Assembly: GCF_030814475.1 (NCBI RefSeq)
Contig: NZ_JAUSVF010000002.1
Span: 558,001 to 622,000 of the forward strand
Direction: 5' to 3'
DNA length: 64,000 nt
DNA from: Pararhizobium capsulatum DSM 1112
GTDB taxonomy: Bacteria; Pseudomonadota; Alphaproteobacteria; Rhizobiales; Rhizobiaceae
Of this stretch, positions 1-64,000 are shown one piece after another (position 1 is the first letter of the stretch; every line of letters begins with the position of its first letter). Position numbers and translations under genes: made by a program. The notes beneath the pieces were generated by a model. It did no database searches and was not told the origin of the DNA. It saw only the letters and a list, made by a program, of their open reading frames with translations.

Positions 1-1536
1 ATGGGCACCGGCATCACCGACGCCAAGGGCCAACTTGCCTCCTCCGGCGCGGGCATTCCGGGCTTCATCGGCGTGCTCGACAAATCGGTGAAGGTGCTTC
101 TGGAGAAATTTTCAAAGCCCTGCCAGATCGAGCCCGGCGACGTCTTCATCACCAACGACCCTTATTATGGCGGCGTCACCCATCTCAACGACCTCGTCGT
201 CTGCATGCCGGTCTTTGCGGGCGACAGGTTGATCGCATGGACGGCGAATATCGCCCACAATTCGGATGTCGGCGGCAAGTCGCCGGGTTCCCTCTCGGCC
301 GACGCGACGGAAATCTTTCAGGAAGGCCTGCGCCTGCCGGCAATTAAGATGATCTCGCGCGGCGAGGCAATCCCCGGCATCTTCGATATCATCACCGTCA
401 ATTCCCGCATGCCCGATTTCCTCGAGGGCGACCTCTGGGCGGCCATCGCCTCGGTGCGTATCGGAGCGAAGCGGCTGGCGGAACTGGCGGAGAAATACAC
501 CATCGAAACCTTTGAAGCCGCGATGGTGAGCTTCATGGACCACGGCGAGAAGATCGCGCTCGCCGAACTCGCCAAGCTGCCGCACGGCACCTTCGAACTC
601 AGCGAAGAGCAGGACGATGGGCGTATCTTCAACGTCAAGGTGACGATCTCTGACAGCGAATTCGTCATCGACCTGCGCGACAATCCCGATCAGGATGCCG
701 GCCCCTCCAATGCCGGCCATGACGATACGCTGGTCAGCATGCAGGTGATCTTCAAGGCGCTGACAGACCCGACTTCACCCGCCAACGAAGGCTCCTTCCG
801 TCCGCTGAAGGTGCTCACGCGTGAAGGCTCCTGCTTCCATGCCAAGGAACCGGCGGCCGTCGGCTTCTACTACGAGATCGGCATCCGAGGATACGACCTC
901 GTTTGGCGCTGCCTTGCGCCGCATATGCCGGATAAGCTGCCGGCTGGGCATTTCTCCTCGATTGCGGGCACCTTCATCGGCGGCATCCACCCCGATACCG
1001 GCCGTCAGTATACGATCATCGAACCGCAGATCGGTGGTTGGGGGGCGTCAGCCGGCCGCGACGGCAATTCGGCGATCTTCTCCGGCGTGCACGGCGAAAC
1101 TTACAATTGCCCCGCGGAAATCTCCGAAGCCCGCAACGGCCTGTTTGTCGACCGGATGGAGCTCAACACCGATCCGGGCGGCGAAGGCAAATGGAGCGGT
1201 GGCCAGGGTATTCGTCTCGACTACCGCATCCGCCGCGATGATTCCTTCCTGACGCTCGGCTATACCCGCTCGCGCATCTTGCCCTGGTCGCTCGATGGCG
1301 GCAACGAAGGCTCGGCCAATTATGCGCTGGTCATGCGCAAGGATGGTTCCAGTGAACGCTACGCCTTTGCATCCGGCATCCGGGTCGATAAGGACGACGT
1401 CATCCGCGTCATTACCGGCGCCGGCGGCGGTATCGGCAATCCGAAGGAGCGCGACAAGGCAAAGGTGGCGGAAGATGTCCGCAACGGCCTGATCTCGGCT
1501 GAGCGGGCTGCAGAAGTTTATGGCTACCGGGCTTGA
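1..1536 (+). CDS. Hydantoinase B/oxoprolinase family protein (HyuB), 5'-truncated by window edge
   Basis: The frame is open from the first base to a TGA at 1534-1536, giving 511 residues that match the HyuB/oxoprolinase beta-type subunit: an early D-A-K-G-Q segment, the ITNDPYYGG motif (about residues 50-58), the AHNSDVGG motif, and a glycine-rich C-terminal part (GGWGASAGRDG, TGAGGGIGNP). Family members are usually about 520-580 residues, and the first 40-60 residues (the usual E-x-x-R-R-T-A-x-S region) are missing here, so the ATG at position 1 is probably an internal methionine. HyuB works with an HyuA ATPase-type subunit in ATP-dependent opening of 5-oxoproline or hydantoin rings; hyuA presumably lies just left of the window. 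The stop is 17 bases before an M24 peptidase gene, which suggests one transcript. The exact substrate cannot be read from sequence. Confidence 0.9.
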   Translation: MGTGITDAKGQLASSGAGIPGFIGVLDKSVKVLLEKFSKPCQIEPGDVFITNDPYYGGVTHLNDLVVCMPVFAGDRLIAWTANIAHNSDVGGKSPGSLSADATEIFQEGLRLPAIKMISRGEAIPGIFDIITVNSRMPDFLEGDLWAAIASVRIGAKRLAELAEKYTIETFEAAMVSFMDHGEKIALAELAKLPHGTFELSEEQDDGRIFNVKVTISDSEFVIDLRDNPDQDAGPSNAGHDDTLVSMQVIFKALTDPTSPANEGSFRPLKVLTREGSCFHAKEPAAVGFYYEIGIRGYDLVWRCLAPHMPDKLPAGHFSSIAGTFIGGIHPDTGRQYTIIEPQIGGWGASAGRDGNSAIFSGVHGETYNCPAEISEARNGLFVDRMELNTDPGGEGKWSGGQGIRLDYRIRRDDSFLTLGYTRSRILPWSLDGGNEGSANYALVMRKDGSSERYAFASGIRVDKDDVIRVITGAGGGIGNPKERDKAKVAEDVRNGLISAERAAEVYGYRA

Positions 1537-1553
1537 GAAACGAGGAGAATGAG

Positions 1554-2660
1554 ATGACCGAAAAAACAAAACAGCGCCTTGCGGCCCTGCGTGCGCGCAT
1601 GCACGACACCGGAACAGGCCTGATCGCCATTGCACCCGGCTCCCATATGGACTGGGTTCTCGGCTTCCACCCGCATCCGGACGAACGCCCCTGCTTGCTC
1701 TTGATCGCGCCGGAAAGGGAAGCCTTCCTGATGCCGGCTCTGAATGCAGACGGCACGCGCGAATTCACCGATATCGCCTTCTACAACTGGTCGGACGATC
1801 AGGGGCCGGTGAACGCGCTTGCCGATGCGCTGGAAGGGATCGGCGCCAAGGCACCGGGCCGCGTTGCGCTGGATGAGACCATGCGGGCTGATTTTGCGCT
1901 GCTGCTGCTCGACGCCCTGCCGGGCGATGCAGCACGCGACTTCACGGCGGAAACGCTCGGAGCCTTGCGCATGCGCAAGGATGAAAGCGAATACGAAAAG
2001 CTGAAGATGAATGCGGGCATCGCCGATGGCGCCATGCAGGCCGCCTTCACCAAGGCCCGCCCGGGCATGACGGAAAAACAATTGGCCGCGGATATCCGCG
2101 CGCATTTCTCTTCGGAAGGAGCTTCGCCGGCTTTCTGGATCGTCGGTGCCGGCGGAAACGGCGCCTTCCCGCATCATTCCGCCAGCGAGCGGGTGATCTC
2201 GGAAGGCGATGCCGTTGTCATCGACATCGGCGGCCGCAAGGATGGCTATCCGAGCGACATCACCCGCATGGCCGTCATCGGCAAGGCGCCGGAAGGCTAT
2301 ATGGAGGTCCACGCCATCGTCGAGAAGGCCGTGCAGGCAGCACTTGCCGCTGCCAAGCCCGGCGTCGTCGCAAAGACCGTCGATGCCGCCGCCCGCAAGG
2401 TGATTTCGGATGCCGGCTACGGCGAGTATTTCGTCCACCGCACCGGCCATGGCATGGGCATCGACGGCCACGAGCCACCCTATATCACTGCGACGTCCGA
2501 AACAGTGCTGGAAGAAGGCATGGTCTTTTCGATCGAGCCCGGCATCTATCTGCCCGGCCGCTTCGGCATCCGGCTTGAGGATATCGTCATCCTGCGCAAG
2601 GACGGCCCGGAAATCCTGTCGTCGCTGCCGCGCGACGTGATGGTGGTTCCGGTTGCCTGA
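1554..2660 (+). CDS. M24 family metallopeptidase (Xaa-Pro dipeptidase/aminopeptidase type)
   Basis: A 368-residue cytoplasmic protein with an N-terminal creatinase-like domain (about 1-135) and a C-terminal pita-bread peptidase domain. All five dinuclear metal ligands of the M24 family are visible: D224 (VVIDIGG), D235 (SDITRM), H299 (RTGHGMGIDGHEPPY), E328 (FSIEPGIYL) and E342 (GIRLEDIVI). It should therefore be an active Mn/Co-type peptidase acting on Xaa-Pro or a related bond, though creatinase-like hydrolases share this fold. The ATG at 1554 was chosen over an in-frame TTG at 1533 because AGGAG at 1543-1547 sits at proper distance. Following an oxoprolinase/hydantoinase gene, it may hydrolyse a peptide or carbamoyl amino acid product of that pathway (inference). 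Confidence 0.9.
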   Translation: MTEKTKQRLAALRARMHDTGTGLIAIAPGSHMDWVLGFHPHPDERPCLLLIAPEREAFLMPALNADGTREFTDIAFYNWSDDQGPVNALADALEGIGAKAPGRVALDETMRADFALLLLDALPGDAARDFTAETLGALRMRKDESEYEKLKMNAGIADGAMQAAFTKARPGMTEKQLAADIRAHFSSEGASPAFWIVGAGGNGAFPHHSASERVISEGDAVVIDIGGRKDGYPSDITRMAVIGKAPEGYMEVHAIVEKAVQAALAAAKPGVVAKTVDAAARKVISDAGYGEYFVHRTGHGMGIDGHEPPYITATSETVLEEGMVFSIEPGIYLPGRFGIRLEDIVILRKDGPEILSSLPRDVMVVPVA

Positions 2661-2673
2661 TTGACGCTCTTTT

Positions 2674-2699
2674 CCCGCAGCGGTTCCGACCGTTGCGGG
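2674..2699 (+). terminator. Hairpin after the hyuB-peptidase operon
   Basis: An 11-bp inverted repeat (CCCGCAGCGGT at 2674-2684, ACCGTTGCGGG at 2689-2699, one G-T mismatch) with a 4-base loop lies 13 bases after the peptidase stop. It is not followed by a T-run, so intrinsic termination is likely but not certain. Confidence 0.55.
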
Positions 2700-2905
2700 A
2701 CATTCAACATATAGCTTCCTTGCCAGGGATGTGAGACCGATCCGCGTTGCTTATTGGGATGGGAATGCCGCAGATGCTCCCAGGAAAATGCACGCATTTT
2801 CCCGATCTGGCCCAATGTCTTGCTTTCCCATCGTTTTTAGCTGACTGAAAGCAAGCAATCGGTCATATATGTCACTTCGATGATGTCTTTTGCTTGGGGT
2901 GGCAT

Positions 2906-3574
2906 ATGACTGAGAAAAACGCCCGTCCTACGGGCCGCGATAGCGCGCTGGGTAATCGGCTGAGGGTACGCCGCAAGCAGCAGAAGTTGACGATGCAGGA
3001 GGTCGCCGATCAGGCAGGCTTCTCCGTTGGCTTCATTTCGCAGATCGAGCGCGGAATCACGGTGCCTTCGCTGGTCTCTCTGATTGCCGTCTGTCGTGCC
3101 CTTGACCTCGACGTGGGCTCGGTGTTCGAAAAGACGAGATCGGCGGAACCTGTCACGCGGCGCGATGCGCGCACCATCTTCGGCCTTGGTGCAATGACTG
3201 GCCAAGATGTCACCTATGAGCGCCTGTCTGCTGCCTTTCCCGGAAATATCCTGCGCTCGACCCTCATTCATGAGCCGCCAGGATACCGGAGCGAGCCGAT
3301 GACCCATGAGGGCGAGGAAATCTTCTACATCATCGATGGAGCGTTGAGCCTCGAGCTCGACGGAGAACGTGTCATTCTGGAGGCCGGCGATACCGCCCAT
3401 TTTCCGTCCACTCGCGTCCACGCGACGTGGAACCACACAGGATCGACCACCACGGTCTTTCACACCTGCACAATGGATGTCTTCGGCGACGGTGAACTTT
3501 CCGGCGTTGCCGACAGCAGCCTGGTCGTTACCCGCGGGACCGGCCGCAGCAAACCTGAATCGCCACGATCCTAG
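2906..3574 (+). CDS. XRE-family transcriptional regulator with C-terminal cupin domain
   Basis: A 222-residue two-domain regulator. Residues about 15-72 form an XRE helix-turn-helix (LTMQEVADQAGFSVGFISQIERG), and residues about 115-200 form a cupin_2 barrel (GEEIFYIIDG, then LEAGDTAHFPS and HATWNH). Proteins of this layout typically sense a small metabolite in the cupin and control an adjacent catabolic or transport operon; here the upstream hyuB-peptidase operon is the obvious candidate target (inference). ATG 2906 was chosen over TTG 2894 because a GGGGTGG ribosome-binding sequence directly precedes it. The gene ends 9 bases before the convergent exoZ stop, and occupies the side of the exo cluster where exoB lies in S. 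meliloti. Confidence 0.88.
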   Translation: MTEKNARPTGRDSALGNRLRVRRKQQKLTMQEVADQAGFSVGFISQIERGITVPSLVSLIAVCRALDLDVGSVFEKTRSAEPVTRRDARTIFGLGAMTGQDVTYERLSAAFPGNILRSTLIHEPPGYRSEPMTHEGEEIFYIIDGALSLELDGERVILEAGDTAHFPSTRVHATWNHTGSTTTVFHTCTMDVFGDGELSGVADSSLVVTRGTGRSKPESPRS

Positions 3575-3583
3575 TAAGTGCGT

Positions 3584-4609
3584 TTATCTTCCATGTATTG
3601 CAGCCCCGTGCTTCAAGGGTTGCGGCCGGGAGCGCCGGCTTCCGTTCTGGATGTTTAAGATCGGCTTTTCGATCAACAGGTAGCCGAGGCAGCCCAAGAC
3701 TAGGCCGCCTGTAGTGGCCAGCGCAAAGATCAGCGGCACGGGCAGATGGAGGGACGTTCCTACCTTGACCACGACGGAGACGGCGAAGGTGTGCCAGAGG
3801 TAGATGGAATAGGACGCATTGCCGAGGAACGCAGGGATGGAAAATTTACGGACGACACCCTTGGCTTCCAGGCTCAGTACGCCGAGAACGAGCGCAACAG
3901 CAAGCGGGCCACAAATGCGTTCGTCGAAGGGAAGCCGCAGGACGGCAATTGTCAGGAAACCACCGAGCGACAGCGCCAGCAGGAAGATGCCGATGCGCAT
4001 TCGCGGCGGAATGAGGCCCTTGAGCCACAGTTCGCCGATCGCCACGCCCACGACAAATTCAAGGATGATCGGCCGGGTGTAGGTGAGAAACAACGGGTTC
4101 TGCCATGAAACCGTGGCGCCGATGGCGACGAGACCGGCAAAGAAGGTGCCGAGAATTGGCAGTCGCAAACGCCTGGGCAGGAAAAGCGTGGCAGCAAACG
4201 CAACGTAGAAGAACATCTCGAAGTTCAGCGTCCAGCCCTGGACGAGTACCGGCCAAATCTCACTGTTGCTCGGGGAGCGCATGGGCACGAAGAACAGCGA
4301 TGCCATGATATGCTGAAACGACAGCACGAGGTTTGGAAACAACCCGACGAGCCCTCCGAGCACCATCGCCGCAGTCGCAAGCCAATAGATCGGAACGATC
4401 CGGCGGATACGGTCGGCGAGGAACCGCAGTGGTGAGACCGGGCGGTTTTCGCTGATAACCCACATGATGAAGCCGCTGATAACGAAGAAGACATCGACGC
4501 CGGCTGCTCCGATGGCAAAGGCGTGATCGGTCTTTTCGGCAGCATGGAACAGCACGACGGCAATCGCCGCCAGCGCACGCAGATACTGGATGCCGTAAAG
4601 CGTCTTCAT
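3584..4609 (-). CDS. exoZ: ExoZ-type membrane acyltransferase (succinoglycan O-acetylation)
   Basis: A 341-residue integral membrane protein of the acyltransferase_3 family. It starts with the family signature (YLRALAAIAVVLFHA, residues about 9-23), continues with GVDVFFVISGF near residue 40 and an R-x-x-R-I-x-P-x-Y-W element around residues 69-76, followed by about eight more hydrophobic segments. In S. meliloti ExoZ acetylates succinoglycan; the identification here rests on family plus position next to exoQ-exoF-exoY in the classical order. The start codon overlaps the exoQ stop by 4 bases (ATGA), so it is the last gene of the leftward exoYFQZ transcript. Confidence 0.88.
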   Translation of the reverse strand: MKTLYGIQYLRALAAIAVVLFHAAEKTDHAFAIGAAGVDVFFVISGFIMWVISENRPVSPLRFLADRIRRIVPIYWLATAAMVLGGLVGLFPNLVLSFQHIMASLFFVPMRSPSNSEIWPVLVQGWTLNFEMFFYVAFAATLFLPRRLRLPILGTFFAGLVAIGATVSWQNPLFLTYTRPIILEFVVGVAIGELWLKGLIPPRMRIGIFLLALSLGGFLTIAVLRLPFDERICGPLAVALVLGVLSLEAKGVVRKFSIPAFLGNASYSIYLWHTFAVSVVVKVGTSLHLPVPLIFALATTGGLVLGCLGYLLIEKPILNIQNGSRRSRPQPLKHGAAIHGR

Positions 4610-5892
4610 CGGCCAGCCTGCGGCAGGGCGTAGATGACCCGGTGGACGCGAGCCTCATCCGTCCACGATGGGCTGGAGACGGATCGCCTGCGTAGCGTCA
4701 GCTTGCCGGCAGCGAAATAGAGGAGGAACGACCCGACGTGGTAGGGGTTCATGATGTCGATCTCCACGAAGGCGCGCATCCCCAAAAGCACGGAAACGCC
4801 AAAGAGCACCGTCGCCTCGGGATCATTCGCACGCGCAAGAAAGCGCTTGAGTTGACCGAAGAGGGTAATGATCAGGATGGAGCAGAGGAGGAAAAGGCCG
4901 ATCAGCCCCGTCTCGACCGCTGCCTCGATGAAAGTGTTATGGAAGTGGAAACCAGCGCGGGAGCCGATGAAGAACTCCTCCCAGAGACGCTCGGGCTGTG
5001 AAAAGCCCTGCACCCAGTAAGCCTGATAACCCACCCCGAAATAGGGATTGTCGGCCGCCGCCTGCATGCCCTGCTGCCAGAGATAGGTACGCCCCGTCAG
5101 CGTCGAATCCTTGCCGAAAGCACCGAGCACGAGATCGGTACCGCCGGAGGAGATAAAGGCCGCGATGAAGGCCACGAAGGCCACGCCGCCGCCGATGAAG
5201 ACCATCTTGCGATGCTTGGGAGAAAGCCGAAGCAGCACGCGCATGCCGATGGCCGCGCTGACGACTGCCGCCGTCGTCAGGACCGACGTCGCCGATTGCG
5301 AGGCGAGCAATGCGTAGCAGGCAAGCATGCCGACAATGCCGCTTGCCACAAGCCAGATCCGCCTTTCACGCAGAGTAACGACCGTGGCGAAGGCAAAGTA
5401 GACGCCGAGCGACGCGTAGAAACCAAGCTGGTTCTTGGAGGCGAAGGCGCCGACAAAACTGACCGTGCCGTCCAGTGGATCAAGGTGATAGACGCCGAAC
5501 AGCATGGAATAGACGAGCACGACGCCCGTGCCCGCAATCGCGCCGCATGTGAGGGTGCGGATATCGAGCACGCGCACAGCGATGAGCGCGCACCCCACAT
5601 GCGTCAGGTACTGGATGCCTGTTCGTGCGGTCATGGAGGGCGCAGCCGACCAGAAGACGGAGAGGCAGGCAAAGACCGCAAAGCCGAAGATCCAGAGATT
5701 GCGGTTATAGTCGCCCAGAACCCGGCGGTAGTCGAGGAAGATGAGCGGCAGCCACAGGCCGTAATAGGCAAGGATGGAGACCTGTCCAAAGCGCGCCGAA
5801 TAGGCGAACACGAAGAACGACACAGCCACGGCAAAGATGCCGTAGGCGTTATTTTCTCCAGGTTCGATAAGGCGTGCCTTGGCGATCTTCAT
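4606..5892 (-). CDS. exoQ: ExoQ, exopolysaccharide polymerase (Wzy/O-antigen ligase family)
   Basis: A 428-residue polytopic inner-membrane protein with ten or more hydrophobic segments. A large hydrophilic stretch near the C-terminal half (around residues 280-320: GRTYLWQQG, GVGYQAYW, FHNTFIEAAVETGLIG) is the characteristic Wzy_C periplasmic loop of the O-antigen ligase/polymerase family. ExoQ is needed for high-molecular-weight succinoglycan, joining octasaccharide units. The ATG at 5892 was preferred to the longer frame (from 5940), which would overlap exoF by 41 bases; from 5892 the gap to the exoF stop is 7 bases. Translation is probably coupled to exoF upstream and exoZ downstream. Confidence 0.92.
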   Translation of the reverse strand: MKIAKARLIEPGENNAYGIFAVAVSFFVFAYSARFGQVSILAYYGLWLPLIFLDYRRVLGDYNRNLWIFGFAVFACLSVFWSAAPSMTARTGIQYLTHVGCALIAVRVLDIRTLTCGAIAGTGVVLVYSMLFGVYHLDPLDGTVSFVGAFASKNQLGFYASLGVYFAFATVVTLRERRIWLVASGIVGMLACYALLASQSATSVLTTAAVVSAAIGMRVLLRLSPKHRKMVFIGGGVAFVAFIAAFISSGGTDLVLGAFGKDSTLTGRTYLWQQGMQAAADNPYFGVGYQAYWVQGFSQPERLWEEFFIGSRAGFHFHNTFIEAAVETGLIGLFLLCSILIITLFGQLKRFLARANDPEATVLFGVSVLLGMRAFVEIDIMNPYHVGSFLLYFAAGKLTLRRRSVSSPSWTDEARVHRVIYALPQAGR

Positions 5893-5899
5893 CGGTCTC

Positions 5900-7153
5900 T
5901 CATCGCATCGCCACAGCGAGTTGGACTTTGATAACGTCACCGGGCAGTACCTGCGTCGTTTCGGTCGCCGGGAGCTCGGTAGCCTTGCCTTGCTTGTCGC
6001 GCACGATCACGTAGCTGATGTTGCCGCCATTGTCCTTGCGCGTTGCTTCTTCGGCCGACTGCGACAGCGCTTCCGACATCAGCGAACGGCTGGTGGAAAG
6101 CTTGAGTGCCGCGGTGTCGAGCTCGCTTTCGGTATTCTGCAGTTCCTGCGCGAGAGCCGCATCCCAGTCATTCTTGAGATTGGTCTCATCCTGTCCTGCC
6201 TTGTTGATGTCCTGCTTTGCCTTGAGCGAGGTTGTATCGATGTCGAGCAAGGCAGCTTGCAGATCGGCAGCGCGCTGTTCCAGCGAAAGCCGCCGCGAGC
6301 TGATGACCAGCCCCTTGTCGGCAAGCGTGTCCATCTTCTTCAGGTCTTCATCGACCAGCTGAAGCTGTCGCGTTTGGGTCTCTGTCTTCTTGTCGAGCGA
6401 CGCGATTTCCTTCTGCAGCAAGCCCTTGAGGTCGGTCAGGGCCTCAAGCTGCAATTTTTGCCGTTTGTCGCGGGAGACCATGAGAGCCTTCTCGCTGTCA
6501 ACGAGCTCGACGGCGTCAGGTGCTTCCTTCAACTCCGCAGGTATGGCGATATCAGCCTTTTCGGCAATTTCCGCCTGCAAGCGCGCACGCCGGACAAGCA
6601 GGCGGTTCCGCTCCGCAACAAGCACGGAACTGTCGCCATCGGCGCGGATGAAGTCACGGGCGAAACGCTGGCCCGGATCCGCCCGTCTCAGACCGCCGCC
6701 AAGGCTCACGGCCTTCAGCACGGTCATGTTTGGCGAGAACGGATACTCGCCGGGCGTCTGCACCTCCCCGGCAATGTAGATCGGCCGGTATTGAGCAAGC
6801 TCGACCGAGGCCGTCGGCCGGTCACGCAGGCCGAAAAGTGTCTGCATGCGCAGGCCGATATCGGCGGAAACCTCTGCTGCCGTCTTGCCGGAAACCGGCA
6901 GGTCACCGATCAGCGGCAACGATATCTCCCCCGATGCGCCGACCGAATAGTCGCCGCTGACGGCGGACCAGTCTCGCACCGTGCCTTCCGCCGTCTGCCA
7001 TTCGACGACGCGGATGCGCAGCTTGTCGAGCACATCAAGGCGATAGTCCTCTGCGCTGGCGCCACCGGCAAGAACCAGTGCAAACGTGATGCCGAGCAGA
7101 GAACGACGCATACGCAATGATATCGGCGCAATGGCCGTTGAACATGTCTTCAT
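5900..7153 (-). CDS. exoF: ExoF, periplasmic/outer-membrane polysaccharide export protein
   Basis: A 417-residue secreted protein with an N-terminal signal peptide (hydrophobic LLGITFALVLAGGASA, probable cleavage after residue 34). The polysaccharide export domain follows (DYRLDVLDKLRIRVVEW, residues 36-52; VGASGEISLPLIGDLPVSG), then an SLBB-like segment (YIAGEVQTPGEYPFSPNMTV) and a long charged, heptad-rich coiled coil at about residues 180-350. This layout and length match rhizobial ExoF, which is needed together with ExoY for addition of the first galactose in S. meliloti and is thought to act in export. It lies 64 bases downstream of exoY and 7 bases upstream of exoQ. Confidence 0.93.
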   Translation of the reverse strand: MKTCSTAIAPISLRMRRSLLGITFALVLAGGASAEDYRLDVLDKLRIRVVEWQTAEGTVRDWSAVSGDYSVGASGEISLPLIGDLPVSGKTAAEVSADIGLRMQTLFGLRDRPTASVELAQYRPIYIAGEVQTPGEYPFSPNMTVLKAVSLGGGLRRADPGQRFARDFIRADGDSSVLVAERNRLLVRRARLQAEIAEKADIAIPAELKEAPDAVELVDSEKALMVSRDKRQKLQLEALTDLKGLLQKEIASLDKKTETQTRQLQLVDEDLKKMDTLADKGLVISSRRLSLEQRAADLQAALLDIDTTSLKAKQDINKAGQDETNLKNDWDAALAQELQNTESELDTAALKLSTSRSLMSEALSQSAEEATRKDNGGNISYVIVRDKQGKATELPATETTQVLPGDVIKVQLAVAMR

Positions 7154-7217
7154 GGGGAAATCCGTTCCTTTTCACGGCCGCTCCAGATGGAGCAGAGCCG
7201 TGACGTCAATGGAATGC

Positions 7218-7895
7218 TCAGTAGCTGCCGCGGGACAGGCAGACCGCCGGGATCGTTTTGGCAACGATGAAGACATCATTCCGGAACGACCAGTTCTTGA
7301 CGTAGTGGGTGTCGAACGCAACGCGAGATGCATAAGACACATCGTTGCGGCCGCTGACCTGCCACAAGCCGGTGAGGCCCGGACGGGTCTGAAGGTAGAA
7401 GACTGCTGCAGCTTCATAAAGCTCCAATTCGTCCTCGACCACCGGCCGGGGACCGACGACGCTCATTTCGCCACGCAAAATATTGAAGAGCTGTGGCAAT
7501 TCGTCGAGGCTCAGCTTTCTGAGCACGGTACCGACCACGGTAACGCGTGGATCGTCCTTCAGCTTGCGGGTGGCACGCCATTCCGCATAGGCTTCAGGAT
7601 TGGCCTTCAGGTACTCCTGAAGAACACGATCGCCATCCTGTCGCATGGTGCGGAATTTCAGGCAACGAAACGTGCGGCCATTATGGCCGATGCGCGGATG
7701 TCCGTAGAAGACCTTTCCGCCATCGGAGAATTTTACGAGAGCGACGATCAAAAGAAAGATCGGGCTCAAGAAGACCAGTGCCGTTAACGCGGCTAAGATA
7801 TCGAAACCCCTTTTCGAAATCCCTCCGACCGGCGCATGGCCGGGCGCGAGTGTCGTAAATAACGGCGAGCTGGCCGATCGTGTCGCTGACTTCAT
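7218..7895 (-). CDS. exoY: ExoY, undecaprenyl-phosphate galactosephosphotransferase
   Basis: A 225-residue bacterial sugar transferase, matching the length of known ExoY. One membrane helix (about 32-54) precedes the cytosolic catalytic domain with the conserved KFRTM (80-84), LSLDELPQL, GEMSVVGPRP and RPGLTGLWQVSGR motifs. ExoY transfers galactose-1-phosphate to undecaprenyl phosphate, the first committed step of succinoglycan assembly, so its level sets flux into the pathway. It heads the leftward operon exoYFQZ. The 749-base gap to the divergent exoX gene is the largest non-coding stretch in the window and should hold its control region. Confidence 0.95.
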   Translation of the reverse strand: MKSATRSASSPLFTTLAPGHAPVGGISKRGFDILAALTALVFLSPIFLLIVALVKFSDGGKVFYGHPRIGHNGRTFRCLKFRTMRQDGDRVLQEYLKANPEAYAEWRATRKLKDDPRVTVVGTVLRKLSLDELPQLFNILRGEMSVVGPRPVVEDELELYEAAAVFYLQTRPGLTGLWQVSGRNDVSYASRVAFDTHYVKNWSFRNDVFIVAKTIPAVCLSRGSY

Positions 7896-8644
7896 AGAGT
7901 GGGCTCCATTTGGGTTTGGCGATTGGTCGGGTCCCGAAGGACGCGGGCGCTATCCAAGAGAGAGTGTATGGTTAGAATTTGTTTTTAGAAGACCGGCTCC
8001 GTAACGGATTTTTTGCAGTGCAACATTTCAGCTTTATTGAATATAAAACTGGTCTGTGCCTCATTTCGCGTTGGAATATTAAATTCCGGAAAGCTGGCGA
8101 GAGGTCAGGTTGTTGTCGGCCGTATATCTCGGAATTTCGAGATGAAGCCCGATTTTAGCGCCTGCGAAAACACGCGGATATATTTGCCTCCATTTCAAAA
8201 TGGTGGGAAAAACTTGAAAGGCCGGGTTCTAAACGTTGAAAGAACACGAATTCTGCGACGCAACATTATGCTGCAACGCACATCGCGAAGTTCATTCCTC
8301 GCGTGTAACTTGTAACAAAAGTTGATTGGATACTGAGAAAATGCATGTATTTTTGGTTGTTATTCGTTAACGTCAATCACCTGAAGATGCATATTGGGGC
8401 GTGATTGTGTCCGAATCTGTGTCGCGGCGGTGTTTCAAATCGGGAAACCCCTGTCCTTCCCACTGATTTGCGTTGCGATTTGAAGCAGCCCGAAGCGTTG
8501 ACGTCACCCAATCCCAACAATTTGAAAAATGGTGCGCCGCACCCATATATTATTATGGGTTCTTGGAGTATAGTCCGGGCCATCGGTGGGGAGGAAGCCT
8601 TGGCATGATGATCTCAGCAGACCATCCGAAATCGGAATAGACAG
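7896..8644. promoter_or_regulatory. exoY/exoX divergent control region
   Basis: This 749-base stretch is AT-richer than its surroundings and contains only short frames without recognisable protein features. It separates the divergent exoY and exoX genes. Visible elements are a perfect TTGCA-G-TGCAA palindrome at 8013-8023, a 6-6-6 inverted repeat (ATCTCG at 8126-8131, CGAGAT at 8138-8143), a further TGC-rich stretch at about 8262-8281, and an AACTT/AAGTT inverted repeat near 8310. In rhizobia exoY expression is under multiple regulators, so a long control region is expected. I could not assign a specific -35/-10 pair. Confidence 0.6.
8013..8023. promoter_or_regulatory. TGC-type palindrome upstream of exoY (possible PhaR-like site)
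   Basis: A perfect 11-bp palindrome, TTGCA-G-TGCAA, lies 118 bases upstream of the exoY start, preceded by a T-run. A longer related sequence, TTGCTGCACTGCAA, lies at 14030-14043 upstream of exoH. The resemblance to TGC/GCA operators bound by alphaproteobacterial PhaR proteins is an inference. Confidence 0.4.
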
Positions 8645-8938
8645 ATGTATGGGCCTCGCGTTTTTGTCAGTATGATTGGCGCCCTGCTGGTTTTCGCCAT
8701 TGCAACCTATGCCATGAATGGTTCTCTCGGGATGACGCTGCTGCAGACCGCCATGTGTGCGGTTTTACTGCAAGTAGGCTATTTCCTTGGCGTTCTTTTT
8801 CTTGTTTGGAAGACTGCGCGTGACGGTCAACTCAGCCGTTCCGAGCAATCTGGTTCCGCAAAGAGCGGCGATGGGGACGCAGGTGCATCAGCCATCCCCG
8901 TTTCCCGGTTGAACAAACCCGGCCATCCCAACTTCTAA
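8645..8938 (+). CDS. exoX: ExoX, small membrane inhibitor of exopolysaccharide production
   Basis: A 97-residue protein with two hydrophobic segments (about residues 7-24 and 30-56) followed by a hydrophilic Ser/Gly-rich tail. Size, topology and position next to exoY match ExoX/Psi-type proteins, which reduce succinoglycan synthesis when their copy number rises relative to ExoY, apparently after translation. It is transcribed divergently from exoY. The Shine-Dalgarno before the ATG is weak (AATAGACAG), consistent with low expression. The tail differs among rhizobia, so assignment leans on context and on the N-terminal YGPRVFVS start. Confidence 0.82.
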   Translation: MYGPRVFVSMIGALLVFAIATYAMNGSLGMTLLQTAMCAVLLQVGYFLGVLFLVWKTARDGQLSRSEQSGSAKSGDGDAGASAIPVSRLNKPGHPNF

Positions 8939-8971
8939 ACCTCTGGTCGCGCGACCCGCCTCTCAAAACGT

Positions 8972-8987
8972 CATCACGTATGTGATG
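8972..8987. promoter_or_regulatory. CATCAC-N4-GTGATG inverted repeat between exoX and exoU
   Basis: A perfect 6-bp inverted repeat with a 4-base spacer lies in the 290-base exoX-exoU gap; a second short palindrome (GGTCGCGCGACC, 8945-8956) lies directly after the exoX stop. It may be an operator for exoU or part of the exoX 3' end. A half-site TTGCTGCGCCGC at 9023-9034 follows a T-run and resembles the motif upstream of exoH. Confidence 0.35.
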
Positions 8988-9228
8988 TAGTGCATTTTGC
9001 CCGAACTATTTTCCCGATTTTTTTGCTGCGCCGCGATAGCGACATGATCGCTTTCCATGTTGTCTGTGTCCATACGGACGCTGAAGCGTAGCGAGAATCA
9101 TTCAGATTCGCGTCCCCCGCTTTAGCTCTTTGTTTTTAGGCATGTCGTTTTCGCAAAACCGCTGCACATCTTTGCGCGACATGCTGTAGCTGGGCACGGA
9201 ATGCCTGGAACGCAGGAGGCGGATAAGC

Positions 9229-10233
9229 ATGGACAACGGGATATGCGTCATAATCGCAGCAATGAATGCTGCGCCCACCATCGCACGCGCGGTGGAGACG
9301 GCGCTTCGAGAACCCGAAACCATCGAGGTCATCGTCATCGACGACGGCTCCAGGGATGACACGATCGGCGCGGCAAAAACCGTTGACGACGGCAGCGGTC
9401 GGCTAAGAACGCACCGTTTCGAACAAAATCGTGGACCAGCAGCAGCCCGCAACATGGCGATCGAGATGTCGAAGGCGGAGGTTCTTTCGATCCTGGATGC
9501 CGATGATTTTTTGTTTCCCGGCCGCTTTCGACAACTGCTGGCCCAGGAGGACTGGGATTTCGTTGCCGACAACATCGCCTTTGTCGACGAGGAGGGAGCA
9601 TCCCGGGCGCACCTCGAACTTGTCGAGATCGAGCCCGATCCCAAGCTCATCGATCTCAAGACCTTCGTCGAAGGCAACATTTCGAAGAGTGGCGTGCGCC
9701 GCGGCGAGATCGGCTTCCTGAAGCCTCTGATGCGGCGGGCCTTTCTCGACGAAAACGGGCTGCGCTACCGTGAGGACCTGCGGCTTGGCGAAGACTATGA
9801 TCTCTACGCCCGCGCCCTTGCTGCCGGTGCACGCTACAAGGTGATCCATAGCTGCGGTTATGGCGCAGTCGTGCGTGGCAATTCGCTGAGTGGCAGCCAT
9901 CGCACCGAAGATCTGCGCCGGCTCTACGAGGCGGATCGGGCCATTCTGTCACAGGCTCCTCTTTCCAATGAAGAGCGCAGAATCATTCGCCAGCATGAAC
10001 AGCACATCCGGGCTCGCTACGAGCTGCGCCACTTCCTGGATTTGAAAAAGAGCCAGGGATTTGCGCATGCGCTGAGCTACGCAGTGCGCCATCCCGCCGC
10101 TTTACCGGCCATCGCAGGCGGAATTTTTGCCGATAAGTCGCAGCGTTTTAGACGCCCTCCGGAAGCGCCGGTGGCGCTGGGCGGCACGGGAAAGCTGCGT
10201 TATCTGCTGACCGCACCGGCCGGACGGGGTTGA
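9229..10233 (+). CDS. exoU: ExoU, succinoglycan glucosyltransferase (GT2)
   Basis: A 334-residue inverting family-2 glycosyltransferase. The N-terminal nucleotide-sugar fold shows VIIAAMNAAPTI, the IDDGS motif (D38-D39) and the metal-binding DADD motif (D90-D93); a later LGEDYDLYARAL segment supplies the catalytic-base ED region. In S. meliloti ExoU adds the sixth sugar of the octasaccharide repeat. Between ExoU, ExoW and ExoO, which are similar, assignment follows position: this gene is next to exoX and converges with exoV, as in the known cluster. A clear AGGAGG site precedes ATG 9229. No transmembrane segment is evident, so it is a peripheral cytoplasmic enzyme. Confidence 0.88.
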   Translation: MDNGICVIIAAMNAAPTIARAVETALREPETIEVIVIDDGSRDDTIGAAKTVDDGSGRLRTHRFEQNRGPAAARNMAIEMSKAEVLSILDADDFLFPGRFRQLLAQEDWDFVADNIAFVDEEGASRAHLELVEIEPDPKLIDLKTFVEGNISKSGVRRGEIGFLKPLMRRAFLDENGLRYREDLRLGEDYDLYARALAAGARYKVIHSCGYGAVVRGNSLSGSHRTEDLRRLYEADRAILSQAPLSNEERRIIRQHEQHIRARYELRHFLDLKKSQGFAHALSYAVRHPAALPAIAGGIFADKSQRFRRPPEAPVALGGTGKLRYLLTAPAGRG

Positions 10234-10257
10234 TCCCCCGCCCGGCTCTGCACGTGG

Positions 10258-11208
10258 TCAGAGGTAATCCCGGCGAACACCATCAAGAACGTTCAGGAAC
10301 CGCTCCTTGCGTTCGGCAAGAGCCCTGTCGCTGCTCAGCTGCGGTTCGGCACGACTTGCCTGCCACAGAGCAAGGGTGGAAGGTGCAGCCAACATCTGCT
10401 TGGCGGCGGAGCGCAGGCCGGTTACCCGCGGCTCTTGCTCCCTGACCATCACTTCGCCGTCGTCATTCATGGCCGACGTATTTGCGGTCGGCGCCTGGCC
10501 TGCATCGAAGCCGACGCCCCAGAAGCGGGTTCCCTTCAGCATCGCCTCGGCCCGGGTCGAAACCGGGATCTGCCGTGGGCGATAGGTCACACCCAGCGTG
10601 CTTGCCCAGTCGTTCCACTTGAAGCTGTTGATGCTCGGCGATGTGCTCACGGCCACCCACGGCACGCGGAATGCATCCGCCAGGATGGCCCCGTGCATGG
10701 ATTCGGCAATGATCAGTTCGGACCGTGCGATATCGGCGATCACTTCCTTGGCGTCGCCGCGCGGATCGATATAGTTGATCCCGACGGTGCTGCAAACTTC
10801 TCCCCAAAGCCCGGCCACGGCCGATTCCCAATGGGGAACGAAGCTCTTCTTCACCGTCTTGGGAATGTTGCGATACTCCGGCATATCGGCAACCATGACG
10901 GCCGGATCGACAATGCCAAGGCTTTCGTCCACGCCGACTTTCTTTGCCGTAAGAGGACCGCGCACGCAGCGGATATCCCATTCGTTGGCGTCGCTCATGT
11001 CTGGCAAACTGCCATAGCCAAAACCGCTTCCGAGCACCAGCTTGTGCCCGGTGCCCTCAAGCAAGGCCTTGCTCAACACCGTGCCGACGCCGACGAGGAG
11101 GGTTTCGGGATGGACCTCTCGAAAGCCCTGCAACAGGAAATCCCAGAGCCAAAGATTGAGATCGTCACCAAAGTTTCCGTGTTGGGATTCCCAGTAATAA
11201 GGCTTCAT
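10258..11208 (-). CDS. exoV: ExoV, succinoglycan pyruvyltransferase
   Basis: A 316-residue protein of the polysaccharide pyruvyl transferase family. It begins with YYWESQHGNFGDDLNLWLW (residues 4-22), the family's N-terminal signature, and carries VGVGTVLSKALLEGTGHKLVLGSGFGYG, CVRGPLTAKKVG and the conserved SELIIAESMHGAILADAF segment. It adds the 4,6-ketal pyruvate from phosphoenolpyruvate to the terminal glucose, which in S. meliloti is required for later polymerisation. It lies 40 bases downstream of exoW on the same strand and converges with exoU (24-base gap). Confidence 0.93.
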   Translation of the reverse strand: MKPYYWESQHGNFGDDLNLWLWDFLLQGFREVHPETLLVGVGTVLSKALLEGTGHKLVLGSGFGYGSLPDMSDANEWDIRCVRGPLTAKKVGVDESLGIVDPAVMVADMPEYRNIPKTVKKSFVPHWESAVAGLWGEVCSTVGINYIDPRGDAKEVIADIARSELIIAESMHGAILADAFRVPWVAVSTSPSINSFKWNDWASTLGVTYRPRQIPVSTRAEAMLKGTRFWGVGFDAGQAPTANTSAMNDDGEVMVREQEPRVTGLRSAAKQMLAAPSTLALWQASRAEPQLSSDRALAERKERFLNVLDGVRRDYL

Positions 11209-11248
11209 CGAAGTCTCCTGGTTGGGAGTAAAAAAAGTGCGCGCGGGT

Positions 11249-12208
11249 TCAACGGGCGAATTTCCCGGCTGCGAGTTCGAAGACGCTCTTCAAAAGCACC
11301 GGATCGCGCCAGACCCAGCGGGCAAGAAGCGGGATTTGCGGCAGCTTCCGACGCTTGACGAGGCGAGCCTGGCTCCAGAGTGCCTGCCGACGGGCTGTGG
11401 TTTTGTACGATCGGATCGATGCCACCTCCGCCGGCCTCTTGGAAAAACGCCCTTCAAGGGTGTCGAGTGCGACCCAGGTGTTGAACTGCTGCTGGAGGAA
11501 TTCCGGGGAATCGTTGTCGATCCCGTGGAAGATGTTGATCCCCTCGCCGCGCACCGCGCCAGCGGCGTCGCACAGAACGACCCTTTCTGCTGAAAGCACG
11601 CAGTCGCAGAAAAACAGCACATCCTCAGCAGCAAGCCTCAGCTTGGGATCGAAACGAATGGTCTGGAACAGTTTTCGCCCGATGACCATGCAAGAAAGAT
11701 GCAGAAAGCTCCAGTTTTTCAGCATGGCGCTCGAAAGCTCGGGCAGCTCCACGAGAAGAGGCTCTTCCTGAAGCCGGTGCACCGTTTCGGTCTTTGCAAG
11801 ATCGGCGACACCGAAATGATAATAAAATGCATCACCACCGGTAATCGATGCCCAATAGCAGTCCGCGCCGAAGCGCGTCATGCCCTCACAGGCATTTTTC
11901 AGGTGATCCGGCGTCCAGACATCATCCGAATCGAGGAAGGCCGCAAATTCTGTTTCCGGTCCGATATTGTTAAGACCGGTGTTGCGCGCACCACCCGGTC
12001 CGGCATTCGGCTGGCGGATAATACGGATGCGGTTTTTCTCTTCCGAAGACAGAGGTTTCAGTTCCTCGTCAATGGGATAGGGTGATTGATCATCGACGAT
12101 GACGACGTCGAAGTCGGTGAATGTCTGGGCAAAAACAGACGCGAGTGCGCGCCTGAGAATTCCCGGCTCTTTCTGGTAGTACGGTATGACGACTGTCAGT
12201 CTTGCCAT
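11249..12208 (-). CDS. exoW: ExoW, succinoglycan glucosyltransferase (GT2)
   Basis: A 319-residue family-2 glycosyltransferase with TVVIPYYQKEPGIL at the N-terminus, the IVDDQS motif (D39-D40), NAGPGGARNTG and the FLDSDD metal site (D93-D96). ExoW adds the seventh sugar of the octasaccharide unit in S. meliloti. It is the promoter-proximal gene of a leftward pair exoW-exoV and is divergent from exoT with 122 bases between starts, so the two transcripts share a control region. Position between exoT and exoV decides the name among similar GT2 paralogues. Confidence 0.9.
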   Translation of the reverse strand: MARLTVVIPYYQKEPGILRRALASVFAQTFTDFDVVIVDDQSPYPIDEELKPLSSEEKNRIRIIRQPNAGPGGARNTGLNNIGPETEFAAFLDSDDVWTPDHLKNACEGMTRFGADCYWASITGGDAFYYHFGVADLAKTETVHRLQEEPLLVELPELSSAMLKNWSFLHLSCMVIGRKLFQTIRFDPKLRLAAEDVLFFCDCVLSAERVVLCDAAGAVRGEGINIFHGIDNDSPEFLQQQFNTWVALDTLEGRFSKRPAEVASIRSYKTTARRQALWSQARLVKRRKLPQIPLLARWVWRDPVLLKSVFELAAGKFAR

Positions 12209-12330
12209 TATTTCGCCCCTGCGGTTTCTCTAAAACGAGTTGCGTGATCTCCTCCCACCGGGTCGCGGCGTTATGTCTCTTACAGGCCTCGTTGGTCTTT
12301 TGTCCCCTCCCCTTTACCCAGGATGCTGCC

Positions 12331-13797
12331 ATGCCGACCGTTATCAACGCAAAGTCCGTGACGCGAAACGTCGCATGGAGCGTCCTATCCAAGACAAGTA
12401 CTTTCGGGCTTAAGTTTGTCACTGTTCCGATTCTGGCAAGGGTTTTGTCGCCAGAAGAATTCGGCGCGGTGGCCGTGGCGCTCACTGTCGTGCAGTTTCT
12501 GGCGATGATCGGCGGGGCCGGTCTCGCCTCCGCCTTGATCATCCAGCGCGACGAGGACATGGACACTATCCACTCGGTTTTCTGGGCGAATCTGGCGATT
12601 TCTTGCCTCATGGCGCTCGGGCTCTACGTGTGGGCGGATGAGATCGCGACGCTGCTCGGGGCTTCGGAAGCATCCTATCTGCTGCAGCTGATGAGCCTCC
12701 TCATTCCGCTTCAGCTCGGCGGCGACGTCGCCTACGCTCTTCTCGCCCGACGCATGCAATTCGGCAAGGATGCGCTCTGGAGCATGATTTCCGAATCAGC
12801 TGGCGCGATCATTGCGCTGGCGATGGCGCTGGCCGGTTTTGGGGTGTGGGCACTCGTCGCGCAACTCTTTCTGTCCACCATCATCCGGCTCGCCGGCCTT
12901 TACGCCGTCTCCCGCTATGCCCCGCGATTCGTGCTCTTGCCACAACGGGTCATAGCGCTCAGCCGCTTCAGTTTCGGCATGATGGGCTCGGAAATCGCCA
13001 ATTTCATTACCTTCCAATCGCCGATGGTCGTCATCTCCCGTCATCTCGGGCTTGCTGACGCCGGCGCCTACTCGGCCGCAAACCGTTTTGCCAGCATTCC
13101 GAACCAGGTCGTGCTTTCAGCTGTGATGGGTGTTCTTTTTCCAGCCTTCAGCACGATGATGGAAGACCGCGAGCGCCGATCGAGCGCCCTGATGTTGAGC
13201 ACCCAGGTAACGACAGTTCTGCTGGCGCCGATGATGTTCGGGATCTGGGCGCTTGCCGAGCCGGCCATGCGCGTGCTCTTCGGTGAACAATGGGCCTATG
13301 CCTGGCCGGTACTCGGGCTTCTTGCGCTGTCCAAAGGGCTTCTTACCCCCTGCAGCACGTTCATTCCCTATCTCAAGGGCATCGGCTATGGCGGCACACT
13401 CTTTTGGTGGGCGATCCTGCGCGCCGTCATCACCACGGCGGCCGTCGCCTATGGCGCGATAACGGGCGGTCTCGTCGATGCGATGATCTGGCTCTGCGTC
13501 GTCAACGCCATCGTTCTCGTCGGCTATTCCTGGGTGGTTTTTCAGGCCGACCAGATGCCGTTCCTCCGAGGTTTCTTCATCTGCTGCCGCCCCATGATTA
13601 TGGCAATGGTGATGGCAGGCGTCGTTCGCCTGCTGCTGGAACGTTTCGGCGATCTCGTTCCCAACCAGGCTCTGCAAGTGGTTATCGGCGCGGCAATAGG
13701 CGGCGTGATCTACGGGTTGCTTGTCCTGATGACAGAACGCCAGCTATTCGGGAAACTCATCGAGCTTGTCCGTCGACGGCGGGCCGTACCATCCTAA
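12331..13797 (+). CDS. exoT: ExoT, lipid-linked oligosaccharide flippase (Wzx/PST family)
   Basis: A 488-residue polytopic membrane protein with about 12-14 hydrophobic segments and the polysaccharide-synthesis/flippase family features (NVAWSVLSKTSTFGLKFVTVPILARVLSPEEFG at the N-terminus). It should move undecaprenyl-linked succinoglycan octasaccharides across the inner membrane; in S. meliloti ExoT is also linked to production of low-molecular-weight material. ATG 12331 was chosen over an upstream TTG frame (12202), which would run through the exoW start; an AGGA at 12320-12323 precedes it. It is divergent from exoW. Confidence 0.91.
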   Translation: MPTVINAKSVTRNVAWSVLSKTSTFGLKFVTVPILARVLSPEEFGAVAVALTVVQFLAMIGGAGLASALIIQRDEDMDTIHSVFWANLAISCLMALGLYVWADEIATLLGASEASYLLQLMSLLIPLQLGGDVAYALLARRMQFGKDALWSMISESAGAIIALAMALAGFGVWALVAQLFLSTIIRLAGLYAVSRYAPRFVLLPQRVIALSRFSFGMMGSEIANFITFQSPMVVISRHLGLADAGAYSAANRFASIPNQVVLSAVMGVLFPAFSTMMEDRERRSSALMLSTQVTTVLLAPMMFGIWALAEPAMRVLFGEQWAYAWPVLGLLALSKGLLTPCSTFIPYLKGIGYGGTLFWWAILRAVITTAAVAYGAITGGLVDAMIWLCVVNAIVLVGYSWVVFQADQMPFLRGFFICCRPMIMAMVMAGVVRLLLERFGDLVPNQALQVVIGAAIGGVIYGLLVLMTERQLFGKLIELVRRRRAVPS

Positions 13798-14176
13798 CAG
13801 AGAATCACGCGCGTCAGATTGAACACGATTTCGCCACATTTGGGCGGGGATGAAGCGATTTTATGCGGCAATTTCGGCAACCATCGAAGAAATATCAAAA
13901 ATACACACGTCTTATGATTGTAAAATTTGCTGTATTTTAGCAGTTCCTTCAACTTTCTTATTATCAGGACTTTTTAGCCCCTGAGGCAGCTGAACCGTTC
14001 GGAAAATCCCATAAAATCGTCCGGGGCTTTTGCTGCACTGCAACCAAATCCCGATAATTTTTTTGCTGCACCGCCATATTTTTCCGCTTCAACCAGCCTA
14101 GTTTATGTCCTGCGGGCTCAAGTCTGCTCTTTTGAAACGGCGGCCATTTGGCCACGCAACAGGGGTGACTGACATC
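13798..14176. promoter_or_regulatory. exoT-exoH intergenic region; place of the missing exoI
   Basis: About 380 bases without a credible gene. It is strongly AT-rich at 13870-13970 and should contain the promoter of the exoHKLAMONP operon. In S. meliloti exoI, a small thermonuclease-like gene, lies between exoH and exoT; I see no remnant of it here. A TTGCTGCACTGCAA palindrome-like site lies at 14030-14043, and a half-site TTGCTGCACCGC after a long T-run lies at 14063-14074. Confidence 0.6.
14030..14043. promoter_or_regulatory. TGC-type palindromic site upstream of exoH
   Basis: TTGCTGCACTGCAA has matching TTGC/GCAA ends and lies about 135-150 bases upstream of the exoH start. Similar sequences occur upstream of exoY (8013-8023) and as half-sites before exoU (9023-9034) and here (14063-14074). 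A shared operator for the exo transcripts is inferred. Confidence 0.4.
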
Positions 14177-15304
14177 GTGGATATGAACGCGAATGTGTCT
14201 TCGCGGATCAATCTGATGCGCATCGTGCTCATCTCGGGGATCGTGTTCGTGCACGTTCCCCACGATCCGGCAAACAGCCCATTTTTGGGCAGCTATGGGT
14301 TTATCGACTGGATCCGGGTGTTTCTCGGAGACAGCCTTTTTCGGGTCGGCGTGCCCTGCCTCAGCGCTATCTCCGGCTATCTGCTTTTTCGCAGGGGCTT
14401 TGATGGCTTTCATTATGGCAAGACGCTGCGCACCAAGGCGGTGACGGTACTCCTGCCTTTCCTGCTCTGGAACCTGATGTTCCTGGGCTTCGTCATGATC
14501 GCCCAGAGCCTCGGTATTGGCTTTGGCTATCTTCCGGATGTGATCAACGCGACACCCCGCGAGATGGCGAGCTTTGCCTTCGCTCTCGAAGACTGGCCGA
14601 TCGACCTTCCGCTCTATTTTCTGCGCGATCTGCTGCTGTGTCTCGTGCTTTCGCCGGTGCTTGGCATTTTGATGCAGCGTTATCCACGTGCCACGCTCAT
14701 TGTCTTTCTGGCCTATGCCGTCCTGCCGGTGCCAAACGGCATTTTCCTCAAGAAGTCGATCCTCTTCGGCTTCAGCGCGGGCATCGGCGTGGCGCTTCAT
14801 CATGTCAATCTGGTAGCCATTGATCGGCACGCCAAAGCCATCTTCGCGGTGGTGTTTGCGGCAACGATCTGGCTCTCGGTCGGGCTGTATGTGACCGGCC
14901 CGGAATTTCCGCTCTGGCTCGACATGGCCCGAAGCTTGATTGCCCTCACCGGCATTCTCGGCGCCTGGGCCTTGTCCGCACTGCTGGTCGGGACCTTGCT
15001 CGGGCAGCGACTGTCTCGCGGCGGCGGGCTCAGCTTCTGGATTTTCTGTGCGCATTATCCGCTGCTGATCGTGTTCTGGATGATCTGGAACAGGCTGGGC
15101 ATCGACACCTACCCGCTGTTCTACGTCGCAGCGCCAATCCTCGCGATTGCCCTTCTGACCCTCTCCCATGCCGCTGCGCAGAGCCTGTTTCCGCGCCTGC
15201 ACGCCGTGCTCACGGGCAATCGTATCGGGGGAAAAGCTCGTTTGTCCGCTCCGCCATCGATGCAGGCTTCCGGCACTGCCAAGTATGCGCCGCAACAACG
15301 ATGA
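14177..15304 (+). CDS. exoH: ExoH, succinoglycan succinyltransferase (acyltransferase_3 family)
   Basis: A polytopic membrane acyltransferase of about 375 residues. The N-terminus RINLMRIVLISGIVFVHVPHDP carries the family's histidine in the first membrane helix, followed by GVPCLSAISGYLLFR and about nine further hydrophobic segments. ExoH succinylates succinoglycan; succinylation is required in S. meliloti for low-molecular-weight polymer and symbiosis. The start is uncertain. GTG 14177 has a good AGGGGTG site at 14161-14167, ATG 14183 lies two codons later, and ATG 14105 would add 24 residues but lacks a ribosome-binding site. It heads the long rightward operon; its stop overlaps a possible upstream start of exoK. 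Confidence 0.88.
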   Translation: MDMNANVSSRINLMRIVLISGIVFVHVPHDPANSPFLGSYGFIDWIRVFLGDSLFRVGVPCLSAISGYLLFRRGFDGFHYGKTLRTKAVTVLLPFLLWNLMFLGFVMIAQSLGIGFGYLPDVINATPREMASFAFALEDWPIDLPLYFLRDLLLCLVLSPVLGILMQRYPRATLIVFLAYAVLPVPNGIFLKKSILFGFSAGIGVALHHVNLVAIDRHAKAIFAVVFAATIWLSVGLYVTGPEFPLWLDMARSLIALTGILGAWALSALLVGTLLGQRLSRGGGLSFWIFCAHYPLLIVFWMIWNRLGIDTYPLFYVAAPILAIALLTLSHAAAQSLFPRLHAVLTGNRIGGKARLSAPPSMQASGTAKYAPQQR

Positions 15305-15333
15305 TCAAAAAGACAAAGAAGGACGAAACGACC

Positions 15334-16113
15334 ATGTTCAAACAGTCCCATAGTTTCTTAGCCGCGGCTGCCGTTGTCGCCAGCCTTGCCTCACCTGTTT
15401 TCGCTCAGGAAGGCGCCACGGGAACCTCTTTTGTCGAGGAATTCGACGCACTGAATCCAGCCATCTGGTATGTTTCCGACGGCTGGAACAACGGCACGCA
15501 TCAGAATTGCACCTGGTCGAAGCAGCAGGTGAAGGTCGATGATGGCAAGCTGACGCTCACTTTCGAACAGCGCGAGGCAGGCGAGCGCCAGTTCGTCTGC
15601 GGTGAAATCCAGACGAAAAAGCGCTTCGGCTACGGTACTTACGAAGTGCGGATGAAGACCGCGGACGGCTCCGGCTTGAACTCCGCCTTCTTCACCTACA
15701 TAGGCCCGACCGACAAGAAAGATCACGACGAGATCGATTTCGAGGTACTGGGCAAGAACCCCGCCAAGGTGCAGCTCAATCAATATGTTTCCGCCAAGGG
15801 CGGCAACGAAAAGCTTGTCGATGTATCGGGCGGCGCCAACAGCGAATTCAACGACTACGCCTTCGTCTGGGAGAAAGACCGCCTTCGCTATTACCTCAAT
15901 GGCCAGCTGGTGCATGAGGTGACCGAACCGGCGAAACTGCCTGTCAACGCGCAGAAGATCTTTGTCAGTCTCTGGGGTACGGACACCCTCAAGGACTGGA
16001 TGGGTGCCTTTTCCTACAGTAAGCCCTCGACGCTTCAGGTCGATCGCATCGCGTTTACGGCCGAAGGCGATGCCTGCCAGTGGGCGGGCTCCGTTGCCTG
16101 CATACTGAACTGA
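15334..16113 (+). CDS. exoK: ExoK, endo-beta-1,3-1,4-glycanase (GH16)
   Basis: A 259-residue secreted glycoside hydrolase family 16 enzyme. A signal peptide (residues 1-24, ending PVFA) is followed by the jelly-roll catalytic domain containing the diagnostic DEIDFE motif at 132-137, with nucleophile E133, D135 and acid/base E137 all intact. ExoK cleaves nascent succinoglycan to lower-molecular-weight forms. ATG 15334 with AAGGAC upstream was preferred; an in-frame ATG at 15301 overlaps the exoH stop (ATGA) and would put a lysine-rich extension before the signal peptide. Cotranscribed with exoH and exoL. Confidence 0.95.
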   Translation: MFKQSHSFLAAAAVVASLASPVFAQEGATGTSFVEEFDALNPAIWYVSDGWNNGTHQNCTWSKQQVKVDDGKLTLTFEQREAGERQFVCGEIQTKKRFGYGTYEVRMKTADGSGLNSAFFTYIGPTDKKDHDEIDFEVLGKNPAKVQLNQYVSAKGGNEKLVDVSGGANSEFNDYAFVWEKDRLRYYLNGQLVHEVTEPAKLPVNAQKIFVSLWGTDTLKDWMGAFSYSKPSTLQVDRIAFTAEGDACQWAGSVACILN

Positions 16114-16176
16114 GTGCCGTTCTTGAACGCCCGATCGTTGCCGGCAATGACGCCGATGCCCTCCAGGAAAGACCCG

Positions 16177-17379
16177 ATGCCGCATATCCTCTATCTGGCA
16201 CACGACCTTGCCGATCCGGCCATCCGCCGCAGGGTACTGACCTTGCAGGCCGGTGGAGCGGACCTGACGCTTGCCGGCTTTCGCCGCGGCTCGGATAGCA
16301 AAGTTGCAGGCGACATTCATCAGCCGATCGAGCTCGGCGTAACTGAGGACGCGCGCTTTCTGCAGCGGGCGACGGCGGTCGCCAAGGCATGTTTTACGCT
16401 TTCGACCCGTATGAAATCTGCGAAAAAGCCCGATGTGATCATCGCCCGCAATCTTGAAATGCTGGCAGTCGCACAGCGTGCGAACAGCCTGTTCGGCGGC
16501 GACATCCCTATCGTCTACGAATGCCTCGACATTCACAGACTGCTGCTGCGCACCGATGCGCTTGGCCGTGTCATGCGCGCTGCCGAGGCCCGGCTGGGGC
16601 GCAATGTCCAACTTCTCGTGACCAGCTCGCCAGCCTTTGTAGAGAACTATTTCCGTCCACTTTCGGGATTGGATGCGCCTATCCTGCTGGTCGAAAACCA
16701 GGTCCTGGATCTCGACGGCATCGAGATTGCCACATCGATTGCAAGGCCGCCTGCGCAGAATGCGGCCTGGAAGATCGGCTGGTTTGGCGCCCTGCGCTGC
16801 CGCAAGTCGCTAGATATCCTGTCGCGTTTCTCAAGGGCGATGGATGGCAAGGTCGAGGTCGTGCTGCGCGGACGTCCTGCCTATTCGGAATTTAATGATT
16901 TCGATGCGCTGGTCGCGGCCGAGCCCCATCTTTCATTTCACGGCGCCTATCGGAATCCGGAGGATCTTTCCGGCATTTACGAGAATGTGCAGTTTTCCTG
17001 GGTGATCGACTTCTTTGAAGAAGGCCTGAATTCCAAATGGCTGCTCCCCAACCGTCTCTATGAAAGCTGCCGTTTCGGCGCCGTGCCGCTTACGCTGGAA
17101 GGCACGGAGACGGCACGTTTCCTCAAACGTCGCGGCATAGGTGTCATCGTGCCGGATGTGCGTGTCGAGACGCTTTGCGACACCTTCCAGACGATGACGA
17201 CCGAGCTCTATGCCGAGAGCTTTTCCGGTCTCGCAGCGCAGGATCCGGCGCAGTGGACCTTTGACCGGGCTGACTGCCGAGGCCTCGTCCAGCGCCTAGC
17301 AATCTTGGCCGCAAGCCCGCGCTTGACGCCGACTTTCCCTTCACCAACCGCCACAACGAGGGTGAACCTGCATGACTGA
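16177..17379 (+). CDS. exoL: ExoL, succinoglycan glucosyltransferase
   Basis: A 400-residue cytoplasmic glycosyltransferase without the GT2 DxD pattern; it starts MPHILYLAHDLADPAI and has the conserved C-terminal segment EEGLNSKWLLPNRLYESCRFGAVPL typical of the ExoL group, giving a GT-B-like picture. In S. meliloti ExoL adds the third sugar of the repeat unit. ATG 16177 is preceded by AGGAAAG and is preferred over GTG 16114. The stop overlaps the exoA start by 8 bases, so translation is probably coupled. Confidence 0.9.
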   Translation: MPHILYLAHDLADPAIRRRVLTLQAGGADLTLAGFRRGSDSKVAGDIHQPIELGVTEDARFLQRATAVAKACFTLSTRMKSAKKPDVIIARNLEMLAVAQRANSLFGGDIPIVYECLDIHRLLLRTDALGRVMRAAEARLGRNVQLLVTSSPAFVENYFRPLSGLDAPILLVENQVLDLDGIEIATSIARPPAQNAAWKIGWFGALRCRKSLDILSRFSRAMDGKVEVVLRGRPAYSEFNDFDALVAAEPHLSFHGAYRNPEDLSGIYENVQFSWVIDFFEEGLNSKWLLPNRLYESCRFGAVPLTLEGTETARFLKRRGIGVIVPDVRVETLCDTFQTMTTELYAESFSGLAAQDPAQWTFDRADCRGLVQRLAILAASPRLTPTFPSPTATTRVNLHD

Positions 17380-18394
17380 ACCGAAACGTTCCTACCGATG
17401 CCTGATCGTTATCCCTTGCCTCAACGAGGCCGAGCATATTGGTCCTCTGATTGATCAGCTTAGCGGTCCGATCGTGGCACTCGACGCCCGCCTCGTCGTT
17501 GTCGATGGCGGCAGCATGGACGGCACCCGGGCGATCGTATCCCGTATTGCTGCGGAGAACCCGCGTGTAACGATGCTCGATAATCCGAAGCGCATTCAGA
17601 GTGCAGCGATCAATCTCGCTGTCGCGACCTTCGGCGACGACTACGATTACATGATCCGCATCGATGCCCATGGCGCCTATCCCGACGACTATTGCCAGCG
17701 GCTGATGGAAGAGGCGATCACCACAGACGCAGATTCCGTTGTCGTGGCGATGCAGACCGTGGGCTTCGGCATCTTCCAGAAGGCGACGGCTTACGCGCAG
17801 AACTCCAAGCTCGGCAATGGCGGCTCCAAGCACCGCACCGGTGCCGGCAGCCATTGGGCCGATCACGGTCATCATGCGGTTATGCGCATCGCCGCTTTCA
17901 AAGCAGTCGGCGGTTATGACGAGGCTTTCAGCCATAACGAAGACGCCGAATTCGACTACCGGCTGAATGGGGCGGGCTACCGGATCTGGATGACCGACCG
18001 CACGAGCATGATCTATTATCCTCGCTCGAGCGTCGGCCCTCTTTTTCGCCAATATTTCGCCTATGGCCGCGGCCGTGCGCGCAATGTTCTCAAACATCGC
18101 GCACGGCCAAGCCTGCGACAGATGATCCCACTTGCTGTTGCCCCACTCGCCGCGGGCGCCCTGCTTGCTGTCATCAATTGGGCAGCGGTGATCCCCGTTG
18201 GCGTCTGGGCCTTCGCCTGCCTTGCCTATGGCTTTTGGATGGCAGTCGGGCAGCGTAACCCCTATGGCCCGCTTGCGGCGGTCTCGGCCATGGTCATGCA
18301 CTTTGCCTGGTCTGCCGGCTTCTGGCGTGAGCTTCTGGGCGTTCGCGGCCGCCGGTATCAGGCTCCGATGGCAATCGGCGGAGTGACACCATGA
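17372..18394 (+). CDS. exoA: ExoA, succinoglycan glucosyltransferase (GT2)
   Basis: A 340-residue family-2 glycosyltransferase with IVIPCLNEAEHI at the N-terminus, VVDGGSMDGT (residues 44-52) and a DAH metal-site variant at 98-100. The C-terminal region (about 245-300) has two hydrophobic segments that could anchor it in the inner membrane, as reported for ExoA proteins. It adds the first glucose to the galactose primer made by ExoY. Coupled to exoL (8-base overlap) and exoM (ATGA overlap). Confidence 0.93.
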   Translation: MTEPKRSYRCLIVIPCLNEAEHIGPLIDQLSGPIVALDARLVVVDGGSMDGTRAIVSRIAAENPRVTMLDNPKRIQSAAINLAVATFGDDYDYMIRIDAHGAYPDDYCQRLMEEAITTDADSVVVAMQTVGFGIFQKATAYAQNSKLGNGGSKHRTGAGSHWADHGHHAVMRIAAFKAVGGYDEAFSHNEDAEFDYRLNGAGYRIWMTDRTSMIYYPRSSVGPLFRQYFAYGRGRARNVLKHRARPSLRQMIPLAVAPLAAGALLAVINWAAVIPVGVWAFACLAYGFWMAVGQRNPYGPLAAVSAMVMHFAWSAGFWRELLGVRGRRYQAPMAIGGVTP

Positions 18395-19323
18395 ACCCCA
18401 TCGCCCCGAACACTCCGTCGCTCATAGACATCGCTGTATGCACATTTCGCCGCCCGGCATTGGAGGCGACGCTACGCTCGCTCGCAAATCTGCATGTGCC
18501 CGCTGGCGCTTCGCTTCGCATCATCGTCGCCGACAATGATACCGTGGCGAGTGCCCGTCCGCTTATCGAGCGGATGCGGCGGCAGATCCCCTTCGAGCTG
18601 GATTATGTCCATTGCCCTGCGGGCAATATATCTATCGCCCGCAATGCCTGCCTCGATCATTCGCGGAGCGACCTGCTGGCGTTCATCGACGATGACGAGA
18701 CTGCCTCGCCAGACTGGCTGGTGCACCTCGTCGAACAGAAACGCGAGACCGGGGTTGATGTCGTGCTCGGTCCGGTAAAAGCCGAGTATGCAGCACCTGC
18801 TCCGGGCTGGATGAAGCACGCCGATATCCATTCGACACGCCCGGTCTGGATTTCCGGCGAAATCTGTACCGGCTATACCTGCAATGTGCTGCTCGACCTT
18901 AAGACAAAGCCGCTCGCCGGCCGTCGTTTCAGCCTCGCACTCGGCAAGAGCGGCGGCGAAGACACCGAGTTTTTCAGCCTTGTAAAACTAGCCGGCGGTC
19001 GGTTCGCTTTCTCCGCTGACGCCTGGGTTTATGAGCCCGTACCGGACAACAGGGCAACGCTGTCATGGCTTGCCCGTCGCCGCTTCCGCATGGGCCAGAC
19101 CCATGGGCGATTGCTTGCGGAGCGGGGCAGCTCGCGACCCGTCCAGATCGGGCTCGCGGGCGCAAAGGCCGGCTTTTGTGCGCTCGCGAGCGTGGCAACA
19201 ATCTTTTTTCCGGCCAGCCGCTATCGCTACGGCCTGCGTGCGGTTCTCCATGCCGGCGTGATAAGCGGACTATCCGGCGTGCGCGAAATCGAGCAATACG
19301 GCACGACGGAGACGCCTGCATGA
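18391..19323 (+). CDS. exoM: ExoM, succinoglycan glucosyltransferase (GT2)
   Basis: A 310-residue family-2 glycosyltransferase: IAVCTFRRPALEATL, ADND, GNISIARNACLDH and the metal-binding FIDDDE motif (D100-D102), then a GEDTEFF catalytic segment. ExoM adds the fourth sugar (a beta-1,4 glucose) in S. meliloti. The start overlaps the exoA stop and its own stop overlaps exoO, both by ATGA junctions, so exoA-exoM-exoO form a tightly coupled block. Confidence 0.93.
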   Translation: MNPIAPNTPSLIDIAVCTFRRPALEATLRSLANLHVPAGASLRIIVADNDTVASARPLIERMRRQIPFELDYVHCPAGNISIARNACLDHSRSDLLAFIDDDETASPDWLVHLVEQKRETGVDVVLGPVKAEYAAPAPGWMKHADIHSTRPVWISGEICTGYTCNVLLDLKTKPLAGRRFSLALGKSGGEDTEFFSLVKLAGGRFAFSADAWVYEPVPDNRATLSWLARRRFRMGQTHGRLLAERGSSRPVQIGLAGAKAGFCALASVATIFFPASRYRYGLRAVLHAGVISGLSGVREIEQYGTTETPA

Positions 19324-20321
19324 TGGTTGCCGAGCCAGATGTCACCTTCATTGTTGCCGCCTATAATTGCGCCCCCACCATCAGCCGCGCCATAGAAAGC
19401 GCGCTCGCACAGCGCGGCCTGACGGTTGAAGTCGTCGTCATCGACGATTGCTCCAGCGATGACACGCGCGAGGTCGTCGGCGCGATTGCCGATGAACGCG
19501 TGAGGCTCGTATCTCTGTCGCAAAATCGCGGACCGGGCGGGGCCCGCAATGCTGGCTTCGATGTCGCACGTGGACGCTGGCTCGCCATTCTCGATTCCGA
19601 CGATACAATTGAACCGGAACGGCTCTCCCTGATGGTTGCGCGCGCAGAGGAAGCCGGCGCCGATATCGCCGTGGATAATCTTGAGGTGATTTCGGGTGAT
19701 GGCGCAAAGCAGCGCATGTTCAGCGGCGAAGATCTGCGCCGGCATCCGATGCTCACCCTGCCAGCCTTCATCGATTCCAACCGGCTTTTCCGCGCGACCC
19801 ACAATTTCGGCTATATGAAGCCGATCTTCCTGCGCTCGTTCATCGAGGCCCAGGAACTTCGTTTCGATGACCACCTCAGGATCGGCGAGGACTATATTCT
19901 CCTCGCTTCAGCCCTTGCCTGCGGAGGCGTTTGCGCAATCGAACCGTCTGCTGGCTACGTCTACCATATCCGGGAAGGTTCGATCTCCAGGGTGCTCCGC
20001 CTTGAGCACGTGGATGCGATGATTGCCGGCGATCAGCGCTTCCTCGGTCGCTTTGCGCTTCAAACCGATGCGCGTAGCGCGCAGCGCCGTCGTGAAAGAA
20101 GTCTCCGTGAGGCGCGTTCGTTTCTGACCATGGTCGAGCATCTGAAGGCGCACGCCTTCGGCAGTGCGCTTTGCACCGCGGTCCGAAATCCCCGTGCCGT
20201 TCGCCACCTGCACATGCCGGTCACAGCGCGCCTGCGCCGGATTGTCAGTAGGTTTGCAGGCAACACTTCTAATCAACGCAGTTCCATCCCGGGCAAGGCC
20301 CATAACCCCAGTAAAGGATAA
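19320..20321 (+). CDS. exoO: ExoO, succinoglycan glucosyltransferase (GT2)
   Basis: A 333-residue family-2 glycosyltransferase with FIVAAYNCAPTISRAIESAL, VIDDCSSDDT (D42-D43) and LDSDD (D92-D95), closely similar in layout to ExoU. In S. meliloti it adds the fifth sugar. The ATGATG at 19320 gives two possible adjacent starts; the first overlaps the exoM stop by four bases. A much longer open frame upstream (from 19065) only reads exoM in another frame and is not coding. exoN follows 3 bases after the stop. Confidence 0.92.
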   Translation: MMVAEPDVTFIVAAYNCAPTISRAIESALAQRGLTVEVVVIDDCSSDDTREVVGAIADERVRLVSLSQNRGPGGARNAGFDVARGRWLAILDSDDTIEPERLSLMVARAEEAGADIAVDNLEVISGDGAKQRMFSGEDLRRHPMLTLPAFIDSNRLFRATHNFGYMKPIFLRSFIEAQELRFDDHLRIGEDYILLASALACGGVCAIEPSAGYVYHIREGSISRVLRLEHVDAMIAGDQRFLGRFALQTDARSAQRRRERSLREARSFLTMVEHLKAHAFGSALCTAVRNPRAVRHLHMPVTARLRRIVSRFAGNTSNQRSSIPGKAHNPSKG

Positions 20322-20324
20322 ACC

Positions 20325-21230
20325 ATGGACCTCAGGAAAACCGTCAGGAAAGCAGTGATCCCGGTTGCAGGAAACGGAACCCGTTTTCTGCCGGCGACGA
20401 AGGCGATGCCGAAGGAAATGCTGACGATCGTCGATCGTCCCGTGGTGCAATATGCCGTCGATGAGGCCCGCGAGGCCGGCATCGAGCACATCGTCTTCGT
20501 GACCGGCCGAAACAAGCAGGCAATCGAAGACCATTTCGATGACGTGCCAGAGTTGATTTCTTCGCTGACACGTTCAGGCAAGAGCGCCCAGATTCTCGAA
20601 CTGGAATCGATGCTGCCAGCCGCAGGCTCTGTCAGCTTCACCCGCCAGCAGGCACCGCTTGGCCTTGGCCACGCCGTCTGGTGCGCGCGCGACCTGATCG
20701 GCGATGAGCCGTTTGCGCTGTTGCTGCCCGACATGATCTGCCACGGTGCGCGCGGCTGCATGGCCGGACTTGCCGATCTTTACGGAACGGTCGGCGGAAA
20801 TGTCGTCGGCGTCGAGCAATGCGATCCGACCGATACCTCGATGTACGGCATCGTCGGCAAAGGTGGGGCTGTGCCGCACGGCTTTGCCGTGACGCAGATG
20901 GTCGAGAAACCGCGCGCCGAGGAAGCACCGTCGAATTTCTACCTGAACGGCCGCTACATTCTTCAGCCGGAGATCTTCGACCTGCTTGCCCACCAGCAGC
21001 GGGGCGCCGGAAACGAGATCCAGCTCACTGACAGCATGGTGAAGCTCGCCGGAAGCCAGCCGTTCCACGCCCATCCCTATGGGGGCCGAACTTTCGATTG
21101 TGGCTCCAAGCAGGGGTTCATCGAGGCCAACGTCGCATTCGCTCTGGACCGGGCCGATATCGGTGGTCCCCTCCTGTCGTCGATCCGCGACATGGTTGCG
21201 TCTCATCAGGGCCACATGCAGGTCGCATAA
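20325..21230 (+). CDS. exoN: ExoN, UTP--glucose-1-phosphate uridylyltransferase
   Basis: A 301-residue GalU-type nucleotidyltransferase. The N-terminus has the nucleotide-binding [18 protein letters not shown] motif (residues 16-33), then [25 protein letters not shown] and FALLLPDMI; the C-terminal half shows EIQLTDSM and [12 protein letters not shown]. It makes UDP-glucose for the glucose residues of succinoglycan, and for galactose if an epimerase (ExoB) encoded elsewhere is present. It is preceded by GTAAAGGATAAACC and lies 3 bases after exoO in the exoH-P operon. Confidence 0.95.
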
Positions 21231-21240
21231 TTAATCTATT

Positions 21241-21271
21241 CCGGCCGGCGCCGATCAGGCAAGCCGGCCGG
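21241..21271 (+). other. GC-rich hairpin between exoN and exoP
   Basis: CCGGCCGGC at 21241-21249 pairs perfectly with GCCGGCCGG at 21263-21271 across a 13-base loop, 10 bases after the exoN stop. There is no following T-run. It could stabilise the upstream mRNA end or attenuate exoP transcription relative to the enzyme genes. Confidence 0.5.
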
Positions 21272-21312
21272 CATCCCGCTAAACCAACAGGGCTCAATAA
21301 GAAGAGGCGTCC

Positions 21313-23634
21313 ATGAATCAAAGAAGCCTACCACTCAGCAGGCCGTTGCCGCGGGAAATGGAACATTCCGATTCCTTTATCGATCTCGACCGTCTGCTGG
21401 CAGCCGTCCTGCGGCACGTGAAGGCGATTGCGATCTTCACCCTGGTGTTCATGGCGCTTGGGGCGGCCTACCTGGCCGTTACGACACCCGTCTATACGTC
21501 GATGACCCAGATCCTGCTTGACGACACCCTGTCGCGCTTTGCAGAGGACGAGGAAAAGTCCGCGCAGAACAGCCAACAGCTCGATACGCGCATTGCCAGT
21601 GCCGTCGAAATCCTGAAATCGGGAACACTGGCCGAGCGCGTCGTTTCCGAAGCAAGCCTCCAGGATAACGAAACCCTGCTCGACCCACCGCAGTCTCTAG
21701 CCTCGATTATCAAGTCGTGGCTCAAGTCGGTCACATCAGCCTTCTCGGTAGCATCCCCGGTCTCCGAAGACGCTGCGCGGAGTGGCCGCGAGGCGAAAGC
21801 GGCGGCCATGTTGCAGCAAGGTGTGAAGGTCGAACGCGTCGCCCGCAGCGCCGTGGTGGCCGTGTCCTACACCTCGCCTGATCCGCTGCTGGCCGCCAAG
21901 GTTGCCCGCACCTATGCGGATGCCTATCTCTCCGACCAGCTGGGTGCCAATTTCGATGCTTCCGAGCGCGCCTCCGTCTGGCTGCAGGAACGCCTTTCCG
22001 ATCTCGGCCAACGGGCGCAGGCCGCGTCCATGGAAGTCGAGAACTACAAGCGCGCCAACAATCTGACGTCCGCGCGCGGTGAACTGATGTCGGAACAGCA
22101 GCTTGCCGATCTCAACAGTCAGCTGATCATCGCCCAGGCCGATGCCGCCAGCGCCTCGGCGCGCTATAACCAGTTCAAGTCTATCATCGACAAGGGACCG
22201 GAAAACGCCGTCGAAAATGCCACGCTGTCTGCCAAGGAAATGGACGGCTCGGTCATCCAGAGCCTTAAAGAGCGCTATCTTGCCGTCAGCAAGCGCGAGG
22301 CCGATATCTCAAGCGCCTTTGGACCAGACCATGCCCAGGCGGTTTCGCTCCGGGCGGAAAAAACGGATCTGTCCGGGCAGATCTTCCGCGAGCTTCAGCA
22401 GCTGACGGCGAGCTACAACAACGAATACCAGGTCGCCCGCTCGCGGGAAGAATCGCTGCGTGACAGCATCGCCAACGTGGCCGGCACCAATTCCGATGCC
22501 AACCAATCCATCGTTCATCTGCGCGAACTGGAGCAGAAGGCGGATGCGCTGAAGGCGGTCTACGAATCCTATCTCGCCCGCTACGAACAGGCCTCCCAGC
22601 AACGCTCTTTTCCGATTGCCAAGGCGCGTGTTATCTCCGATGCCGGCGTGCCCGTGTCTCCGTCGGCACCGAAGAAGACGATGACGCTGGCTCTTTCGGC
22701 CGTTCTGGGCCTGATGTTCGGTGCGGCCTATGCCTTTTTCCGCGAAATGCAGGAACGTAGCTTCCGTCTGTCGACCGATGTACGGAGCATTCTTGGTCAT
22801 AAGTCGCTTGGCTACCTGCCGCTAGTTGGCAAGAAGCCACGCCAGAAACGAAACCTGAAGGAAGCGCTTTTCACCAAGCCAGACCGCGCAGAGGCCGAGG
22901 AAGCTTTGCCGCTCGAACGCATGACCCGGATCGCTTGGGACGCGCCGCGCTCCGTCTTTGCAGAAACCCTGCGCAACGCGAAGCTCGCCTGCGAAGCCAT
23001 GCTCCAGCCACGTCCCAACAAGGTCATCGGGGTGGTGTCATCAGCCCCGAACGAGGGCAAGACAACGGTCGCTGCAAACTTCGCCATCCTGCTTGCCGCC
23101 TCTGGCAAGCGCACGCTTTTGATCGACGCCGACCTGCGCAATCCCGGCCTCAGCCGCATGCTCAACCCGCCGCCGAAAACGGGGCTGATGGAAGCATTGT
23201 CTGGAGAAGTCGCGTGGATGCAGGCAGTCAAGGTGGATCAGAAGACGAAGCTTGCCGTGCTACCGATCACGCCGAAGATCGGCCCCGCCCGCGATCCGCT
23301 GACCAACGAGACGCTGTCTTCCCCGGCCATGGCCGAGTTGATCGAGAATGCACGCAAGACCTTCGACTATGTGGTGGTCGATCTCGCCCCACTTGGTCCG
23401 GTCGTTGATGCCAAGACTTTCGCGCCGCAGGCCGATGGCTTCATCTTCGTGGTGGAGTGGGGAAAGACGCCATCGCGTCTCGTCAAGGAACTTCTCGATG
23501 CGGAGCCGGAGATCAACACCAAGATCCTCGGCGTCATCCTCAACAAAACCGACATGACAGAGCTGCCGAAATACAGCGAATACGGCGGCCCGGAGAAATT
23601 CCGCAAGCACTACTCGAAGTACTACGCCGATTGA
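21313..23634 (+). CDS. exoP: ExoP, polysaccharide co-polymerase and BY-kinase
   Basis: A 773-residue inner-membrane protein of the Wzz/Wzc type. The first membrane helix is at about 38-57, a large periplasmic coiled-coil domain spans roughly 60-455, the proline-rich PVSPSAPKK lies before the second helix (456-476), and a cytosolic tyrosine kinase domain follows. This contains Walker A (APNEGKTT, 578-585), Walker A' (LLIDADLRNPG, D605/D607) and a C-terminal tyrosine cluster (Y754, Y757, Y767, Y770, Y771). ExoP sets succinoglycan chain length through cycles of phosphorylation. It is the last gene of the operon and is full length, with no sign of the split two-gene form seen in Gram-positive bacteria. 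Confidence 0.96.
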   Translation: MNQRSLPLSRPLPREMEHSDSFIDLDRLLAAVLRHVKAIAIFTLVFMALGAAYLAVTTPVYTSMTQILLDDTLSRFAEDEEKSAQNSQQLDTRIASAVEILKSGTLAERVVSEASLQDNETLLDPPQSLASIIKSWLKSVTSAFSVASPVSEDAARSGREAKAAAMLQQGVKVERVARSAVVAVSYTSPDPLLAAKVARTYADAYLSDQLGANFDASERASVWLQERLSDLGQRAQAASMEVENYKRANNLTSARGELMSEQQLADLNSQLIIAQADAASASARYNQFKSIIDKGPENAVENATLSAKEMDGSVIQSLKERYLAVSKREADISSAFGPDHAQAVSLRAEKTDLSGQIFRELQQLTASYNNEYQVARSREESLRDSIANVAGTNSDANQSIVHLRELEQKADALKAVYESYLARYEQASQQRSFPIAKARVISDAGVPVSPSAPKKTMTLALSAVLGLMFGAAYAFFREMQERSFRLSTDVRSILGHKSLGYLPLVGKKPRQKRNLKEALFTKPDRAEAEEALPLERMTRIAWDAPRSVFAETLRNAKLACEAMLQPRPNKVIGVVSSAPNEGKTTVAANFAILLAASGKRTLLIDADLRNPGLSRMLNPPPKTGLMEALSGEVAWMQAVKVDQKTKLAVLPITPKIGPARDPLTNETLSSPAMAELIENARKTFDYVVVDLAPLGPVVDAKTFAPQADGFIFVVEWGKTPSRLVKELLDAEPEINTKILGVILNKTDMTELPKYSEYGGPEKFRKHYSKYYAD

Positions 23635-23723
23635 GGCGAGGCTGCTTCTGCAGCGAACAAACCATTGCCGGCCTCATGTCTCGACGCTAAACCGTGAAAG
23701 GCAACGGCAACGGGAGGCTGGCG

Positions 23724-24362
23724 ATGCAGCAGTTCATCTTTGACGGCAATCCTGATGCCGATGTCACGATCCTTCTCGCCCATGGTGCAGGCGCGCCGAT
23801 GGATTCAGCCTCGATGACGTTAGCTGCCGCAGCCCTGGCCTCGGTTGGCTTTAGCGTCGCCCGTTTCGAGTTTGACTACATGGCTTCGCGCCGGTCGAGT
23901 GGTTCTCGGAAGCCGCCGCCGAAGGCAGAAAAGCTCACTCCCGAGTATCTTGCTGCGGTTGAACGTCTTTCGGCCACCGGGCGGCTGATCATCGGCGGCA
24001 AGTCTATGGGTGGACGGGTGGCGAGCATGGTTGGCGATGATCTTTTCACCGCTAGCAAGATCGCCGGCCTGCTTTGCCTCGGCTATCCCTTCCATCCGCC
24101 GGAAAAGCCGGAAAACCTGCGCACAGCCCATCTCGAAGGTATGGGCACACCCGCCCTGATCGTGCAGGGTACGCGCGACGAATTCGGAACGAGACCCGAG
24201 GTTGAGACCTATCACCTATCGGCCAGCATAGACGTTCTATGGCTGGAGGATGGTGACCATGATCTCAAGCCACGCAAGAGCATATCCGGCTTTACCGCCG
24301 CCGATCATATGAAGACAATGGCGGCCGCAACCAGAGCGTGGGCGGAGAAACTGAGCCGATAA
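23724..24362 (+). CDS. Alpha/beta-fold hydrolase (KANL3/Tex30-like)
   Basis: A 212-residue cytoplasmic alpha/beta hydrolase. LLAHGAGAPMDS (residues 17-28) provides the oxyanion region, GGKSMGG contains the nucleophile S94, and VQGTRDEFG plus LEDGDHDLKP provide the acid and histidine of the triad. Proteins of this type are annotated as dienelactone-hydrolase-like or KANL3/Tex30-like; the substrate is unknown. ATG 23724 has GGGAGG at 23712-23717, preferable to GTG 23694. It follows exoP by 89 bases and converges with the downstream mmsB-like gene; there is no sign that it belongs to polysaccharide synthesis. Confidence 0.8.
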   Translation: MQQFIFDGNPDADVTILLAHGAGAPMDSASMTLAAAALASVGFSVARFEFDYMASRRSSGSRKPPPKAEKLTPEYLAAVERLSATGRLIIGGKSMGGRVASMVGDDLFTASKIAGLLCLGYPFHPPEKPENLRTAHLEGMGTPALIVQGTRDEFGTRPEVETYHLSASIDVLWLEDGDHDLKPRKSISGFTAADHMKTMAAATRAWAEKLSR

Positions 24363-24399
24363 AGCGAACTCTCCGAAACACTGGTCTAAATCGAAGACT

Positions 24400-25278
24400 T
24401 CAATCCGTCCGTAGCATCTCGATAATAGCGGAGAAATCTCTTTCGCCATTGCCCCGCTTTTCGAAGAGACCGTAGACCTGCGCCGCTTCTGCGCCGAGCG
24501 GCGTGGACGCTCCTGTGGCGATGGCCGCCTGCTGGGCGAGCGTCAGATCCTTCAGCATCAGCGCTGCAGTAAAGCCGGGCTTGTAGTCATTGTTGGCAGG
24601 TGACGTCGGCACCGGACCGGGAACCGGGCAATAGGTGGTCAGCGACCAGCATTGACCGGAAGACGTGGATGCGACGTCGAACAGCGCCTGATGTGAAAGG
24701 CCAAGCTTTTCGCCCAGCGCAAAAGCCTCGCAGACGCCGATCATAGAGATGCCCAGGATCATGTTATTGCAGATCTTGGCCGCCTGCCCTGCCCCGTCGC
24801 CGCCACAATGAACGATCTTGCGACCCATCGCCTCGAGAATGGTCTTGGCGCGATCGAAGGCCTCCTGCGAACCGCCCGCCATGAAGGTCAGCGTTCCGGC
24901 TGCTGCCCCGCCGGTACCACCTGAGACCGGCGCATCGAGCGAGGGACAAGTGTTGATCGCTGCCATCTCGTGGGCGGCTCGGGCGCTATCGACATCGATC
25001 GTCGAGCTGTCGATCAGCAGTGTCCCGGCGGAGACCAGAGTCGAGAGATCCTTCCAGACGGAAACCACATGCTCGCCCTTGGGCAGCATGGTGATCACGC
25101 ATTCGGCGCCCGCGATGGCCTCCGGCAGGCTGTCGGCTGTCGCAACGCCATTTCGGGATGCGGCTTCCAGAGAGACCGGGGAAAGATCAAAGCCGGTGAC
25201 CGCGTGTCCAGCCTTGACGAGATTGGCGGCCATCGGCCCGCCCATATTGCCCAATCCTACGAATGCGATCTTGGTCAT
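24400..25278 (-). CDS. mmsB: 3-hydroxyisobutyrate dehydrogenase
   Basis: A 292-residue NAD-dependent beta-hydroxyacid dehydrogenase. The Rossmann motif FVGLGNMGGPMAANLVKAGH (residues 6-25), the substrate-binding DAPVSGGTGGAAAGTL segment and the catalytic-lysine region KICNNMILGISMIGVCEA are present. It oxidises 3-hydroxyisobutyrate to methylmalonate semialdehyde in valine degradation; the adjacent operon makes 3-hydroxyisobutyrate. ATG 25278 was chosen because GGAGG immediately precedes it; the reading frame is open further upstream to 25464, but that extension is not protein-like. A related dehydrogenase such as tartronate semialdehyde reductase is the main alternative, made less likely by context. 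Confidence 0.87.
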   Translation of the reverse strand: MTKIAFVGLGNMGGPMAANLVKAGHAVTGFDLSPVSLEAASRNGVATADSLPEAIAGAECVITMLPKGEHVVSVWKDLSTLVSAGTLLIDSSTIDVDSARAAHEMAAINTCPSLDAPVSGGTGGAAAGTLTFMAGGSQEAFDRAKTILEAMGRKIVHCGGDGAGQAAKICNNMILGISMIGVCEAFALGEKLGLSHQALFDVASTSSGQCWSLTTYCPVPGPVPTSPANNDYKPGFTAALMLKDLTLAQQAAIATGASTPLGAEAAQVYGLFEKRGNGERDFSAIIEMLRTD

Positions 25279-25485
25279 GCTGGCCTCCCTATTGCCGAAT
25301 CGCTCCTGGCGTTTTCGCTCACAGGAATATCTGCCTTCCGACGCTTGGCTGCCAGTGCTGCGAAAAGAGGACAGACCCCGGCACGGGAGCGGCAAGCACC
25401 ACATCACAGATACTGGCACTCCCATACGACCGGCGATATGGTTGCAGCATTCTATCGAACACAATGGATATCAAGGGAGTGGGCA

Positions 25486-25785
25486 ATGATCACGGGTGCA
25501 CAATGCCGGGCCGCGCGGGCGCTTTCGGAACTGTCGCTGGAAACCCTTGCCAGACTTGCGAAGGTGGACGCCGAGGTGATCGACGCCTTTGAAAACAAAC
25601 TTACCGAGCCAGATGCCGATACGATTTCCATTCTTGAAAATACGCTTGAATCGGCAGGCGCGGTCTTCATTCCCGAAAACGGCGGTGGCGTTGGGGTTCG
25701 CCTGAAGTTCAACCGCGCCGAGACCCGTCGGATCTCCATTCTCGAAAGTGAAGGTGGCATCGTTGGCAATGACGACGTGCCGTAA
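25486..25785 (+). CDS. Small XRE-type DNA-binding protein
   Basis: A 99-residue protein with an N-terminal helix-turn-helix (residues about 3-58: QCRAARALSELSLETLARLAKVDAEVIDAFEN) and a short C-terminal tail containing FIPENGGGVGVRLKF, a combination common in small alphaproteobacterial XRE regulators. The ATG at 25486 follows AAGGGAG. It is divergent from mmsB (207-base gap) and convergent with the AraC-type gene. A role in controlling valine catabolism is possible from position only. The long upstream extension of the same frame overlaps mmsB and is not coding. Confidence 0.8.
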   Translation: MITGAQCRAARALSELSLETLARLAKVDAEVIDAFENKLTEPDADTISILENTLESAGAVFIPENGGGVGVRLKFNRAETRRISILESEGGIVGNDDVP

Positions 25786-25795
25786 TCGCCGGAGT

Positions 25796-26794
25796 CTACC
25801 CCTCCTTGCGGAACTGGGCCGGGCTCTTGCCGGTCCATTTGCGAAAAGCGCGATAGAAAGCGCTCGGCTCGGAAAAGCCGAGATCGGTGGCAATTTCGCT
25901 GATACTGCCACCACCGTTCAGCAGTCGGTCGATAGCAAGATCGCGGCGGATATCGTCCTTGATGCCGGCATAGTTCTGGTTCTCCGCCTGCAGCCGGTGC
26001 CGGAGGGTCGAAGTTGACATGCGCATCTGTGCGGCCAGTGCCTCGAAGCTTGCCCATGATATCGGGGAAGTTTGACGGAGGCGACGGCGTACGGCTGCGG
26101 CAAGACCGGCATCATAGCGGTAACGGACGAGGATGTTGGCAGGGGCGCCGCGCAGGAACTGTTTCAAGGCCTGTTCGCTACGCGCGACCGGCAGTTTCAA
26201 GACGGCGCGATCAAAGGTCAAGCGGCTGACGTCCGCGCCGAACTGCACCGGTGCACCGAAAAACAGACGGTAGTCCGCACCTTGGCTCGGCTCGGCACAG
26301 CGGAAGTCCACACGGCGGATGGGGATGCGACGGCCGACGAGCCAGCAGGCAATACCGTGCAGAAGGATCCAGTAGGTACGATAGGCAAAGGCAGAACGGG
26401 GACCGCCACCATCCCTGAGCAGAATTTCCGCCGTGCCTTCGCGCATGACGAGTTCGCCGCGCGGGTCGTCCAGCACCACGTCCAGAAAGCGTAGCGCTCG
26501 CCGCAACGCATGTTCGAGCGTCGGAGCATGCAGGATACAATGGCAGAGCAGGGTGAAACTGCCGCTGCGCATCGGGCGCGCCCCCATGCCGAAAAATTCG
26601 TCGTCCAGTTCCGCCGCGACCGCAAGCCAAAGCGCCCCATAGGTTTCCGCCGAGATTGAGCGATCGATGTGCGCAGGCAGTCCAAGTCGCGCCAGAAGCG
26701 GCACAACGGGTTTCCCGGCACGACGCAGGCTGTCGAGCGCCTCCTCCACGAAGGAGGGTGAAATCATCCGGCGGTCCGTGTCATGAGCGTTCAT
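25796..26794 (-). CDS. AraC-family transcriptional regulator
   Basis: A 332-residue regulator with an N-terminal Arabinose_bd-type sensing domain (about 15-215, including [10 protein letters not shown] and [28 protein letters not shown]) and a C-terminal double helix-turn-helix ([19 protein letters not shown], then [25 protein letters not shown]). It is divergent from the branched-chain catabolic operon that begins with an SDR at 26981. The 186-base gap is the likely target, so this is probably the operon's activator (inference). ATG 26794 is preferred over TTG 26803. Confidence 0.88.
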
Positions 26795-26980
26795 GGAAGA
26801 CAATATGGCAAAACCAGCCGAAAGATCGAGACACTTCGGTCATCGTTTGCAACAAAATGCGGGCTTAGAGTCTCTGACGTCATGGAGAGCGGGGAGGCTT
26901 TCGGTGACGAATGGGATCCTCGTTGCAGGGAGGAACTGCATGGCCGATCAACAGACATCACAGCGCGCAGGACCGTCGCC

Positions 26981-27748
26981 ATGCTAATGCGCGACAAGGT
27001 GCTACTTGTAACCGGCGGCGGCTCAGGCCTCGGCGCGGCTGTCGCGCGGATGGCCGTTCGTAAAGGCGCGCGCGTCATGATTGTCGATCTCAACGCCGAT
27101 ACCGGAGCAGCCATGGCTTCGGACCTCGGTGCTACCGCGTGCTTCGTGCGCGCCGATGTCACGAAGGAGGCCGATGGCGCTGCTGCGGTCAGCGCCGCCC
27201 TCGAACGATTCGGGCATCTTCATGGGCTAGTGAACTGCGCTGGCATTGCGCCGGCCGAGAAAGTCCTGGGTCGCGAAGGACCGCATCTCCTCGAAAGCTT
27301 CAGTCGCGCGGTCAATATCAATCTCATCGGCACCTTCAACATGATGCGGCTTGCCGCCGAGGCAATTGCCCGGGAGACACCGGATACTGAGGGCGAGCGC
27401 GGCGTCATCGTCAACACCGCCTCGGTCGCCGCCTTTGACGGTCAGGTCGGTCAGGCGGCCTACGCGGCGTCGAAGGCCGGCGTTGCCGGCATGACGCTGC
27501 CGGTCGCGCGCGAGCTTGCCCGCCACGGCATTCGTGTCGTTGCCATCGCGCCGGGGATTTTCGAGACGCCGATGATGGCTGGCATGCCCGCGGAGGTGCA
27601 GGAAGCGCTCGGCAAGAGCGTGCCCTTTCCGCCCCGCCTCGGCCGACCCGATGAATTCGCGATGCTTGTGCACCATATCTTTGAGAACACCATGCTGAAC
27701 GGCGAAGTCATCCGTCTGGACGGCGCTCTGCGGATGGGGGCCCGCTGA
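26981..27748 (+). CDS. Short-chain dehydrogenase, 3-hydroxyacyl-CoA/2-methyl-3-hydroxybutyryl-CoA type
   Basis: A 255-residue SDR with the NAD-binding TGGGSGLG (residues 11-18), [13 protein letters not shown], the active-site serine in [10 protein letters not shown] and YAASK. The combination of CAGIAPAEK and a C-terminal [13 protein letters not shown] is typical of the HSD17B10-like 3-hydroxyacyl-CoA dehydrogenase type II group, which oxidises 2-methyl-3-hydroxybutyryl-CoA in isoleucine degradation. It is the first gene of the catabolic operon, 28 bases before the thiolase gene that would act next. ATG 26981 starts the recognisable fold; the open frame extends upstream into non-homologous sequence. 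Confidence 0.87.
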
Positions 27749-27776
27749 CAGGTGGAAATTAAACGGGAGAAACGGC

Positions 27777-28964
27777 ATGAGCCTGCAGGACCCAATCGTC
27801 ATCGTCGGATCGGCCCGCACGCCGGTGGGTAGCTTCCAGGGCGAGTTGCAAGGCGCGACCGCATTCGAGCTTGGCGCAACCGCGATCCGCGCGGCAGTCG
27901 ATCGCAGCGGTGTTTCGGCTGACGAGATCGAGGAAGTCGTTTTCGGCTGCGTACTGCCCGCCGGCCAGGGGCAGGCCCCGGCACGTCAGGCGGCGCTGGG
28001 AGGCGGCCTGCCGCGCTCTGCCGGCGCCAGCACCATCAACAAGATGTGCGGCTCCGGCATGAAAGCCGTGATGCTGGCCCATGATCTTCTGGCCGCCGGC
28101 AGCGCCGCCGTGGCCGTAGCGGGCGGCATGGAAAGCATGAGCAATGCGCCCTATCTGCTGGATCGTGCCCGCGCCGGTTATCGGCTCGGGCACGGGAAGG
28201 TTATCGACCACATGTTCCTGGACGGGCTGGAGGATGCCTATGACAAAGGCCGGCTGATGGGAAGCTTCGCGGAAGATTGCGCCGAGGCCTATCAGTTCAC
28301 TCGGCCGGCGCAGGACGATTTTGCCGTGACCTCGCTTCTGCGGGCGCAAAAAGCCATTGCGGACGGCTTATTCACCGCCGAGATCACGCCGGTCACGCTG
28401 AAGAGCGGCAAGGCGGAAAAGACAGTGACCTTTGACGAGCAGCCGGGCAAGGCGAAGCTCGAAAAGATCCCGACCTTGAAGCCGGCCTTCCGCGAGAACG
28501 GTACCGTTACAGCTGCCAACTCAAGTTCGATCTCGGATGGCGCGGCCGCATTTGTGATGATGCGCCGCTCGCAAGCGGAGAAGCGCGGATTGACGCCGCT
28601 TGCGACCATCGTAGCCCACGCCTCGCATGCCCAGGCGCCCAATCTCTTTGCGACGGCCCCGATCGGTGCGCTTCAGACGCTTTCCGAGCGCAGCGGCTGG
28701 GCGCTTTCTGATGTCGATCTTTTTGAAATCAACGAGGCTTTTGCCGTCGTCACCATGGCGGCGATGCGTGATCTCGACCTGCCGCATGACAAGGTCAATG
28801 TGCACGGCGGAGCCTGCGCGCTCGGCCACCCCATTGGCGCCTCTGGTGCGAGGGTGCTCGTCACCCTGCTGTCTGCGATGGAGCGCTACGATATGAAACG
28901 CGGCATGGCGGCGCTGTGCATCGGCGGTGGCGAAGCCACGGCCGTCGCCGTCGAGCGGCATTGA
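27777..28964 (+). CDS. Acetyl-CoA acyltransferase (thiolase)
   Basis: A 395-residue thiolase with all catalytic features: nucleophile C91 in [24 protein letters not shown] histidine motif near residue 345, and the second cysteine in LCIGGGEA close to the C-terminus. Placed between an SDR and an acyl-CoA dehydrogenase, it most likely cleaves 2-methylacetoacetyl-CoA to propionyl-CoA and acetyl-CoA; a biosynthetic acetoacetyl-CoA thiolase is the alternative, as the two are hard to separate by sequence. Seven bases separate it from the next start. Confidence 0.92.
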
Positions 28965-28971
28965 GGGCGAT

Positions 28972-30099
28972 ATGATCCTGTCCGACTCCCAGTTCCAGAT
29001 CCGCGACGTCGCCCGCGATTTTGCCCGTGAACGGCTGGCGCCCGGCGCTGCAAAGCGCGATGTCGACCATGCCTTTCCCCGTGCCGAGCTGAAGGAAATG
29101 GGCGACCTCGGCTTTCTCGGCATGCTGGTGCCAGAGGAATACGGTGGTTCCGATGCGGGTACGATTGCCTACGCGGCTGCATTGGAAGAGATAGCGGCCG
29201 GTGACGGCCCCTGCTCGACGATCATGAGCGTGCACAGTTCGGTCGGCTGCGTGCCGATCCTGAAATTCGGAAACGAGGCGCAAAAGGAAAGGTTCCTGCC
29301 GAAGCTTGCGAGCGGCGAGTGGATCGGCGGCTTCGCCCTGACTGAGCCACAGGCAGGCTCGGATGCTTCCAACCTGAAGACACGCGCAATCCGGAATGGC
29401 GATCATTATCTCCTTGATGGCGCAAAGCAGTTTATCACCTCGGGCAAAAACGGTCAGGTGATCATCGTCTTTGCCGTGACCGATCCTGATGCCGGCAAGA
29501 AAGGCATCACCGCCTTTATCGTGCCAACGGATACGCCGGGTTACGAGGTCGTGCGCGTCGAGCAGAAGCTTGGGCTTCACGCGTCCGACACCTGCCAGAT
29601 CGCCTTCACGGAGATGCGCATTCCCGCAGAATTGAGGCTTGGCGGGGAAGGCGAAGGCTATCGCATAGCCCTTGCCAATCTCGAGGGCGGCCGCATCGGC
29701 ATTGCCGCGCAGTCGGTCGGCATGGCGCAAGCCGCCTTCGAGGCGGCACGGGATTATGCCCGCGAGCGCATCGCCTTCAGCAAGCCGATCATCGAGCATC
29801 AGGCCGTGGCCTTCCGTCTCGCCGATATGGCGACACAGATCGAGGCGGCACGGCATCTGGTGCTGCATGCGGCAGAGCTGAAGGAAAATGGCATGCCCTG
29901 CCTGCAGGAAGCGTCGATGGCCAAGCTTTTCGCTTCGGAAATGGCGGAAAAGGTGTGCTCCGATGCGATCCAGATCCATGGCGGCTATGGTTACATGAGC
30001 GATTACCCGGTGGAGCGCATCTATCGCGATGTCCGCATCTGCCAGATCTATGAAGGAACGAGCGACGTGCAGCGCATGGTGATCGCGCGCGGGCTCTAG
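28972..30099 (+). CDS. Acyl-CoA dehydrogenase (isobutyryl/2-methylbutyryl-CoA type)
   Basis: A 375-residue FAD flavoprotein of the acyl-CoA dehydrogenase family: N-terminal helical domain, [17 protein letters not shown] beta-domain motif, and the C-terminal [16 protein letters not shown] segment with catalytic E361 in the position used by short-chain and branched short-chain enzymes. Context next to the branched-chain 2-oxoacid dehydrogenase points to isobutyryl-CoA and/or 2-methylbutyryl-CoA as substrates. ATG 28972 follows GAGGGCG; the longer frame overlaps the thiolase gene. Confidence 0.9.
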
Positions 30100-31404
<1,305 letters not shown>

Positions 31405-31405
31405 C

Positions 31406-32419
31406 ATGGCAAGAATGACAATGATCGAGGCCGTGCGCAGTGCCATGGATGTTTCCATGGCGCGCAATGACGACGTCGTCGTGTTTGGCGAGGATGTCGG
31501 CTATTTCGGCGGGGTCTTCCGCTGCACGCAGGGCCTGCAGGCGAAGTATGGCAAGACGCGCTGTTTCGACACGCCGATCAACGAATCCGGCATCCTCGGC
31601 GCTGCGATCGGCATGGCGGCCTATGGTTTGAAGCCCTGCGTGGAGATCCAATTCGCCGACTACATGTATCCGGCCTACGACCAGATCACCCAGGAAGCCG
31701 CCCGCATCCGCTATCGTTCCAATGGCGACTTCACCTGCCCGATCGTGGTTCGCATGCCGACCGGTGGCGGCATCTTCGGCGGCCAGACCCACAGCCAGAG
31801 CCCGGAGGCGCTGTTTACCCACGTCTGCGGCCTGAAGGTCATCGTGCCATCCAATCCCTATGACGCAAAAGGCCTGCTGATTTCGGCGATCGAGGACCCG
31901 GACCCGGTGATTTTTCTGGAGCCGAAGCGGCTCTACAACGGCCCCTTCGATGGGCATCATGAAAAGCCGGTGACGCCATGGTCGAAACATGAGCAGGGAG
32001 AGGTGCCGGAAGGCTATTACACCATCCCGATCGGCAAGGCGGACATCCGTCGGCAGGGTTCGGCGGTGACCGTCGTTGCCTATGGAACCATGGTTCATGT
32101 CGCGCTGGCGGCCACTGAAGAGACTGGTATCGATGCCGAGGTGATCGACCTTCGCAGCCTGGCGCCAATCGATCTCGCTACGATCGTGCAGTCGGTTCAG
32201 AAAACCGGCCGTTGTGTCGTCGTGCACGAGGCAACCCTGACATCCGGTTTCGGCGGCGAAGTCGCAGCCCTCGTGCAGGAACATTGTTTTTACCACCTCG
32301 AAGCACCGGTGGTCCGGGTTGCCGGGTGGGATACGCCCTATCCGCATGCGCAGGAGTGGGACTATTTCCCAGGTCCCGCGCGCGTCGGACGCGCGCTTGC
32401 CGAAGTGATGGAGGGTTGA
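31406..32419 (+). CDS. bkdA2: Branched-chain 2-oxoacid dehydrogenase E1 beta subunit
   Basis: A 337-residue transketolase-like beta subunit: FGEDVGYFGGVFRCTQGL, the conserved EIQFADYMYPAYDQITQEAAR segment and GGGIFGGQTHSQSPEA, then a C-terminal transketolase domain (GSAVTVVAYGTMVH, EVIDLRSLAPID). It completes the alpha2-beta2 E1 with the gene upstream. The ATG lies one base past the E1 alpha stop, so subunits are likely made in equal amounts by coupling. Four bases separate it from the E2 gene. Confidence 0.95.
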   Translation: MARMTMIEAVRSAMDVSMARNDDVVVFGEDVGYFGGVFRCTQGLQAKYGKTRCFDTPINESGILGAAIGMAAYGLKPCVEIQFADYMYPAYDQITQEAARIRYRSNGDFTCPIVVRMPTGGGIFGGQTHSQSPEALFTHVCGLKVIVPSNPYDAKGLLISAIEDPDPVIFLEPKRLYNGPFDGHHEKPVTPWSKHEQGEVPEGYYTIPIGKADIRRQGSAVTVVAYGTMVHVALAATEETGIDAEVIDLRSLAPIDLATIVQSVQKTGRCVVVHEATLTSGFGGEVAALVQEHCFYHLEAPVVRVAGWDTPYPHAQEWDYFPGPARVGRALAEVMEG

Positions 32420-32423
32420 AGCC

Positions 32424-33722
32424 ATGGGCGAATTCACCATCAAGATGCCGGATGTGGGCGAGGGCGTGGCGGAAGCCGAGCTTGTCGAATGGCATGTGAA
32501 GCCGGGCGATCCCGTGCGCGAGGATATGGTGGTCGCCGCTGTCATGACCGACAAGGCAACCGTGGAAATCCCCTCCCCGGTAACCGGCACGGTCACCTGG
32601 ATCGGCGCTGAAATCGGCGATCGGATCGCGGTGAAGGCGCCGTTGATCCGCATCGAAACAGATGCTGTGGCGACCGAGGAGGTGCGGCAAACTCCCTCAT
32701 CTCCCCCACAGGGAGAAGAAGCCCGAAGGGCAGACGAGGGGGTACTTCCGCAAACCCAGGGCAAGCCGTCCCCCTCATCCGGCCCTGCGGGCCACCTTGT
32801 CCCCACTGGGGAGAAGAGGGAGCCCGCGGCAAACCTTCGCGTAGAAACACAAACCAAGCCTCTCGCCTCGCCGGCAGTCCGACTGCGCGCCCGCGACAGC
32901 GGCGTCGATCTCCGTCAGGTTCAGGGCACAGGCCCGGCCGGTCGCATCACCCATGACGATCTCAACGCATTTCTTGCGAGGGGCGCGCAGCCGGCAGCTC
33001 CGACCGGCCTCGCACGCAACACGCACTTCGAGGAGATCAAGATCACCGGCTTGCGCCGTCGCATTGCCGAGAAGATGACGCTCGCAGCGTCGCGCATTCC
33101 CCACATCACCTATGTCGAGGAAATCGATGTCACGGACCTGGAAGACCTTCGCGCCGCAATGAACCGTGATCGCAAGGGCGAGCAGCCGAAGTTGACGCTC
33201 CTGCCTTTCCTGATGCGGGCAATGGTGCGCACTATCGCCGAACAACCGACGATCAACGCCACCTTCGATGACAATGCGGGCATCATCACACGCTATACTG
33301 CAGTTCATATCGGCATCGCCGCCCAGACGCCCGCGGGCTTGATGGTGCCGGTGGTTCGCCATGCCGAAGCGCGCGGCATATGGGACTGCGCGGCCGAAAT
33401 GATCCGCCTTGCGGAGGCTGCGCGCACCGGATCGGCACTGCGCGAGGAACTGAGTGGATCGACGATCACCGTCACGTCCCTTGGTGCGCTGGGCGGCATC
33501 GTCACGACCCCCGTCATCAACCACCCGGAAGTCGCAATCGTCGGGGTCAACAAGATCATGATCCGACCTGTCTGGGATGGCAGCCAATTTGTTCCACGCA
33601 AAATGATGAACCTCTCATCGAGCTTCGATCACCGGGTGGTGGACGGGTGGGATGCGGCCAATTTCATCCAGCGGATCAAGGCGTTTCTCGAAACACCCGC
33701 ACTGATCTTCATCGAAAGCTGA
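32424..33722 (+). CDS. bkdB: Branched-chain 2-oxoacid dehydrogenase E2, dihydrolipoamide acyltransferase
   Basis: A 432-residue E2. A single lipoyl domain (1-78) carries lipoylated K44 in MTDKATVEIPSP; a peripheral-subunit-binding domain lies at about 147-184 (ASPAVRLRARDSGVDL, GTGPAGRITHDDL); the catalytic domain occupies 200-432 with active-site DHRVVDG (H403, D407). The linker between lipoyl and binding domains (about residues 90-134) is unusual: instead of Ala/Pro-rich sequence it is encoded by a RIME-like palindromic repeat read in frame, giving charged PQGEEARRADEG and PTGEKREP peptides. Catalytic parts are untouched, so the enzyme should work. Confidence 0.95.
   Translation: MGEFTIKMPDVGEGVAEAELVEWHVKPGDPVREDMVVAAVMTDKATVEIPSPVTGTVTWIGAEIGDRIAVKAPLIRIETDAVATEEVRQTPSSPPQGEEARRADEGVLPQTQGKPSPSSGPAGHLVPTGEKREPAANLRVETQTKPLASPAVRLRARDSGVDLRQVQGTGPAGRITHDDLNAFLARGAQPAAPTGLARNTHFEEIKITGLRRRIAEKMTLAASRIPHITYVEEIDVTDLEDLRAAMNRDRKGEQPKLTLLPFLMRAMVRTIAEQPTINATFDDNAGIITRYTAVHIGIAAQTPAGLMVPVVRHAEARGIWDCAAEMIRLAEAARTGSALREELSGSTITVTSLGALGGIVTTPVINHPEVAIVGVNKIMIRPVWDGSQFVPRKMMNLSSSFDHRVVDGWDAANFIQRIKAFLETPALIFIES
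32691..32823. repeat. RIME-like palindromic repeat inside bkdB
   Basis: A 133-base element with two hairpins: TCTCCC/GGGAGA at 32700-32716, and CTTGTCCCC/GGGGAGAAG at 32796-32816, with CCCTCATCCGGCC and a GGCC-ctgc-GGGCC palindrome between. It matches the layout of the rhizobial intergenic mosaic element also present at 45222-45357. It is read through in frame as the E2 linker. Confidence 0.8.
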
Positions 33723-33726
33723 GCCC

Positions 33727-35124
33727 ATGAAGGAAATTCTCTGCAAGCTGCTTGTGATCGGCGCCGGACCAGGAGGCTATGCCTGCGCGATCCGCGCGGG
33801 ACAGCTCGGGGTGGACACCGTGATCGTCGAAGCCGTGAAAGCCGGCGGTACATGCCTCAATGTCGGCTGTATCCCTTCCAAGGCGCTGATCCACGCGGCC
33901 GACGAATTCGAACATGCAACCAGGGTGGCGGCTGGAAAAAGCCCTCTTGGCATCAGCCTCACATCGCCCACGATCGATCTCGCCCGTACCATCGCCTGGA
34001 AAGACGGCATCGTCGGGCGGTTGAACGGCGGCGTTACCGGCCTGCTGCGAAAGGCGGGCGTCAAGATTCTGCACGGTCACGGCCGGTTTCGCGACGGCAA
34101 GAGCGTCGAGGTGCAAACAGAGACCGGCACGCAACTCGTCCGTGCTGAGACCGTCGTGATCGCCACGGGGTCTCAGCCTATCGAACTGCCTGCACTCCCC
34201 TTCGGCGGGCCAGTGATTTCTTCCACTGAGGCTCTGTCTCTGACCAACCGGCCGGACCGGCTGGTCGTCGTCGGCGGTGGTTATATCGGGCTTGAATTGG
34301 GCATGGCTTTTGCCAAGCTCGGATCGTCGGTCAAAATTGTCGAGGCGATGGACCGGATCCTGCCGCTCTATGATGCCGAGTTGACGAAGCCGGTCGCACG
34401 CAGGCTCGGCGAACTCGGCGTCGAGGTTCAAACAGGAGCAAAGGCGCTCGGACTATCACAGGCGGACGATGCGCTTGTCGTCGAGTCCCGCGAAGGGGGA
34501 GAGAAATCGCTTCCTGCAGACAGGATTCTCGTGACCGTTGGCCGGAAGGCACGCCTGGAGGATTGGGGGCTGGAGGAACTCGATCTCGACCGTGCTGGCC
34601 GTTTCCTGCGTATCGACGATCACTGCCGCACCTCCATGCGCGGTGTCTATGCCGTTGGCGATGTCACCGGCGAACCAATGCTGGCCCACCGGGCCATCGC
34701 GCAGGGCGAAATGGTTGCGGAAATCGCCGCCGGCCGCAAGCGTGCCTGGGACAAGGCCTGCATTCCCGCCGTCTGTTTCACCGACCCGGAAATCGTCTCC
34801 GCCGGTCTGTCGCCGGATGAAGCCCGTGCACAAGGCCATGAGATCCGCATCGGCCAGTTTCCGTTCACGGCAAACGGACGGGCTATGACCATGCAGGCGG
34901 ACGATGGCTTCGTTCGGATCGTCGCCCGTGCCGACAACAATCTCGTGCTGGGCGTTCAGGCCGTCGGCTCTGGCATTTCGGAATTGTCGAGCAGTTTCGC
35001 GCTTGCTATCGAGATGGGTGCGCGTCTTGAGGAAATCGCCGCGACAGTGCACAGCCATCCAACGCGCAGCGAAGCCTTCCAGGAAGCCGCTATGAAAGCA
35101 CTCGGTCATGCACTCCACGCCTGA
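33727..35124 (+). CDS. lpdA: Dihydrolipoamide dehydrogenase (E3)
   Basis: A 465-residue FAD/NAD flavoprotein with FAD motif GAGPGGYACAIRAGQLG, redox-active disulfide C43/C48 (GGTCLNVGCIPSK), NAD motif VVVGGGYIGLELG, YAVGDVTGEPMLAHRA and the C-terminal catalytic HSHPTRSEAFQEA histidine-glutamate pair. It reoxidises the lipoyl group of the BkdB E2. It follows bkdB by four bases, so this operon carries its own E3 separate from those of pyruvate and 2-oxoglutarate dehydrogenases. The 3' end overlaps the next gene by 17 bases. Confidence 0.95.
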   Translation: MKEILCKLLVIGAGPGGYACAIRAGQLGVDTVIVEAVKAGGTCLNVGCIPSKALIHAADEFEHATRVAAGKSPLGISLTSPTIDLARTIAWKDGIVGRLNGGVTGLLRKAGVKILHGHGRFRDGKSVEVQTETGTQLVRAETVVIATGSQPIELPALPFGGPVISSTEALSLTNRPDRLVVVGGGYIGLELGMAFAKLGSSVKIVEAMDRILPLYDAELTKPVARRLGELGVEVQTGAKALGLSQADDALVVESREGGEKSLPADRILVTVGRKARLEDWGLEELDLDRAGRFLRIDDHCRTSMRGVYAVGDVTGEPMLAHRAIAQGEMVAEIAAGRKRAWDKACIPAVCFTDPEIVSAGLSPDEARAQGHEIRIGQFPFTANGRAMTMQADDGFVRIVARADNNLVLGVQAVGSGISELSSSFALAIEMGARLEEIAATVHSHPTRSEAFQEAAMKALGHALHA

Positions 35125-36181
35125 AGCCTCCGAAAAGCGGACAATCGTCGAACGCAACGGCGCGCTGGGCCATATCCGGCTGAACCGGCCGAAGGCCCTG
35201 AACAGCCTGACGCTCGATATGGTGAGGGACATCGACGAAGCGATGGATCGATTCGAAAGCGACCATGATATCGCCGTGGTTCTGATCAGCGGCGAAGGCG
35301 AACGCGGCTTTTGCGCCGGCGGCGATATTCGCGCCGTCTATGATGCTGGCCGGGCGGGATCGGCCGCCCCGATCGATTTCTGGGCGGAGGAATATCGGCT
35401 CAATGCCCGCATTGCCCGCTATCCCAAGGCCTACGTCGCATTCATGGATGGCATCGTCATGGGCGGGGGCGCCGGGCTTACCGTCCATGGCAGCCACCGC
35501 ATCGTCACGGAACGCACGCGCTTTGCCATGCCGGAAACAGGCATCGGTTTTTATCCCGACGTCGGTGGTTCATGGTTCCTCACGCGGGGACCGGGGGAGC
35601 TCGGCACCTATATCGCCCTGACCGGCGAAATCCTTGGTGCAGGAGATGTGATCCTTGCCGGGCTCGCCGATCATCATGTGCCTTCGGAGTGTTTTGCAGA
35701 CCTGACGGACGAACTGGCTGGCCTCTCGCAATGCGGCGCGGCCGAAGTCGGGGCTGCCATCGCCACCTTTGTAACCGAGCCGGTCCCCTGTACGCTCGCG
35801 CTGGTGCGCGACGAGATCGACCGGCTTTTTCGTTTCGATACGATCGAAGAGATCATCGCTGCGCTTGAAGAGGAAAGCAGTGATTTTGCCCTGAAAACGC
35901 TGGAGACGCTTCACCGCAAATCGCCCCTTAGCCTGAAGGTCACCCTGCGGCTGCTTCGGTTCGGCACATCCTCCGCTTCGCTGGAAGAATGCCTTGAACG
36001 CGAATTTTCCGCCTTGACCGGCGTAATGAAGAGCCATGATTTCTACGAGGGCGTGCGCGCGGCAGTGATCGACAAGGATCGCAATCCGAAATGGCAGCCA
36101 GCAAGTCTCGACGTGGTAACCGAAGCGGATATGGAACCTTATTTCACGCCGTCGCCGCAGCCCCTATTTTCCGAAAGCTGA
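35108..36181 (+). CDS. 3-hydroxyisobutyryl-CoA hydrolase
   Basis: A 357-residue crotonase-fold protein with the longer C-terminal region typical of HIBCH-type hydrolases. It shows [18 protein letters not shown], the oxyanion-hole [28 protein letters not shown] and the [18 protein letters not shown] segment (hydrolase-type acidic residues in place of the hydratase second Glu context). It should hydrolyse 3-hydroxyisobutyryl-CoA to the free acid, which then leaves the CoA stage and is oxidised by the nearby mmsB product. The ATG at 35108 lies inside the end of the E3 gene (17-base overlap, different frame). Confidence 0.9.
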
Positions 36182-36192
36182 GAGGAAACGCC

Positions 36193-36963
36193 ATGGAACA
36201 ACCGATCATTATCGAGCGCCTTGATCGCGTCGTCGTCGTCACCCTCAATCGCCCGGCGGCGCGCAATGCCTTGAATGCACAGATCATGCAGGCGCTTGGC
36301 GAACAACTTGCGCCGCTGGACCGCGATCCGGATGTCGGCTGCTTTGTGATCAAGGGTTCCGACAAAGCCTTTGCTGCCGGTGCCGACATCAAGGAGATGG
36401 CCGAACGATCCTATACCGAAATGTATCTGGAGGACTATTTCGCCGCGTGGGATCGCTTCACGGCTCTGCGCACCCCAAAAATCGCGGCGGTTTCCGGCTA
36501 TGCACTGGGCGGCGGCTGCGAACTGGCGATGATGTGCGATATAATCTTTGCGGCGGATACAGCCATGTTCGGCCAACCGGAAATCAAGCTCGGCGTTATC
36601 CCCGGCATGGGCGGCTCGCAGCGGCTGACGCGGCTGATCGGCAAGGCAAAGGCCATGGATATGATCCTCACCGGCCGCATGATGGACGCGACGGAAGCCG
36701 AGCGCTGTGGACTTGCCGCCCGGGTGATCCCGGCCGATCGGCTGATGGAGGAAACGCTGGATGCGGCAAGAACGATTGCCGGCTACGGCAAGATGGCAAC
36801 GATGACGGCACGTGAGGCCGTAGAGCGGGCAATGGAGGTCGGCCTGCGCGAGGGTCTGCTCTATGAGCGCCGTGCCTTCCATGCACTCTTTGCGACCGCG
36901 GACCAAAAGGAGGGCATGGCGGCCTTCATAGAAAAGCGGCCGCCGGCTTTCAAGGGAGCCTGA
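36193..36963 (+). CDS. Enoyl-CoA hydratase
   Basis: A 256-residue crotonase-family hydratase with both catalytic glutamates in place: E110 in [13 protein letters not shown] and E130 in [21 protein letters not shown], plus the oxyanion-hole [11 protein letters not shown]. In this operon it would hydrate methacrylyl-CoA and tiglyl-CoA. ATG 36193 follows AGAGGAAAC; 11 bases separate it from the hydrolase gene. It is the last gene of the operon, followed by an inverted repeat at 36988-37004. Confidence 0.93.
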
Positions 36964-36987
36964 GGTCGCGATCGCTCATGCAAACCG

Positions 36988-37004
36988 CTTGACGACACGT
37001 CAAG
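36988..37004 (+). terminator. Inverted repeat after the branched-chain catabolic operon
   Basis: CTTGACG at 36988-36994 and CGTCAAG at 36998-37004 form a perfect 7-bp stem with a 3-base loop, 25 bases after the hydratase stop. No T-run follows, so it could equally be a protein-binding site. Confidence 0.4.
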
Positions 37005-37026
37005 CCGAGGCCATATCCGGATTTTA

Positions 37027-37074
37027 CTGCATAATTCCGCAAACCGGAATCGGTTTAGGAATAAAATTATGCAG
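37027..37074. repeat. 48-base nested palindrome, probable dispersed rhizobial element
   Basis: The outer arms CTGCATAATT (37027-37036) and AATTATGCAG (37065-37074) are perfectly complementary, and inside them AAACCG (37041-37046) pairs with CGGTTT (37051-37056). The whole folds into a long cruciform or stem-loop. I recall similar sequences as common intergenic palindromes in rhizobial genomes, but copy number cannot be checked here. Confidence 0.6.
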
Positions 37075-37100
37075 CAGGTATAAGGTTACGGCGAAACAGA

Positions 37101-37120
37101 GTGCGTCACATATGACGCAC
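37101..37120. promoter_or_regulatory. Palindromic operator candidate upstream of the membrane cyclase
   Basis: GTGCGTCA at 37101-37108 and TGACGCAC at 37113-37120 form perfect 8-bp arms with a 4-base spacer. It ends 26 bases before the cyclase start, where a repressor would block transcription or initiation. The arms do not match the CRP/FNR half-site TGTGA, so the binding protein is unknown. Confidence 0.5.
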
Positions 37121-37146
37121 GGCGCTGTAATGGTGGGCCGCGCAGC

Positions 37147-38208
37147 ATGAGACACATATCGTCCAGGCAGACCTGGCTGCTGATTTGCCTCGCGATGGCG
37201 GCAAGCGGCATCATCTACGGCTTGATTGCTTTTCCGAGCGAACCACCGTTGATCGGCGCCGGCTTTGCCATTTGCATGGGCTTGCCGCTCATCGCCTTTG
37301 AGCGCGGTTTGATCTTTCGTCGGCTGCATCGACAGATCCAGAGGTTCCCGACGGTTGCCCTGTTCCTTGCTTCCATCTTCATCTACGAAATTCTGATGAG
37401 CGCCGGCTATGCGGTGGCCGCACTTGGTTACTCCTTGACGGGTGTGCTGGAGCCTCGTTCCATCCAAGACATCGTCGTTATGCCGCTCTCGGTGTTTCTC
37501 TACGCACTCGGCGTCTGCTCCCTGATCATTTTCGTGTTGCGGGTTCGCGAGCTCCTGGGCCGCGAGATTTTCGCAAACATGCTGATCAGCAAATACCGGC
37601 ACCCTGTTACGGAAGAGCGGGTTTTTCTATTCGTCGATCTCGTGGATTCGACGGCCTTTGCCGAGAGGAACGGGGATTTGCGAGCGCAGCAGTTTCTCGG
37701 AGAACTGTTCGCGGCCTTTGCGGAACCCGTTCGCCGGCACAAGGGGACGATTGATGATTATGTCGGTGATGCCGCGATCATCACCTGGCCCCTTGCGAGG
37801 GGCGTTCACAAGGCGCGCTGCGTGCGTTGTATCTTCGATATTCTGGATGTGATCGAGGCCAACTCAGAGCGCTGGTTGAAGCGTTTCGGCCAGGTTCCGC
37901 GACTTAGGGCCGCCTTGCACGGCGGCACGATCATCACGGCCGAAATCGGCGTGGACCACCATAAGATCGCCTATTTCGGCGACACCGTGAACGCCACAGC
38001 CCGGCTGGAAGCCATGTGCCGGACGCTCAACCGGTCTTTGCTGATTTCGACCGAGCTTGCCGAACGCATCGACATGCCCGAAACCATCGCCATCGAGGAC
38101 CTTGGCTCGCATGCTTTGCGTGGTCGGGGACAGACGATCGGCGTCATGGCATTGAGCCGTCCGCCGAAAGCGTCCAATATCGGCCAGCGCAAGCAGCTTG
38201 CCGGGTAA
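37147..38208 (+). CDS. Membrane-anchored class III adenylate/guanylate cyclase
   Basis: A 353-residue protein with four predicted membrane helices (about 9-28, 35-51, 69-97, 108-131) and a C-terminal class III cyclase catalytic domain (about 155-335). Metal-binding aspartates are D164 (in FVDLVDST) and D208 (in YVGDAA), and the transition-state Asn/Arg lie in DTVNATARLEA. The residue before YVGD that normally is lysine and selects adenine is D204 (TIDDYVGD), so nucleotide specificity may be altered or activity reduced. Two palindromes lie just upstream. The YbaN-like gene follows after 33 bases and may be cotranscribed. Confidence 0.88.
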   Translation: MRHISSRQTWLLICLAMAASGIIYGLIAFPSEPPLIGAGFAICMGLPLIAFERGLIFRRLHRQIQRFPTVALFLASIFIYEILMSAGYAVAALGYSLTGVLEPRSIQDIVVMPLSVFLYALGVCSLIIFVLRVRELLGREIFANMLISKYRHPVTEERVFLFVDLVDSTAFAERNGDLRAQQFLGELFAAFAEPVRRHKGTIDDYVGDAAIITWPLARGVHKARCVRCIFDILDVIEANSERWLKRFGQVPRLRAALHGGTIITAEIGVDHHKIAYFGDTVNATARLEAMCRTLNRSLLISTELAERIDMPETIAIEDLGSHALRGRGQTIGVMALSRPPKASNIGQRKQLAG

Positions 38209-38241
38209 CCACGCCCGCTGGTAGCTTCCAAGCAAGGGGAC

Positions 38242-38616
38242 ATGACGATCAGGCGTAGGGTTTATCTCGTTCTTGGATGGGTGCTTGTCGCCATCGGTGT
38301 CGTTGGGGCTTTCCTGCCGCTGTTGCCCACGACGCCTTTCCTGCTGCTGGCCATCTGGTTGTTTGCCCGTTCGTCACCGAAGATGGAAAGCTGGCTGTTC
38401 AACCATCCGCGCTTCGGTCCGGGGCTCCGGACCTGGCGGGATGAACGGGCGATCCCAACCAGGGCAAAGGCTCTTGCGGTTATCATGATCGCGGGGAGCT
38501 ATGCGCTGATGTGGTTTACCTCGCACCCGTCACCCATGGTCGCGATTGTCACGGCGGCGATCCTCTGCTGCAGCGCGCTGTTCATCCTTACCCGCAACAG
38601 TCCGACGCAGAAATAA
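38242..38616 (+). CDS. YbaN/DUF454-family inner membrane protein
   Basis: A 124-residue protein of the YbaN (DUF454) family. It has hydrophobic segments at about 8-40 and 75-115 and the family pattern LGAFLPLLPTTPFLLLA near the N-terminus (here VGAFLPLLPTTPFLLLAIWLFARS), then NHPRFGPGLRTWRDERAIP. Biochemical function of the family is unknown. It follows the cyclase gene and converges with the deacetylase gene at a 5-base gap. Confidence 0.88.
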   Translation: MTIRRRVYLVLGWVLVAIGVVGAFLPLLPTTPFLLLAIWLFARSSPKMESWLFNHPRFGPGLRTWRDERAIPTRAKALAVIMIAGSYALMWFTSHPSPMVAIVTAAILCCSALFILTRNSPTQK

Positions 38617-38621
38617 GCACT

Positions 38622-39644
38622 TCAAGTGCTGGCATATCCTGTCAGAAACGCGGTGAGATTATCGCCGAGCGCGTCGCAGAGATAGCCGCCTTCCTGCACG
38701 ATAACTGTCGGCAGGCCAAGGGCTGCAATTTCCTCCGCAATCCGCGAAAAGCCCTGCGTCGATACCGAAAGGCCCCCGAAGGGATCTCCCTCATAGGCAT
38801 CGAGTCCGAGCGCCACGACCAGCGCATCCGGTGCAAAAGATTGAATGCGGCGCAAAGCTGCGGAGAGCGCCTCGAGAAATCCGGCATCCGCCGTCTGGCG
38901 CGGCAGGGGTAGATTGAGGTTATAGCCCAGCCCCTCGCCGTCCCCCCGCTCGTCCGCGTGGCCCCAGAAGAACGGATAGAAGCGCACCGGATCGGCATGG
39001 ATCGACACGGTCAGCACATCGTTGCGGCGATAGAAGATGCCCTGGGTGCCATTGCCGTGATGCAGGTCGACGTCGAGGATGGCGACCCTTTTGGAGGAGC
39101 CGAGCAGATGCTGCGCGGCAATTGCCGAGTTGTTGAAGAAGCAGAAGCCGCCGGCGACATCGGCAAAGGCATGGTGGCCGGGCGGTCGGCAGAGTGCGTA
39201 AGCCGAGCGTTCGCCGGCAAGCACAGCCTCCGTCGCCTCGACCGCGCTCCAGGCGCTCCAGCAGGCGCTGCCCCACGTATCGGCGGAAATCGGGCAGGCC
39301 GTATCGGCCATATGATAGCCGGCCTGGCCGACAGCGGAGGCCGGATATCGGCCTGAGCGGACAAGCGGATGGATGTTTGGGATCACCTCTTCCGAAGCGC
39401 CCTCGATGCGCTGCCAGCGCAGAAAAATGTTCTGAAGGAAGTCGAGGTACTCAGGGGTATGAATGGCGGAGATCGGCTTCAGGCCATGATCGCGTGGGCG
39501 GATTATTTCCGATCCTGCCGCACGCGCACCGGACAGCAGACGTTCGATACGCTCCGGCTTTTCCGGGTTGGGTTGCGGCGCGCCGCTCGACAGAAACATC
39601 TTCGGATCGTGGCGCTTCTGCTCTTCGGCATGGAAGGTCTTCAT
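38622..39644 (-). CDS. Acetylpolyamine amidohydrolase-like deacetylase (histone deacetylase family)
   Basis: A 340-residue arginase/deacetylase-fold enzyme. Zn ligands are D193 and H195 (ILDVDLHHGNGTQ) and D282 (LGLDAYEGDP); the histidine pair is H157-H158 (CRPPGHHAF), and the catalytic Tyr lies in VQEGGY near residue 320. Length and motif spacing agree closely with Mycoplana acetylpolyamine amidohydrolase (341 residues), including the extended loop at about 68-100 that narrows the active site. It would remove acetyl groups from acetylated putrescine, cadaverine, spermidine or a similar amine. Last gene of a five-gene operon; nine bases after the GNAT gene. Confidence 0.88.
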   Translation of the reverse strand: MKTFHAEEQKRHDPKMFLSSGAPQPNPEKPERIERLLSGARAAGSEIIRPRDHGLKPISAIHTPEYLDFLQNIFLRWQRIEGASEEVIPNIHPLVRSGRYPASAVGQAGYHMADTACPISADTWGSACWSAWSAVEATEAVLAGERSAYALCRPPGHHAFADVAGGFCFFNNSAIAAQHLLGSSKRVAILDVDLHHGNGTQGIFYRRNDVLTVSIHADPVRFYPFFWGHADERGDGEGLGYNLNLPLPRQTADAGFLEALSAALRRIQSFAPDALVVALGLDAYEGDPFGGLSVSTQGFSRIAEEIAALGLPTVIVQEGGYLCDALGDNLTAFLTGYAST

Positions 39645-39653
39645 CGTCTCTCC

Positions 39654-40166
39654 TCAGACACCGTTTTCATGCAGGCCAGCCAGCAGCTGGAAGGCATCGC
39701 CATAGGCGGCGTGGATGCGTTCCTCCTGCGACCAGGAAAGCCCAAGGCGCTCATAGAAGCGTTGTGCCGAAACATTATTCACATCAACGGACAGGCGCAA
39801 ATAGGTGCCACCTTGTGCGCGAACGTGGGCGGCCGTATGCCGCAAAAGCGCCACCCCCGTGCCACGGCCGCGGAAGCGTTCGTCGACAACGATATCCTGG
39901 ATATAGGCCCCCCTCCGCCCCCGCCATGTCGAGAAGCTGGGAAAGAAGAGCGACATACCGACGAAGGCTTGTTCGGTCTCCGCGATCAAAACCTCAAAAG
40001 CTGACCGCGGCCCAAACGCATGGAGGCGGATGTCCTCGACCGTCGAGGTCACCTTGCCGTCCGCATTCATGTGGCGTGCGATCATCAGTAAACCCTTATG
40101 GATCGCTTCCGCATCCTTCTCTTCCGCGAGACGGATGACGACGGATGCTTCTTCATCATTGGTCAT
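39654..40166 (-). CDS. GNAT-family N-acetyltransferase
   Basis: A 170-residue single-domain GNAT. The acetyl-CoA site is IQDIVVDERFRGRGTGVALLRH (about residues 93-114, with the R/Q-x-x-G-x-G/A loop RGRGTG), followed by YLRLSVDVNNVSAQRFYERLG. The family resembles diamine/aminoglycoside-type acetyltransferases, but the substrate is not determined. It starts in an ATGA overlap with the BKACE stop and precedes a deacetylase gene, so the operon encodes both an acetylase and a deacetylase. Confidence 0.85.
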   Translation of the reverse strand: MTNDEEASVVIRLAEEKDAEAIHKGLLMIARHMNADGKVTSTVEDIRLHAFGPRSAFEVLIAETEQAFVGMSLFFPSFSTWRGRRGAYIQDIVVDERFRGRGTGVALLRHTAAHVRAQGGTYLRLSVDVNNVSAQRFYERLGLSWSQEERIHAAYGDAFQLLAGLHENGV

Positions 40167-41098
40167 CAGAACGCCACCTCGCCGGCACCCTTCAGCTCCA
40201 GCATCACCCGCGCCTCGTCCGGTGTCGCGATCTCCAGCGACAGGGCTTCAAGGATGTTGCGGATGCGGCGCACCTGTTCGGCATTCGAGGTCGCGAGCTC
40301 GCCGCGACCGAGATAGAGATTGTCTTCCAGACCAACGCGCACATGACCTCCCATCGTTGCTGCCATCGTCGCCAGCGGCATCTGCTGGCGACCGGCCGCC
40401 AGGACCGAGAAGCGATAGTCGCCGCCAAACAGCTTGTCGGCAATATGTTTCATGTGGATGAGGTTGTCCGGGTCGGCGCCGATGCCGCCGAGGATGCCCA
40501 TCACGAATTGAATGAACAGCGGCCCCTTGACCAGCCCGCGATCGTAAAAATGTTTCAGCGTATAGAGATGGCCGACATCGTAGCATTCGAATTCGAAGCG
40601 CGTGCCGCAGCCTTCGCCGAGCCGCTTCAGGATATCCTCGATATCGGCAAAGGTGTTCTTGAAGATCGCACCACGAGTGGCTTCCAGCAGCTGTGGCTCC
40701 CACTCGTGCTGCCACTCCATGCCGGGCTTGGCGAGCGGATAGATGCCAAAATTCATCGAGCCCATGTTGAGCGAGCACATTTCCGGCCGGGCGGTGAGCG
40801 CCGCCGCCAGCCTGTCGTCGAGCGACATCAGCGAACTGCCGCCGGTGGAAATGTTGATGACCGCATCGGTTGCCTGCCGTATGCGGGGCAGGAACTGCAG
40901 GAAGACGGCGGGATCGGCGCTGGGACGACCATTTTCCGGATTGCGGGCATGGAGATGCAGGATCGCGGCACCCGCTTCGGCAGCCTCGATAGCCTGTTGC
41001 GCGATTTCATCCGGCGTCACCGGCAGATAAGGGCTCATCGACGGCGTGTGGACCGAGCCGGTGATGGCGCAGGTGATGATGACTTTGCGGGCTGCCAT
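40166..41098 (-). CDS. BKACE family beta-keto acid cleavage enzyme (DUF849)
   Basis: A 310-residue TIM-barrel enzyme of the 3-keto-5-aminohexanoate cleavage enzyme family. Zn-binding H48 and H50 lie in AILHLHARNP, and the third ligand glutamate is in GHVRVGLEDNLYLG, with the substrate-loop GGSSLMSLDDR. These enzymes condense a beta-keto acid with acetyl-CoA to give acetoacetate and a CoA ester. Start ATG 41098 fits the family N-terminus (KVIITCAITGSVHTP). Next to an aminotransferase it suggests a pathway in which an amino acid is converted to a beta-keto acid and then cleaved. Specificity cannot be read off. Confidence 0.9.
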   Translation of the reverse strand: MAARKVIITCAITGSVHTPSMSPYLPVTPDEIAQQAIEAAEAGAAILHLHARNPENGRPSADPAVFLQFLPRIRQATDAVINISTGGSSLMSLDDRLAAALTARPEMCSLNMGSMNFGIYPLAKPGMEWQHEWEPQLLEATRGAIFKNTFADIEDILKRLGEGCGTRFEFECYDVGHLYTLKHFYDRGLVKGPLFIQFVMGILGGIGADPDNLIHMKHIADKLFGGDYRFSVLAAGRQQMPLATMAATMGGHVRVGLEDNLYLGRGELATSNAEQVRRIRNILEALSLEIATPDEARVMLELKGAGEVAF

Positions 41099-41108
41099 GA
41101 CGATCTCC

Positions 41109-42452
41109 TCAAGTGTTGACCGGCAGGCCGAGTTCACCGGCAAGCTGCAGCAAGGTGTCATCGAGGATCGAGACGACCTCTCCGATTTCTTCGGGAGTAA
41201 TGATCATCGGCGGGCAGACGAGGAAATGATCGCCCTCGATCCCGCCACGGGTGCGGCGGGAATAGATGATCAGGCCCTTGTCATAGGCGATATCGACGAC
41301 GCGCTGGAAGGCGTTCAACTCCTTGGGCAGCGGCTTCATCGTCTGGCGATCAACGACGAATTCAGCGGCGAGCAGCAGCCCCTTGCCCCTGACATCGCCG
41401 ATGAAGGGAAAGCGTTCCGAGAGCTTCACCAGTTCGGCCTTCAGAAGCTCGCCCATGACGGCGGCGTTTTCGACGAGTCCCAGCCGTTCGATCTCATCCA
41501 GAACGGCAAGCCCGGCAGCGCAGGCGAGCGGATTGCCGGCATAGGTATAGCCGTGCATGAAGCCGCCGGCGTCGAGCACCGGCTGCACGAGCCGCGACGG
41601 TGCGATCATGGCGCCGAGCGGGCTGTAGCCGGCGCCAAAACCCTTGGAGAGAGCGATCAGATCCGGCTGGCAGTTCCAGTGATCGCCCCCGAGGAATTTG
41701 CCGGTGCGGCCGGCACCGCTCATCACCTCGTCATGGATCAGCAGGATACTGTGCCGGTCGCAGATGTCGCGGATGCGCGGATAGTAACTGTCGGGGGCGA
41801 CCAGCGCACCGGTCGAGGCACCGCCAATCGGCTCCATGATGAAGGCGAGAACACTTTCGGGTCCTTCCTCGATGATCTTCTCCTCGAGTTTGTCGGCATA
41901 GCGGATGCCGCGTTCCTCCATCGAAAAATTGTCCCGATCGAGATAGGCCGTCGGCGCCACAATCTTCGGCATCTCCTGCATCATCGGTGTGAACGGATCG
42001 GTGAGCGCTGCATAGCCGGTGACGGCGAGCGCACCGAGCGTGCTGCCGTGATAGGAGGGAAAACGGGAAATGACCTTCCAGCGGCTCCCCTGCCCGACGG
42101 CAACAGCATATTGCCGGGCGAGCTTCAGGCAGGATTCCACCGCCTCCGAGCCGCCGGAGACGAAGAACACCTTGTCCATACCGTCAGGCATATAGCCTGC
42201 GGCGCGGCGGGCCAGTTCCTCGGCCGGCTCGTTTTCGAAATGCAGGCGATAGGCGAAGGAAACGCGCTCCAGCTGCGCCTTCATCGCCTCGATCACATGA
42301 CGATTGCCATGGCCGATATTGGCGACCATGGCGCCGCTGGAGCCATCGATCACCTTCTTTCCGTTCCGGTCATAGAGATAGATGCCCTCGGCTCGATCGA
42401 CGAGGGGACGGCGCAGGCGCGTCTGGTAGAAGAGATGGGATGCGGAGGTCAT
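41109..42452 (-). CDS. Class III PLP-dependent aminotransferase
   Basis: A 447-residue fold-type I aminotransferase: FVSGGSEAVESCLKLARQ (phosphate-binding loop), PSYHGSTLGALAVTG, LIHDEVMSGAGRTG with PLP-pyridine-binding D241, and Schiff-base K270 in ALSKGFGAGYSPLGA. The group includes omega-amino acid:pyruvate, taurine, polyamine and beta-amino acid aminotransferases. Lying between a DMFase-like hydrolase (15 bases) and BKACE (10 bases), it probably converts a beta- or omega-amino acid to the corresponding oxo compound (inference). Confidence 0.92.
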   Translation of the reverse strand: MTSASHLFYQTRLRRPLVDRAEGIYLYDRNGKKVIDGSSGAMVANIGHGNRHVIEAMKAQLERVSFAYRLHFENEPAEELARRAAGYMPDGMDKVFFVSGGSEAVESCLKLARQYAVAVGQGSRWKVISRFPSYHGSTLGALAVTGYAALTDPFTPMMQEMPKIVAPTAYLDRDNFSMEERGIRYADKLEEKIIEEGPESVLAFIMEPIGGASTGALVAPDSYYPRIRDICDRHSILLIHDEVMSGAGRTGKFLGGDHWNCQPDLIALSKGFGAGYSPLGAMIAPSRLVQPVLDAGGFMHGYTYAGNPLACAAGLAVLDEIERLGLVENAAVMGELLKAELVKLSERFPFIGDVRGKGLLLAAEFVVDRQTMKPLPKELNAFQRVVDIAYDKGLIIYSRRTRGGIEGDHFLVCPPMIITPEEIGEVVSILDDTLLQLAGELGLPVNT

Positions 42453-42467
42453 TGGGTCTGCCTGATC

Positions 42468-44099
42468 TTATGAGTTGAGATAACGATTGAGGACATTGGC
42501 GGTGACGCGCTCGACCATGGGGTCGCGGCGCAGAAGGCCTGCCACCCATTCGCAGGTGCCGGCGTGAAAGACCTCGCCCTTGCCCCGCTTGAAATTGACG
42601 ATCATCCCGTTGCTGTAGCGCACCTTTTCCATGTTCTCGTCGCTGGCATCGCCATAGAGGGTTTCGGCGATGAAGCGGCCATCCTCGTCGCCGAAGAACT
42701 GGTCTTCCGGGGCTAGGATGTCACTTTCCTCGACCTGGCTCGCCATGCCGAGCGCAAGGATTTCGAGGCCGTCCGGCGCGCCGCTGTCGGCGGCTGGATA
42801 GGGAAGCCCGTGGCGGACTTCGTAGGAAAGGCCATCGACCTCGTAGCCGTAGATATGGCTGTCGGCGCCGATCAGGTCGCCATAGAACAGGCCGGTTCCG
42901 GCAAAGGCCCAATGGCCGGGACGATAGACTGGAAAGCCGCGCACGCCGCGTGGCGCGCAACCGCCCCAGCCGGCATAGACGCCATTGGTGGCGTTGAGGC
43001 CGAAGGTCAGTGCGCCGGGGCGGCCGATCTCCGGTGCTTCCCATGAGTTCGTGGCACGCGTGACATCACCGCCGCGATAGGCAGGATCTTCAGCCCGGGC
43101 GACATATTTGTAGCAGACCTGTCGGCAACCCTCGTCCTCCAGCCGCGTCTGCCACATGAAATTGCCGGCGAAACGCGCTGCTTTTCCGCCGCGCTCGACG
43201 AAGGCATCGACAGCGTCGCGCATTTCCCAGGTCCAGTATTCGTCATGGCCGACGAAGACGGCGCAGTCATAGCCATCGAGTATGGCCGGGTCGAAATGCA
43301 ACTCGTGTTGGCTTGCGAGATCGACCTGATAACCTTGCGCTTCCGCCCAGCGGAAGAACAAGCTGTCATAGCTTGCCCAACCGGAGGAGGCGTATTTCTT
43401 GGAATAGCCGTTGGCATAGGCCCATTCCATGTGCGGATAGCGCGGGATCGTGCCCGGCGGCAGGCTGACCTCCAGCGGCACACGCGGCGCATCGGTCGGC
43501 AGTCGGACGAAGCCACGGCAGAAGGGCCGTTCGAGGCTGACGGTGGTCGCGAACTGGTCACGATTCGGGCCGGTGATACCCTGATAGTGGTTGGAACCGC
43601 CCCAGGTATTGTACGCGCTCCACGTACCGGTTGCGGCGACCTGCAGGATGCGGCCTTTCTTCGAGCCTGCACCGGGCAGCACGATGATCAGGTGGTCATA
43701 CTGGATCGGTGCGCCGTCCCGACCTTCCGCCGTCAGCGTGATACGATAAGCGCCGGAGGGCCAGCTCGGGTCGATCTCGAAAGCTGTCGTCACCTCCCAT
43801 TCGCAGCCGGTGACCGAACATTGATCCGGTGTCTCCTGCCAGCGAGTGGCGATATCGCCTCTCACGAGAACGACGGTCTCCGTCGCACCGTCGCGAACGA
43901 CTTCGAGCCGGCAGCTGGCTGCCGTCGAACTGATATGAAGTTCCACAGTCGCACCGGGACGATAGGTATAGGCGCTGACGTAGCACCAGATCTCGCCACG
44001 CATGCCATCCATGCCGGGATATTCGTAATAGTGACCACGCACGGCAAAGCGCCGCTCTTCGGCGCTCAGCCCGAAATCCGGAAAAATGCGATCTGTCAA
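42468..44099 (-). CDS. N,N-dimethylformamidase large-subunit-like protein
   Basis: A 543-residue protein related to the DMFase beta (large) subunit C-terminal region. It has an N-terminal beta-sandwich (about 15-120), then GHDEYWTWEMRDAVDAFVERGGKAARFAGNFMWQ and a late VNFKRGKGEVFHAGTCEWVAGL segment. DMFases are iron amidohydrolases; the small subunit is not encoded here and this protein is shorter than the 760-residue enzyme, so it is a divergent stand-alone member. The start is TTG 44099, because GGAGG sits six bases upstream; a frame open to 44183 would run into the LysR promoter. First gene of the five-gene operon. Confidence 0.82.
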   Translation of the reverse strand: MTDRIFPDFGLSAEERRFAVRGHYYEYPGMDGMRGEIWCYVSAYTYRPGATVELHISSTAASCRLEVVRDGATETVVLVRGDIATRWQETPDQCSVTGCEWEVTTAFEIDPSWPSGAYRITLTAEGRDGAPIQYDHLIIVLPGAGSKKGRILQVAATGTWSAYNTWGGSNHYQGITGPNRDQFATTVSLERPFCRGFVRLPTDAPRVPLEVSLPPGTIPRYPHMEWAYANGYSKKYASSGWASYDSLFFRWAEAQGYQVDLASQHELHFDPAILDGYDCAVFVGHDEYWTWEMRDAVDAFVERGGKAARFAGNFMWQTRLEDEGCRQVCYKYVARAEDPAYRGGDVTRATNSWEAPEIGRPGALTFGLNATNGVYAGWGGCAPRGVRGFPVYRPGHWAFAGTGLFYGDLIGADSHIYGYEVDGLSYEVRHGLPYPAADSGAPDGLEILALGMASQVEESDILAPEDQFFGDEDGRFIAETLYGDASDENMEKVRYSNGMIVNFKRGKGEVFHAGTCEWVAGLLRRDPMVERVTANVLNRYLNS

Positions 44100-44204
44100 A
44101 GCCTGCCTCCGCAGCAAGAATACCGGGCCGATAAGATCATCATGGACGGCGCAGCACAAATACATTAGCTGAAGCATAAGCATTCATGAAATCTATGAGA
44201 ACGC

Positions 44205-45182
44205 ATGATCGCCCCGCGCCGTCGCTTTGTCTGGGAACTCGATTGGAACCTGCTTCGCACCTTTATGGTGATCGCGGAGGAGAAAAGCTTGACGGCGGCC
44301 GGAGATCGCCTGTCGCTGAAGCAACCGACGATCAGCAACGCGTTGCGCCGGCTGGAAGAGCACATGGCCTGCCGGCTGATCGAGCGTTCGGCCAACCATT
44401 TTCGCCTGACCCCGGCGGGTGAACGCCTGCAGGGCGCCTGCCTCACGATGTTCGACCTCGCCTCCGGACTTCCCGATCTCGTCAGCGACGATCCGGATCA
44501 GGTCACCGGCCATGTCGACATGGCGTTTGCCAGCCATATCGAATGCCCATTCCTCGATCGCTTCCTCGCCGAATTTCACCAAACTTTCCCACGTGTCAGC
44601 TTTTCGACGACGGTGCTTTCCAGTCAGGATGTGACAGAGGCGGTGCTGGCAAACGATGCTTGTCTCGGCATCTGCCTTTCACAGGAAAAACAGCCGGAAC
44701 TCGACTATCGTCCGCTTTATCGCGAGCATTTCGGCTTCTTCTGTGGCCCCGGTCATCCGCTTTTCGGCAGGCAGGATGTGGCCGTCTCCGATCTCGCCAC
44801 GCTCGATTACGTTTCGTTCCGAACGGATCACCCGCAAGGGGCACTGGCACCGATCGCCCGGCTCAGGCGACGGGAGAATTTCAACGGTCATGTTGCCGGG
44901 CTCTTCACCAATCTGGAAGAGGTCAAGCGCCTGATCAAGATCGGTTTCGGCTTCGGGCCGCTGCCGATCCATGTGGTTTCCGCAGAGGTTGCGGCAGGAG
45001 AGCTCTGGCAGTTGCCGCCCTATGACAACCCGCCGGCGGTCGATGTCTATGTGGTCAACAGCCCAAGAGCCCATCGCAGCAAGGCGGAAACCCTGCTTCT
45101 GGAAAAGCTGATCGCCGCAATCGACATGGTGCCGTTGGCGGAGCGGACCTATCCGCAAAGTTTGGTCGAGCCTGCGAAATAA
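44205..45182 (+). CDS. LysR-family transcriptional regulator
   Basis: A 325-residue LysR regulator: winged helix-turn-helix at about 10-75 (LDWNLLRTFMVIAEEKSLTAAGDRLSLKQPTISNALRRLE) and a LysR substrate-binding domain from about 95 to the end. It is divergent from the DMFase-like/aminotransferase/BKACE operon with 105 bases between starts, the classical LysR arrangement, so it most likely activates that operon in response to a pathway compound (inference). A strong hairpin follows its stop. Confidence 0.92.
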   Translation: MIAPRRRFVWELDWNLLRTFMVIAEEKSLTAAGDRLSLKQPTISNALRRLEEHMACRLIERSANHFRLTPAGERLQGACLTMFDLASGLPDLVSDDPDQVTGHVDMAFASHIECPFLDRFLAEFHQTFPRVSFSTTVLSSQDVTEAVLANDACLGICLSQEKQPELDYRPLYREHFGFFCGPGHPLFGRQDVAVSDLATLDYVSFRTDHPQGALAPIARLRRRENFNGHVAGLFTNLEEVKRLIKIGFGFGPLPIHVVSAEVAAGELWQLPPYDNPPAVDVYVVNSPRAHRSKAETLLLEKLIAAIDMVPLAERTYPQSLVEPAK

Positions 45183-45188
45183 ATGCTG

Positions 45189-45215
45189 CATCTCATTCCT
45201 CCTGTGAATGAGATG
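45189..45215 (+). terminator. Hairpin after the LysR gene
   Basis: CATCTCATTC (45189-45198) pairs perfectly with GAATGAGATG (45206-45215), a 10-bp stem with a 7-base loop, 6 bases after the stop. There is no T-run, but position and stem strength suit a transcript end. Confidence 0.6.
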
Positions 45216-45221
45216 CGCCAG

Positions 45222-45357
45222 TCTCCCGCTTTTCCCCAGCGGGGAGAAGATGGTCTTCAGGGCCGGATGAGGGGACTTTCCGGATACTCCGAGTTTGCCG
45301 TGCTACCCCTAATCGCCTCGCAAGCTCGGCGCTTCTCCCCGCTGGGGACAAGAGGAA
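45222..45357. repeat. RIME-like palindromic repeat, intergenic copy
   Basis: An element of about 136 bases bounded by two hairpins: CTTTTCCCC/GGGGAGAAG at 45229-45249 and CTTCTCCCC/GGGGACAAG at 45332-45352, with GGCCGGATGAGGGGA between. The hairpins and the CCGGATGAGGGG block are shared, in similar order, with the copy inside bkdB. This matches the Rhizobium-specific intergenic mosaic element type. It fills the gap between the LysR and GntR genes. Confidence 0.8.
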
Positions 45358-45495
45358 AATCGCCGCAATCGACATCGATGCCACGGCTCCATGCGAAAGC
45401 CGCGACCTACACAGCTATCGCCCGGTCACCCCATCGCCGCCACTCTTATCCCGCTTGACGCGACGCAAATCATTTGCATTATTGCTCAGATGTCA

Positions 45496-45509
45496 GACCA
45501 ATTTTGGTC
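45496..45509. promoter_or_regulatory. GntR operator candidate
   Basis: GACCAA-TT-TTGGTC is a perfect 6-bp inverted repeat with a 2-base spacer, ending 13 bases before the GntR start at 45523. FCD-type GntR proteins bind short palindromes of this kind, so it is probably the autoregulatory operator for the GntR-PLP enzyme-ABC operon. Confidence 0.55.
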
Positions 45510-45522
45510 GAGGATCCGAGCC

Positions 45523-46245
45523 ATGGCGACGATGACGAATGCAAGAGCGGCCCTCCTGCCCCTGCCCCCGGCGGACCGGGCAGCGCAGGTGACGGCCGCT
45601 CTTGCTGACTATATCGACCGTGCCAATCTTGGTGCCGGTGATCGGCTGCCGACGGAGCGGGAACTGACGATAGCGCTCGGCGTCGGCCGTTCGACCATCC
45701 GCGAGTCCATTCGTCATTTCCAGGCGCTCGGCGTTGTCGAAGCCCGCAAGGGCAGCGGCACGTACCTGCTGCGGCCGATCTCGGGCGCAACCGTTCACAT
45801 GCCGCTTTCATTTGAAACCGGTCGGTTGCGCGACGTGCTGTTGCAGACGCTTGAGGTTCGCCGTGGCATCGAGGCGGAGGCCGGCATGGTCGCTGCGCGT
45901 CGCCGCACGGCGGAGGATCTTGTCAACATCAAGCAGAAGCTTGACGAGATGGAGCGAGTCCAGATCGCCAAGGGAACGTCGGGGCCGGAAGATCTCGCCT
46001 TCCATCTGTCGATCTATGACGCCACCCACAATCCGCTGTTCAAGCAGCTGCTCGAGCAGATGCGCGGCGCCTTCGAGCATTTCTGGGAAAAACCGTTCGA
46101 CCGGCCGGATTTCGCTCGGCGCTCTTTCCCCTTCCATCGCACGTTGTTCAACGCGATCGCCGCCGGCGATCCGGAAGCTGCACGCGAAGAAACACTGAAA
46201 ATCCTCGCCATCGTCGAGGAAGACATCAAGGAAATGTCGAAATGA
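45523..46245 (+). CDS. FadR-type GntR transcriptional regulator
   Basis: A 240-residue regulator with a GntR winged helix (about 20-88: GDRLPTERELTIALGVGRSTIRESIRHFQALGVVEARKGSGTYL) and an FCD ligand-binding domain (about 100-225, with the metal-binding histidine pattern HLSIYDATHN and FHRTLFNAI). ATG 45523 was chosen; in-frame alternatives are ATG 45490 and 45532. Its stop overlaps the start of the PLP enzyme gene by ATGA, so it is the first gene of that operon and likely represses it in the absence of substrate. Confidence 0.9.
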   Translation: MATMTNARAALLPLPPADRAAQVTAALADYIDRANLGAGDRLPTERELTIALGVGRSTIRESIRHFQALGVVEARKGSGTYLLRPISGATVHMPLSFETGRLRDVLLQTLEVRRGIEAEAGMVAARRRTAEDLVNIKQKLDEMERVQIAKGTSGPEDLAFHLSIYDATHNPLFKQLLEQMRGAFEHFWEKPFDRPDFARRSFPFHRTLFNAIAAGDPEAAREETLKILAIVEEDIKEMSK

Positions 46246-47414
46246 GCAATGACTTCGATCCGTTCGAAGATGCGTCCCTCATCGTCGCCCATGATGAGGG
46301 CAATGCCTATGACGCCGTCGTCCCGCCGATCGTGCAGACGTCGCTGTTCACCTTCACGGATTACGACGACATGGTCGCCTCCTATCGCGGCGAGAAGGTC
46401 CGGCCGATTTATACCCGCGGCCTCAATCCGACCGTGCGCATGTTCGAGGAGATGCTAGCAAAGCTCGAAGGCGCCGAAGACGCGATGGGATTTGCGAGCG
46501 GCATGTCGGCGATCTCGTCCACCGTGCTCTCCTTCGTCGAGCCGGGCGATCGGATAGTCGCGGTCAAGCATCTTTATCCCGATGCCTTTCGCCTGTTCGG
46601 CACCTTCCTGAAGCGCATGCGCATCGAAGTGACCTATGTCGATGGTCGCGACGAGGAGGAAGTGGCGAAAGCCCTGCCGGGCGCCAAGCTGTTCTATATG
46701 GAAAGCCCGACCAGCTGGATCATGGAAACCCATGACGTCGCGGCCCTTGCAGCCCTTGCCAAGAGCCATGGCGTCATGACCACCATCGACAACAGCTGGG
46801 CAAGTCCGATCTTCCAGCAGCCGATCTCGCTCGGCGTCGATCTGGTCATCCATTCGGCCTCGAAATATCTCGGCGGCCATAGTGATGTCGTCGCCGGTGT
46901 CGTTGCCGGTTCCAAGGAGTTGATCGGCCGCATCCGGGCCGAAGCCTATCCCTATCTTGGCGGCAAGCTTTCGCCCTTCGATGCGTGGCTGTTGATCCGC
47001 GGCATGCGCACCCTGCCGATCCGCATGAAGGCGCATGAGCGCTCGGCGACCGAGATAACCAAGAGACTTAGCGCCCATCCGCTGGTCGAGACAGTCTGCT
47101 ATCCCGGCCTCGGCAACCATTTGCCTTCAGGGCTTTCGGGCACGTCTGGCCTGTTTTCCTTCATCTTCCGGGAAGGCGTGGATGTCCGCACCTTCTCGGA
47201 TCACCTGCAACTTTTCAAGCTGGGCGTCAGCTGGGGCGGGCATGAGAGCCTGATCGTCCCCGGCGAAGTCGTCCTGTCGCAGAAAGCACAACCCAATTCC
47301 GCGGTCGCCTTCGGCATCAGCCCGCGGTCGGTACGGCTCCATGTCGGCCTGGAGGGAACGGAGGCCCTCTGGAGCGATCTCGAAGCGGCGATCTCAGCCG
47401 CCTCGTCAGGCTGA
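46242..47414 (+). CDS. Cys/Met-metabolism PLP enzyme (cystathionine beta-lyase/gamma-synthase family)
   Basis: A 390-residue PLP enzyme. Features are PIYTRGLNPTVRMFEEMLAKLEGAEDAMGFASGMSA (Y57, R59 phosphate-site pair and the lid of the active site), D183 (TIDNSWASP) and Schiff-base K208 in VIHSASKYLGGHSDVVAG. Family reactions are C-S lysis or exchange at C-beta or C-gamma of amino acids (cystathionine, methionine, homoserine esters). Its place between a GntR regulator and a carbohydrate-type ABC transporter, rather than with methionine genes, suggests a catabolic lyase acting on an imported compound (inference). Confidence 0.88.
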   Translation: MSNDFDPFEDASLIVAHDEGNAYDAVVPPIVQTSLFTFTDYDDMVASYRGEKVRPIYTRGLNPTVRMFEEMLAKLEGAEDAMGFASGMSAISSTVLSFVEPGDRIVAVKHLYPDAFRLFGTFLKRMRIEVTYVDGRDEEEVAKALPGAKLFYMESPTSWIMETHDVAALAALAKSHGVMTTIDNSWASPIFQQPISLGVDLVIHSASKYLGGHSDVVAGVVAGSKELIGRIRAEAYPYLGGKLSPFDAWLLIRGMRTLPIRMKAHERSATEITKRLSAHPLVETVCYPGLGNHLPSGLSGTSGLFSFIFREGVDVRTFSDHLQLFKLGVSWGGHESLIVPGEVVLSQKAQPNSAVAFGISPRSVRLHVGLEGTEALWSDLEAAISAASSG

Positions 47415-47453
47415 CACACAAAGACCAACGCAATCACAAAAAGGGGAATGAAA

Positions 47454-48713
47454 ATGAGGAAACTGATTGCTGCAACCGTTCTGGCCTCGCTGATGGCGGG
47501 AACGGCCCTTGCCGATACCAAGCTGAAGCTGGTGGAGGTCATCACCAGCCCCGAGCGCACGGAGACGCTGAAATCCATCGTCGCCAAGTTCGAGGCGGCC
47601 AATCCGGGCACGACCGTCGAGGTTATCTCGCTCCCCTGGGGCGAAGCCTTCCAGAAGTTCGCGACCATGGTTTCGGCCGGCGAAATTCCTGATGTCATGG
47701 AAATGCCGGATACCTGGCTGTCGCTCTATGCCAACAACGGCATGCTCGAAAGCCTCGAACCTTATCTGGCAAAATGGGAGCACACGAGCGGCCTGACCGA
47801 CCGTGCGCTCGAACTCGGCCGCGACGTCAAGGACACGGCCTATATGCTGCCCTATGGCTTCTATCTGCGCGCCATGTTCTACAACAAGAAGATCTTCGCG
47901 GAAGCCGGCGTTGACGGCCCGCCGAAGACGATGGACGAATTCGTCGCCGCGTCTGAAAAGATCTCCAAGCTTCCGGGCAAATACGGCTACTGCATGCGCG
48001 GTGGTCCGGGCGGTTTGAATGGCTGGATGATGTTCGGGGCCACGATGGCCGGCGACAACACCTACTTCAACGAGGACGGCACCTCGAAGTTCAGCGAAGA
48101 AGGCTGGGTCAAGGGCTTTGCCTGGCTCACCGACCTTTACAAGAAGGGCTATGCGCCGAAGGACAGCGTCAACTGGGGCTTCAACGAGATCGTTGCCGGC
48201 TTCTATACCGGCACCTGCGCGATGCTCGATCAGGACCCGGATGCGCTGATCGCCATCAGTGAACGCATGGATGCGGCCGATTATGGCGTCGTGCCGATGC
48301 CGAAGGGCCCATCCGGCAAGACCTTCCCGACCATCGGCTACGCCGGCTGGTCAATGATGTCAGCCAGCACCAACAAGGACCTCTCCTGGAAACTGATCGC
48401 TACCCTCGAAGGGCCGGAAGGCAACATCGACTGGAACAAGCGCATCGGCGCACTGCCAGCATTGAAGGCTGCCGAGAAGGATCCGTTCTATCAGGGCGAC
48501 GCCTTCAAGGGTTGGTTCGAGGAACTGGCCGACAAGGACGCCGTACCGACCGTCATGCCGACCTATCTTGAAGAATTCGCCTTCTTCAAGGACTCGATGG
48601 CGATCAAGACCAGCCAGGAAGCCATGCTCGGCGATATCACGCCGGAAGAAATGGCAAAGCAGTGGGCCGACTACATGACCAAGGCCCAGCAGAAGTTCCT
48701 GTCCAGCAAGTAA
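47454..48713 (+). CDS. ABC transporter substrate-binding protein, carbohydrate family 1
   Basis: A 419-residue periplasmic binding protein with a signal peptide (MRKLIAATVLASLMAGTALA, cleavage near residue 20) and a MalE/UgpB-type fold: TLKSIVAKFEAANPGTTVEV, PDVMEMPDTWLSLYANNG, YGFYLRAMFYNKKIF. Start ATG 47454 has AGGGGA at the right distance, while ATG 47448 would be too close. It lies 39 bases after the PLP enzyme gene and is separated from the permease genes by a hairpin, the usual way of making excess binding protein. Ligand is not predictable. Confidence 0.92.
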   Translation: MRKLIAATVLASLMAGTALADTKLKLVEVITSPERTETLKSIVAKFEAANPGTTVEVISLPWGEAFQKFATMVSAGEIPDVMEMPDTWLSLYANNGMLESLEPYLAKWEHTSGLTDRALELGRDVKDTAYMLPYGFYLRAMFYNKKIFAEAGVDGPPKTMDEFVAASEKISKLPGKYGYCMRGGPGGLNGWMMFGATMAGDNTYFNEDGTSKFSEEGWVKGFAWLTDLYKKGYAPKDSVNWGFNEIVAGFYTGTCAMLDQDPDALIAISERMDAADYGVVPMPKGPSGKTFPTIGYAGWSMMSASTNKDLSWKLIATLEGPEGNIDWNKRIGALPALKAAEKDPFYQGDAFKGWFEELADKDAVPTVMPTYLEEFAFFKDSMAIKTSQEAMLGDITPEEMAKQWADYMTKAQQKFLSSK

Positions 48714-48723
48714 GCCAATCCAA

Positions 48724-48766
48724 CCGGCATCCCGACGCGTTCGGGGTGCCGGTCCGGCGCTTTTTT
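48724..48766 (+). terminator. Attenuating terminator between binding protein and permease genes
   Basis: CCGGCATCCCG (48724-48734) pairs with CGGGGTGCCGG (48742-48752) with a single G-T pair and a 7-base loop; TTTTTT follows at 48761-48766. It is the best intrinsic-terminator match in the window and should lower transcription of the membrane components relative to the binding protein. Confidence 0.75.
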
Positions 48767-48863
48767 GCAGTGAACCGTCTCGCCCTTTCCGGGCGACACT
48801 CCTTGCTTTTCCGACGTCAATCCGGCCGGGCAATGCCATGGCCGAGAAACGGATTTCGTGCCG

Positions 48864-49802
48864 ATGTCCCATTCCGCTGTCCAGTTCGACGGGCCTCGAC
48901 CGCCCCGCACGCGGCTCCGCAAGCAGCTTGCCGATGCGATCGCGCCCTATCTCTATTGCGCGCCCGCTCTGATCCTCATCGTCACGGTCATGCTGGTGCC
49001 TCTGACCGTGGGCATTTCCTATGCATTCCGGGATATTCAGCTGCTCAATCCCTTCTCCGGCGGCTTCATCGGGCTGGAGCATTTCCGCACCCTTTCCCAG
49101 GATGAGGCCTTTTTCCGGGCGCTGCGAAACACGCTCTGGTGGACCGGTGCTTCCGTCTTCCTGCAATTCTTCCTCGGCCTTGGCCTCGCGCTTCTGCTCG
49201 ACAAGCCGTTTTACGGCCGCGCTATCGTACAGGCTCTGGTCTTCCTGCCCTGGGCCGTGCCGAGCTTTCTTGCCGGCCTCAACTGGTCGTGGCTTTTCAA
49301 CCCGGTCGTCGGGCCAATCCCCCATTGGCTCTATGCCATGGGCATCATGAGCGAGCCGTCCAACATCCTGTCCGATCCGCACCTCGCCATGTGGGGCCCG
49401 ATCGTCGCCAATGTCTGGTGGGGCATCCCCTTCTTCGCGATCACCTTGCTCGCAGCCCTTCAGGCGATCCCGCGCGATCTCTATGAAGCGGCGAGTATCG
49501 ATGGGGCCGGGCCGGTGCAGCGCTTCTTCTCGATTACCCTGCCCTTCCTCGCTCCGACCATCGCCATCACCGTTCTGCTGCGCACCGTCTGGATCTCGAA
49601 TTTCGCCGATCTCATCATCGTCATGACCAATGGCGGGCCGGCCGACCGCACCCAGATCGTCGCCAGCTACATCTTCACCCAGGCCTTCAAGCGCCTCGAC
49701 TTTGGTTACGCCTCGGCGATCGCGCTCGTGCTGCTGGTGCTGCTGATCACCTATTCGATGCTGATCGTCCTGCTGCGCCAATGGCTCATGAGCAAGGATT
49801 GA
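48864..49802 (+). CDS. ABC transporter permease (MalF/UgpA type)
   Basis: A 312-residue inner-membrane permease with six hydrophobic segments (first at about 30-55) and the EAA loop YEAASIDGAGPVQRFFSITLPFL near residue 210, which docks with the ATPase. This is the MalF/UgpA member of the pair. ATG 48864 is used; a GTG two codons earlier is possible. Four bases separate it from the partner permease. Confidence 0.92.
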   Translation: MSHSAVQFDGPRPPRTRLRKQLADAIAPYLYCAPALILIVTVMLVPLTVGISYAFRDIQLLNPFSGGFIGLEHFRTLSQDEAFFRALRNTLWWTGASVFLQFFLGLGLALLLDKPFYGRAIVQALVFLPWAVPSFLAGLNWSWLFNPVVGPIPHWLYAMGIMSEPSNILSDPHLAMWGPIVANVWWGIPFFAITLLAALQAIPRDLYEAASIDGAGPVQRFFSITLPFLAPTIAITVLLRTVWISNFADLIIVMTNGGPADRTQIVASYIFTQAFKRLDFGYASAIALVLLVLLITYSMLIVLLRQWLMSKD

Positions 49803-49806
49803 GACG

Positions 49807-50640
49807 ATGACCGCACGCCGCCTTCTTCCCATCCTCGCGCATCGTCTGGCGATTCTTGCCTATATCGTCTTTGCGCTTTTCCCGCTCTACTGGCTGCTGA
49901 AAGTCTCAGTGACGCCCAACAAACTGCTCTATTCCGAGGGCATTCGTATGTGGCCGTCGCGCATGAGCTTCGAGCATTTCGATTTCGTGTTGCGACACTC
50001 CGATTTTCCGATCTTCTTCAAGAACAGCCTGATCGTCTCCGGCTCGACGGCCATCATTGTCACCGCCTTTGCCTCACTGGCCGGCTATGCATTTTCGCGC
50101 TTCTCCTTCCGCGGTAAATACTGGCTAGTGGCGCTGATGTTGCTCACTCAAATGTTTCCGCTTGTGATGCTGGTCGCGCCGATCTTCAAAATCCTGTCTC
50201 CGCTCGGCCTCACCAACAGCCTGACCGGCCTCGTCATCGTCTACACCGCCTTCAACGTACCGTTTGCGACCTTCCTGATGCAGTCCTTCTTCGACGGCAT
50301 CCCGAAAGATCTGGAAGAGGCCGCGATGATCGATGGCGCCACGCAATTCGTCGCCTTCCGTCAAATCATCCTGCCTTTGACGCTGCCCGGCATTGCCGCG
50401 ACCCTCGGCTTCGTATTCACGGCGGCGTGGAGCGAGCTTCTGTTCTCGCTGATGCTGATTTCCGGCAATGCGGCGGCGACCTTCCCGGTCGGGCTTCTCT
50501 CCTTCGTGTCGAAATTCTCGGTCGATTTCGGGCAGATGATGGCAGCGGGCGTGCTCGCGCTTATCCCGGCCTGCCTGTTCTTCCTGCTGATCCAACGTTA
50601 CCTCGTGCAGGGTCTGACGGCCGGCGCGGTGAAAGGCTGA
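49807..50640 (+). CDS. ABC transporter permease (MalG/UgpE type)
   Basis: A 277-residue inner-membrane permease with six hydrophobic segments and the EAA motif LEEAAMIDGATQFVAFRQIILPL at about 169-191. It pairs with the preceding permease to form the translocation pore. The next gene, the ATPase, begins four bases after its stop. Confidence 0.93.
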   Translation: MTARRLLPILAHRLAILAYIVFALFPLYWLLKVSVTPNKLLYSEGIRMWPSRMSFEHFDFVLRHSDFPIFFKNSLIVSGSTAIIVTAFASLAGYAFSRFSFRGKYWLVALMLLTQMFPLVMLVAPIFKILSPLGLTNSLTGLVIVYTAFNVPFATFLMQSFFDGIPKDLEEAAMIDGATQFVAFRQIILPLTLPGIAATLGFVFTAAWSELLFSLMLISGNAAATFPVGLLSFVSKFSVDFGQMMAAGVLALIPACLFFLLIQRYLVQGLTAGAVKG

Positions 50641-50644
50641 TCCC

Positions 50645-51715
50645 ATGGCATCCATTGATATCGCCAATGTCCGCAAATCCTACGGCATTCACCCGGTGCT
50701 GCATGGCGTTGACCTCAAGATCCGGGATGGCGAGTTCGTCGTCCTGGTCGGTCCCTCCGGCTGCGGCAAGTCCACGTTGCTCAGGATGATCGCCGGGCTG
50801 GAGCATGTCACTGAAGGCGAAATCCGTATCGCCGAAAGGCGGGTCAACGATCTCGCCCCGAAGGATCGCGACATCGCCATGGTCTTCCAGTCCTACGCGC
50901 TCTATCCGCATATGAGCGTGGAAAAGAACATGAGCTACAGCCTTCGGCTCAGGAAGACGGCCAAGGACAAAATCACCTCGGTCGTTGCCGCGGCTGCGAG
51001 CAAACTCGGCCTCGATCCGCTGATGGAGCGGCGCCCGAAGGCGCTATCCGGCGGACAGCGCCAGCGCGTCGCCATGGGCCGCGCCATCGTGCGCCAGCCT
51101 AAGGCCTTCCTGTTCGATGAGCCGCTCTCAAACCTCGATGCGCGCCTGCGCGAACAGATGCGGGCCGAAATCAAGAAGCTGCATAAGGACCTCGGCGCCA
51201 CATCCATCTACGTCACCCATGACCAGATCGAGGCCATGACGCTTGCCGATCGGATTGTCGCCATGCATGGCGGCATTATCCAGCAGGTGGGCGCTCCGCT
51301 CGAGCTTTACGACAATCCTGCCAATCTGTTCGTCGCGGGGTTCATGGGTTCACCCGGCATGAATTTCTTCGAAGGCCGCTACATGCTGACGGGCGATCAG
51401 GCGCGTTTTGCCATTGGCGGCGGCGACGTCATACCCCTACCCTTCCCGCCTGCCCTCAAAGACGGAAGCCGGGCCACGCTCGGCATCCGTCCGGAACATA
51501 TCGTACTGGGAGCCGATGCACCGGGCGACCTCAAGGCAGAGGTCGAACTGGTGGAGCCGACAGGCTTCGGCATTATCCTCCACCTACGGCTCGGCAAGGT
51601 GAGCTTCAAGGCCTTTACGCTCGACCGGGCACTACTCACCGCGAGTGGCACACTTTCAATCGGACTGTCGGCTGACAAGCTGCACTTCTTTAACGAGGCC
51701 GGCGACAGGGTTTGA
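50645..51715 (+). CDS. ABC transporter ATP-binding protein (MalK/UgpC type)
   Basis: A 356-residue ATPase: Walker A GPSGCGKST (36-44), Q-loop FQSYALYPHMSV (81-92), signature LSGGQ (134-138), Walker B FLFDEP (155-160), H-loop YVTHDQIEAM, and a C-terminal TOBE/MalK regulatory domain (about 240-356). It powers the importer formed with the two preceding permeases and completes a self-contained system. It ends 6 bases before the convergent cyclase gene. Confidence 0.95.
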   Translation: MASIDIANVRKSYGIHPVLHGVDLKIRDGEFVVLVGPSGCGKSTLLRMIAGLEHVTEGEIRIAERRVNDLAPKDRDIAMVFQSYALYPHMSVEKNMSYSLRLRKTAKDKITSVVAAAASKLGLDPLMERRPKALSGGQRQRVAMGRAIVRQPKAFLFDEPLSNLDARLREQMRAEIKKLHKDLGATSIYVTHDQIEAMTLADRIVAMHGGIIQQVGAPLELYDNPANLFVAGFMGSPGMNFFEGRYMLTGDQARFAIGGGDVIPLPFPPALKDGSRATLGIRPEHIVLGADAPGDLKAEVELVEPTGFGIILHLRLGKVSFKAFTLDRALLTASGTLSIGLSADKLHFFNEAGDRV

Positions 51716-51721
51716 AGTCAG

Positions 51722-52942
51722 TCAGTTTGCCTCGGGTTCATACGGCATGAGCGTGAACAGTTCCTGCGCCCGCTTGACGCCGCGCAGGGCGTAACGACCG
51801 ATTGAAACGACCTCGGCATATTTCGGCGGAGGTGCCGAAGCGACGAAGTTTTGGGACATGATCACGTCTCGATCGACAAAGCGGCACATGGACGCGATTC
51901 TGCTTACTTCGTTGACGGCAGGGCCGATGACGGTGAAATCCAGCCGGTCACTGGAGCCGATGTTGCCATAGAAGACATCGCCGATATGCAGCCCGAGATA
52001 GACTTCCGTGATCGGCTGCCCTTCCATCTGTCGGCGCTCGTTGATGCCCTTCAGCTTTTCGCGCAGATCCTGCTGCGCCAAAAGGGCACGGCCGCAGGCC
52101 TCCTCCCGTTCTTCCGCCTTGAAGATCGCCAGCGTGCCGTCACCGATCAGCTTCAACACATTGCCACCGGCATCATGAATGGACGTAATCACGGCCTCGG
52201 CATAGTCGTTGAGGAAAGGGATGATTTCGTCCGGCGGCAGGCTGTCAGAAATCTGGGTGTAGTTCTGCAGGTCCGAAAACCAGAGAACGGCGGAAATGCG
52301 CTCTGCCTTGCCACGGGAAATACGCCCTTCAAGCACCCGCTGGGCGGCATCTTCGCCAAGATAGACCTCGGCAATGGTCCGCGAAATTCGCGTCAGTGAG
52401 CCCGACTTGATCGCCAGCGCCAGAACCGGAACAAGTTGCCGCAATGCGTCCAGGGCTTCGTCGCTAAAGCCCTTTTCATCCATCGTCGTCCAGTGGGAGT
52501 AGAAGCAATCCATCTCGCCGATCTGGGCATCCTGCGCGAAGCGATGGATCATGGCGATGTAGTCCTTGTGGCCGTTTTCGACCATTCCCTCGAGACCGTA
52601 AAATTCCGCCGGCTCGCCGAAGCCGATCCGGCGACGGACTTCATTCAGCTCATTGATGCGAAGATGGAAGAAGGCCGAACGTTCCCAGTTATCGGCGGAA
52701 ATACCCTCGTTCGTCGGACCATATTCGAAGGCGGTCCGGGCCGGTTCCTGGCTGTCCCACTGGAAGGCGCGTCCCTCGTAGACCGGATGCAGAGTATCGA
52801 TCAGCGCCAGCCCGCGGTCGATATTCAATCCGGCAGCGCGACAACGCTGGCAGAAGCCGTTAACGATATCCATCTCGTCGAGGCCTCTCAAACCTTTGTT
52901 GACCAGCCAATTCGAGATTGAGGTGATGTCTTCGGCGTTCAT
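51722..52942 (-). CDS. Soluble class III adenylate/guanylate cyclase
   Basis: A 406-residue cytoplasmic protein. The N-terminal 200 residues form an uncharacterised domain found with rhizobial cyclases (NWLVNKGLRGLDEMDIVNGFCQRCRAAG), and the C-terminal 210-395 is a class III catalytic domain with metal ligands D224 (WFSDLQNYT) and D268 (KLIGDGTLAIF), the adenine-type lysine K264, and VIGPAVNEVSRIA with the transition-state Asn/Arg. It should be catalytically active and probably makes cAMP. ATG 52942 has AGGACG upstream; the frame is open to 53140 but the extension is not protein-like. Confidence 0.9.
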   Translation of the reverse strand: MNAEDITSISNWLVNKGLRGLDEMDIVNGFCQRCRAAGLNIDRGLALIDTLHPVYEGRAFQWDSQEPARTAFEYGPTNEGISADNWERSAFFHLRINELNEVRRRIGFGEPAEFYGLEGMVENGHKDYIAMIHRFAQDAQIGEMDCFYSHWTTMDEKGFSDEALDALRQLVPVLALAIKSGSLTRISRTIAEVYLGEDAAQRVLEGRISRGKAERISAVLWFSDLQNYTQISDSLPPDEIIPFLNDYAEAVITSIHDAGGNVLKLIGDGTLAIFKAEEREEACGRALLAQQDLREKLKGINERRQMEGQPITEVYLGLHIGDVFYGNIGSSDRLDFTVIGPAVNEVSRIASMCRFVDRDVIMSQNFVASAPPPKYAEVVSIGRYALRGVKRAQELFTLMPYEPEAN

Positions 52943-53143
52943 GGCGGTCGTCCTGATTGGCTGTCGCACCGTCATATCTACAGCAGAACGCCTTCGTCCG
53001 GAATTGGAACGAGAATGGCGTTCCTGGGATCTGTTGACCGAGGCGCGGGATCGGAAATCTTGGCTGCAGGGTTGGCGGATGGACCCGGAGGGTTCAGAAG
53101 GTGTGGACGCGCATATGGGTAATTTGGCGCGTACGGACAAGCC

Positions 53144-54055
53144 TTATTCGATAAATCTTTTGCCGTCACGCCGCATTGCAAATTCGTGTACCAGCCAGTC
53201 GATGAAGACCCGTACACGCGGTGAAAGCTGCCTGTCGCGCGGATAGAGAAGCGAGACCGGCGTCGGAGTCGGGGGATTGTCCGGCAGGATCTCGACAAGT
53301 GATCCGGCATGCAGCTCGGCTTCCAGCTGATAGCGCGGCGCCTGCATGATGCCAAGGCCCTGGCGCATCACCGCCGCCAGCATATCCGCACCGTTGACGG
53401 AAACGATGGATGGAAGAGTGATGTGGCGAATGCCGCCATCGATGGTAAACTCGAGCGGCATAAGGCCACCGATGGCGGAGGACCAGAAGCCGATCATCTG
53501 ATGGCCGGTCAGCTCCTCGAAACTTTCCGGCCTGCCGAACCGGGCGACATAGTCTGCCGATGCGCAGGTAACCTCCCGCAAAAGGCCCACTTGCCGGGCG
53601 ACCATATCGCCGTCCTGAACCTCGCCGACCCGCAAAACGCAGTCGATACCTTCGCGGATCGGATCCACGAACCTGTCGGCCTCGCCGAGATAGAGCTGGA
53701 TACCCGGATAGCGCTTCATAAAATCGGGCAGGCCGGGCAGCACAAAATGACGTGCGAGACGACCCTGGACATTGACGCGCAAAAGTCCCTTGGGCGTCGA
53801 ACCGGCAAAGGCCGATTCCGCATCCTCGACATCCGCCAGAATGACAAGGCAGCGACGATAATAGGCTTCGCCGTCCAATGTCGGGCTCACCTGCCGTGTG
53901 GTTCGCTGCAGAAGGCGAACACCAAGTCGCGCCTCGAGCTGCTTGACGGCATCGGTTACGGTCGATCGTGGCAACCCCGTATCTTCAGCAGCCCGTGTAA
54001 AACTACGCTGCTCCACCACGCGGGAGAAAACACGCATTGCCTCAAATCGGTCCAT
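53144..54055 (-). CDS. LysR-family transcriptional regulator
   Basis: A 303-residue LysR regulator with N-terminal winged helix (MDRFEAMRVFSRVVEQRSFTRAAEDTGLPRSTVTDAVKQLEARLG) and a substrate-binding domain of the CrgA/DmlR-like subgroup. It is divergent from an SDR gene (112 bases between starts), its likely target. The gap contains two TATTCGG repeats 32 bases apart. Confidence 0.92.
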   Translation of the reverse strand: MDRFEAMRVFSRVVEQRSFTRAAEDTGLPRSTVTDAVKQLEARLGVRLLQRTTRQVSPTLDGEAYYRRCLVILADVEDAESAFAGSTPKGLLRVNVQGRLARHFVLPGLPDFMKRYPGIQLYLGEADRFVDPIREGIDCVLRVGEVQDGDMVARQVGLLREVTCASADYVARFGRPESFEELTGHQMIGFWSSAIGGLMPLEFTIDGGIRHITLPSIVSVNGADMLAAVMRQGLGIMQAPRYQLEAELHAGSLVEILPDNPPTPTPVSLLYPRDRQLSPRVRVFIDWLVHEFAMRRDGKRFIE

Positions 54056-54070
54056 ACGGATTGTTCGTTA

Positions 54071-54109
54071 TATTCGGATAGTAATGCCAAAGAATGCATG
54101 ATTATTCGG
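54071..54109. promoter_or_regulatory. TATTCGG direct repeats in the LysR/SDR divergent promoter
   Basis: TATTCGG occurs at 54071-54077 and 54103-54109, 32 bases apart, which is about three helical turns and would place both copies on one DNA face. They lie between the divergent LysR and SDR genes and could be regulator contacts. Confidence 0.35.
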
Positions 54110-54167
54110 TCGCAGAAAAGAGGCATGGTGCCTGCGAGCAAGAATTTGTTAGCCGAAGGAAAAAATC

Positions 54168-54902
54168 ATGTCCGACAACAGGGTCGCCATCGTCACAGGA
54201 GCATCGCGCGGCATTGGTGTAGCGATCGCGGAACGTCTGGCCAAGGACGGCTTCAGCGTCGTGGTCAATTACTCAGGCAATGCCGAGCCTGCTGAAGCGC
54301 TGGTGCGCGCCATCGCGGAAAAGGGCGGCAAGGCATTGCCTTTCAAAGCTGATGTCAGTGACACGTCGGCCGTCAGGAGCCTGTTTGACGCAACGGAAGC
54401 AGCGTTTGGTGGCGTCGATGTGCTCGTCAACAATGCCGGCATCATGATGCTCGCACCAATGGCTGATGCGTCGGATGAACTCTTCGATCGGCAGATCGGC
54501 GTCAATCTGAAGGGCACCTTCAATACGTTGCGCGAAGCGGCCAAACGGCTGCGCAATGGCGGCCGCGTCGTCAACTTCTCGACGAGCGTCGTTGGTTTGA
54601 AGCTGGAGAATTACGGTGTCTACGCAGCAACCAAGGCTGCGGTGGAAACCTTGACGGCCATTCTCGCCAAGGAAATGCGCGGCCGGAACATTACCGTGAA
54701 CGCCGTCGCGCCGGGGCCGACAGCAACCGACCTGTTTCTCAATGGCAAGTCTGATGAACTGGTTGCAAAAATGGCGAAGATGAACCCCCTGGAGCGCCTG
54801 GGGACGCCGGAGGATATCGCATCTGCCGTCTCATTCCTCGTTGGAGCCGACGGTGCTTGGATCAACGGACAGGTGCTGCGTGCGAATGGCGGCATGATCT
54901 GA
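54168..54902 (+). CDS. Short-chain dehydrogenase/reductase, FabG-like
   Basis: A 244-residue classical SDR: cofactor motif TGASRGIG (residues 9-16), NNAGIM, the active-site serine in NFSTSVVG and YAATK, with C-terminal GQVLRANGGMI. Proteins of this group reduce diverse carbonyl compounds with NAD(P)H; the substrate is unknown. LysR/SDR pairs of this kind are frequent in rhizobia and often act on xenobiotic or quinone-like compounds (weak inference). Confidence 0.9.
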   Translation: MSDNRVAIVTGASRGIGVAIAERLAKDGFSVVVNYSGNAEPAEALVRAIAEKGGKALPFKADVSDTSAVRSLFDATEAAFGGVDVLVNNAGIMMLAPMADASDELFDRQIGVNLKGTFNTLREAAKRLRNGGRVVNFSTSVVGLKLENYGVYAATKAAVETLTAILAKEMRGRNITVNAVAPGPTATDLFLNGKSDELVAKMAKMNPLERLGTPEDIASAVSFLVGADGAWINGQVLRANGGMI

Positions 54903-55192
54903 GGCCGCGACCGGTCGTAAAATTAACGTGATGACGGCATGTCGAGGGATGTCTTTTCTGTGATGACTCACGGTTCAATTCATGTAATCTGGCGCTACTA
55001 AAGCATGCGGGCAGATAGCCTGATAGGCGTTATCGCCATTGATTCCATGTCAGTATTCTAAGTTGCATTGACTTTGTTTTATGCCGGGCCGACCCAGGCC
55101 CGGATTGACGCAGGCGCTATCAAAGCCGTCCTTTGCGGCTTGTCGTGTTGCGTCTTGGACCGATCGTGTCAGGCATTTCAGAAAGCGTGCAG
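54903..55192. other. Intergenic region before the RND efflux operon
   Basis: A 290-base region without a credible gene. It carries a perfect inverted repeat (CCGGGCC at 55084-55090, GGCCCGG at 55097-55103) and should contain the efflux operon promoter. No regulator gene is adjacent to the pump except the upstream LysR. Confidence 0.5.
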
Positions 55193-56341
55193 ATGATCTC
55201 AAGACGACTTGCGACCACCGCTACCTTTTTCTCCCTGTTGATTGCTTCCAGCGGCGTTCTTGCCCAGGAGCCGCCAAAACCGCAGGTCACTGTCGCCAAA
55301 CCCGTCGTGCGCGACGTAGTCGACAGCGACGAATTCATCGGCCGTTTCGAGGCCGTGGACGAGGTCGCGATCCGCTCGCGTGTTGGCGGTTATCTTGACG
55401 AGATCGGTTTCACGGATGGTGCCTACGTCAACAAGGGCGACAAGCTGTTCGTGATAGATCAGCGTCCTTTCAAGACGGCGCTCGACGTTGCGCAATCTTC
55501 CATGGAAGTTGCGAAATCAGCGCTCGATTTCGCCCAGACGGAATTTACCCGGACGGAGGGGCTTGCCAAGGCGGGAACGCTGCCAACCTCGACGCTCGAT
55601 CTGCGGCGGCGCGAGCTGCTCTCGGCAGAGGCCAATATGCGCGGTGTCGAGGCCAGTCTGGCGCGGGCAAAACTCGATATGGAATACACGGTGATTAACG
55701 CTCCCCTGAGCGGCCGTATCGACCGCAAGCTGATCTCCATCGGCAATCTGGTTCAGGCGGATCAAACCCTCCTGACCACTATCGTCTCGCTTGATCCGAT
55801 CGATTTCTACTTCGATGTCGATGAGCGGCGCCTGCTCTCCTATGCCCGCGAAGCGCGGCAGAAGGGCGGCGTGTTGCAACAGGGTGGCAACCTCGAGGTT
55901 TCCGTTACCATCACCGACGCCAATGAAAAACCCTTCAAGGGTAAGCTGGATTTTGCTGAAAACCGCGTCGATGGCGAAACCGGAACGATGCGCGTGCGAG
56001 CCCGCTTCGACAATCCCGATTTCGTGCTCCAGCCCGGCCTTTTCGGACGCATCCTGGTGGAAGGTTCGAACCACTACCAAGGCATTCTCGTGCCCGATGA
56101 TGCGATCGGTTCCGATCAGGATCAGCGTGTCGTCTATGTGGTGGGCGAGGATGGCTCGGTTTCCACCAAGCCAGTGCGGCTCGGGCCGCGTCTCTACGGC
56201 TACCGTGTCATCCGCGAAGGCATGACCGGCGACGAGACGATCGTGGTCAACGGCCTGATGCGCATCCGTCCGGGCGTGAAGGTCGATCCGCAGATGACCG
56301 AGCTGCCGCCGGAAGGCAAGACCGCGGAGAGCGGCCAATGA
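55193..56341 (+). CDS. RND efflux periplasmic adaptor subunit
   Basis: A 382-residue membrane-fusion protein of the HlyD/AcrA family: signal peptide (about 1-25, ending LAQ), lipoyl half-motifs VAIRSRVGGYLDEIGFTDGAYVNKGDKLFVIDQRPF and VINAPLSGRIDRKLISIGNLV flanking a short coiled coil (about 95-150), then beta-barrel and membrane-proximal domains. No lipobox cysteine is seen, so it is anchored by other means. ATG 55193 fits the signal peptide. The stop overlaps the pump start by ATGA. Confidence 0.93.
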   Translation: MISRRLATTATFFSLLIASSGVLAQEPPKPQVTVAKPVVRDVVDSDEFIGRFEAVDEVAIRSRVGGYLDEIGFTDGAYVNKGDKLFVIDQRPFKTALDVAQSSMEVAKSALDFAQTEFTRTEGLAKAGTLPTSTLDLRRRELLSAEANMRGVEASLARAKLDMEYTVINAPLSGRIDRKLISIGNLVQADQTLLTTIVSLDPIDFYFDVDERRLLSYAREARQKGGVLQQGGNLEVSVTITDANEKPFKGKLDFAENRVDGETGTMRVRARFDNPDFVLQPGLFGRILVEGSNHYQGILVPDDAIGSDQDQRVVYVVGEDGSVSTKPVRLGPRLYGYRVIREGMTGDETIVVNGLMRIRPGVKVDPQMTELPPEGKTAESGQ

Positions 56342-59300
56342 GGTTCGCGCATTTCTTCGTCGATCGGCCGATCTTTGCGTCGGTCATCTCGATGTTCCTG
56401 CTGCTTGTCGGCGGCATCGCCTATTTCCAGCTCCCGGTGGCGCAGTATCCGGAAATCGCGCCGCCGACCATTGTCGTGCGCACTGCCTATCCCGGCGCGG
56501 ATGCCCAGACAATCGCCGATACGGTGGCAACGCCGCTGGAGCAGGAGATCAACGGCGTCGAAGATATGCTCTACATGTCCTCCTATTCGACGGCCGATGG
56601 CTCGATGTCGCTGACCATGACCTTCAAGCTCGGCACCGACCTCGATCAGGCTCAGGTCCTGGTTCAGAACCGGGTGGCAATCGCCGAGCCGAGGCTGCCC
56701 GAAGAGGTACGGCGCATCGGCATCACCACCGCCAAAAGCTCGCCGGACCTGATGATGGTCGTGCACCTTCTCTCACCGAACGATCGCTACGACCAGCTTT
56801 ACGTCTCGAACTATGCCCGCTCGCGCATTCGTGACGTGCTGGTGCGGCTGGATGGCGTCGGCGATGTCATCCTGTTCGGCGAGCGCGAATATGCCCTGCG
56901 CATCTGGCTCGATCCGCAAAAGCTCGGAGCCTATGGCATGACTTCGGGTGATGTCGTGCAGGCGCTGCGTGACCAGAACGTGCAGGTCTCCGGCGGCTCG
57001 ATTGGCGGTCCGCCCAATGCCGGCACCAATGCCTTTCAGTATACGGTGACAACCGAAGGCCGCTTCAGCGATCCGCGCCAGTTCCGCTACATCATCGTCA
57101 AGGCCACGGAGAGCGGCCGGCTCGTCCAGTTGCAGGATGTCGCCCGCATCGAGCTCGGTGCCAAGGACTATGTCACCAACTCCTATCTTGACGGCAAGCC
57201 GGCTGTTGCGCTCGGCATTTTCGCGCGGCCCGGCACCAATGCGCTTGCGGCGGCGGCGTCGATCCAGACCAACATGAAGCGTCTTTCAGAGGCATTCCCC
57301 CCAGGCCTCGAATACCGCATCGTCTACAATCCGACCGAGTTCATCTCGGAATCGATCGATGAGGTTTACAAGACCATCCTCGAGGCCGCGATCCTCGTTG
57401 CCATCGTCGTTCTGGTCTTTCTACAATCCTGGCGAACGGCGATTATACCGATCATTGCCATTCCCGTTTCGCTGATCGGCACCTTCGCTTTTCTGCTCGC
57501 CTTCGGTTTCTCACTCAACATGCTGACTTTGTTCGGGCTGGTGCTCGCGATTGGCATCGTCGTGGATGACGCGATCGTCGTCGTCGAGAATGTGGAGCGT
57601 AACATCGCGCTCGGCATGTCGCCCGCCGAGGCATCCCACGCAACGATGAGCGAGGTCGGTACCGCCGTCATGGCGATCGCCCTGGTATTGATCGCTGTGT
57701 TCGTGCCGACGGCCTTCATTCCGGGTATTTCTGGGCAGTTCTATCTGCAGTTTGCGGTGACAATATCTGTTGCGACGGCTATCTCCGCGTTGAACTCGCT
57801 CACGCTTTCGCCGGCGCTGGCGGCGCTGATCCTTCAACCTCACAACCATCACGAATCGAGCAATCCCATAGCCCGTTTCGGCCGCGGGATCGCCAATGGG
57901 TTCAACCGTGGTTTTGATCGACTGTCCTCAGGCTACGCCTGGATCGTCGGCCACCTAGTGCGCACGGGGATCGCTGTCCTTGCGACGCTGGTCGTCTTCG
58001 CCGGGTTGCTTGGCGCAACCTGGTATATGAGCCAACTCGTGCCGCGCGGCTTCGTCCCGACCATGGACCAGGGCTACGCCATCGTTGTCGTACAATTGCC
58101 AGACGGGGCATCGCTGGCGCGCACGGATGCCGTGATCCAACGAGCCTCCGAGATCATCCGCAAGGTTCCGGGCGTGAAGAATGCCGTTGCCTTCTCCGGT
58201 TTCAGCGGCGCGACGTTTACCAATGCTTCGAACTCCGGTGTGGTCTTCGCCTCCTTCGAGCCGTTCGAAGAACGGCTGAAACACGGCCAAAGCGCCCCGC
58301 AGATCATCGGGCAGCTTTATGGATCGCTCCAAAGCATCCAGGAAGCCTTCATCATCGCCGTACCGCCGCCGCCTGTTTCCGGCATCGGAAATTCCGGCGG
58401 CTTCAAGATGCATCTGCTCGACCTGGAAAGCGCCGACATGCGCCGGGTGCTCGGGCTCGCCTATCAGATGATGGGTACCGCCAACCAGACCCCAGGTCTG
58501 ACCGGCGTGTTCACAACCTTCTCGGCCTCCAGCCCGCAGTATTTCCTGGCGATCGACCGCGACAAGGCGCGGGCGCTCAATGTGCCGATCCCCAATATCT
58601 TCGAGACCCTCTCGATCAATCTCGGCACGTCCTATGTCAACGATTTCAACACGCTCGGCCGTGTGTATCAGGTGCGCGCGCAGGCCGATCAGCAATATCG
58701 CATGGAGCGCGAGGACATTCTGGCGCTGAAGGTCCGTTCCGCAACGGGCGCCCTCGTGCCACTCGGCACGATCGTCGACATCCGCGATTCTTCCGGTCCG
58801 TCGCTTGTCCAGCGCTACAACATGTACGTCTCCGTTCCGTTGCAGGGCAATGCCGCCCCCGGCGTCTCCACCGGTGAGGCGCTGCTCAAGATGGAGGCGC
58901 TTGCCGGCCAGATCCTGCCGCCAGGCACATCCTTCGAGTGGACCGAGCTTGCCTTCCAGGAGCGGAACACTGGCAATACGGCGATCTTCATCTTCGCGCT
59001 GTCGGTGATCTTCGTCTTCCTGGCGCTATCGGCGCAATATGAAAGCTGGGTCCTTCCGCTTGCCATCATCCTCGTCGTGCCGATGGCGGTTTTGGCCGCA
59101 CTTGTCGGGGTCTTCCTGCGCGGGCTGGACAACAATATCCTCACCCAGATCGGCCTGATCGTGCTGATCGGCCTTGCCGCCAAAAATGCGATCCTGATCG
59201 TTGAGTTCGCGCGGCAGGCAGAGGATCAGGGCATGACGTCGGTGGAGGGCGCGATCGAGGCCAGCCGGTTGCGTCTGCGCCCGATCCTGATGACCGCCTT

Positions 59301-59505
59301 CGCCTTCATTCTCGGTGTCGTGCCGCTGATGATTGCGAAGGGACCGGGTGCGGAAATGCGCCAGGCGCTCGGTACCGCCGTCTTCTCCGGCATGCTCGGG
59401 GTGACAATCCTTGGGCTGTTCCTGACACCGGTGTTTTATGTCACCCTGCGTTCGTTCCGGCGGCGGAAGGTGGTGGGAACGATGGAACCGACTGTTGCCG
59501 AGTAG
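56338..59505 (+). CDS. RND efflux pump, inner-membrane transporter (HAE1 type)
   Basis: A 1055-residue AcrB/MexF-type proton-driven transporter with the full family layout. The N-terminal helix (FFVDRPIFASVISMFLLLVGG) is followed by a first porter domain, helices 2-6 including the proton-relay GIVVDDAIVVVENVER (paired Asp), a second porter domain, and the last helices with GLAAKNAILIVEFARQ (relay Lys). It exports hydrophobic drugs or plant compounds with the adaptor upstream and an outer-membrane TolC-type channel, which is not encoded here. Such pumps in rhizobia commonly handle flavonoids or phytoalexins, but nothing in the sequence settles the substrate. Confidence 0.95.
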   Translation: MRFAHFFVDRPIFASVISMFLLLVGGIAYFQLPVAQYPEIAPPTIVVRTAYPGADAQTIADTVATPLEQEINGVEDMLYMSSYSTADGSMSLTMTFKLGTDLDQAQVLVQNRVAIAEPRLPEEVRRIGITTAKSSPDLMMVVHLLSPNDRYDQLYVSNYARSRIRDVLVRLDGVGDVILFGEREYALRIWLDPQKLGAYGMTSGDVVQALRDQNVQVSGGSIGGPPNAGTNAFQYTVTTEGRFSDPRQFRYIIVKATESGRLVQLQDVARIELGAKDYVTNSYLDGKPAVALGIFARPGTNALAAAASIQTNMKRLSEAFPPGLEYRIVYNPTEFISESIDEVYKTILEAAILVAIVVLVFLQSWRTAIIPIIAIPVSLIGTFAFLLAFGFSLNMLTLFGLVLAIGIVVDDAIVVVENVERNIALGMSPAEASHATMSEVGTAVMAIALVLIAVFVPTAFIPGISGQFYLQFAVTISVATAISALNSLTLSPALAALILQPHNHHESSNPIARFGRGIANGFNRGFDRLSSGYAWIVGHLVRTGIAVLATLVVFAGLLGATWYMSQLVPRGFVPTMDQGYAIVVVQLPDGASLARTDAVIQRASEIIRKVPGVKNAVAFSGFSGATFTNASNSGVVFASFEPFEERLKHGQSAPQIIGQLYGSLQSIQEAFIIAVPPPPVSGIGNSGGFKMHLLDLESADMRRVLGLAYQMMGTANQTPGLTGVFTTFSASSPQYFLAIDRDKARALNVPIPNIFETLSINLGTSYVNDFNTLGRVYQVRAQADQQYRMEREDILALKVRSATGALVPLGTIVDIRDSSGPSLVQRYNMYVSVPLQGNAAPGVSTGEALLKMEALAGQILPPGTSFEWTELAFQERNTGNTAIFIFALSVIFVFLALSAQYESWVLPLAIILVVPMAVLAALVGVFLRGLDNNILTQIGLIVLIGLAAKNAILIVEFARQAEDQGMTSVEGAIEASRLRLRPILMTAFAFILGVVPLMIAKGPGAEMRQALGTAVFSGMLGVTILGLFLTPVFYVTLRSFRRRKVVGTMEPTVAE

Positions 59506-59510
59506 AGTGG

Positions 59511-59789
59511 CTACCGCTTCTCACGCGTGTGCCAGAATCGTATGATGGTGATGGTTGACTGTTTTATTTCGTAGCGCATCTCATAGGAGCCAATGAGAAT
59601 GCGCCTTACTTCGCGTGGGCTGAATTCTTCCAAACGCTCGCCGAGACGCGGTTGCTCCTGAAGGCGGGAAGGCGCAGCCGCGATTGATTGCACAGTGCGC
59701 GCCGCGGCTTGCGGGTTGACGGGTGTCAAAAAGTCATGAAGCCGAGTAAGATCGGCAACGGCTTTTTTCGACCAGATGATGTTCGTCAT
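59511..59789 (-). CDS. ParE/RelE-superfamily toxin
   Basis: A 92-residue toxin of the ParE family: IIWSKKAVADLTRLHDFL at the N-terminus, AARTVQSIAAAPSRLQEQPRLGE in the middle and the conserved YEMRYEIKQSTITIIRFWHTREKR C-terminus. ParE toxins inhibit DNA gyrase, whereas RelE relatives cut mRNA; the sequence fits ParE better. Its start overlaps the antitoxin stop by ATGA. Its stop is 5 bases from the convergent RND pump stop. Confidence 0.9.
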   Translation of the reverse strand: MTNIIWSKKAVADLTRLHDFLTPVNPQAAARTVQSIAAAPSRLQEQPRLGERLEEFSPREVRRILIGSYEMRYEIKQSTITIIRFWHTREKR

Positions 59790-60046
59790 AGCGGCGGCGG
59801 CAGAGGATTTTCGCTATCAAGGCTGTTTGCCCAAGCTAGAACGGCCTGATGATTGATGACATTGCCGGCATCGGCATCTGCCATAGCTTCAAGCGTCAGG
59901 CGTCGGCGTTCTTCCTCTTGATCAATCCAATCAGACAAAGCTTGTTTGACAATCCACCCACGGGAACGCTCAAGGCGTGCGGCGATTTGATCGATCTTCT
60001 CTGCAAGTGGCAAAGGCACATGCGCGGTAAGGACCTTAGTTTCCAT
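59786..60046 (-). CDS. Ribbon-helix-helix antitoxin
   Basis: An 86-residue CopG/RHH-type antitoxin. Residues 1-45 form the DNA-binding ribbon-helix-helix (KVLTAHVPLPLAEKIDQIAARLERSRGWIVKQALSDWI) and the C-terminal part (NVINHQAVLAWANSLDSE) should wrap the toxin. ATG 60046 with AAAGGATAAGAAG upstream was preferred over ATG 60073. It is upstream of and coupled to the toxin gene, the usual order that allows excess antitoxin and autorepression at the palindrome before the operon. Confidence 0.9.
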   Translation of the reverse strand: METKVLTAHVPLPLAEKIDQIAARLERSRGWIVKQALSDWIDQEEERRRLTLEAMADADAGNVINHQAVLAWANSLDSENPLPPPL

Positions 60047-60071
60047 CTTCTTATCCTTTTTAATCGTTATC

Positions 60072-60084
60072 AATCATAATGATT
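60072..60084. promoter_or_regulatory. Operator palindrome of the toxin-antitoxin operon
   Basis: AATCAT-A-ATGATT is a perfect 6-bp inverted repeat with one central base, 25 bases upstream of the antitoxin start, within a run of further ATC/GAT repeats (60060-60097). RHH antitoxins bind such repeats to repress their own operon. Confidence 0.6.
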
Positions 60085-60241
60085 AAAGTTGATTAATCCA
60101 GAATTTTCCGATGAGTTAGAAGACGTTGTTTCGCCAACCAAACTAGAATGACTGCAATCCCCTTGAACCCTTTGTCCGGAAAAGCATAACTGCCGAGAGC
60201 GCGCTGTCCGGCGCGACTGATTCCGGGAGTTCTCAGCCGAA

Positions 60242-61402
60242 ATGGTGGATCTGCAGCGACGTTTTCCCTGCGTGGCAGATATGGAGAAGGCGGCGAAGCG
60301 GCGGATGCCGCGCTTCGTGCATGATTATCTGATCGGTGGTCTTGGCCGTGAAGACAACGTTCGTCGCAACGTCGAAAGCCTGCGCGACGTGCAACTGATG
60401 CCTCGCTATCTCTCCGATGCTTCTACCCCTGACACGGCGGTTACGCTCTTCGGCCGGCATTTTGCCGCGCCATTTGCCGTGGCGCCGCTTGGGCTTGCCG
60501 GCCTTCTCTGGCCGGGCTGCGAGGTGCCGATCGCTGGTGCCGCTCGCGGGCATAACGTTTCCCATGTTCTCAGCACCTTCTCCAATCGTTCGATAGAAAC
60601 GATCCGGCCGGTTGCCGGTGAAAACGGATGGTTTCAGTTCTATCCGCCGAACGATCCTGCGATGGAAGCCGACATGCTCGTCCGCGCGGGAAAGGCGGGT
60701 TACGAAACGCTGGTTCTGACGGTCGATATTCCGGCTCCAACCCGCCGCGAACGCGATATCCGCAATGGTCTTTCCGTGCCGCCCCGGCTCGATCTTGCCA
60801 CGATGCTGCAAATCGCAACGCATCCGGCCTGGGCGTTGCACGTGCTTCGCCACGGCATCCCCGAGTTCGAGAATCTGTCTCCCTACTATCCGAAGGGCGC
60901 ATCGCTTGCCGCATCAGCCAAATTCGTCGGTCGTGTCATGCAAGGCCATATCACTGCCGAGCGCACGGCGCAGATCCGCGCGGCTTGGAAAGGCAAGATC
61001 TTCGTCAAGGGCGTGCTCGATCCTGAAGAAGCCGCCGCTTATATAGCGCTGGGTGCTGACGGTTTGATCGTCTCCAATCATGGCGGACGACAGCTGGATG
61101 CGGCACCAAGTGCCGTGGATATGTTGCCGCTCATCCGCAGGAAGCTGGGTCCCGACGCCGTCATTCTCGCCGATGGTGGTATTCGCTCTGGCCTCGATGT
61201 CGCGCGCATGATCGCGCTCGGTGCGGATATGGTGCTGATCGGCCGGCCCTTTATTTTCGCGAGTGCGGCAATCGGCCATGATGGGGCGGATCACCTGATC
61301 GGCATTCTCAAAGCCGAGTTAAAATCGACCATGGCGCAGCTAGGATGCGCTACCGTGCGGGACCTGCCGGCCTCGCTACATACTCCCCACACGGTCGCGT
61401 AA
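60242..61402 (+). CDS. lldD: FMN-dependent alpha-hydroxy acid dehydrogenase (L-lactate dehydrogenase type)
   Basis: A 386-residue FMN_dh-family flavoprotein. Catalytic and FMN-binding elements are RFVHDYLIGG near the N-terminus, APLGLAGLLWPG, GWFQFYPPND, the active-site His/Arg in VSNHGGRQLDAAPS and the FMN-phosphate segment ILADGGIRSGLDVARMIALGADMVLIGRPF. It oxidises an L-2-hydroxy acid, most often L-lactate, feeding electrons to the respiratory chain; glycolate or mandelate are alternatives. ATG 60242 is used (GGGAG upstream); ATG 60281 is possible. The FAD dehydrogenase gene follows after 20 bases. Confidence 0.88.
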   Translation: MVDLQRRFPCVADMEKAAKRRMPRFVHDYLIGGLGREDNVRRNVESLRDVQLMPRYLSDASTPDTAVTLFGRHFAAPFAVAPLGLAGLLWPGCEVPIAGAARGHNVSHVLSTFSNRSIETIRPVAGENGWFQFYPPNDPAMEADMLVRAGKAGYETLVLTVDIPAPTRRERDIRNGLSVPPRLDLATMLQIATHPAWALHVLRHGIPEFENLSPYYPKGASLAASAKFVGRVMQGHITAERTAQIRAAWKGKIFVKGVLDPEEAAAYIALGADGLIVSNHGGRQLDAAPSAVDMLPLIRRKLGPDAVILADGGIRSGLDVARMIALGADMVLIGRPFIFASAAIGHDGADHLIGILKAELKSTMAQLGCATVRDLPASLHTPHTVA

Positions 61403-61422
61403 GACGGAAAGGACGGCACTAA

Positions 61423-62799
61423 ATGGCTCTTCTTGATGAACTCGAAGCGGCGCTCGGGGATGACGTGGTGCTGACGGGCGACCAGATCAGCGAACGCTAC
61501 CGCAGCGACGAAAGCCATTCTGGCCGTGCCTTGCCATTTGCGGTCCTGCGTCCGGCAACTGTCGAAGCGGTTTCACAGGCGCTCGCGATCTGCGACCGTC
61601 ACTGCCAGAGTGTCGTACCACAAGGTGGTTTGACCGGCCTTGCCGGCGGCGCCAATCCGCGCGGCGGCGATATCGCGCTTTCGCTGGAACGGTTCACCGG
61701 CATCGAGGAAATCGATGCAGCGGCGGCAACGATGACGGTGCGGGCTGGAACGCCACTCGAAGTTGCCCAGCAAGCGGCCGAGAAGGCAGGATTTCTGCTG
61801 CCGATCGATTTGGGGTCGCGCGGCAGCTGCCAGATCGGCGGCAATATCGCCACCAATGCCGGTGGCATCCGCGTTATCCGCCATGGCGTGACCCGTGACA
61901 ATGTACTGGGGCTCGAAGCCGTCATCGCCGATGGCACTATTCTCTCATCGCTCAACAAGACGATGAAGAACAACACCGGCTATGACCTTCGCCAACTCTT
62001 CATCGGCTCCGAGGGCACGCTCGGCATCATCACCCGCGCTGTCCTGAAGCTGAAACCGCTGCCGAGCAGTCGGTCGACGGCGCTCTGTGCGGCGACAAGC
62101 TACGAGAAGGTCGTCTCACTCCTGCGCATGGCAAAGCTGATGCTTGCCAATGTCTCCGCCTTCGAAGTGATGTGGGACAGCTATTTTCGCTTCAATGCTG
62201 AGGCTCTCGGGCTCAAGTTCTTCGACGTGGATCATCCCTTCCTCGTGATCGTGGAAGAGGATCTCTTCGGAAATGATCAGGGCGGCGAGCGTTTCGAGGC
62301 CTTTCTGGCCGCCGCCTTCGAGGAAGGCCTGATCGACGATGCGTTGATTGCGCAATCTGAGAAGGAAGCGCGCAATTTCTGGTCCGTGCGCGAGGGCTAT
62401 ACCATGGACAAGATGCTGCCCTCGCTCGTCAATCTCGATATCAGCATGGCGATTGGCCGGATCGGTGACTATGCCGCCGAATGCGGGAGGGCGATGCTGG
62501 CGCGCTTCCCGGGTGCACATGTCTCGTTCTTCGGGCATATCGGTGATAGCAATCTGCATGTCACCATCGCGACGCAGGCCGGCACAGAGGACGATGCGCA
62601 TACGATCGACGAGATCGCCTATGATCTGGTACGTCAGTACGGCGGCTCGATTTCGGCCGAGCACGGTATCGGCACGCTGAAACGCGATTATCTCGGCCAT
62701 TCCCGCAGCCCTCAAGAACTTGCCGTCATGCGCCACATCAAGGCAGCGCTCGATCCAAACGGCATCCTCAATCCGGGCAAGGTGCTACCGCCGGTCTGA
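61423..62799 (+). CDS. GlcD-type FAD-linked 2-hydroxyacid dehydrogenase
   Basis: A 458-residue flavoprotein with a PCMH FAD-binding domain (about 40-215: VVPQGGLTGLAGGANPRGG, GSRGSCQIGGNIATNAGGIRVIRHGVTRDNVLGLE, GSEGTLGIITRAVLK) and a C-terminal FAD-oxidase cap containing HVSFFGHIGDSNLHVT and SAEHGIGTLKRDYLGHSRS. This family includes D-lactate, D-2-hydroxyglutarate and glycolate (GlcD) dehydrogenases. Next to an L-2-hydroxyacid dehydrogenase it may handle the opposite lactate isomer. The GlcE and GlcF subunits of glycolate oxidase are absent, so a D-lactate or D-2-hydroxyglutarate enzyme is more likely. Confidence 0.9.
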   Translation: MALLDELEAALGDDVVLTGDQISERYRSDESHSGRALPFAVLRPATVEAVSQALAICDRHCQSVVPQGGLTGLAGGANPRGGDIALSLERFTGIEEIDAAAATMTVRAGTPLEVAQQAAEKAGFLLPIDLGSRGSCQIGGNIATNAGGIRVIRHGVTRDNVLGLEAVIADGTILSSLNKTMKNNTGYDLRQLFIGSEGTLGIITRAVLKLKPLPSSRSTALCAATSYEKVVSLLRMAKLMLANVSAFEVMWDSYFRFNAEALGLKFFDVDHPFLVIVEEDLFGNDQGGERFEAFLAAAFEEGLIDDALIAQSEKEARNFWSVREGYTMDKMLPSLVNLDISMAIGRIGDYAAECGRAMLARFPGAHVSFFGHIGDSNLHVTIATQAGTEDDAHTIDEIAYDLVRQYGGSISAEHGIGTLKRDYLGHSRSPQELAVMRHIKAALDPNGILNPGKVLPPV

Positions 62800-62898
62800 T
62801 CTGCTCAGGTCGGACGCCCAAAACAATTCCACTCGCCGCGGTTCTGAGATACCCTTCCGCATCGGCATGAACGTCGAAGCAACTGCGGAGGATTTCGC

Positions 62899-64000
62899 AT
62901 GTCCAGCTCGCCCTCAAAGGCACTTCTGCTCTCCCTTACCATTACGATTGCGCCCGTCGGCTCAGCCTATCCGGCCTCCCCTCATCCCGTCTCTGCCGAA
63001 AACGGGATGGTGGTGACGGCCCAGCATCTCGCGTCCGATATCGGCATCAATATCCTGAAAAAGGGAGGCAATGCCGTCGATGCCGCGGTGGCAGTCGGCT
63101 ATGCGCTCGCCGTGGTCTATCCGACCGCCGGCAATATCGGCGGTGGCGGTTTCATGACCATTCGGCTGAAGGATGGCAAAACGACCTTTCTCGACTTTCG
63201 CGAACGCGCGCCGCTTGCCGCGACGAAGACGATGTATCTCGATGACAAGGGCGAGAGGGTAAAAGGGCTGAGCACGTCAGGCTATCTCGCCGTTGGCGTG
63301 CCGGGCTCTGTCGCGGGGCTGGAAGCCGCCCGTGAGCGTTATGGTACCTTGCCGCGCCAGGAGCTGATGGCCCCGGCCATTCGGCTGGCCTCGGAAGGTT
63401 TTGGGCTCGAACAGGGCGACGTCGCCTCGCTGCAAGCCGGCTTCAAGAAGCTTTCGAAGGACAAAGCATCCGCCGCGATCTTCCTCAAGCCTGACGGCAA
63501 GCCGTTCGAGATCGGTGAAACCTTGAAACAGGCTGATCTCGCCCTCAGCCTGAGCAACATCTCTGAAAATGGGCCGGATGCCTTCTACAAGGGTGGCATC
63601 GCGGAGGAGATCGTCAAGGCAAGCGCGTCAGCCGGCGGCATCCTCGCAAAAGTGGATTTCGAGCAATATCAGGTGCGGGAGCTTGCCCCGGTCACCTGCA
63701 ATTATCGCGGTTACGAGATCGTCTCCTCGCCACCGCCCAGTTCCGGCGGCGTCATCATCTGCGAAATCCTCAACATCCTCGAAGCCTATCCGATTGCTTA
63801 TCTCGGATATGGATCGGCCGAGACCGTCCATGTGATGATCGAGGCGATGCGGCACGCCTATGTCGATCGCAACTCGGCGCTGGGCGATCCAGATTTCGTC
63901 AAGAACCCCGTCTCCAAACTGCTGGACAAGGGCTATGCTGCAGAAATCCGTGAAAGGATCAGCCCTTTCAAGGCCGGCATTTCCGCTGATCTCAAGCCGG
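62899..64000 (+). CDS. ggt: Gamma-glutamyltransferase, 3'-truncated by window edge
   Basis: The frame is open from ATG 62899 to the end of the window (367 codons). It has a signal peptide (about residues 1-24), then the GGT large-subunit motifs: MVVTAQHLASDIGINILKKGGNAVDAAVAVGYALAVVYPTAGNIGGGGFM, FLDFRERAP with the glutamyl-binding Arg, GVPGSVAGL, and SSPPPSSGGVIICEILNIL. The processing Thr and small subunit lie beyond the edge. GGT acts in the periplasm on glutathione and gamma-glutamyl peptides. Start is fixed by GGAGGA at 62887-62892. It follows the FAD dehydrogenase gene by 99 bases and may be a separate transcript. Confidence 0.93.
   Translation, partial: MSSSPSKALLLSLTITIAPVGSAYPASPHPVSAENGMVVTAQHLASDIGINILKKGGNAVDAAVAVGYALAVVYPTAGNIGGGGFMTIRLKDGKTTFLDFRERAPLAATKTMYLDDKGERVKGLSTSGYLAVGVPGSVAGLEAARERYGTLPRQELMAPAIRLASEGFGLEQGDVASLQAGFKKLSKDKASAAIFLKPDGKPFEIGETLKQADLALSLSNISENGPDAFYKGGIAEEIVKASASAGGILAKVDFEQYQVRELAPVTCNYRGYEIVSSPPPSSGGVIICEILNILEAYPIAYLGYGSAETVHVMIEAMRHAYVDRNSALGDPDFVKNPVSKLLDKGYAAEIRERISPFKAGISADLKP

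Follow-up and report, generated by a model that had tools for sequence, protein, structure and literature searches.

A conserved five-gene operon of Pararhizobium capsulatum that may degrade a beta-amino acid with a terminal amine, most likely beta-lysine

Results

Organization of the locus

The window analyzed here is a 64,000-nucleotide stretch of the genome of the soil rhizobium Pararhizobium capsulatum DSM 1112, within which five open reading frames occupy positions 38622..44099, all on the minus strand. These encode a DMFase-like amidohydrolase (PF20254; 543 residues; 42468..44099), a class III aminotransferase (termed here AT3; 41109..42452), a BKACE (PF05853; 40166..41098), a GNAT acetyltransferase (39654..40166) and an HDAC-fold deacetylase, or acetylpolyamine amidohydrolase (38622..39644). 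The coordinates agree with those of an earlier note on this DNA, and the names given there are concordant with Pfam for all five products (DMFA2_C, Aminotran_3, BKACE, Acetyltransf_1 and Hist_deacetyl). The first gene starts at a TTG codon (44099), near which its homologues also start; an alternative, earlier ATG lies at 44183. The tight packing, with intergenic gaps of 15, 10, -1 and 9 bases, and the divergent LysR gene on the plus strand (44205..45182; assigned by Pfam) were confirmed from the reading frames. This LysR is 41-47% identical to LysR genes adjoining related operons of both types described below. The 105-base intergenic region between the divergent genes (44100..44204) is the expected site of a regulated promoter; a scan of it found 0 sigma-70-like sites, with 1.7 expected. 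Genes for a GntR regulator, a Cys/Met PLP enzyme and a sugar transporter (45391-48713) were rejected as parts of the system, since they adjoin 9 of 80 homologous loci (L033-L039, L075 and L109) and none of those in Mesorhizobium.

Conservation of the gene set

The 80 named loci were taken as the best-scoring among 362 hits with the DMFase-like protein, and because they were chosen in this way they are mostly relatives from Mesorhizobium and Rhizobium. All five genes occur in identical order at 47/80 of these loci; BKACE alone is missing at 22/80, and the aminotransferase and GNAT are both missing at 4/80. Estimated median gaps are 40, 10, 9 and 2 bases, and an M24 hydrolase gene follows the deacetylase or GNAT at 5/80 loci. 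The association is more than chance: this is a conserved operon, and the proposal that its genes act together, for which conservation in other genomes had been named as the check, is supported.

A survey of 297 genomes of the family found the deacetylase in 80, the aminotransferase in 72 and the DMFase-like protein in 47 at the limits used, which for the last excluded matches below about 55% identity. The deacetylase co-occurs with the aminotransferase in 63 genomes and with the DMFase-like protein in 45 (the Fisher values for such co-occurrence ignore phylogeny). When genes are called near if their hits start no more than 6 kb apart, 45 of the 80 deacetylase-centred places hold both the aminotransferase and BKACE, and 16 hold no partner gene. 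BKACE matches were taken in full for the top of the list and, lower down, where they lay near the other genes, so that counts of places lacking BKACE may be slightly high. Because 21 of the 80 places (21/297 genomes) hold aminotransferase, BKACE and deacetylase with no DMFase-like gene within 6 kb, the DMFase-like gene is optional; its product is best read as a feeder amidase. The gene is also found in ectoine-utilisation-like clusters, and among 12 plasmid neighbourhoods examined (23 records matched) only L134 holds all five genes; plasmid gene tables are incomplete, and adjacency there means adjacency among listed genes.

Active sites and nearest relatives

By structure comparison, the DMFase-like protein shares its fold with N-acetyl-(R)-beta-phenylalanine acylase and with the large subunit of DMFase. 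Three of the four DMFase positions considered (the Fe ligands Tyr399, Tyr440 and Glu521, and the catalytic His519) map onto Y163, E287 and H285, which are invariant at 80/80 named loci, while Tyr440 is unmapped. Identity in the structural alignment is about 20%, and the protein has 543 residues as against about 720-760 in the solved chains. A first predicted structure, with a pLDDT of 56.8, was uninformative. None of the five operon genes encodes a DMFase small subunit, which N,N-dimethylformamidase activity requires (PMC7686228).

K270 of AT3 is invariant at all 74 named loci where the gene was found. AT3 falls below the cut-offs of its two nearest NCBIfam models, NF005685 and NF005375; on the latter (PRK06917) it reaches 442 bits against a cut-off of 535, whereas the kam-cluster aminotransferases of Bacillus and Cytobacillus reach 767 and 627.

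The BKACE scores 377 bits against a cut-off of 24.8 for PF05853, and H48, H50, R254, E258 and D259 (the zinc-binding and catalytic HxH, Arg, Glu and Asp) are conserved in all 53 loci carrying the gene. The earlier note had regarded it as Kce-type. It falls instead below the Kce cut-off (256 bits versus 382) and above that of NF053538, an equivalog model for 3,5-dioxohexanoate cleavage (533.8 versus 430). Moreover, Val16 occupies, in 53/53 loci, the inferred position of Kce Glu14, the register being taken from a conserved ITG motif. Kce Glu14 is reported to bind the free amine (PMC10470551); because valine replaces it, a substrate with a capped amine would fit the present enzyme. Close relatives with the same motifs are BKACE15 of Paracoccus (8RIO/8RIP; E 1e-118) and structure 3E02 (E 2e-130). 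The cited account of BKACE15 describes its physiological role as unknown and its substrates as short, neutral beta-keto acids, from malonate semialdehyde up to C6 acids (PMC11961710); the BKACE of the window, by comparison, sits in a proposed amino acid breakdown context. A BKACE has likewise been proposed to act on a beta-keto acid in aerobic deoxyribonate catabolism, where the keto acid is reported to come from a dehydrogenase (PMC6365646) rather than, as proposed here, from an aminotransferase. A second BKACE of the genome adjoins carnitine 3-dehydrogenase and was rejected as a member of the same pathway.

Among solved structures the GNAT best matches an unnamed probable N-acetyltransferase; its best named match is thialysine acetyltransferase (E 1e-15), with NATA1 and diamine acetyltransferases ranking lower. 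By sequence it appears nearest to omega-amine acetyltransferases (thialysine, ornithine, diamine). It gives no match to the AblB model TIGR03827, on which the Bacillus protein scores 303 against a cut-off of 205. The solved structures nearest to the deacetylase are named acetylpolyamine amidohydrolase. Its His pair, Asp/His/Asp Zn ligands and catalytic Tyr are each conserved in 74 or 75 of 76 loci, the remainder being alignment gaps.

A second operon type around the same aminotransferase

Orthologues of AT3 (65-70% identity) also head a second type of operon, with genes for CoA-transferase subunits A and B and an ArgE/DapE deacylase. It is seen at L164 and at six of ten examined AT3 places without window-type partners (L170-L173, L176 and L185); the other four hold neither module, one of them lying on a 3.5-kb contig. 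A thiolase gene adjoins at L164 and at three of the six, and a LysR gene with an SBP_bac_3 transporter gene at L164 (its LysR 41% identical to that of the window) and at five of the six. This SBP_bac_3 protein is orthologous (56%) to the one in window-type Mesorhizobium operons; in the P. capsulatum genome itself, the best-scoring match is 34% identical and none exceeds 38%. Two of the operons (L170 and L173) include a GNAT 37-39% identical to that of the window. With the aminotransferase retained, CoA-transferase (frequently accompanied by thiolase) and deacylase take the place of BKACE and deacetylase.

Among solved structures, the S. medicae counterpart of AT3 lies nearest to a beta-transaminase (E 1e-129) and a beta-phenylalanine aminotransferase (E 5e-122). 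Rhizobium sp. C104 has a lysine-2,3-aminomutase-like gene in front of genes for CtfA, CtfB, deacylase, thiolase and a GNAT 39% identical to that of the window. On rhizobial plasmids (one of them a pSymA), genes of the CoA-transferase type have one or another of the following nearby: a gene resembling lysine-2,3-aminomutase, genes for ATP-grasp L-amino-acid ligases, or genes for an aspartokinase-type kinase, a semialdehyde dehydrogenase or an ectoine-synthase-like cupin.

In gene content this operon type resembles the lysine-2,3-aminomutase/beta-lysine clusters of Bacillus velezensis and Cytobacillus, which comprise an aminotransferase, CoA-transferase A/B, an M20 peptidase, ablB (beta-lysine N-acetyltransferase) and ablA (lysine 2,3-aminomutase); relative to S. 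medicae, the CoA-transferases are 43-50% and the deacylases 33% identical. The kam locus of B. thuringiensis is reported to have a role in L-lysine metabolism (PMC4428206), and beta-lysine to be the first metabolite of lysine degradation in Bacillus (PMC6957869). The operon of the window and the Bacillus cluster alike combine an acetyltransferase and a class III aminotransferase with an enzyme that would activate or cleave a beta-keto acid and with a deacylase. The window's operon differs in having no aminomutase, in having BKACE for CoA-transferase and an HDAC-type deacetylase for the M20 deacylase, in a GNAT from outside the AblB family, and in its extra DMFase-like hydrolase and adjoining LysR gene. 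In an aminotransferase tree that includes long branches, kinship with the Bacillus enzymes has support of 89/83; without eight rows (mostly long branches) this sister group is no longer supported. (For these trees, three aminotransferase frames of the P. capsulatum genome were represented by their C-terminal 470 residues.)

The operon holds no beta-lysine-forming gene. Synthesis of beta-lysine by the operon was rejected, the genome's single aminomutase-family match (AblA_like_2) lying beside EpmA and EF-P. Lysine 2,3-aminomutase (TIGR03820) scored above cut-off in 0/398 Pseudomonadota genomes, with weaker matches in 21.

Discussion

A proposed pathway

The leading interpretation, to which we assign a probability of roughly 0.58, is that the operon serves the catabolism of a beta-amino acid bearing another amine at its end, with beta-lysine (3,6-diaminohexanoate) the likeliest such compound; all substrates that follow are those we infer for this model. 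The DMFase-like metal amidohydrolase would release the amino acid from an amide, and the GNAT would acetylate its terminal amine (N6), so that the later ketone could not cyclise. AT3, as an N6-acetyl-beta-lysine transaminase, would then remove the beta-amine to give 3-keto-6-acetamidohexanoate, which BKACE would cleave with acetyl-CoA to acetoacetate and 4-acetamidobutyryl-CoA. After loss of CoA, the deacetylase would convert 4-acetamidobutyrate to 4-aminobutyrate (GABA), which would enter central metabolism; LysR may be the sensor of the substrate. The core that the earlier note envisaged, transamination to a beta-keto acid followed by BKACE cleavage, thus remains the likeliest one, and N-acetyl-beta-lysine, its example, is a very good candidate intermediate. 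Its assignment of both amide hydrolases to substrate release is probably wrong: the deacetylase is better placed at the end of the route, where it would balance the acetyl group first added by the GNAT.

Beta-lysine is favoured because AT3 orthologues head CoA-transferase operons resembling the Bacillus ablA/ablB cluster, because the window's GNAT appears closest to omega-amine acetyltransferases, because the DMFase-like fold matches that of N-acetyl-(R)-beta-phenylalanine acylase, and because an aminomutase-like gene precedes the C104 CoA-transferase genes and the S. medicae aminotransferase is nearest to beta-transaminases. Barker and co-workers reportedly described L-beta-lysine degradation in Pseudomonas B4 by an acetyltransferase, a transaminase (EC 2.6.1.65), acetyl-CoA-dependent keto-acid cleavage and deacetylases (EC 3.5.1.51 and 3.5.1.63), and one Pseudomonas beta-lysine enzyme is said both to deacetylate and to hydrolyse the CoA ester; we know of no genes assigned to this pathway. 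The reaction order predicted here agrees with it, gene for gene. Where the earlier note knew of no described pathway with such a combination, the Bacillus kam cluster and these Pseudomonas enzymes offer precedents with the same chemistry. Literature searches returned nothing linking beta-lysine with acetamidobutyryl compounds and, for beta-lysine with rhizobial catabolism, only matches concerning osmolytes or beta-valine.

Several observations count against beta-lysine: the lack of a gene forming it in the operon and of an AblB match for the GNAT; the loss of the Bacillus sister group without long branches; the loci lacking BKACE (22/80), the deacetylase places without partners (16/80) and the lone AT3 places without either module (4/10); the short, neutral substrates reported for the close relative BKACE15 (PMC11961710); and the presence of the DMFase-like gene in ectoine-utilisation-like clusters, with the five-gene set in just one of 12 plasmid neighbourhoods.

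Alternative explanations

The same logic might serve a beta-diamino acid other than beta-lysine itself, for example 3,5-diaminopentanoate or a beta-lysine modified by hydroxylation or methylation, yielding products of different length. Chain length is fixed by no result here, the relatives of the GNAT are named for ornithine-, thialysine- and diamine-type amines, and BKACE15 spans a range of substrates (PMC11961710); we nevertheless judge this rather unlikely, in that the aminomutase-like gene beside the analogous cluster and the Bacillus ablA/ablB cluster favour beta-lysine itself. It is improbable that the operon instead carries out an ectoine-like or N-acyl-diaminobutyrate catabolism, in which the DMFase-like enzyme would open or deacylate the substrate, the aminotransferase act on the terminal amine and BKACE on a side product. 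DMFase-like orthologues (65-71%) do adjoin M24 and M20 hydrolase and Lrp/AsnC genes on Rhizobium plasmids, with EutB- or EutC-annotated genes nearby in two plasmid records, and the M24 gene at some named loci agrees with this; yet such a scheme leaves both the beta-keto acid and the exchange of BKACE for CoA-transferase unexplained, and the AT3 encoded on one such plasmid shares just 40% identity with that of the window.

The names of the nearest deacetylase structures would suit polyamine handling by GNAT and deacetylase, with aminotransferase and BKACE serving some other, unconnected beta-amino acid, for instance beta-alanine; BKACE15 is reported to cleave malonate semialdehyde (PMC11961710). 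That the genes form a single conserved operon, with deacetylase, aminotransferase and BKACE together in more than half (45/80) of the deacetylase-centred places, makes such a division of labour quite improbable. If the NF053538 match (534 bits, cut-off 430) were taken literally, the operon would degrade a precursor of 3,5-dioxohexanoate; this is very improbable, as the operon is without the ring-opening or dehydrogenase genes reported for the phloroglucinol cluster (PMC10470551) and BKACE15 accepts several other substrates (PMC11961710). Returning to beta-lysine, a highly speculative extension, in view of the plasmid genes listed above, is that rhizobia both make and consume a dipeptide or amide containing beta-lysine as a private, rhizopine-like currency, the DMFase-like amidase plus either module being the consumer.

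Significance

If the beta-lysine interpretation is true, the operon would provide candidate genes for N6-acetyl-beta-lysine transaminase and for 4-acetamidobutyryl-CoA/4-acetamidobutyrate deacetylase, for which we know of no sequences, and would link genes with individual steps in a pathway that has so far been mainly biochemistry. It would also provide a natural substrate for relatives of BKACE15, suggest a substrate class for the large DMFase-like family, and illustrate how one pathway can swap both its carbon-cutting chemistry and its deprotecting enzyme while retaining its aminotransferase. Since soil antibiotics contain beta-lysine and its acetylated form serves as an osmolyte, a sink for the compound in soil would matter.

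Organization of the operon

Five minus-strand genes (38622..44099) are separated by 15, 10, -1 and 9 bases, just as the earlier note had placed and spaced them, and a divergent LysR gene (44205..45182, plus strand) lies 105 bases away. In order, their products match the Pfam domains DMFA2_C, Aminotran_3, BKACE, Acetyltransf_1 and Hist_deacetyl (termed here the DMFase-like enzyme, aminotransferase, BKACE, GNAT and deacetylase), and the catalytic residues of these enzymes are kept across related loci. The host genome is rhizobial. Genes for a GntR regulator, a Cys/Met PLP enzyme and a sugar ABC binding protein adjoin the operon (45391-48713); these neighbors are retained in 9 of the 80 best-matching loci described below, none of the 9 in Mesorhizobium.

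Conservation of the five-gene set

A search of a named-genome collection with the DMFase-like protein as bait gave 362 matches, and the analysis retained the best 80. All five genes occur in the same order and on the same strand at 47 of these 80 loci (estimated median gaps of 40, 10, 9 and 2 bases), which is the conservation elsewhere that the earlier note had proposed looking for; BKACE alone is missing from 22, only the DMFase-like, BKACE and deacetylase genes are present at 4, and other patterns occur at 7, two of these on short stretches. The count across 297 genomes of the family gave 48 DMFase-like places: aminotransferase, BKACE and deacetylase genes accompany 24, BKACE is lacking at 12, none of the partners is present at 4, and 8 show other mixes. 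All 12 genomes without an operon BKACE hold a BKACE homologue (E <= 1e-118), which lies away from the operon in 7 of the 7 having a location among the matches listed. At another locus, L166, a 134-residue frame (10345-10746) between the aminotransferase and GNAT genes is 42% identical to BKACE over 77 residues and may be what is left of a BKACE gene once present there. Plasmid neighborhoods of the DMFase-like gene are less uniform: 12 were opened from 23 records matched, and a single one (L134) has all five genes.

When 80 deacetylase-centered places were counted in the same 297 genomes (nearness limit 6 kb), all partners were found at 24, and the aminotransferase and BKACE, with no DMFase-like gene within 6 kb, at 21; 16 have no partners, 12 lack BKACE and 7 are other mixes. 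In two genomes from other families of the order (L200, L201) the aminotransferase, BKACE, GNAT and deacetylase genes likewise occur together without the DMFase-like gene; the set is absent at eight further distant deacetylase places opened in other families (L202-L209). Because this core occurs without it, the DMFase-like gene is an add-on, probably providing a feeder step.

The DMFase-like gene also occurs in ectoine-utilization-like clusters (within plasmid neighborhoods), is paired with a gene for a CoA-transferase of about 826 residues in Dinoroseobacter and Shinella (L138, L141), and in R. etli Mim1 has none of these partners beside it; because of these varied settings, the substrate of this enzyme may not be beta-lysine. 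On Rhizobium plasmids (L137, L156, L157, L158) its orthologues lie with amino acid ABC transporter, aminotransferase, and M24 and M20 hydrolase genes, with EutB- or EutC-annotated genes nearby in L157 and L158, the L158 copy being a fragment. At a further locus (L131, 5238-9586) the gene for an 884-residue DMFA2_C protein immediately precedes the DMFase-like gene (555 residues).

Exchange of modules around a shared aminotransferase

Aminotransferase places without any window-type partner number 11 in the 297 genomes, and 10 of these were opened. At six (L170-L173, L176, L185) genes for CoA-transferase A and B and an ArgE/DapE deacylase come after the aminotransferase gene, whose product shares 67-70% identity with ours, and three of the six also have a thiolase; neither module is present at the other four (L174, L175, L177 and L184, the last on a 3.5-kb contig). 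Rhodobacteraceae M382 shows this arrangement too, thiolase included, and its aminotransferase is 65% identical to ours. M382 and five of the six places additionally have genes for a LysR regulator and an amino acid ABC binding protein, L176 having neither, and two of the CoA-transferase-type operons include a GNAT 37-39% identical to ours. The M382 binding protein and its counterpart in a window-type Mesorhizobium operon share 56% identity, and this protein is encoded upstream at 16 of the best 80 of the 362 loci; its gene is absent beside the operon in the window, and a search of the host genome for an orthologue of the Mesorhizobium-type transporter was negative. Among those 80 window-type loci the ArgE/DapE deacylase occurs at none and CoA-transferase A at only 2 (below 50% identity). 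BKACE thus stands in for the CoA-transferase and the HDAC-type deacetylase for the deacylase, as would be expected if the intermediate were a beta-keto acid whose amine is capped.

Evidence from individual enzymes

The top named solved relative of the GNAT is a thialysine acetyltransferase, below which rank acetyltransferases for ornithine and diamines; the nearest relatives of the deacetylase are acetylpolyamine amidohydrolases. For the aminotransferase, the nearest models (NF005685, NF005375) both score below cut-off. The aminotransferase of an S. medicae strain with CoA-transferase-type genes, a functional match 25% identical to ours, has a beta-transaminase and a beta-phenylalanine aminotransferase as its best solved relatives. 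At L210 (4756-8872), a BKACE homologue (61%) and a beta-transaminase-like aminotransferase (48% identical to that of S. medicae) are separated by about 2 kb and are possibly another beta-amino acid enzyme pair. Kce uses a glutamate to bind the free amine (PMC10470551); in an inferred register, the window BKACE has valine at this position. Elsewhere in the host genome, on another contig (L144, 6902-9712), a second BKACE beside carnitine 3-dehydrogenase probably cleaves dehydrocarnitine.

Links to beta-lysine

A cluster in Bacillus velezensis and Cytobacillus comprises an aminotransferase, CoA-transferase A/B, an M20 peptidase, ablB (beta-lysine acetyltransferase) and ablA (lysine 2,3-aminomutase); compared with it, the S. 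medicae CoA-transferase subunits are 43-50% and the deacylase 33% identical. Trees support kinship of the window aminotransferase with that of Bacillus only while long branches are included. The B. thuringiensis kam locus is assigned to L-lysine metabolism (PMC4428206), and beta-lysine is described as the first metabolite in Bacillus lysine degradation (PMC6957869). A lysine-2,3-aminomutase-like gene stands ahead of CtfA-CtfB-deacylase-thiolase-GNAT in Rhizobium sp. C104; R. bangladeshense and S. meliloti ml46 also have such a gene, about 8 and 21 kb, respectively, from the GNAT. These rhizobial genes fall in AblA_like_2 (profile match for C104), not in the proven AblA family. On the rhizobial plasmids L159, L160 and L161, lysine-2,3-aminomutase-like genes lie near CoA-transferase-type genes, and there, as in L155, ATP-grasp L-amino-acid ligases (LAL_C2) are also found, along with an aspartokinase-type kinase and semialdehyde dehydrogenase in L161 and an ectoine-synthase-like cupin in L155; these genes possibly serve biosynthesis of a diamino-acid peptide.

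The five-gene operon itself contains no aminomutase gene. The sole aminomutase-family match in the host genome adjoins EpmA and EF-P (L143, 3155-6058, where an AblA_like_2 aminomutase directly follows EpmA, with EF-P at EpmA's other side); scoring well above the TIGR03822 cut-off and below that of EpmB, it probably serves as the mutase for EF-P beta-lysylation in this group. TIGR03820 exceeds its cut-off in 0 of 398 Pseudomonadota genomes (weaker matches in 21). Together these results indicate that the operon's substrate is probably supplied from outside.

Proposed pathway

Beta-lysine would be acetylated on N6 and then transaminated to 3-keto-6-acetamidohexanoate, whose acetyl-CoA-dependent cleavage would give acetoacetate and 4-acetamidobutyryl-CoA; a last deacetylation would yield GABA. 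The acetyl cap would be chemically sensible because a free 6-amino-3-ketone should cyclize to a five-membered ring. The same order of reactions for beta-lysine was reportedly found by Barker's group in Pseudomonas B4; a literature search for the intermediates (beta-lysine with acetamidobutyryl compounds) returned nothing. The catabolism of a capped beta-diamino acid is well supported as the logic of this conserved operon, and its putative substrate is likely beta-lysine.
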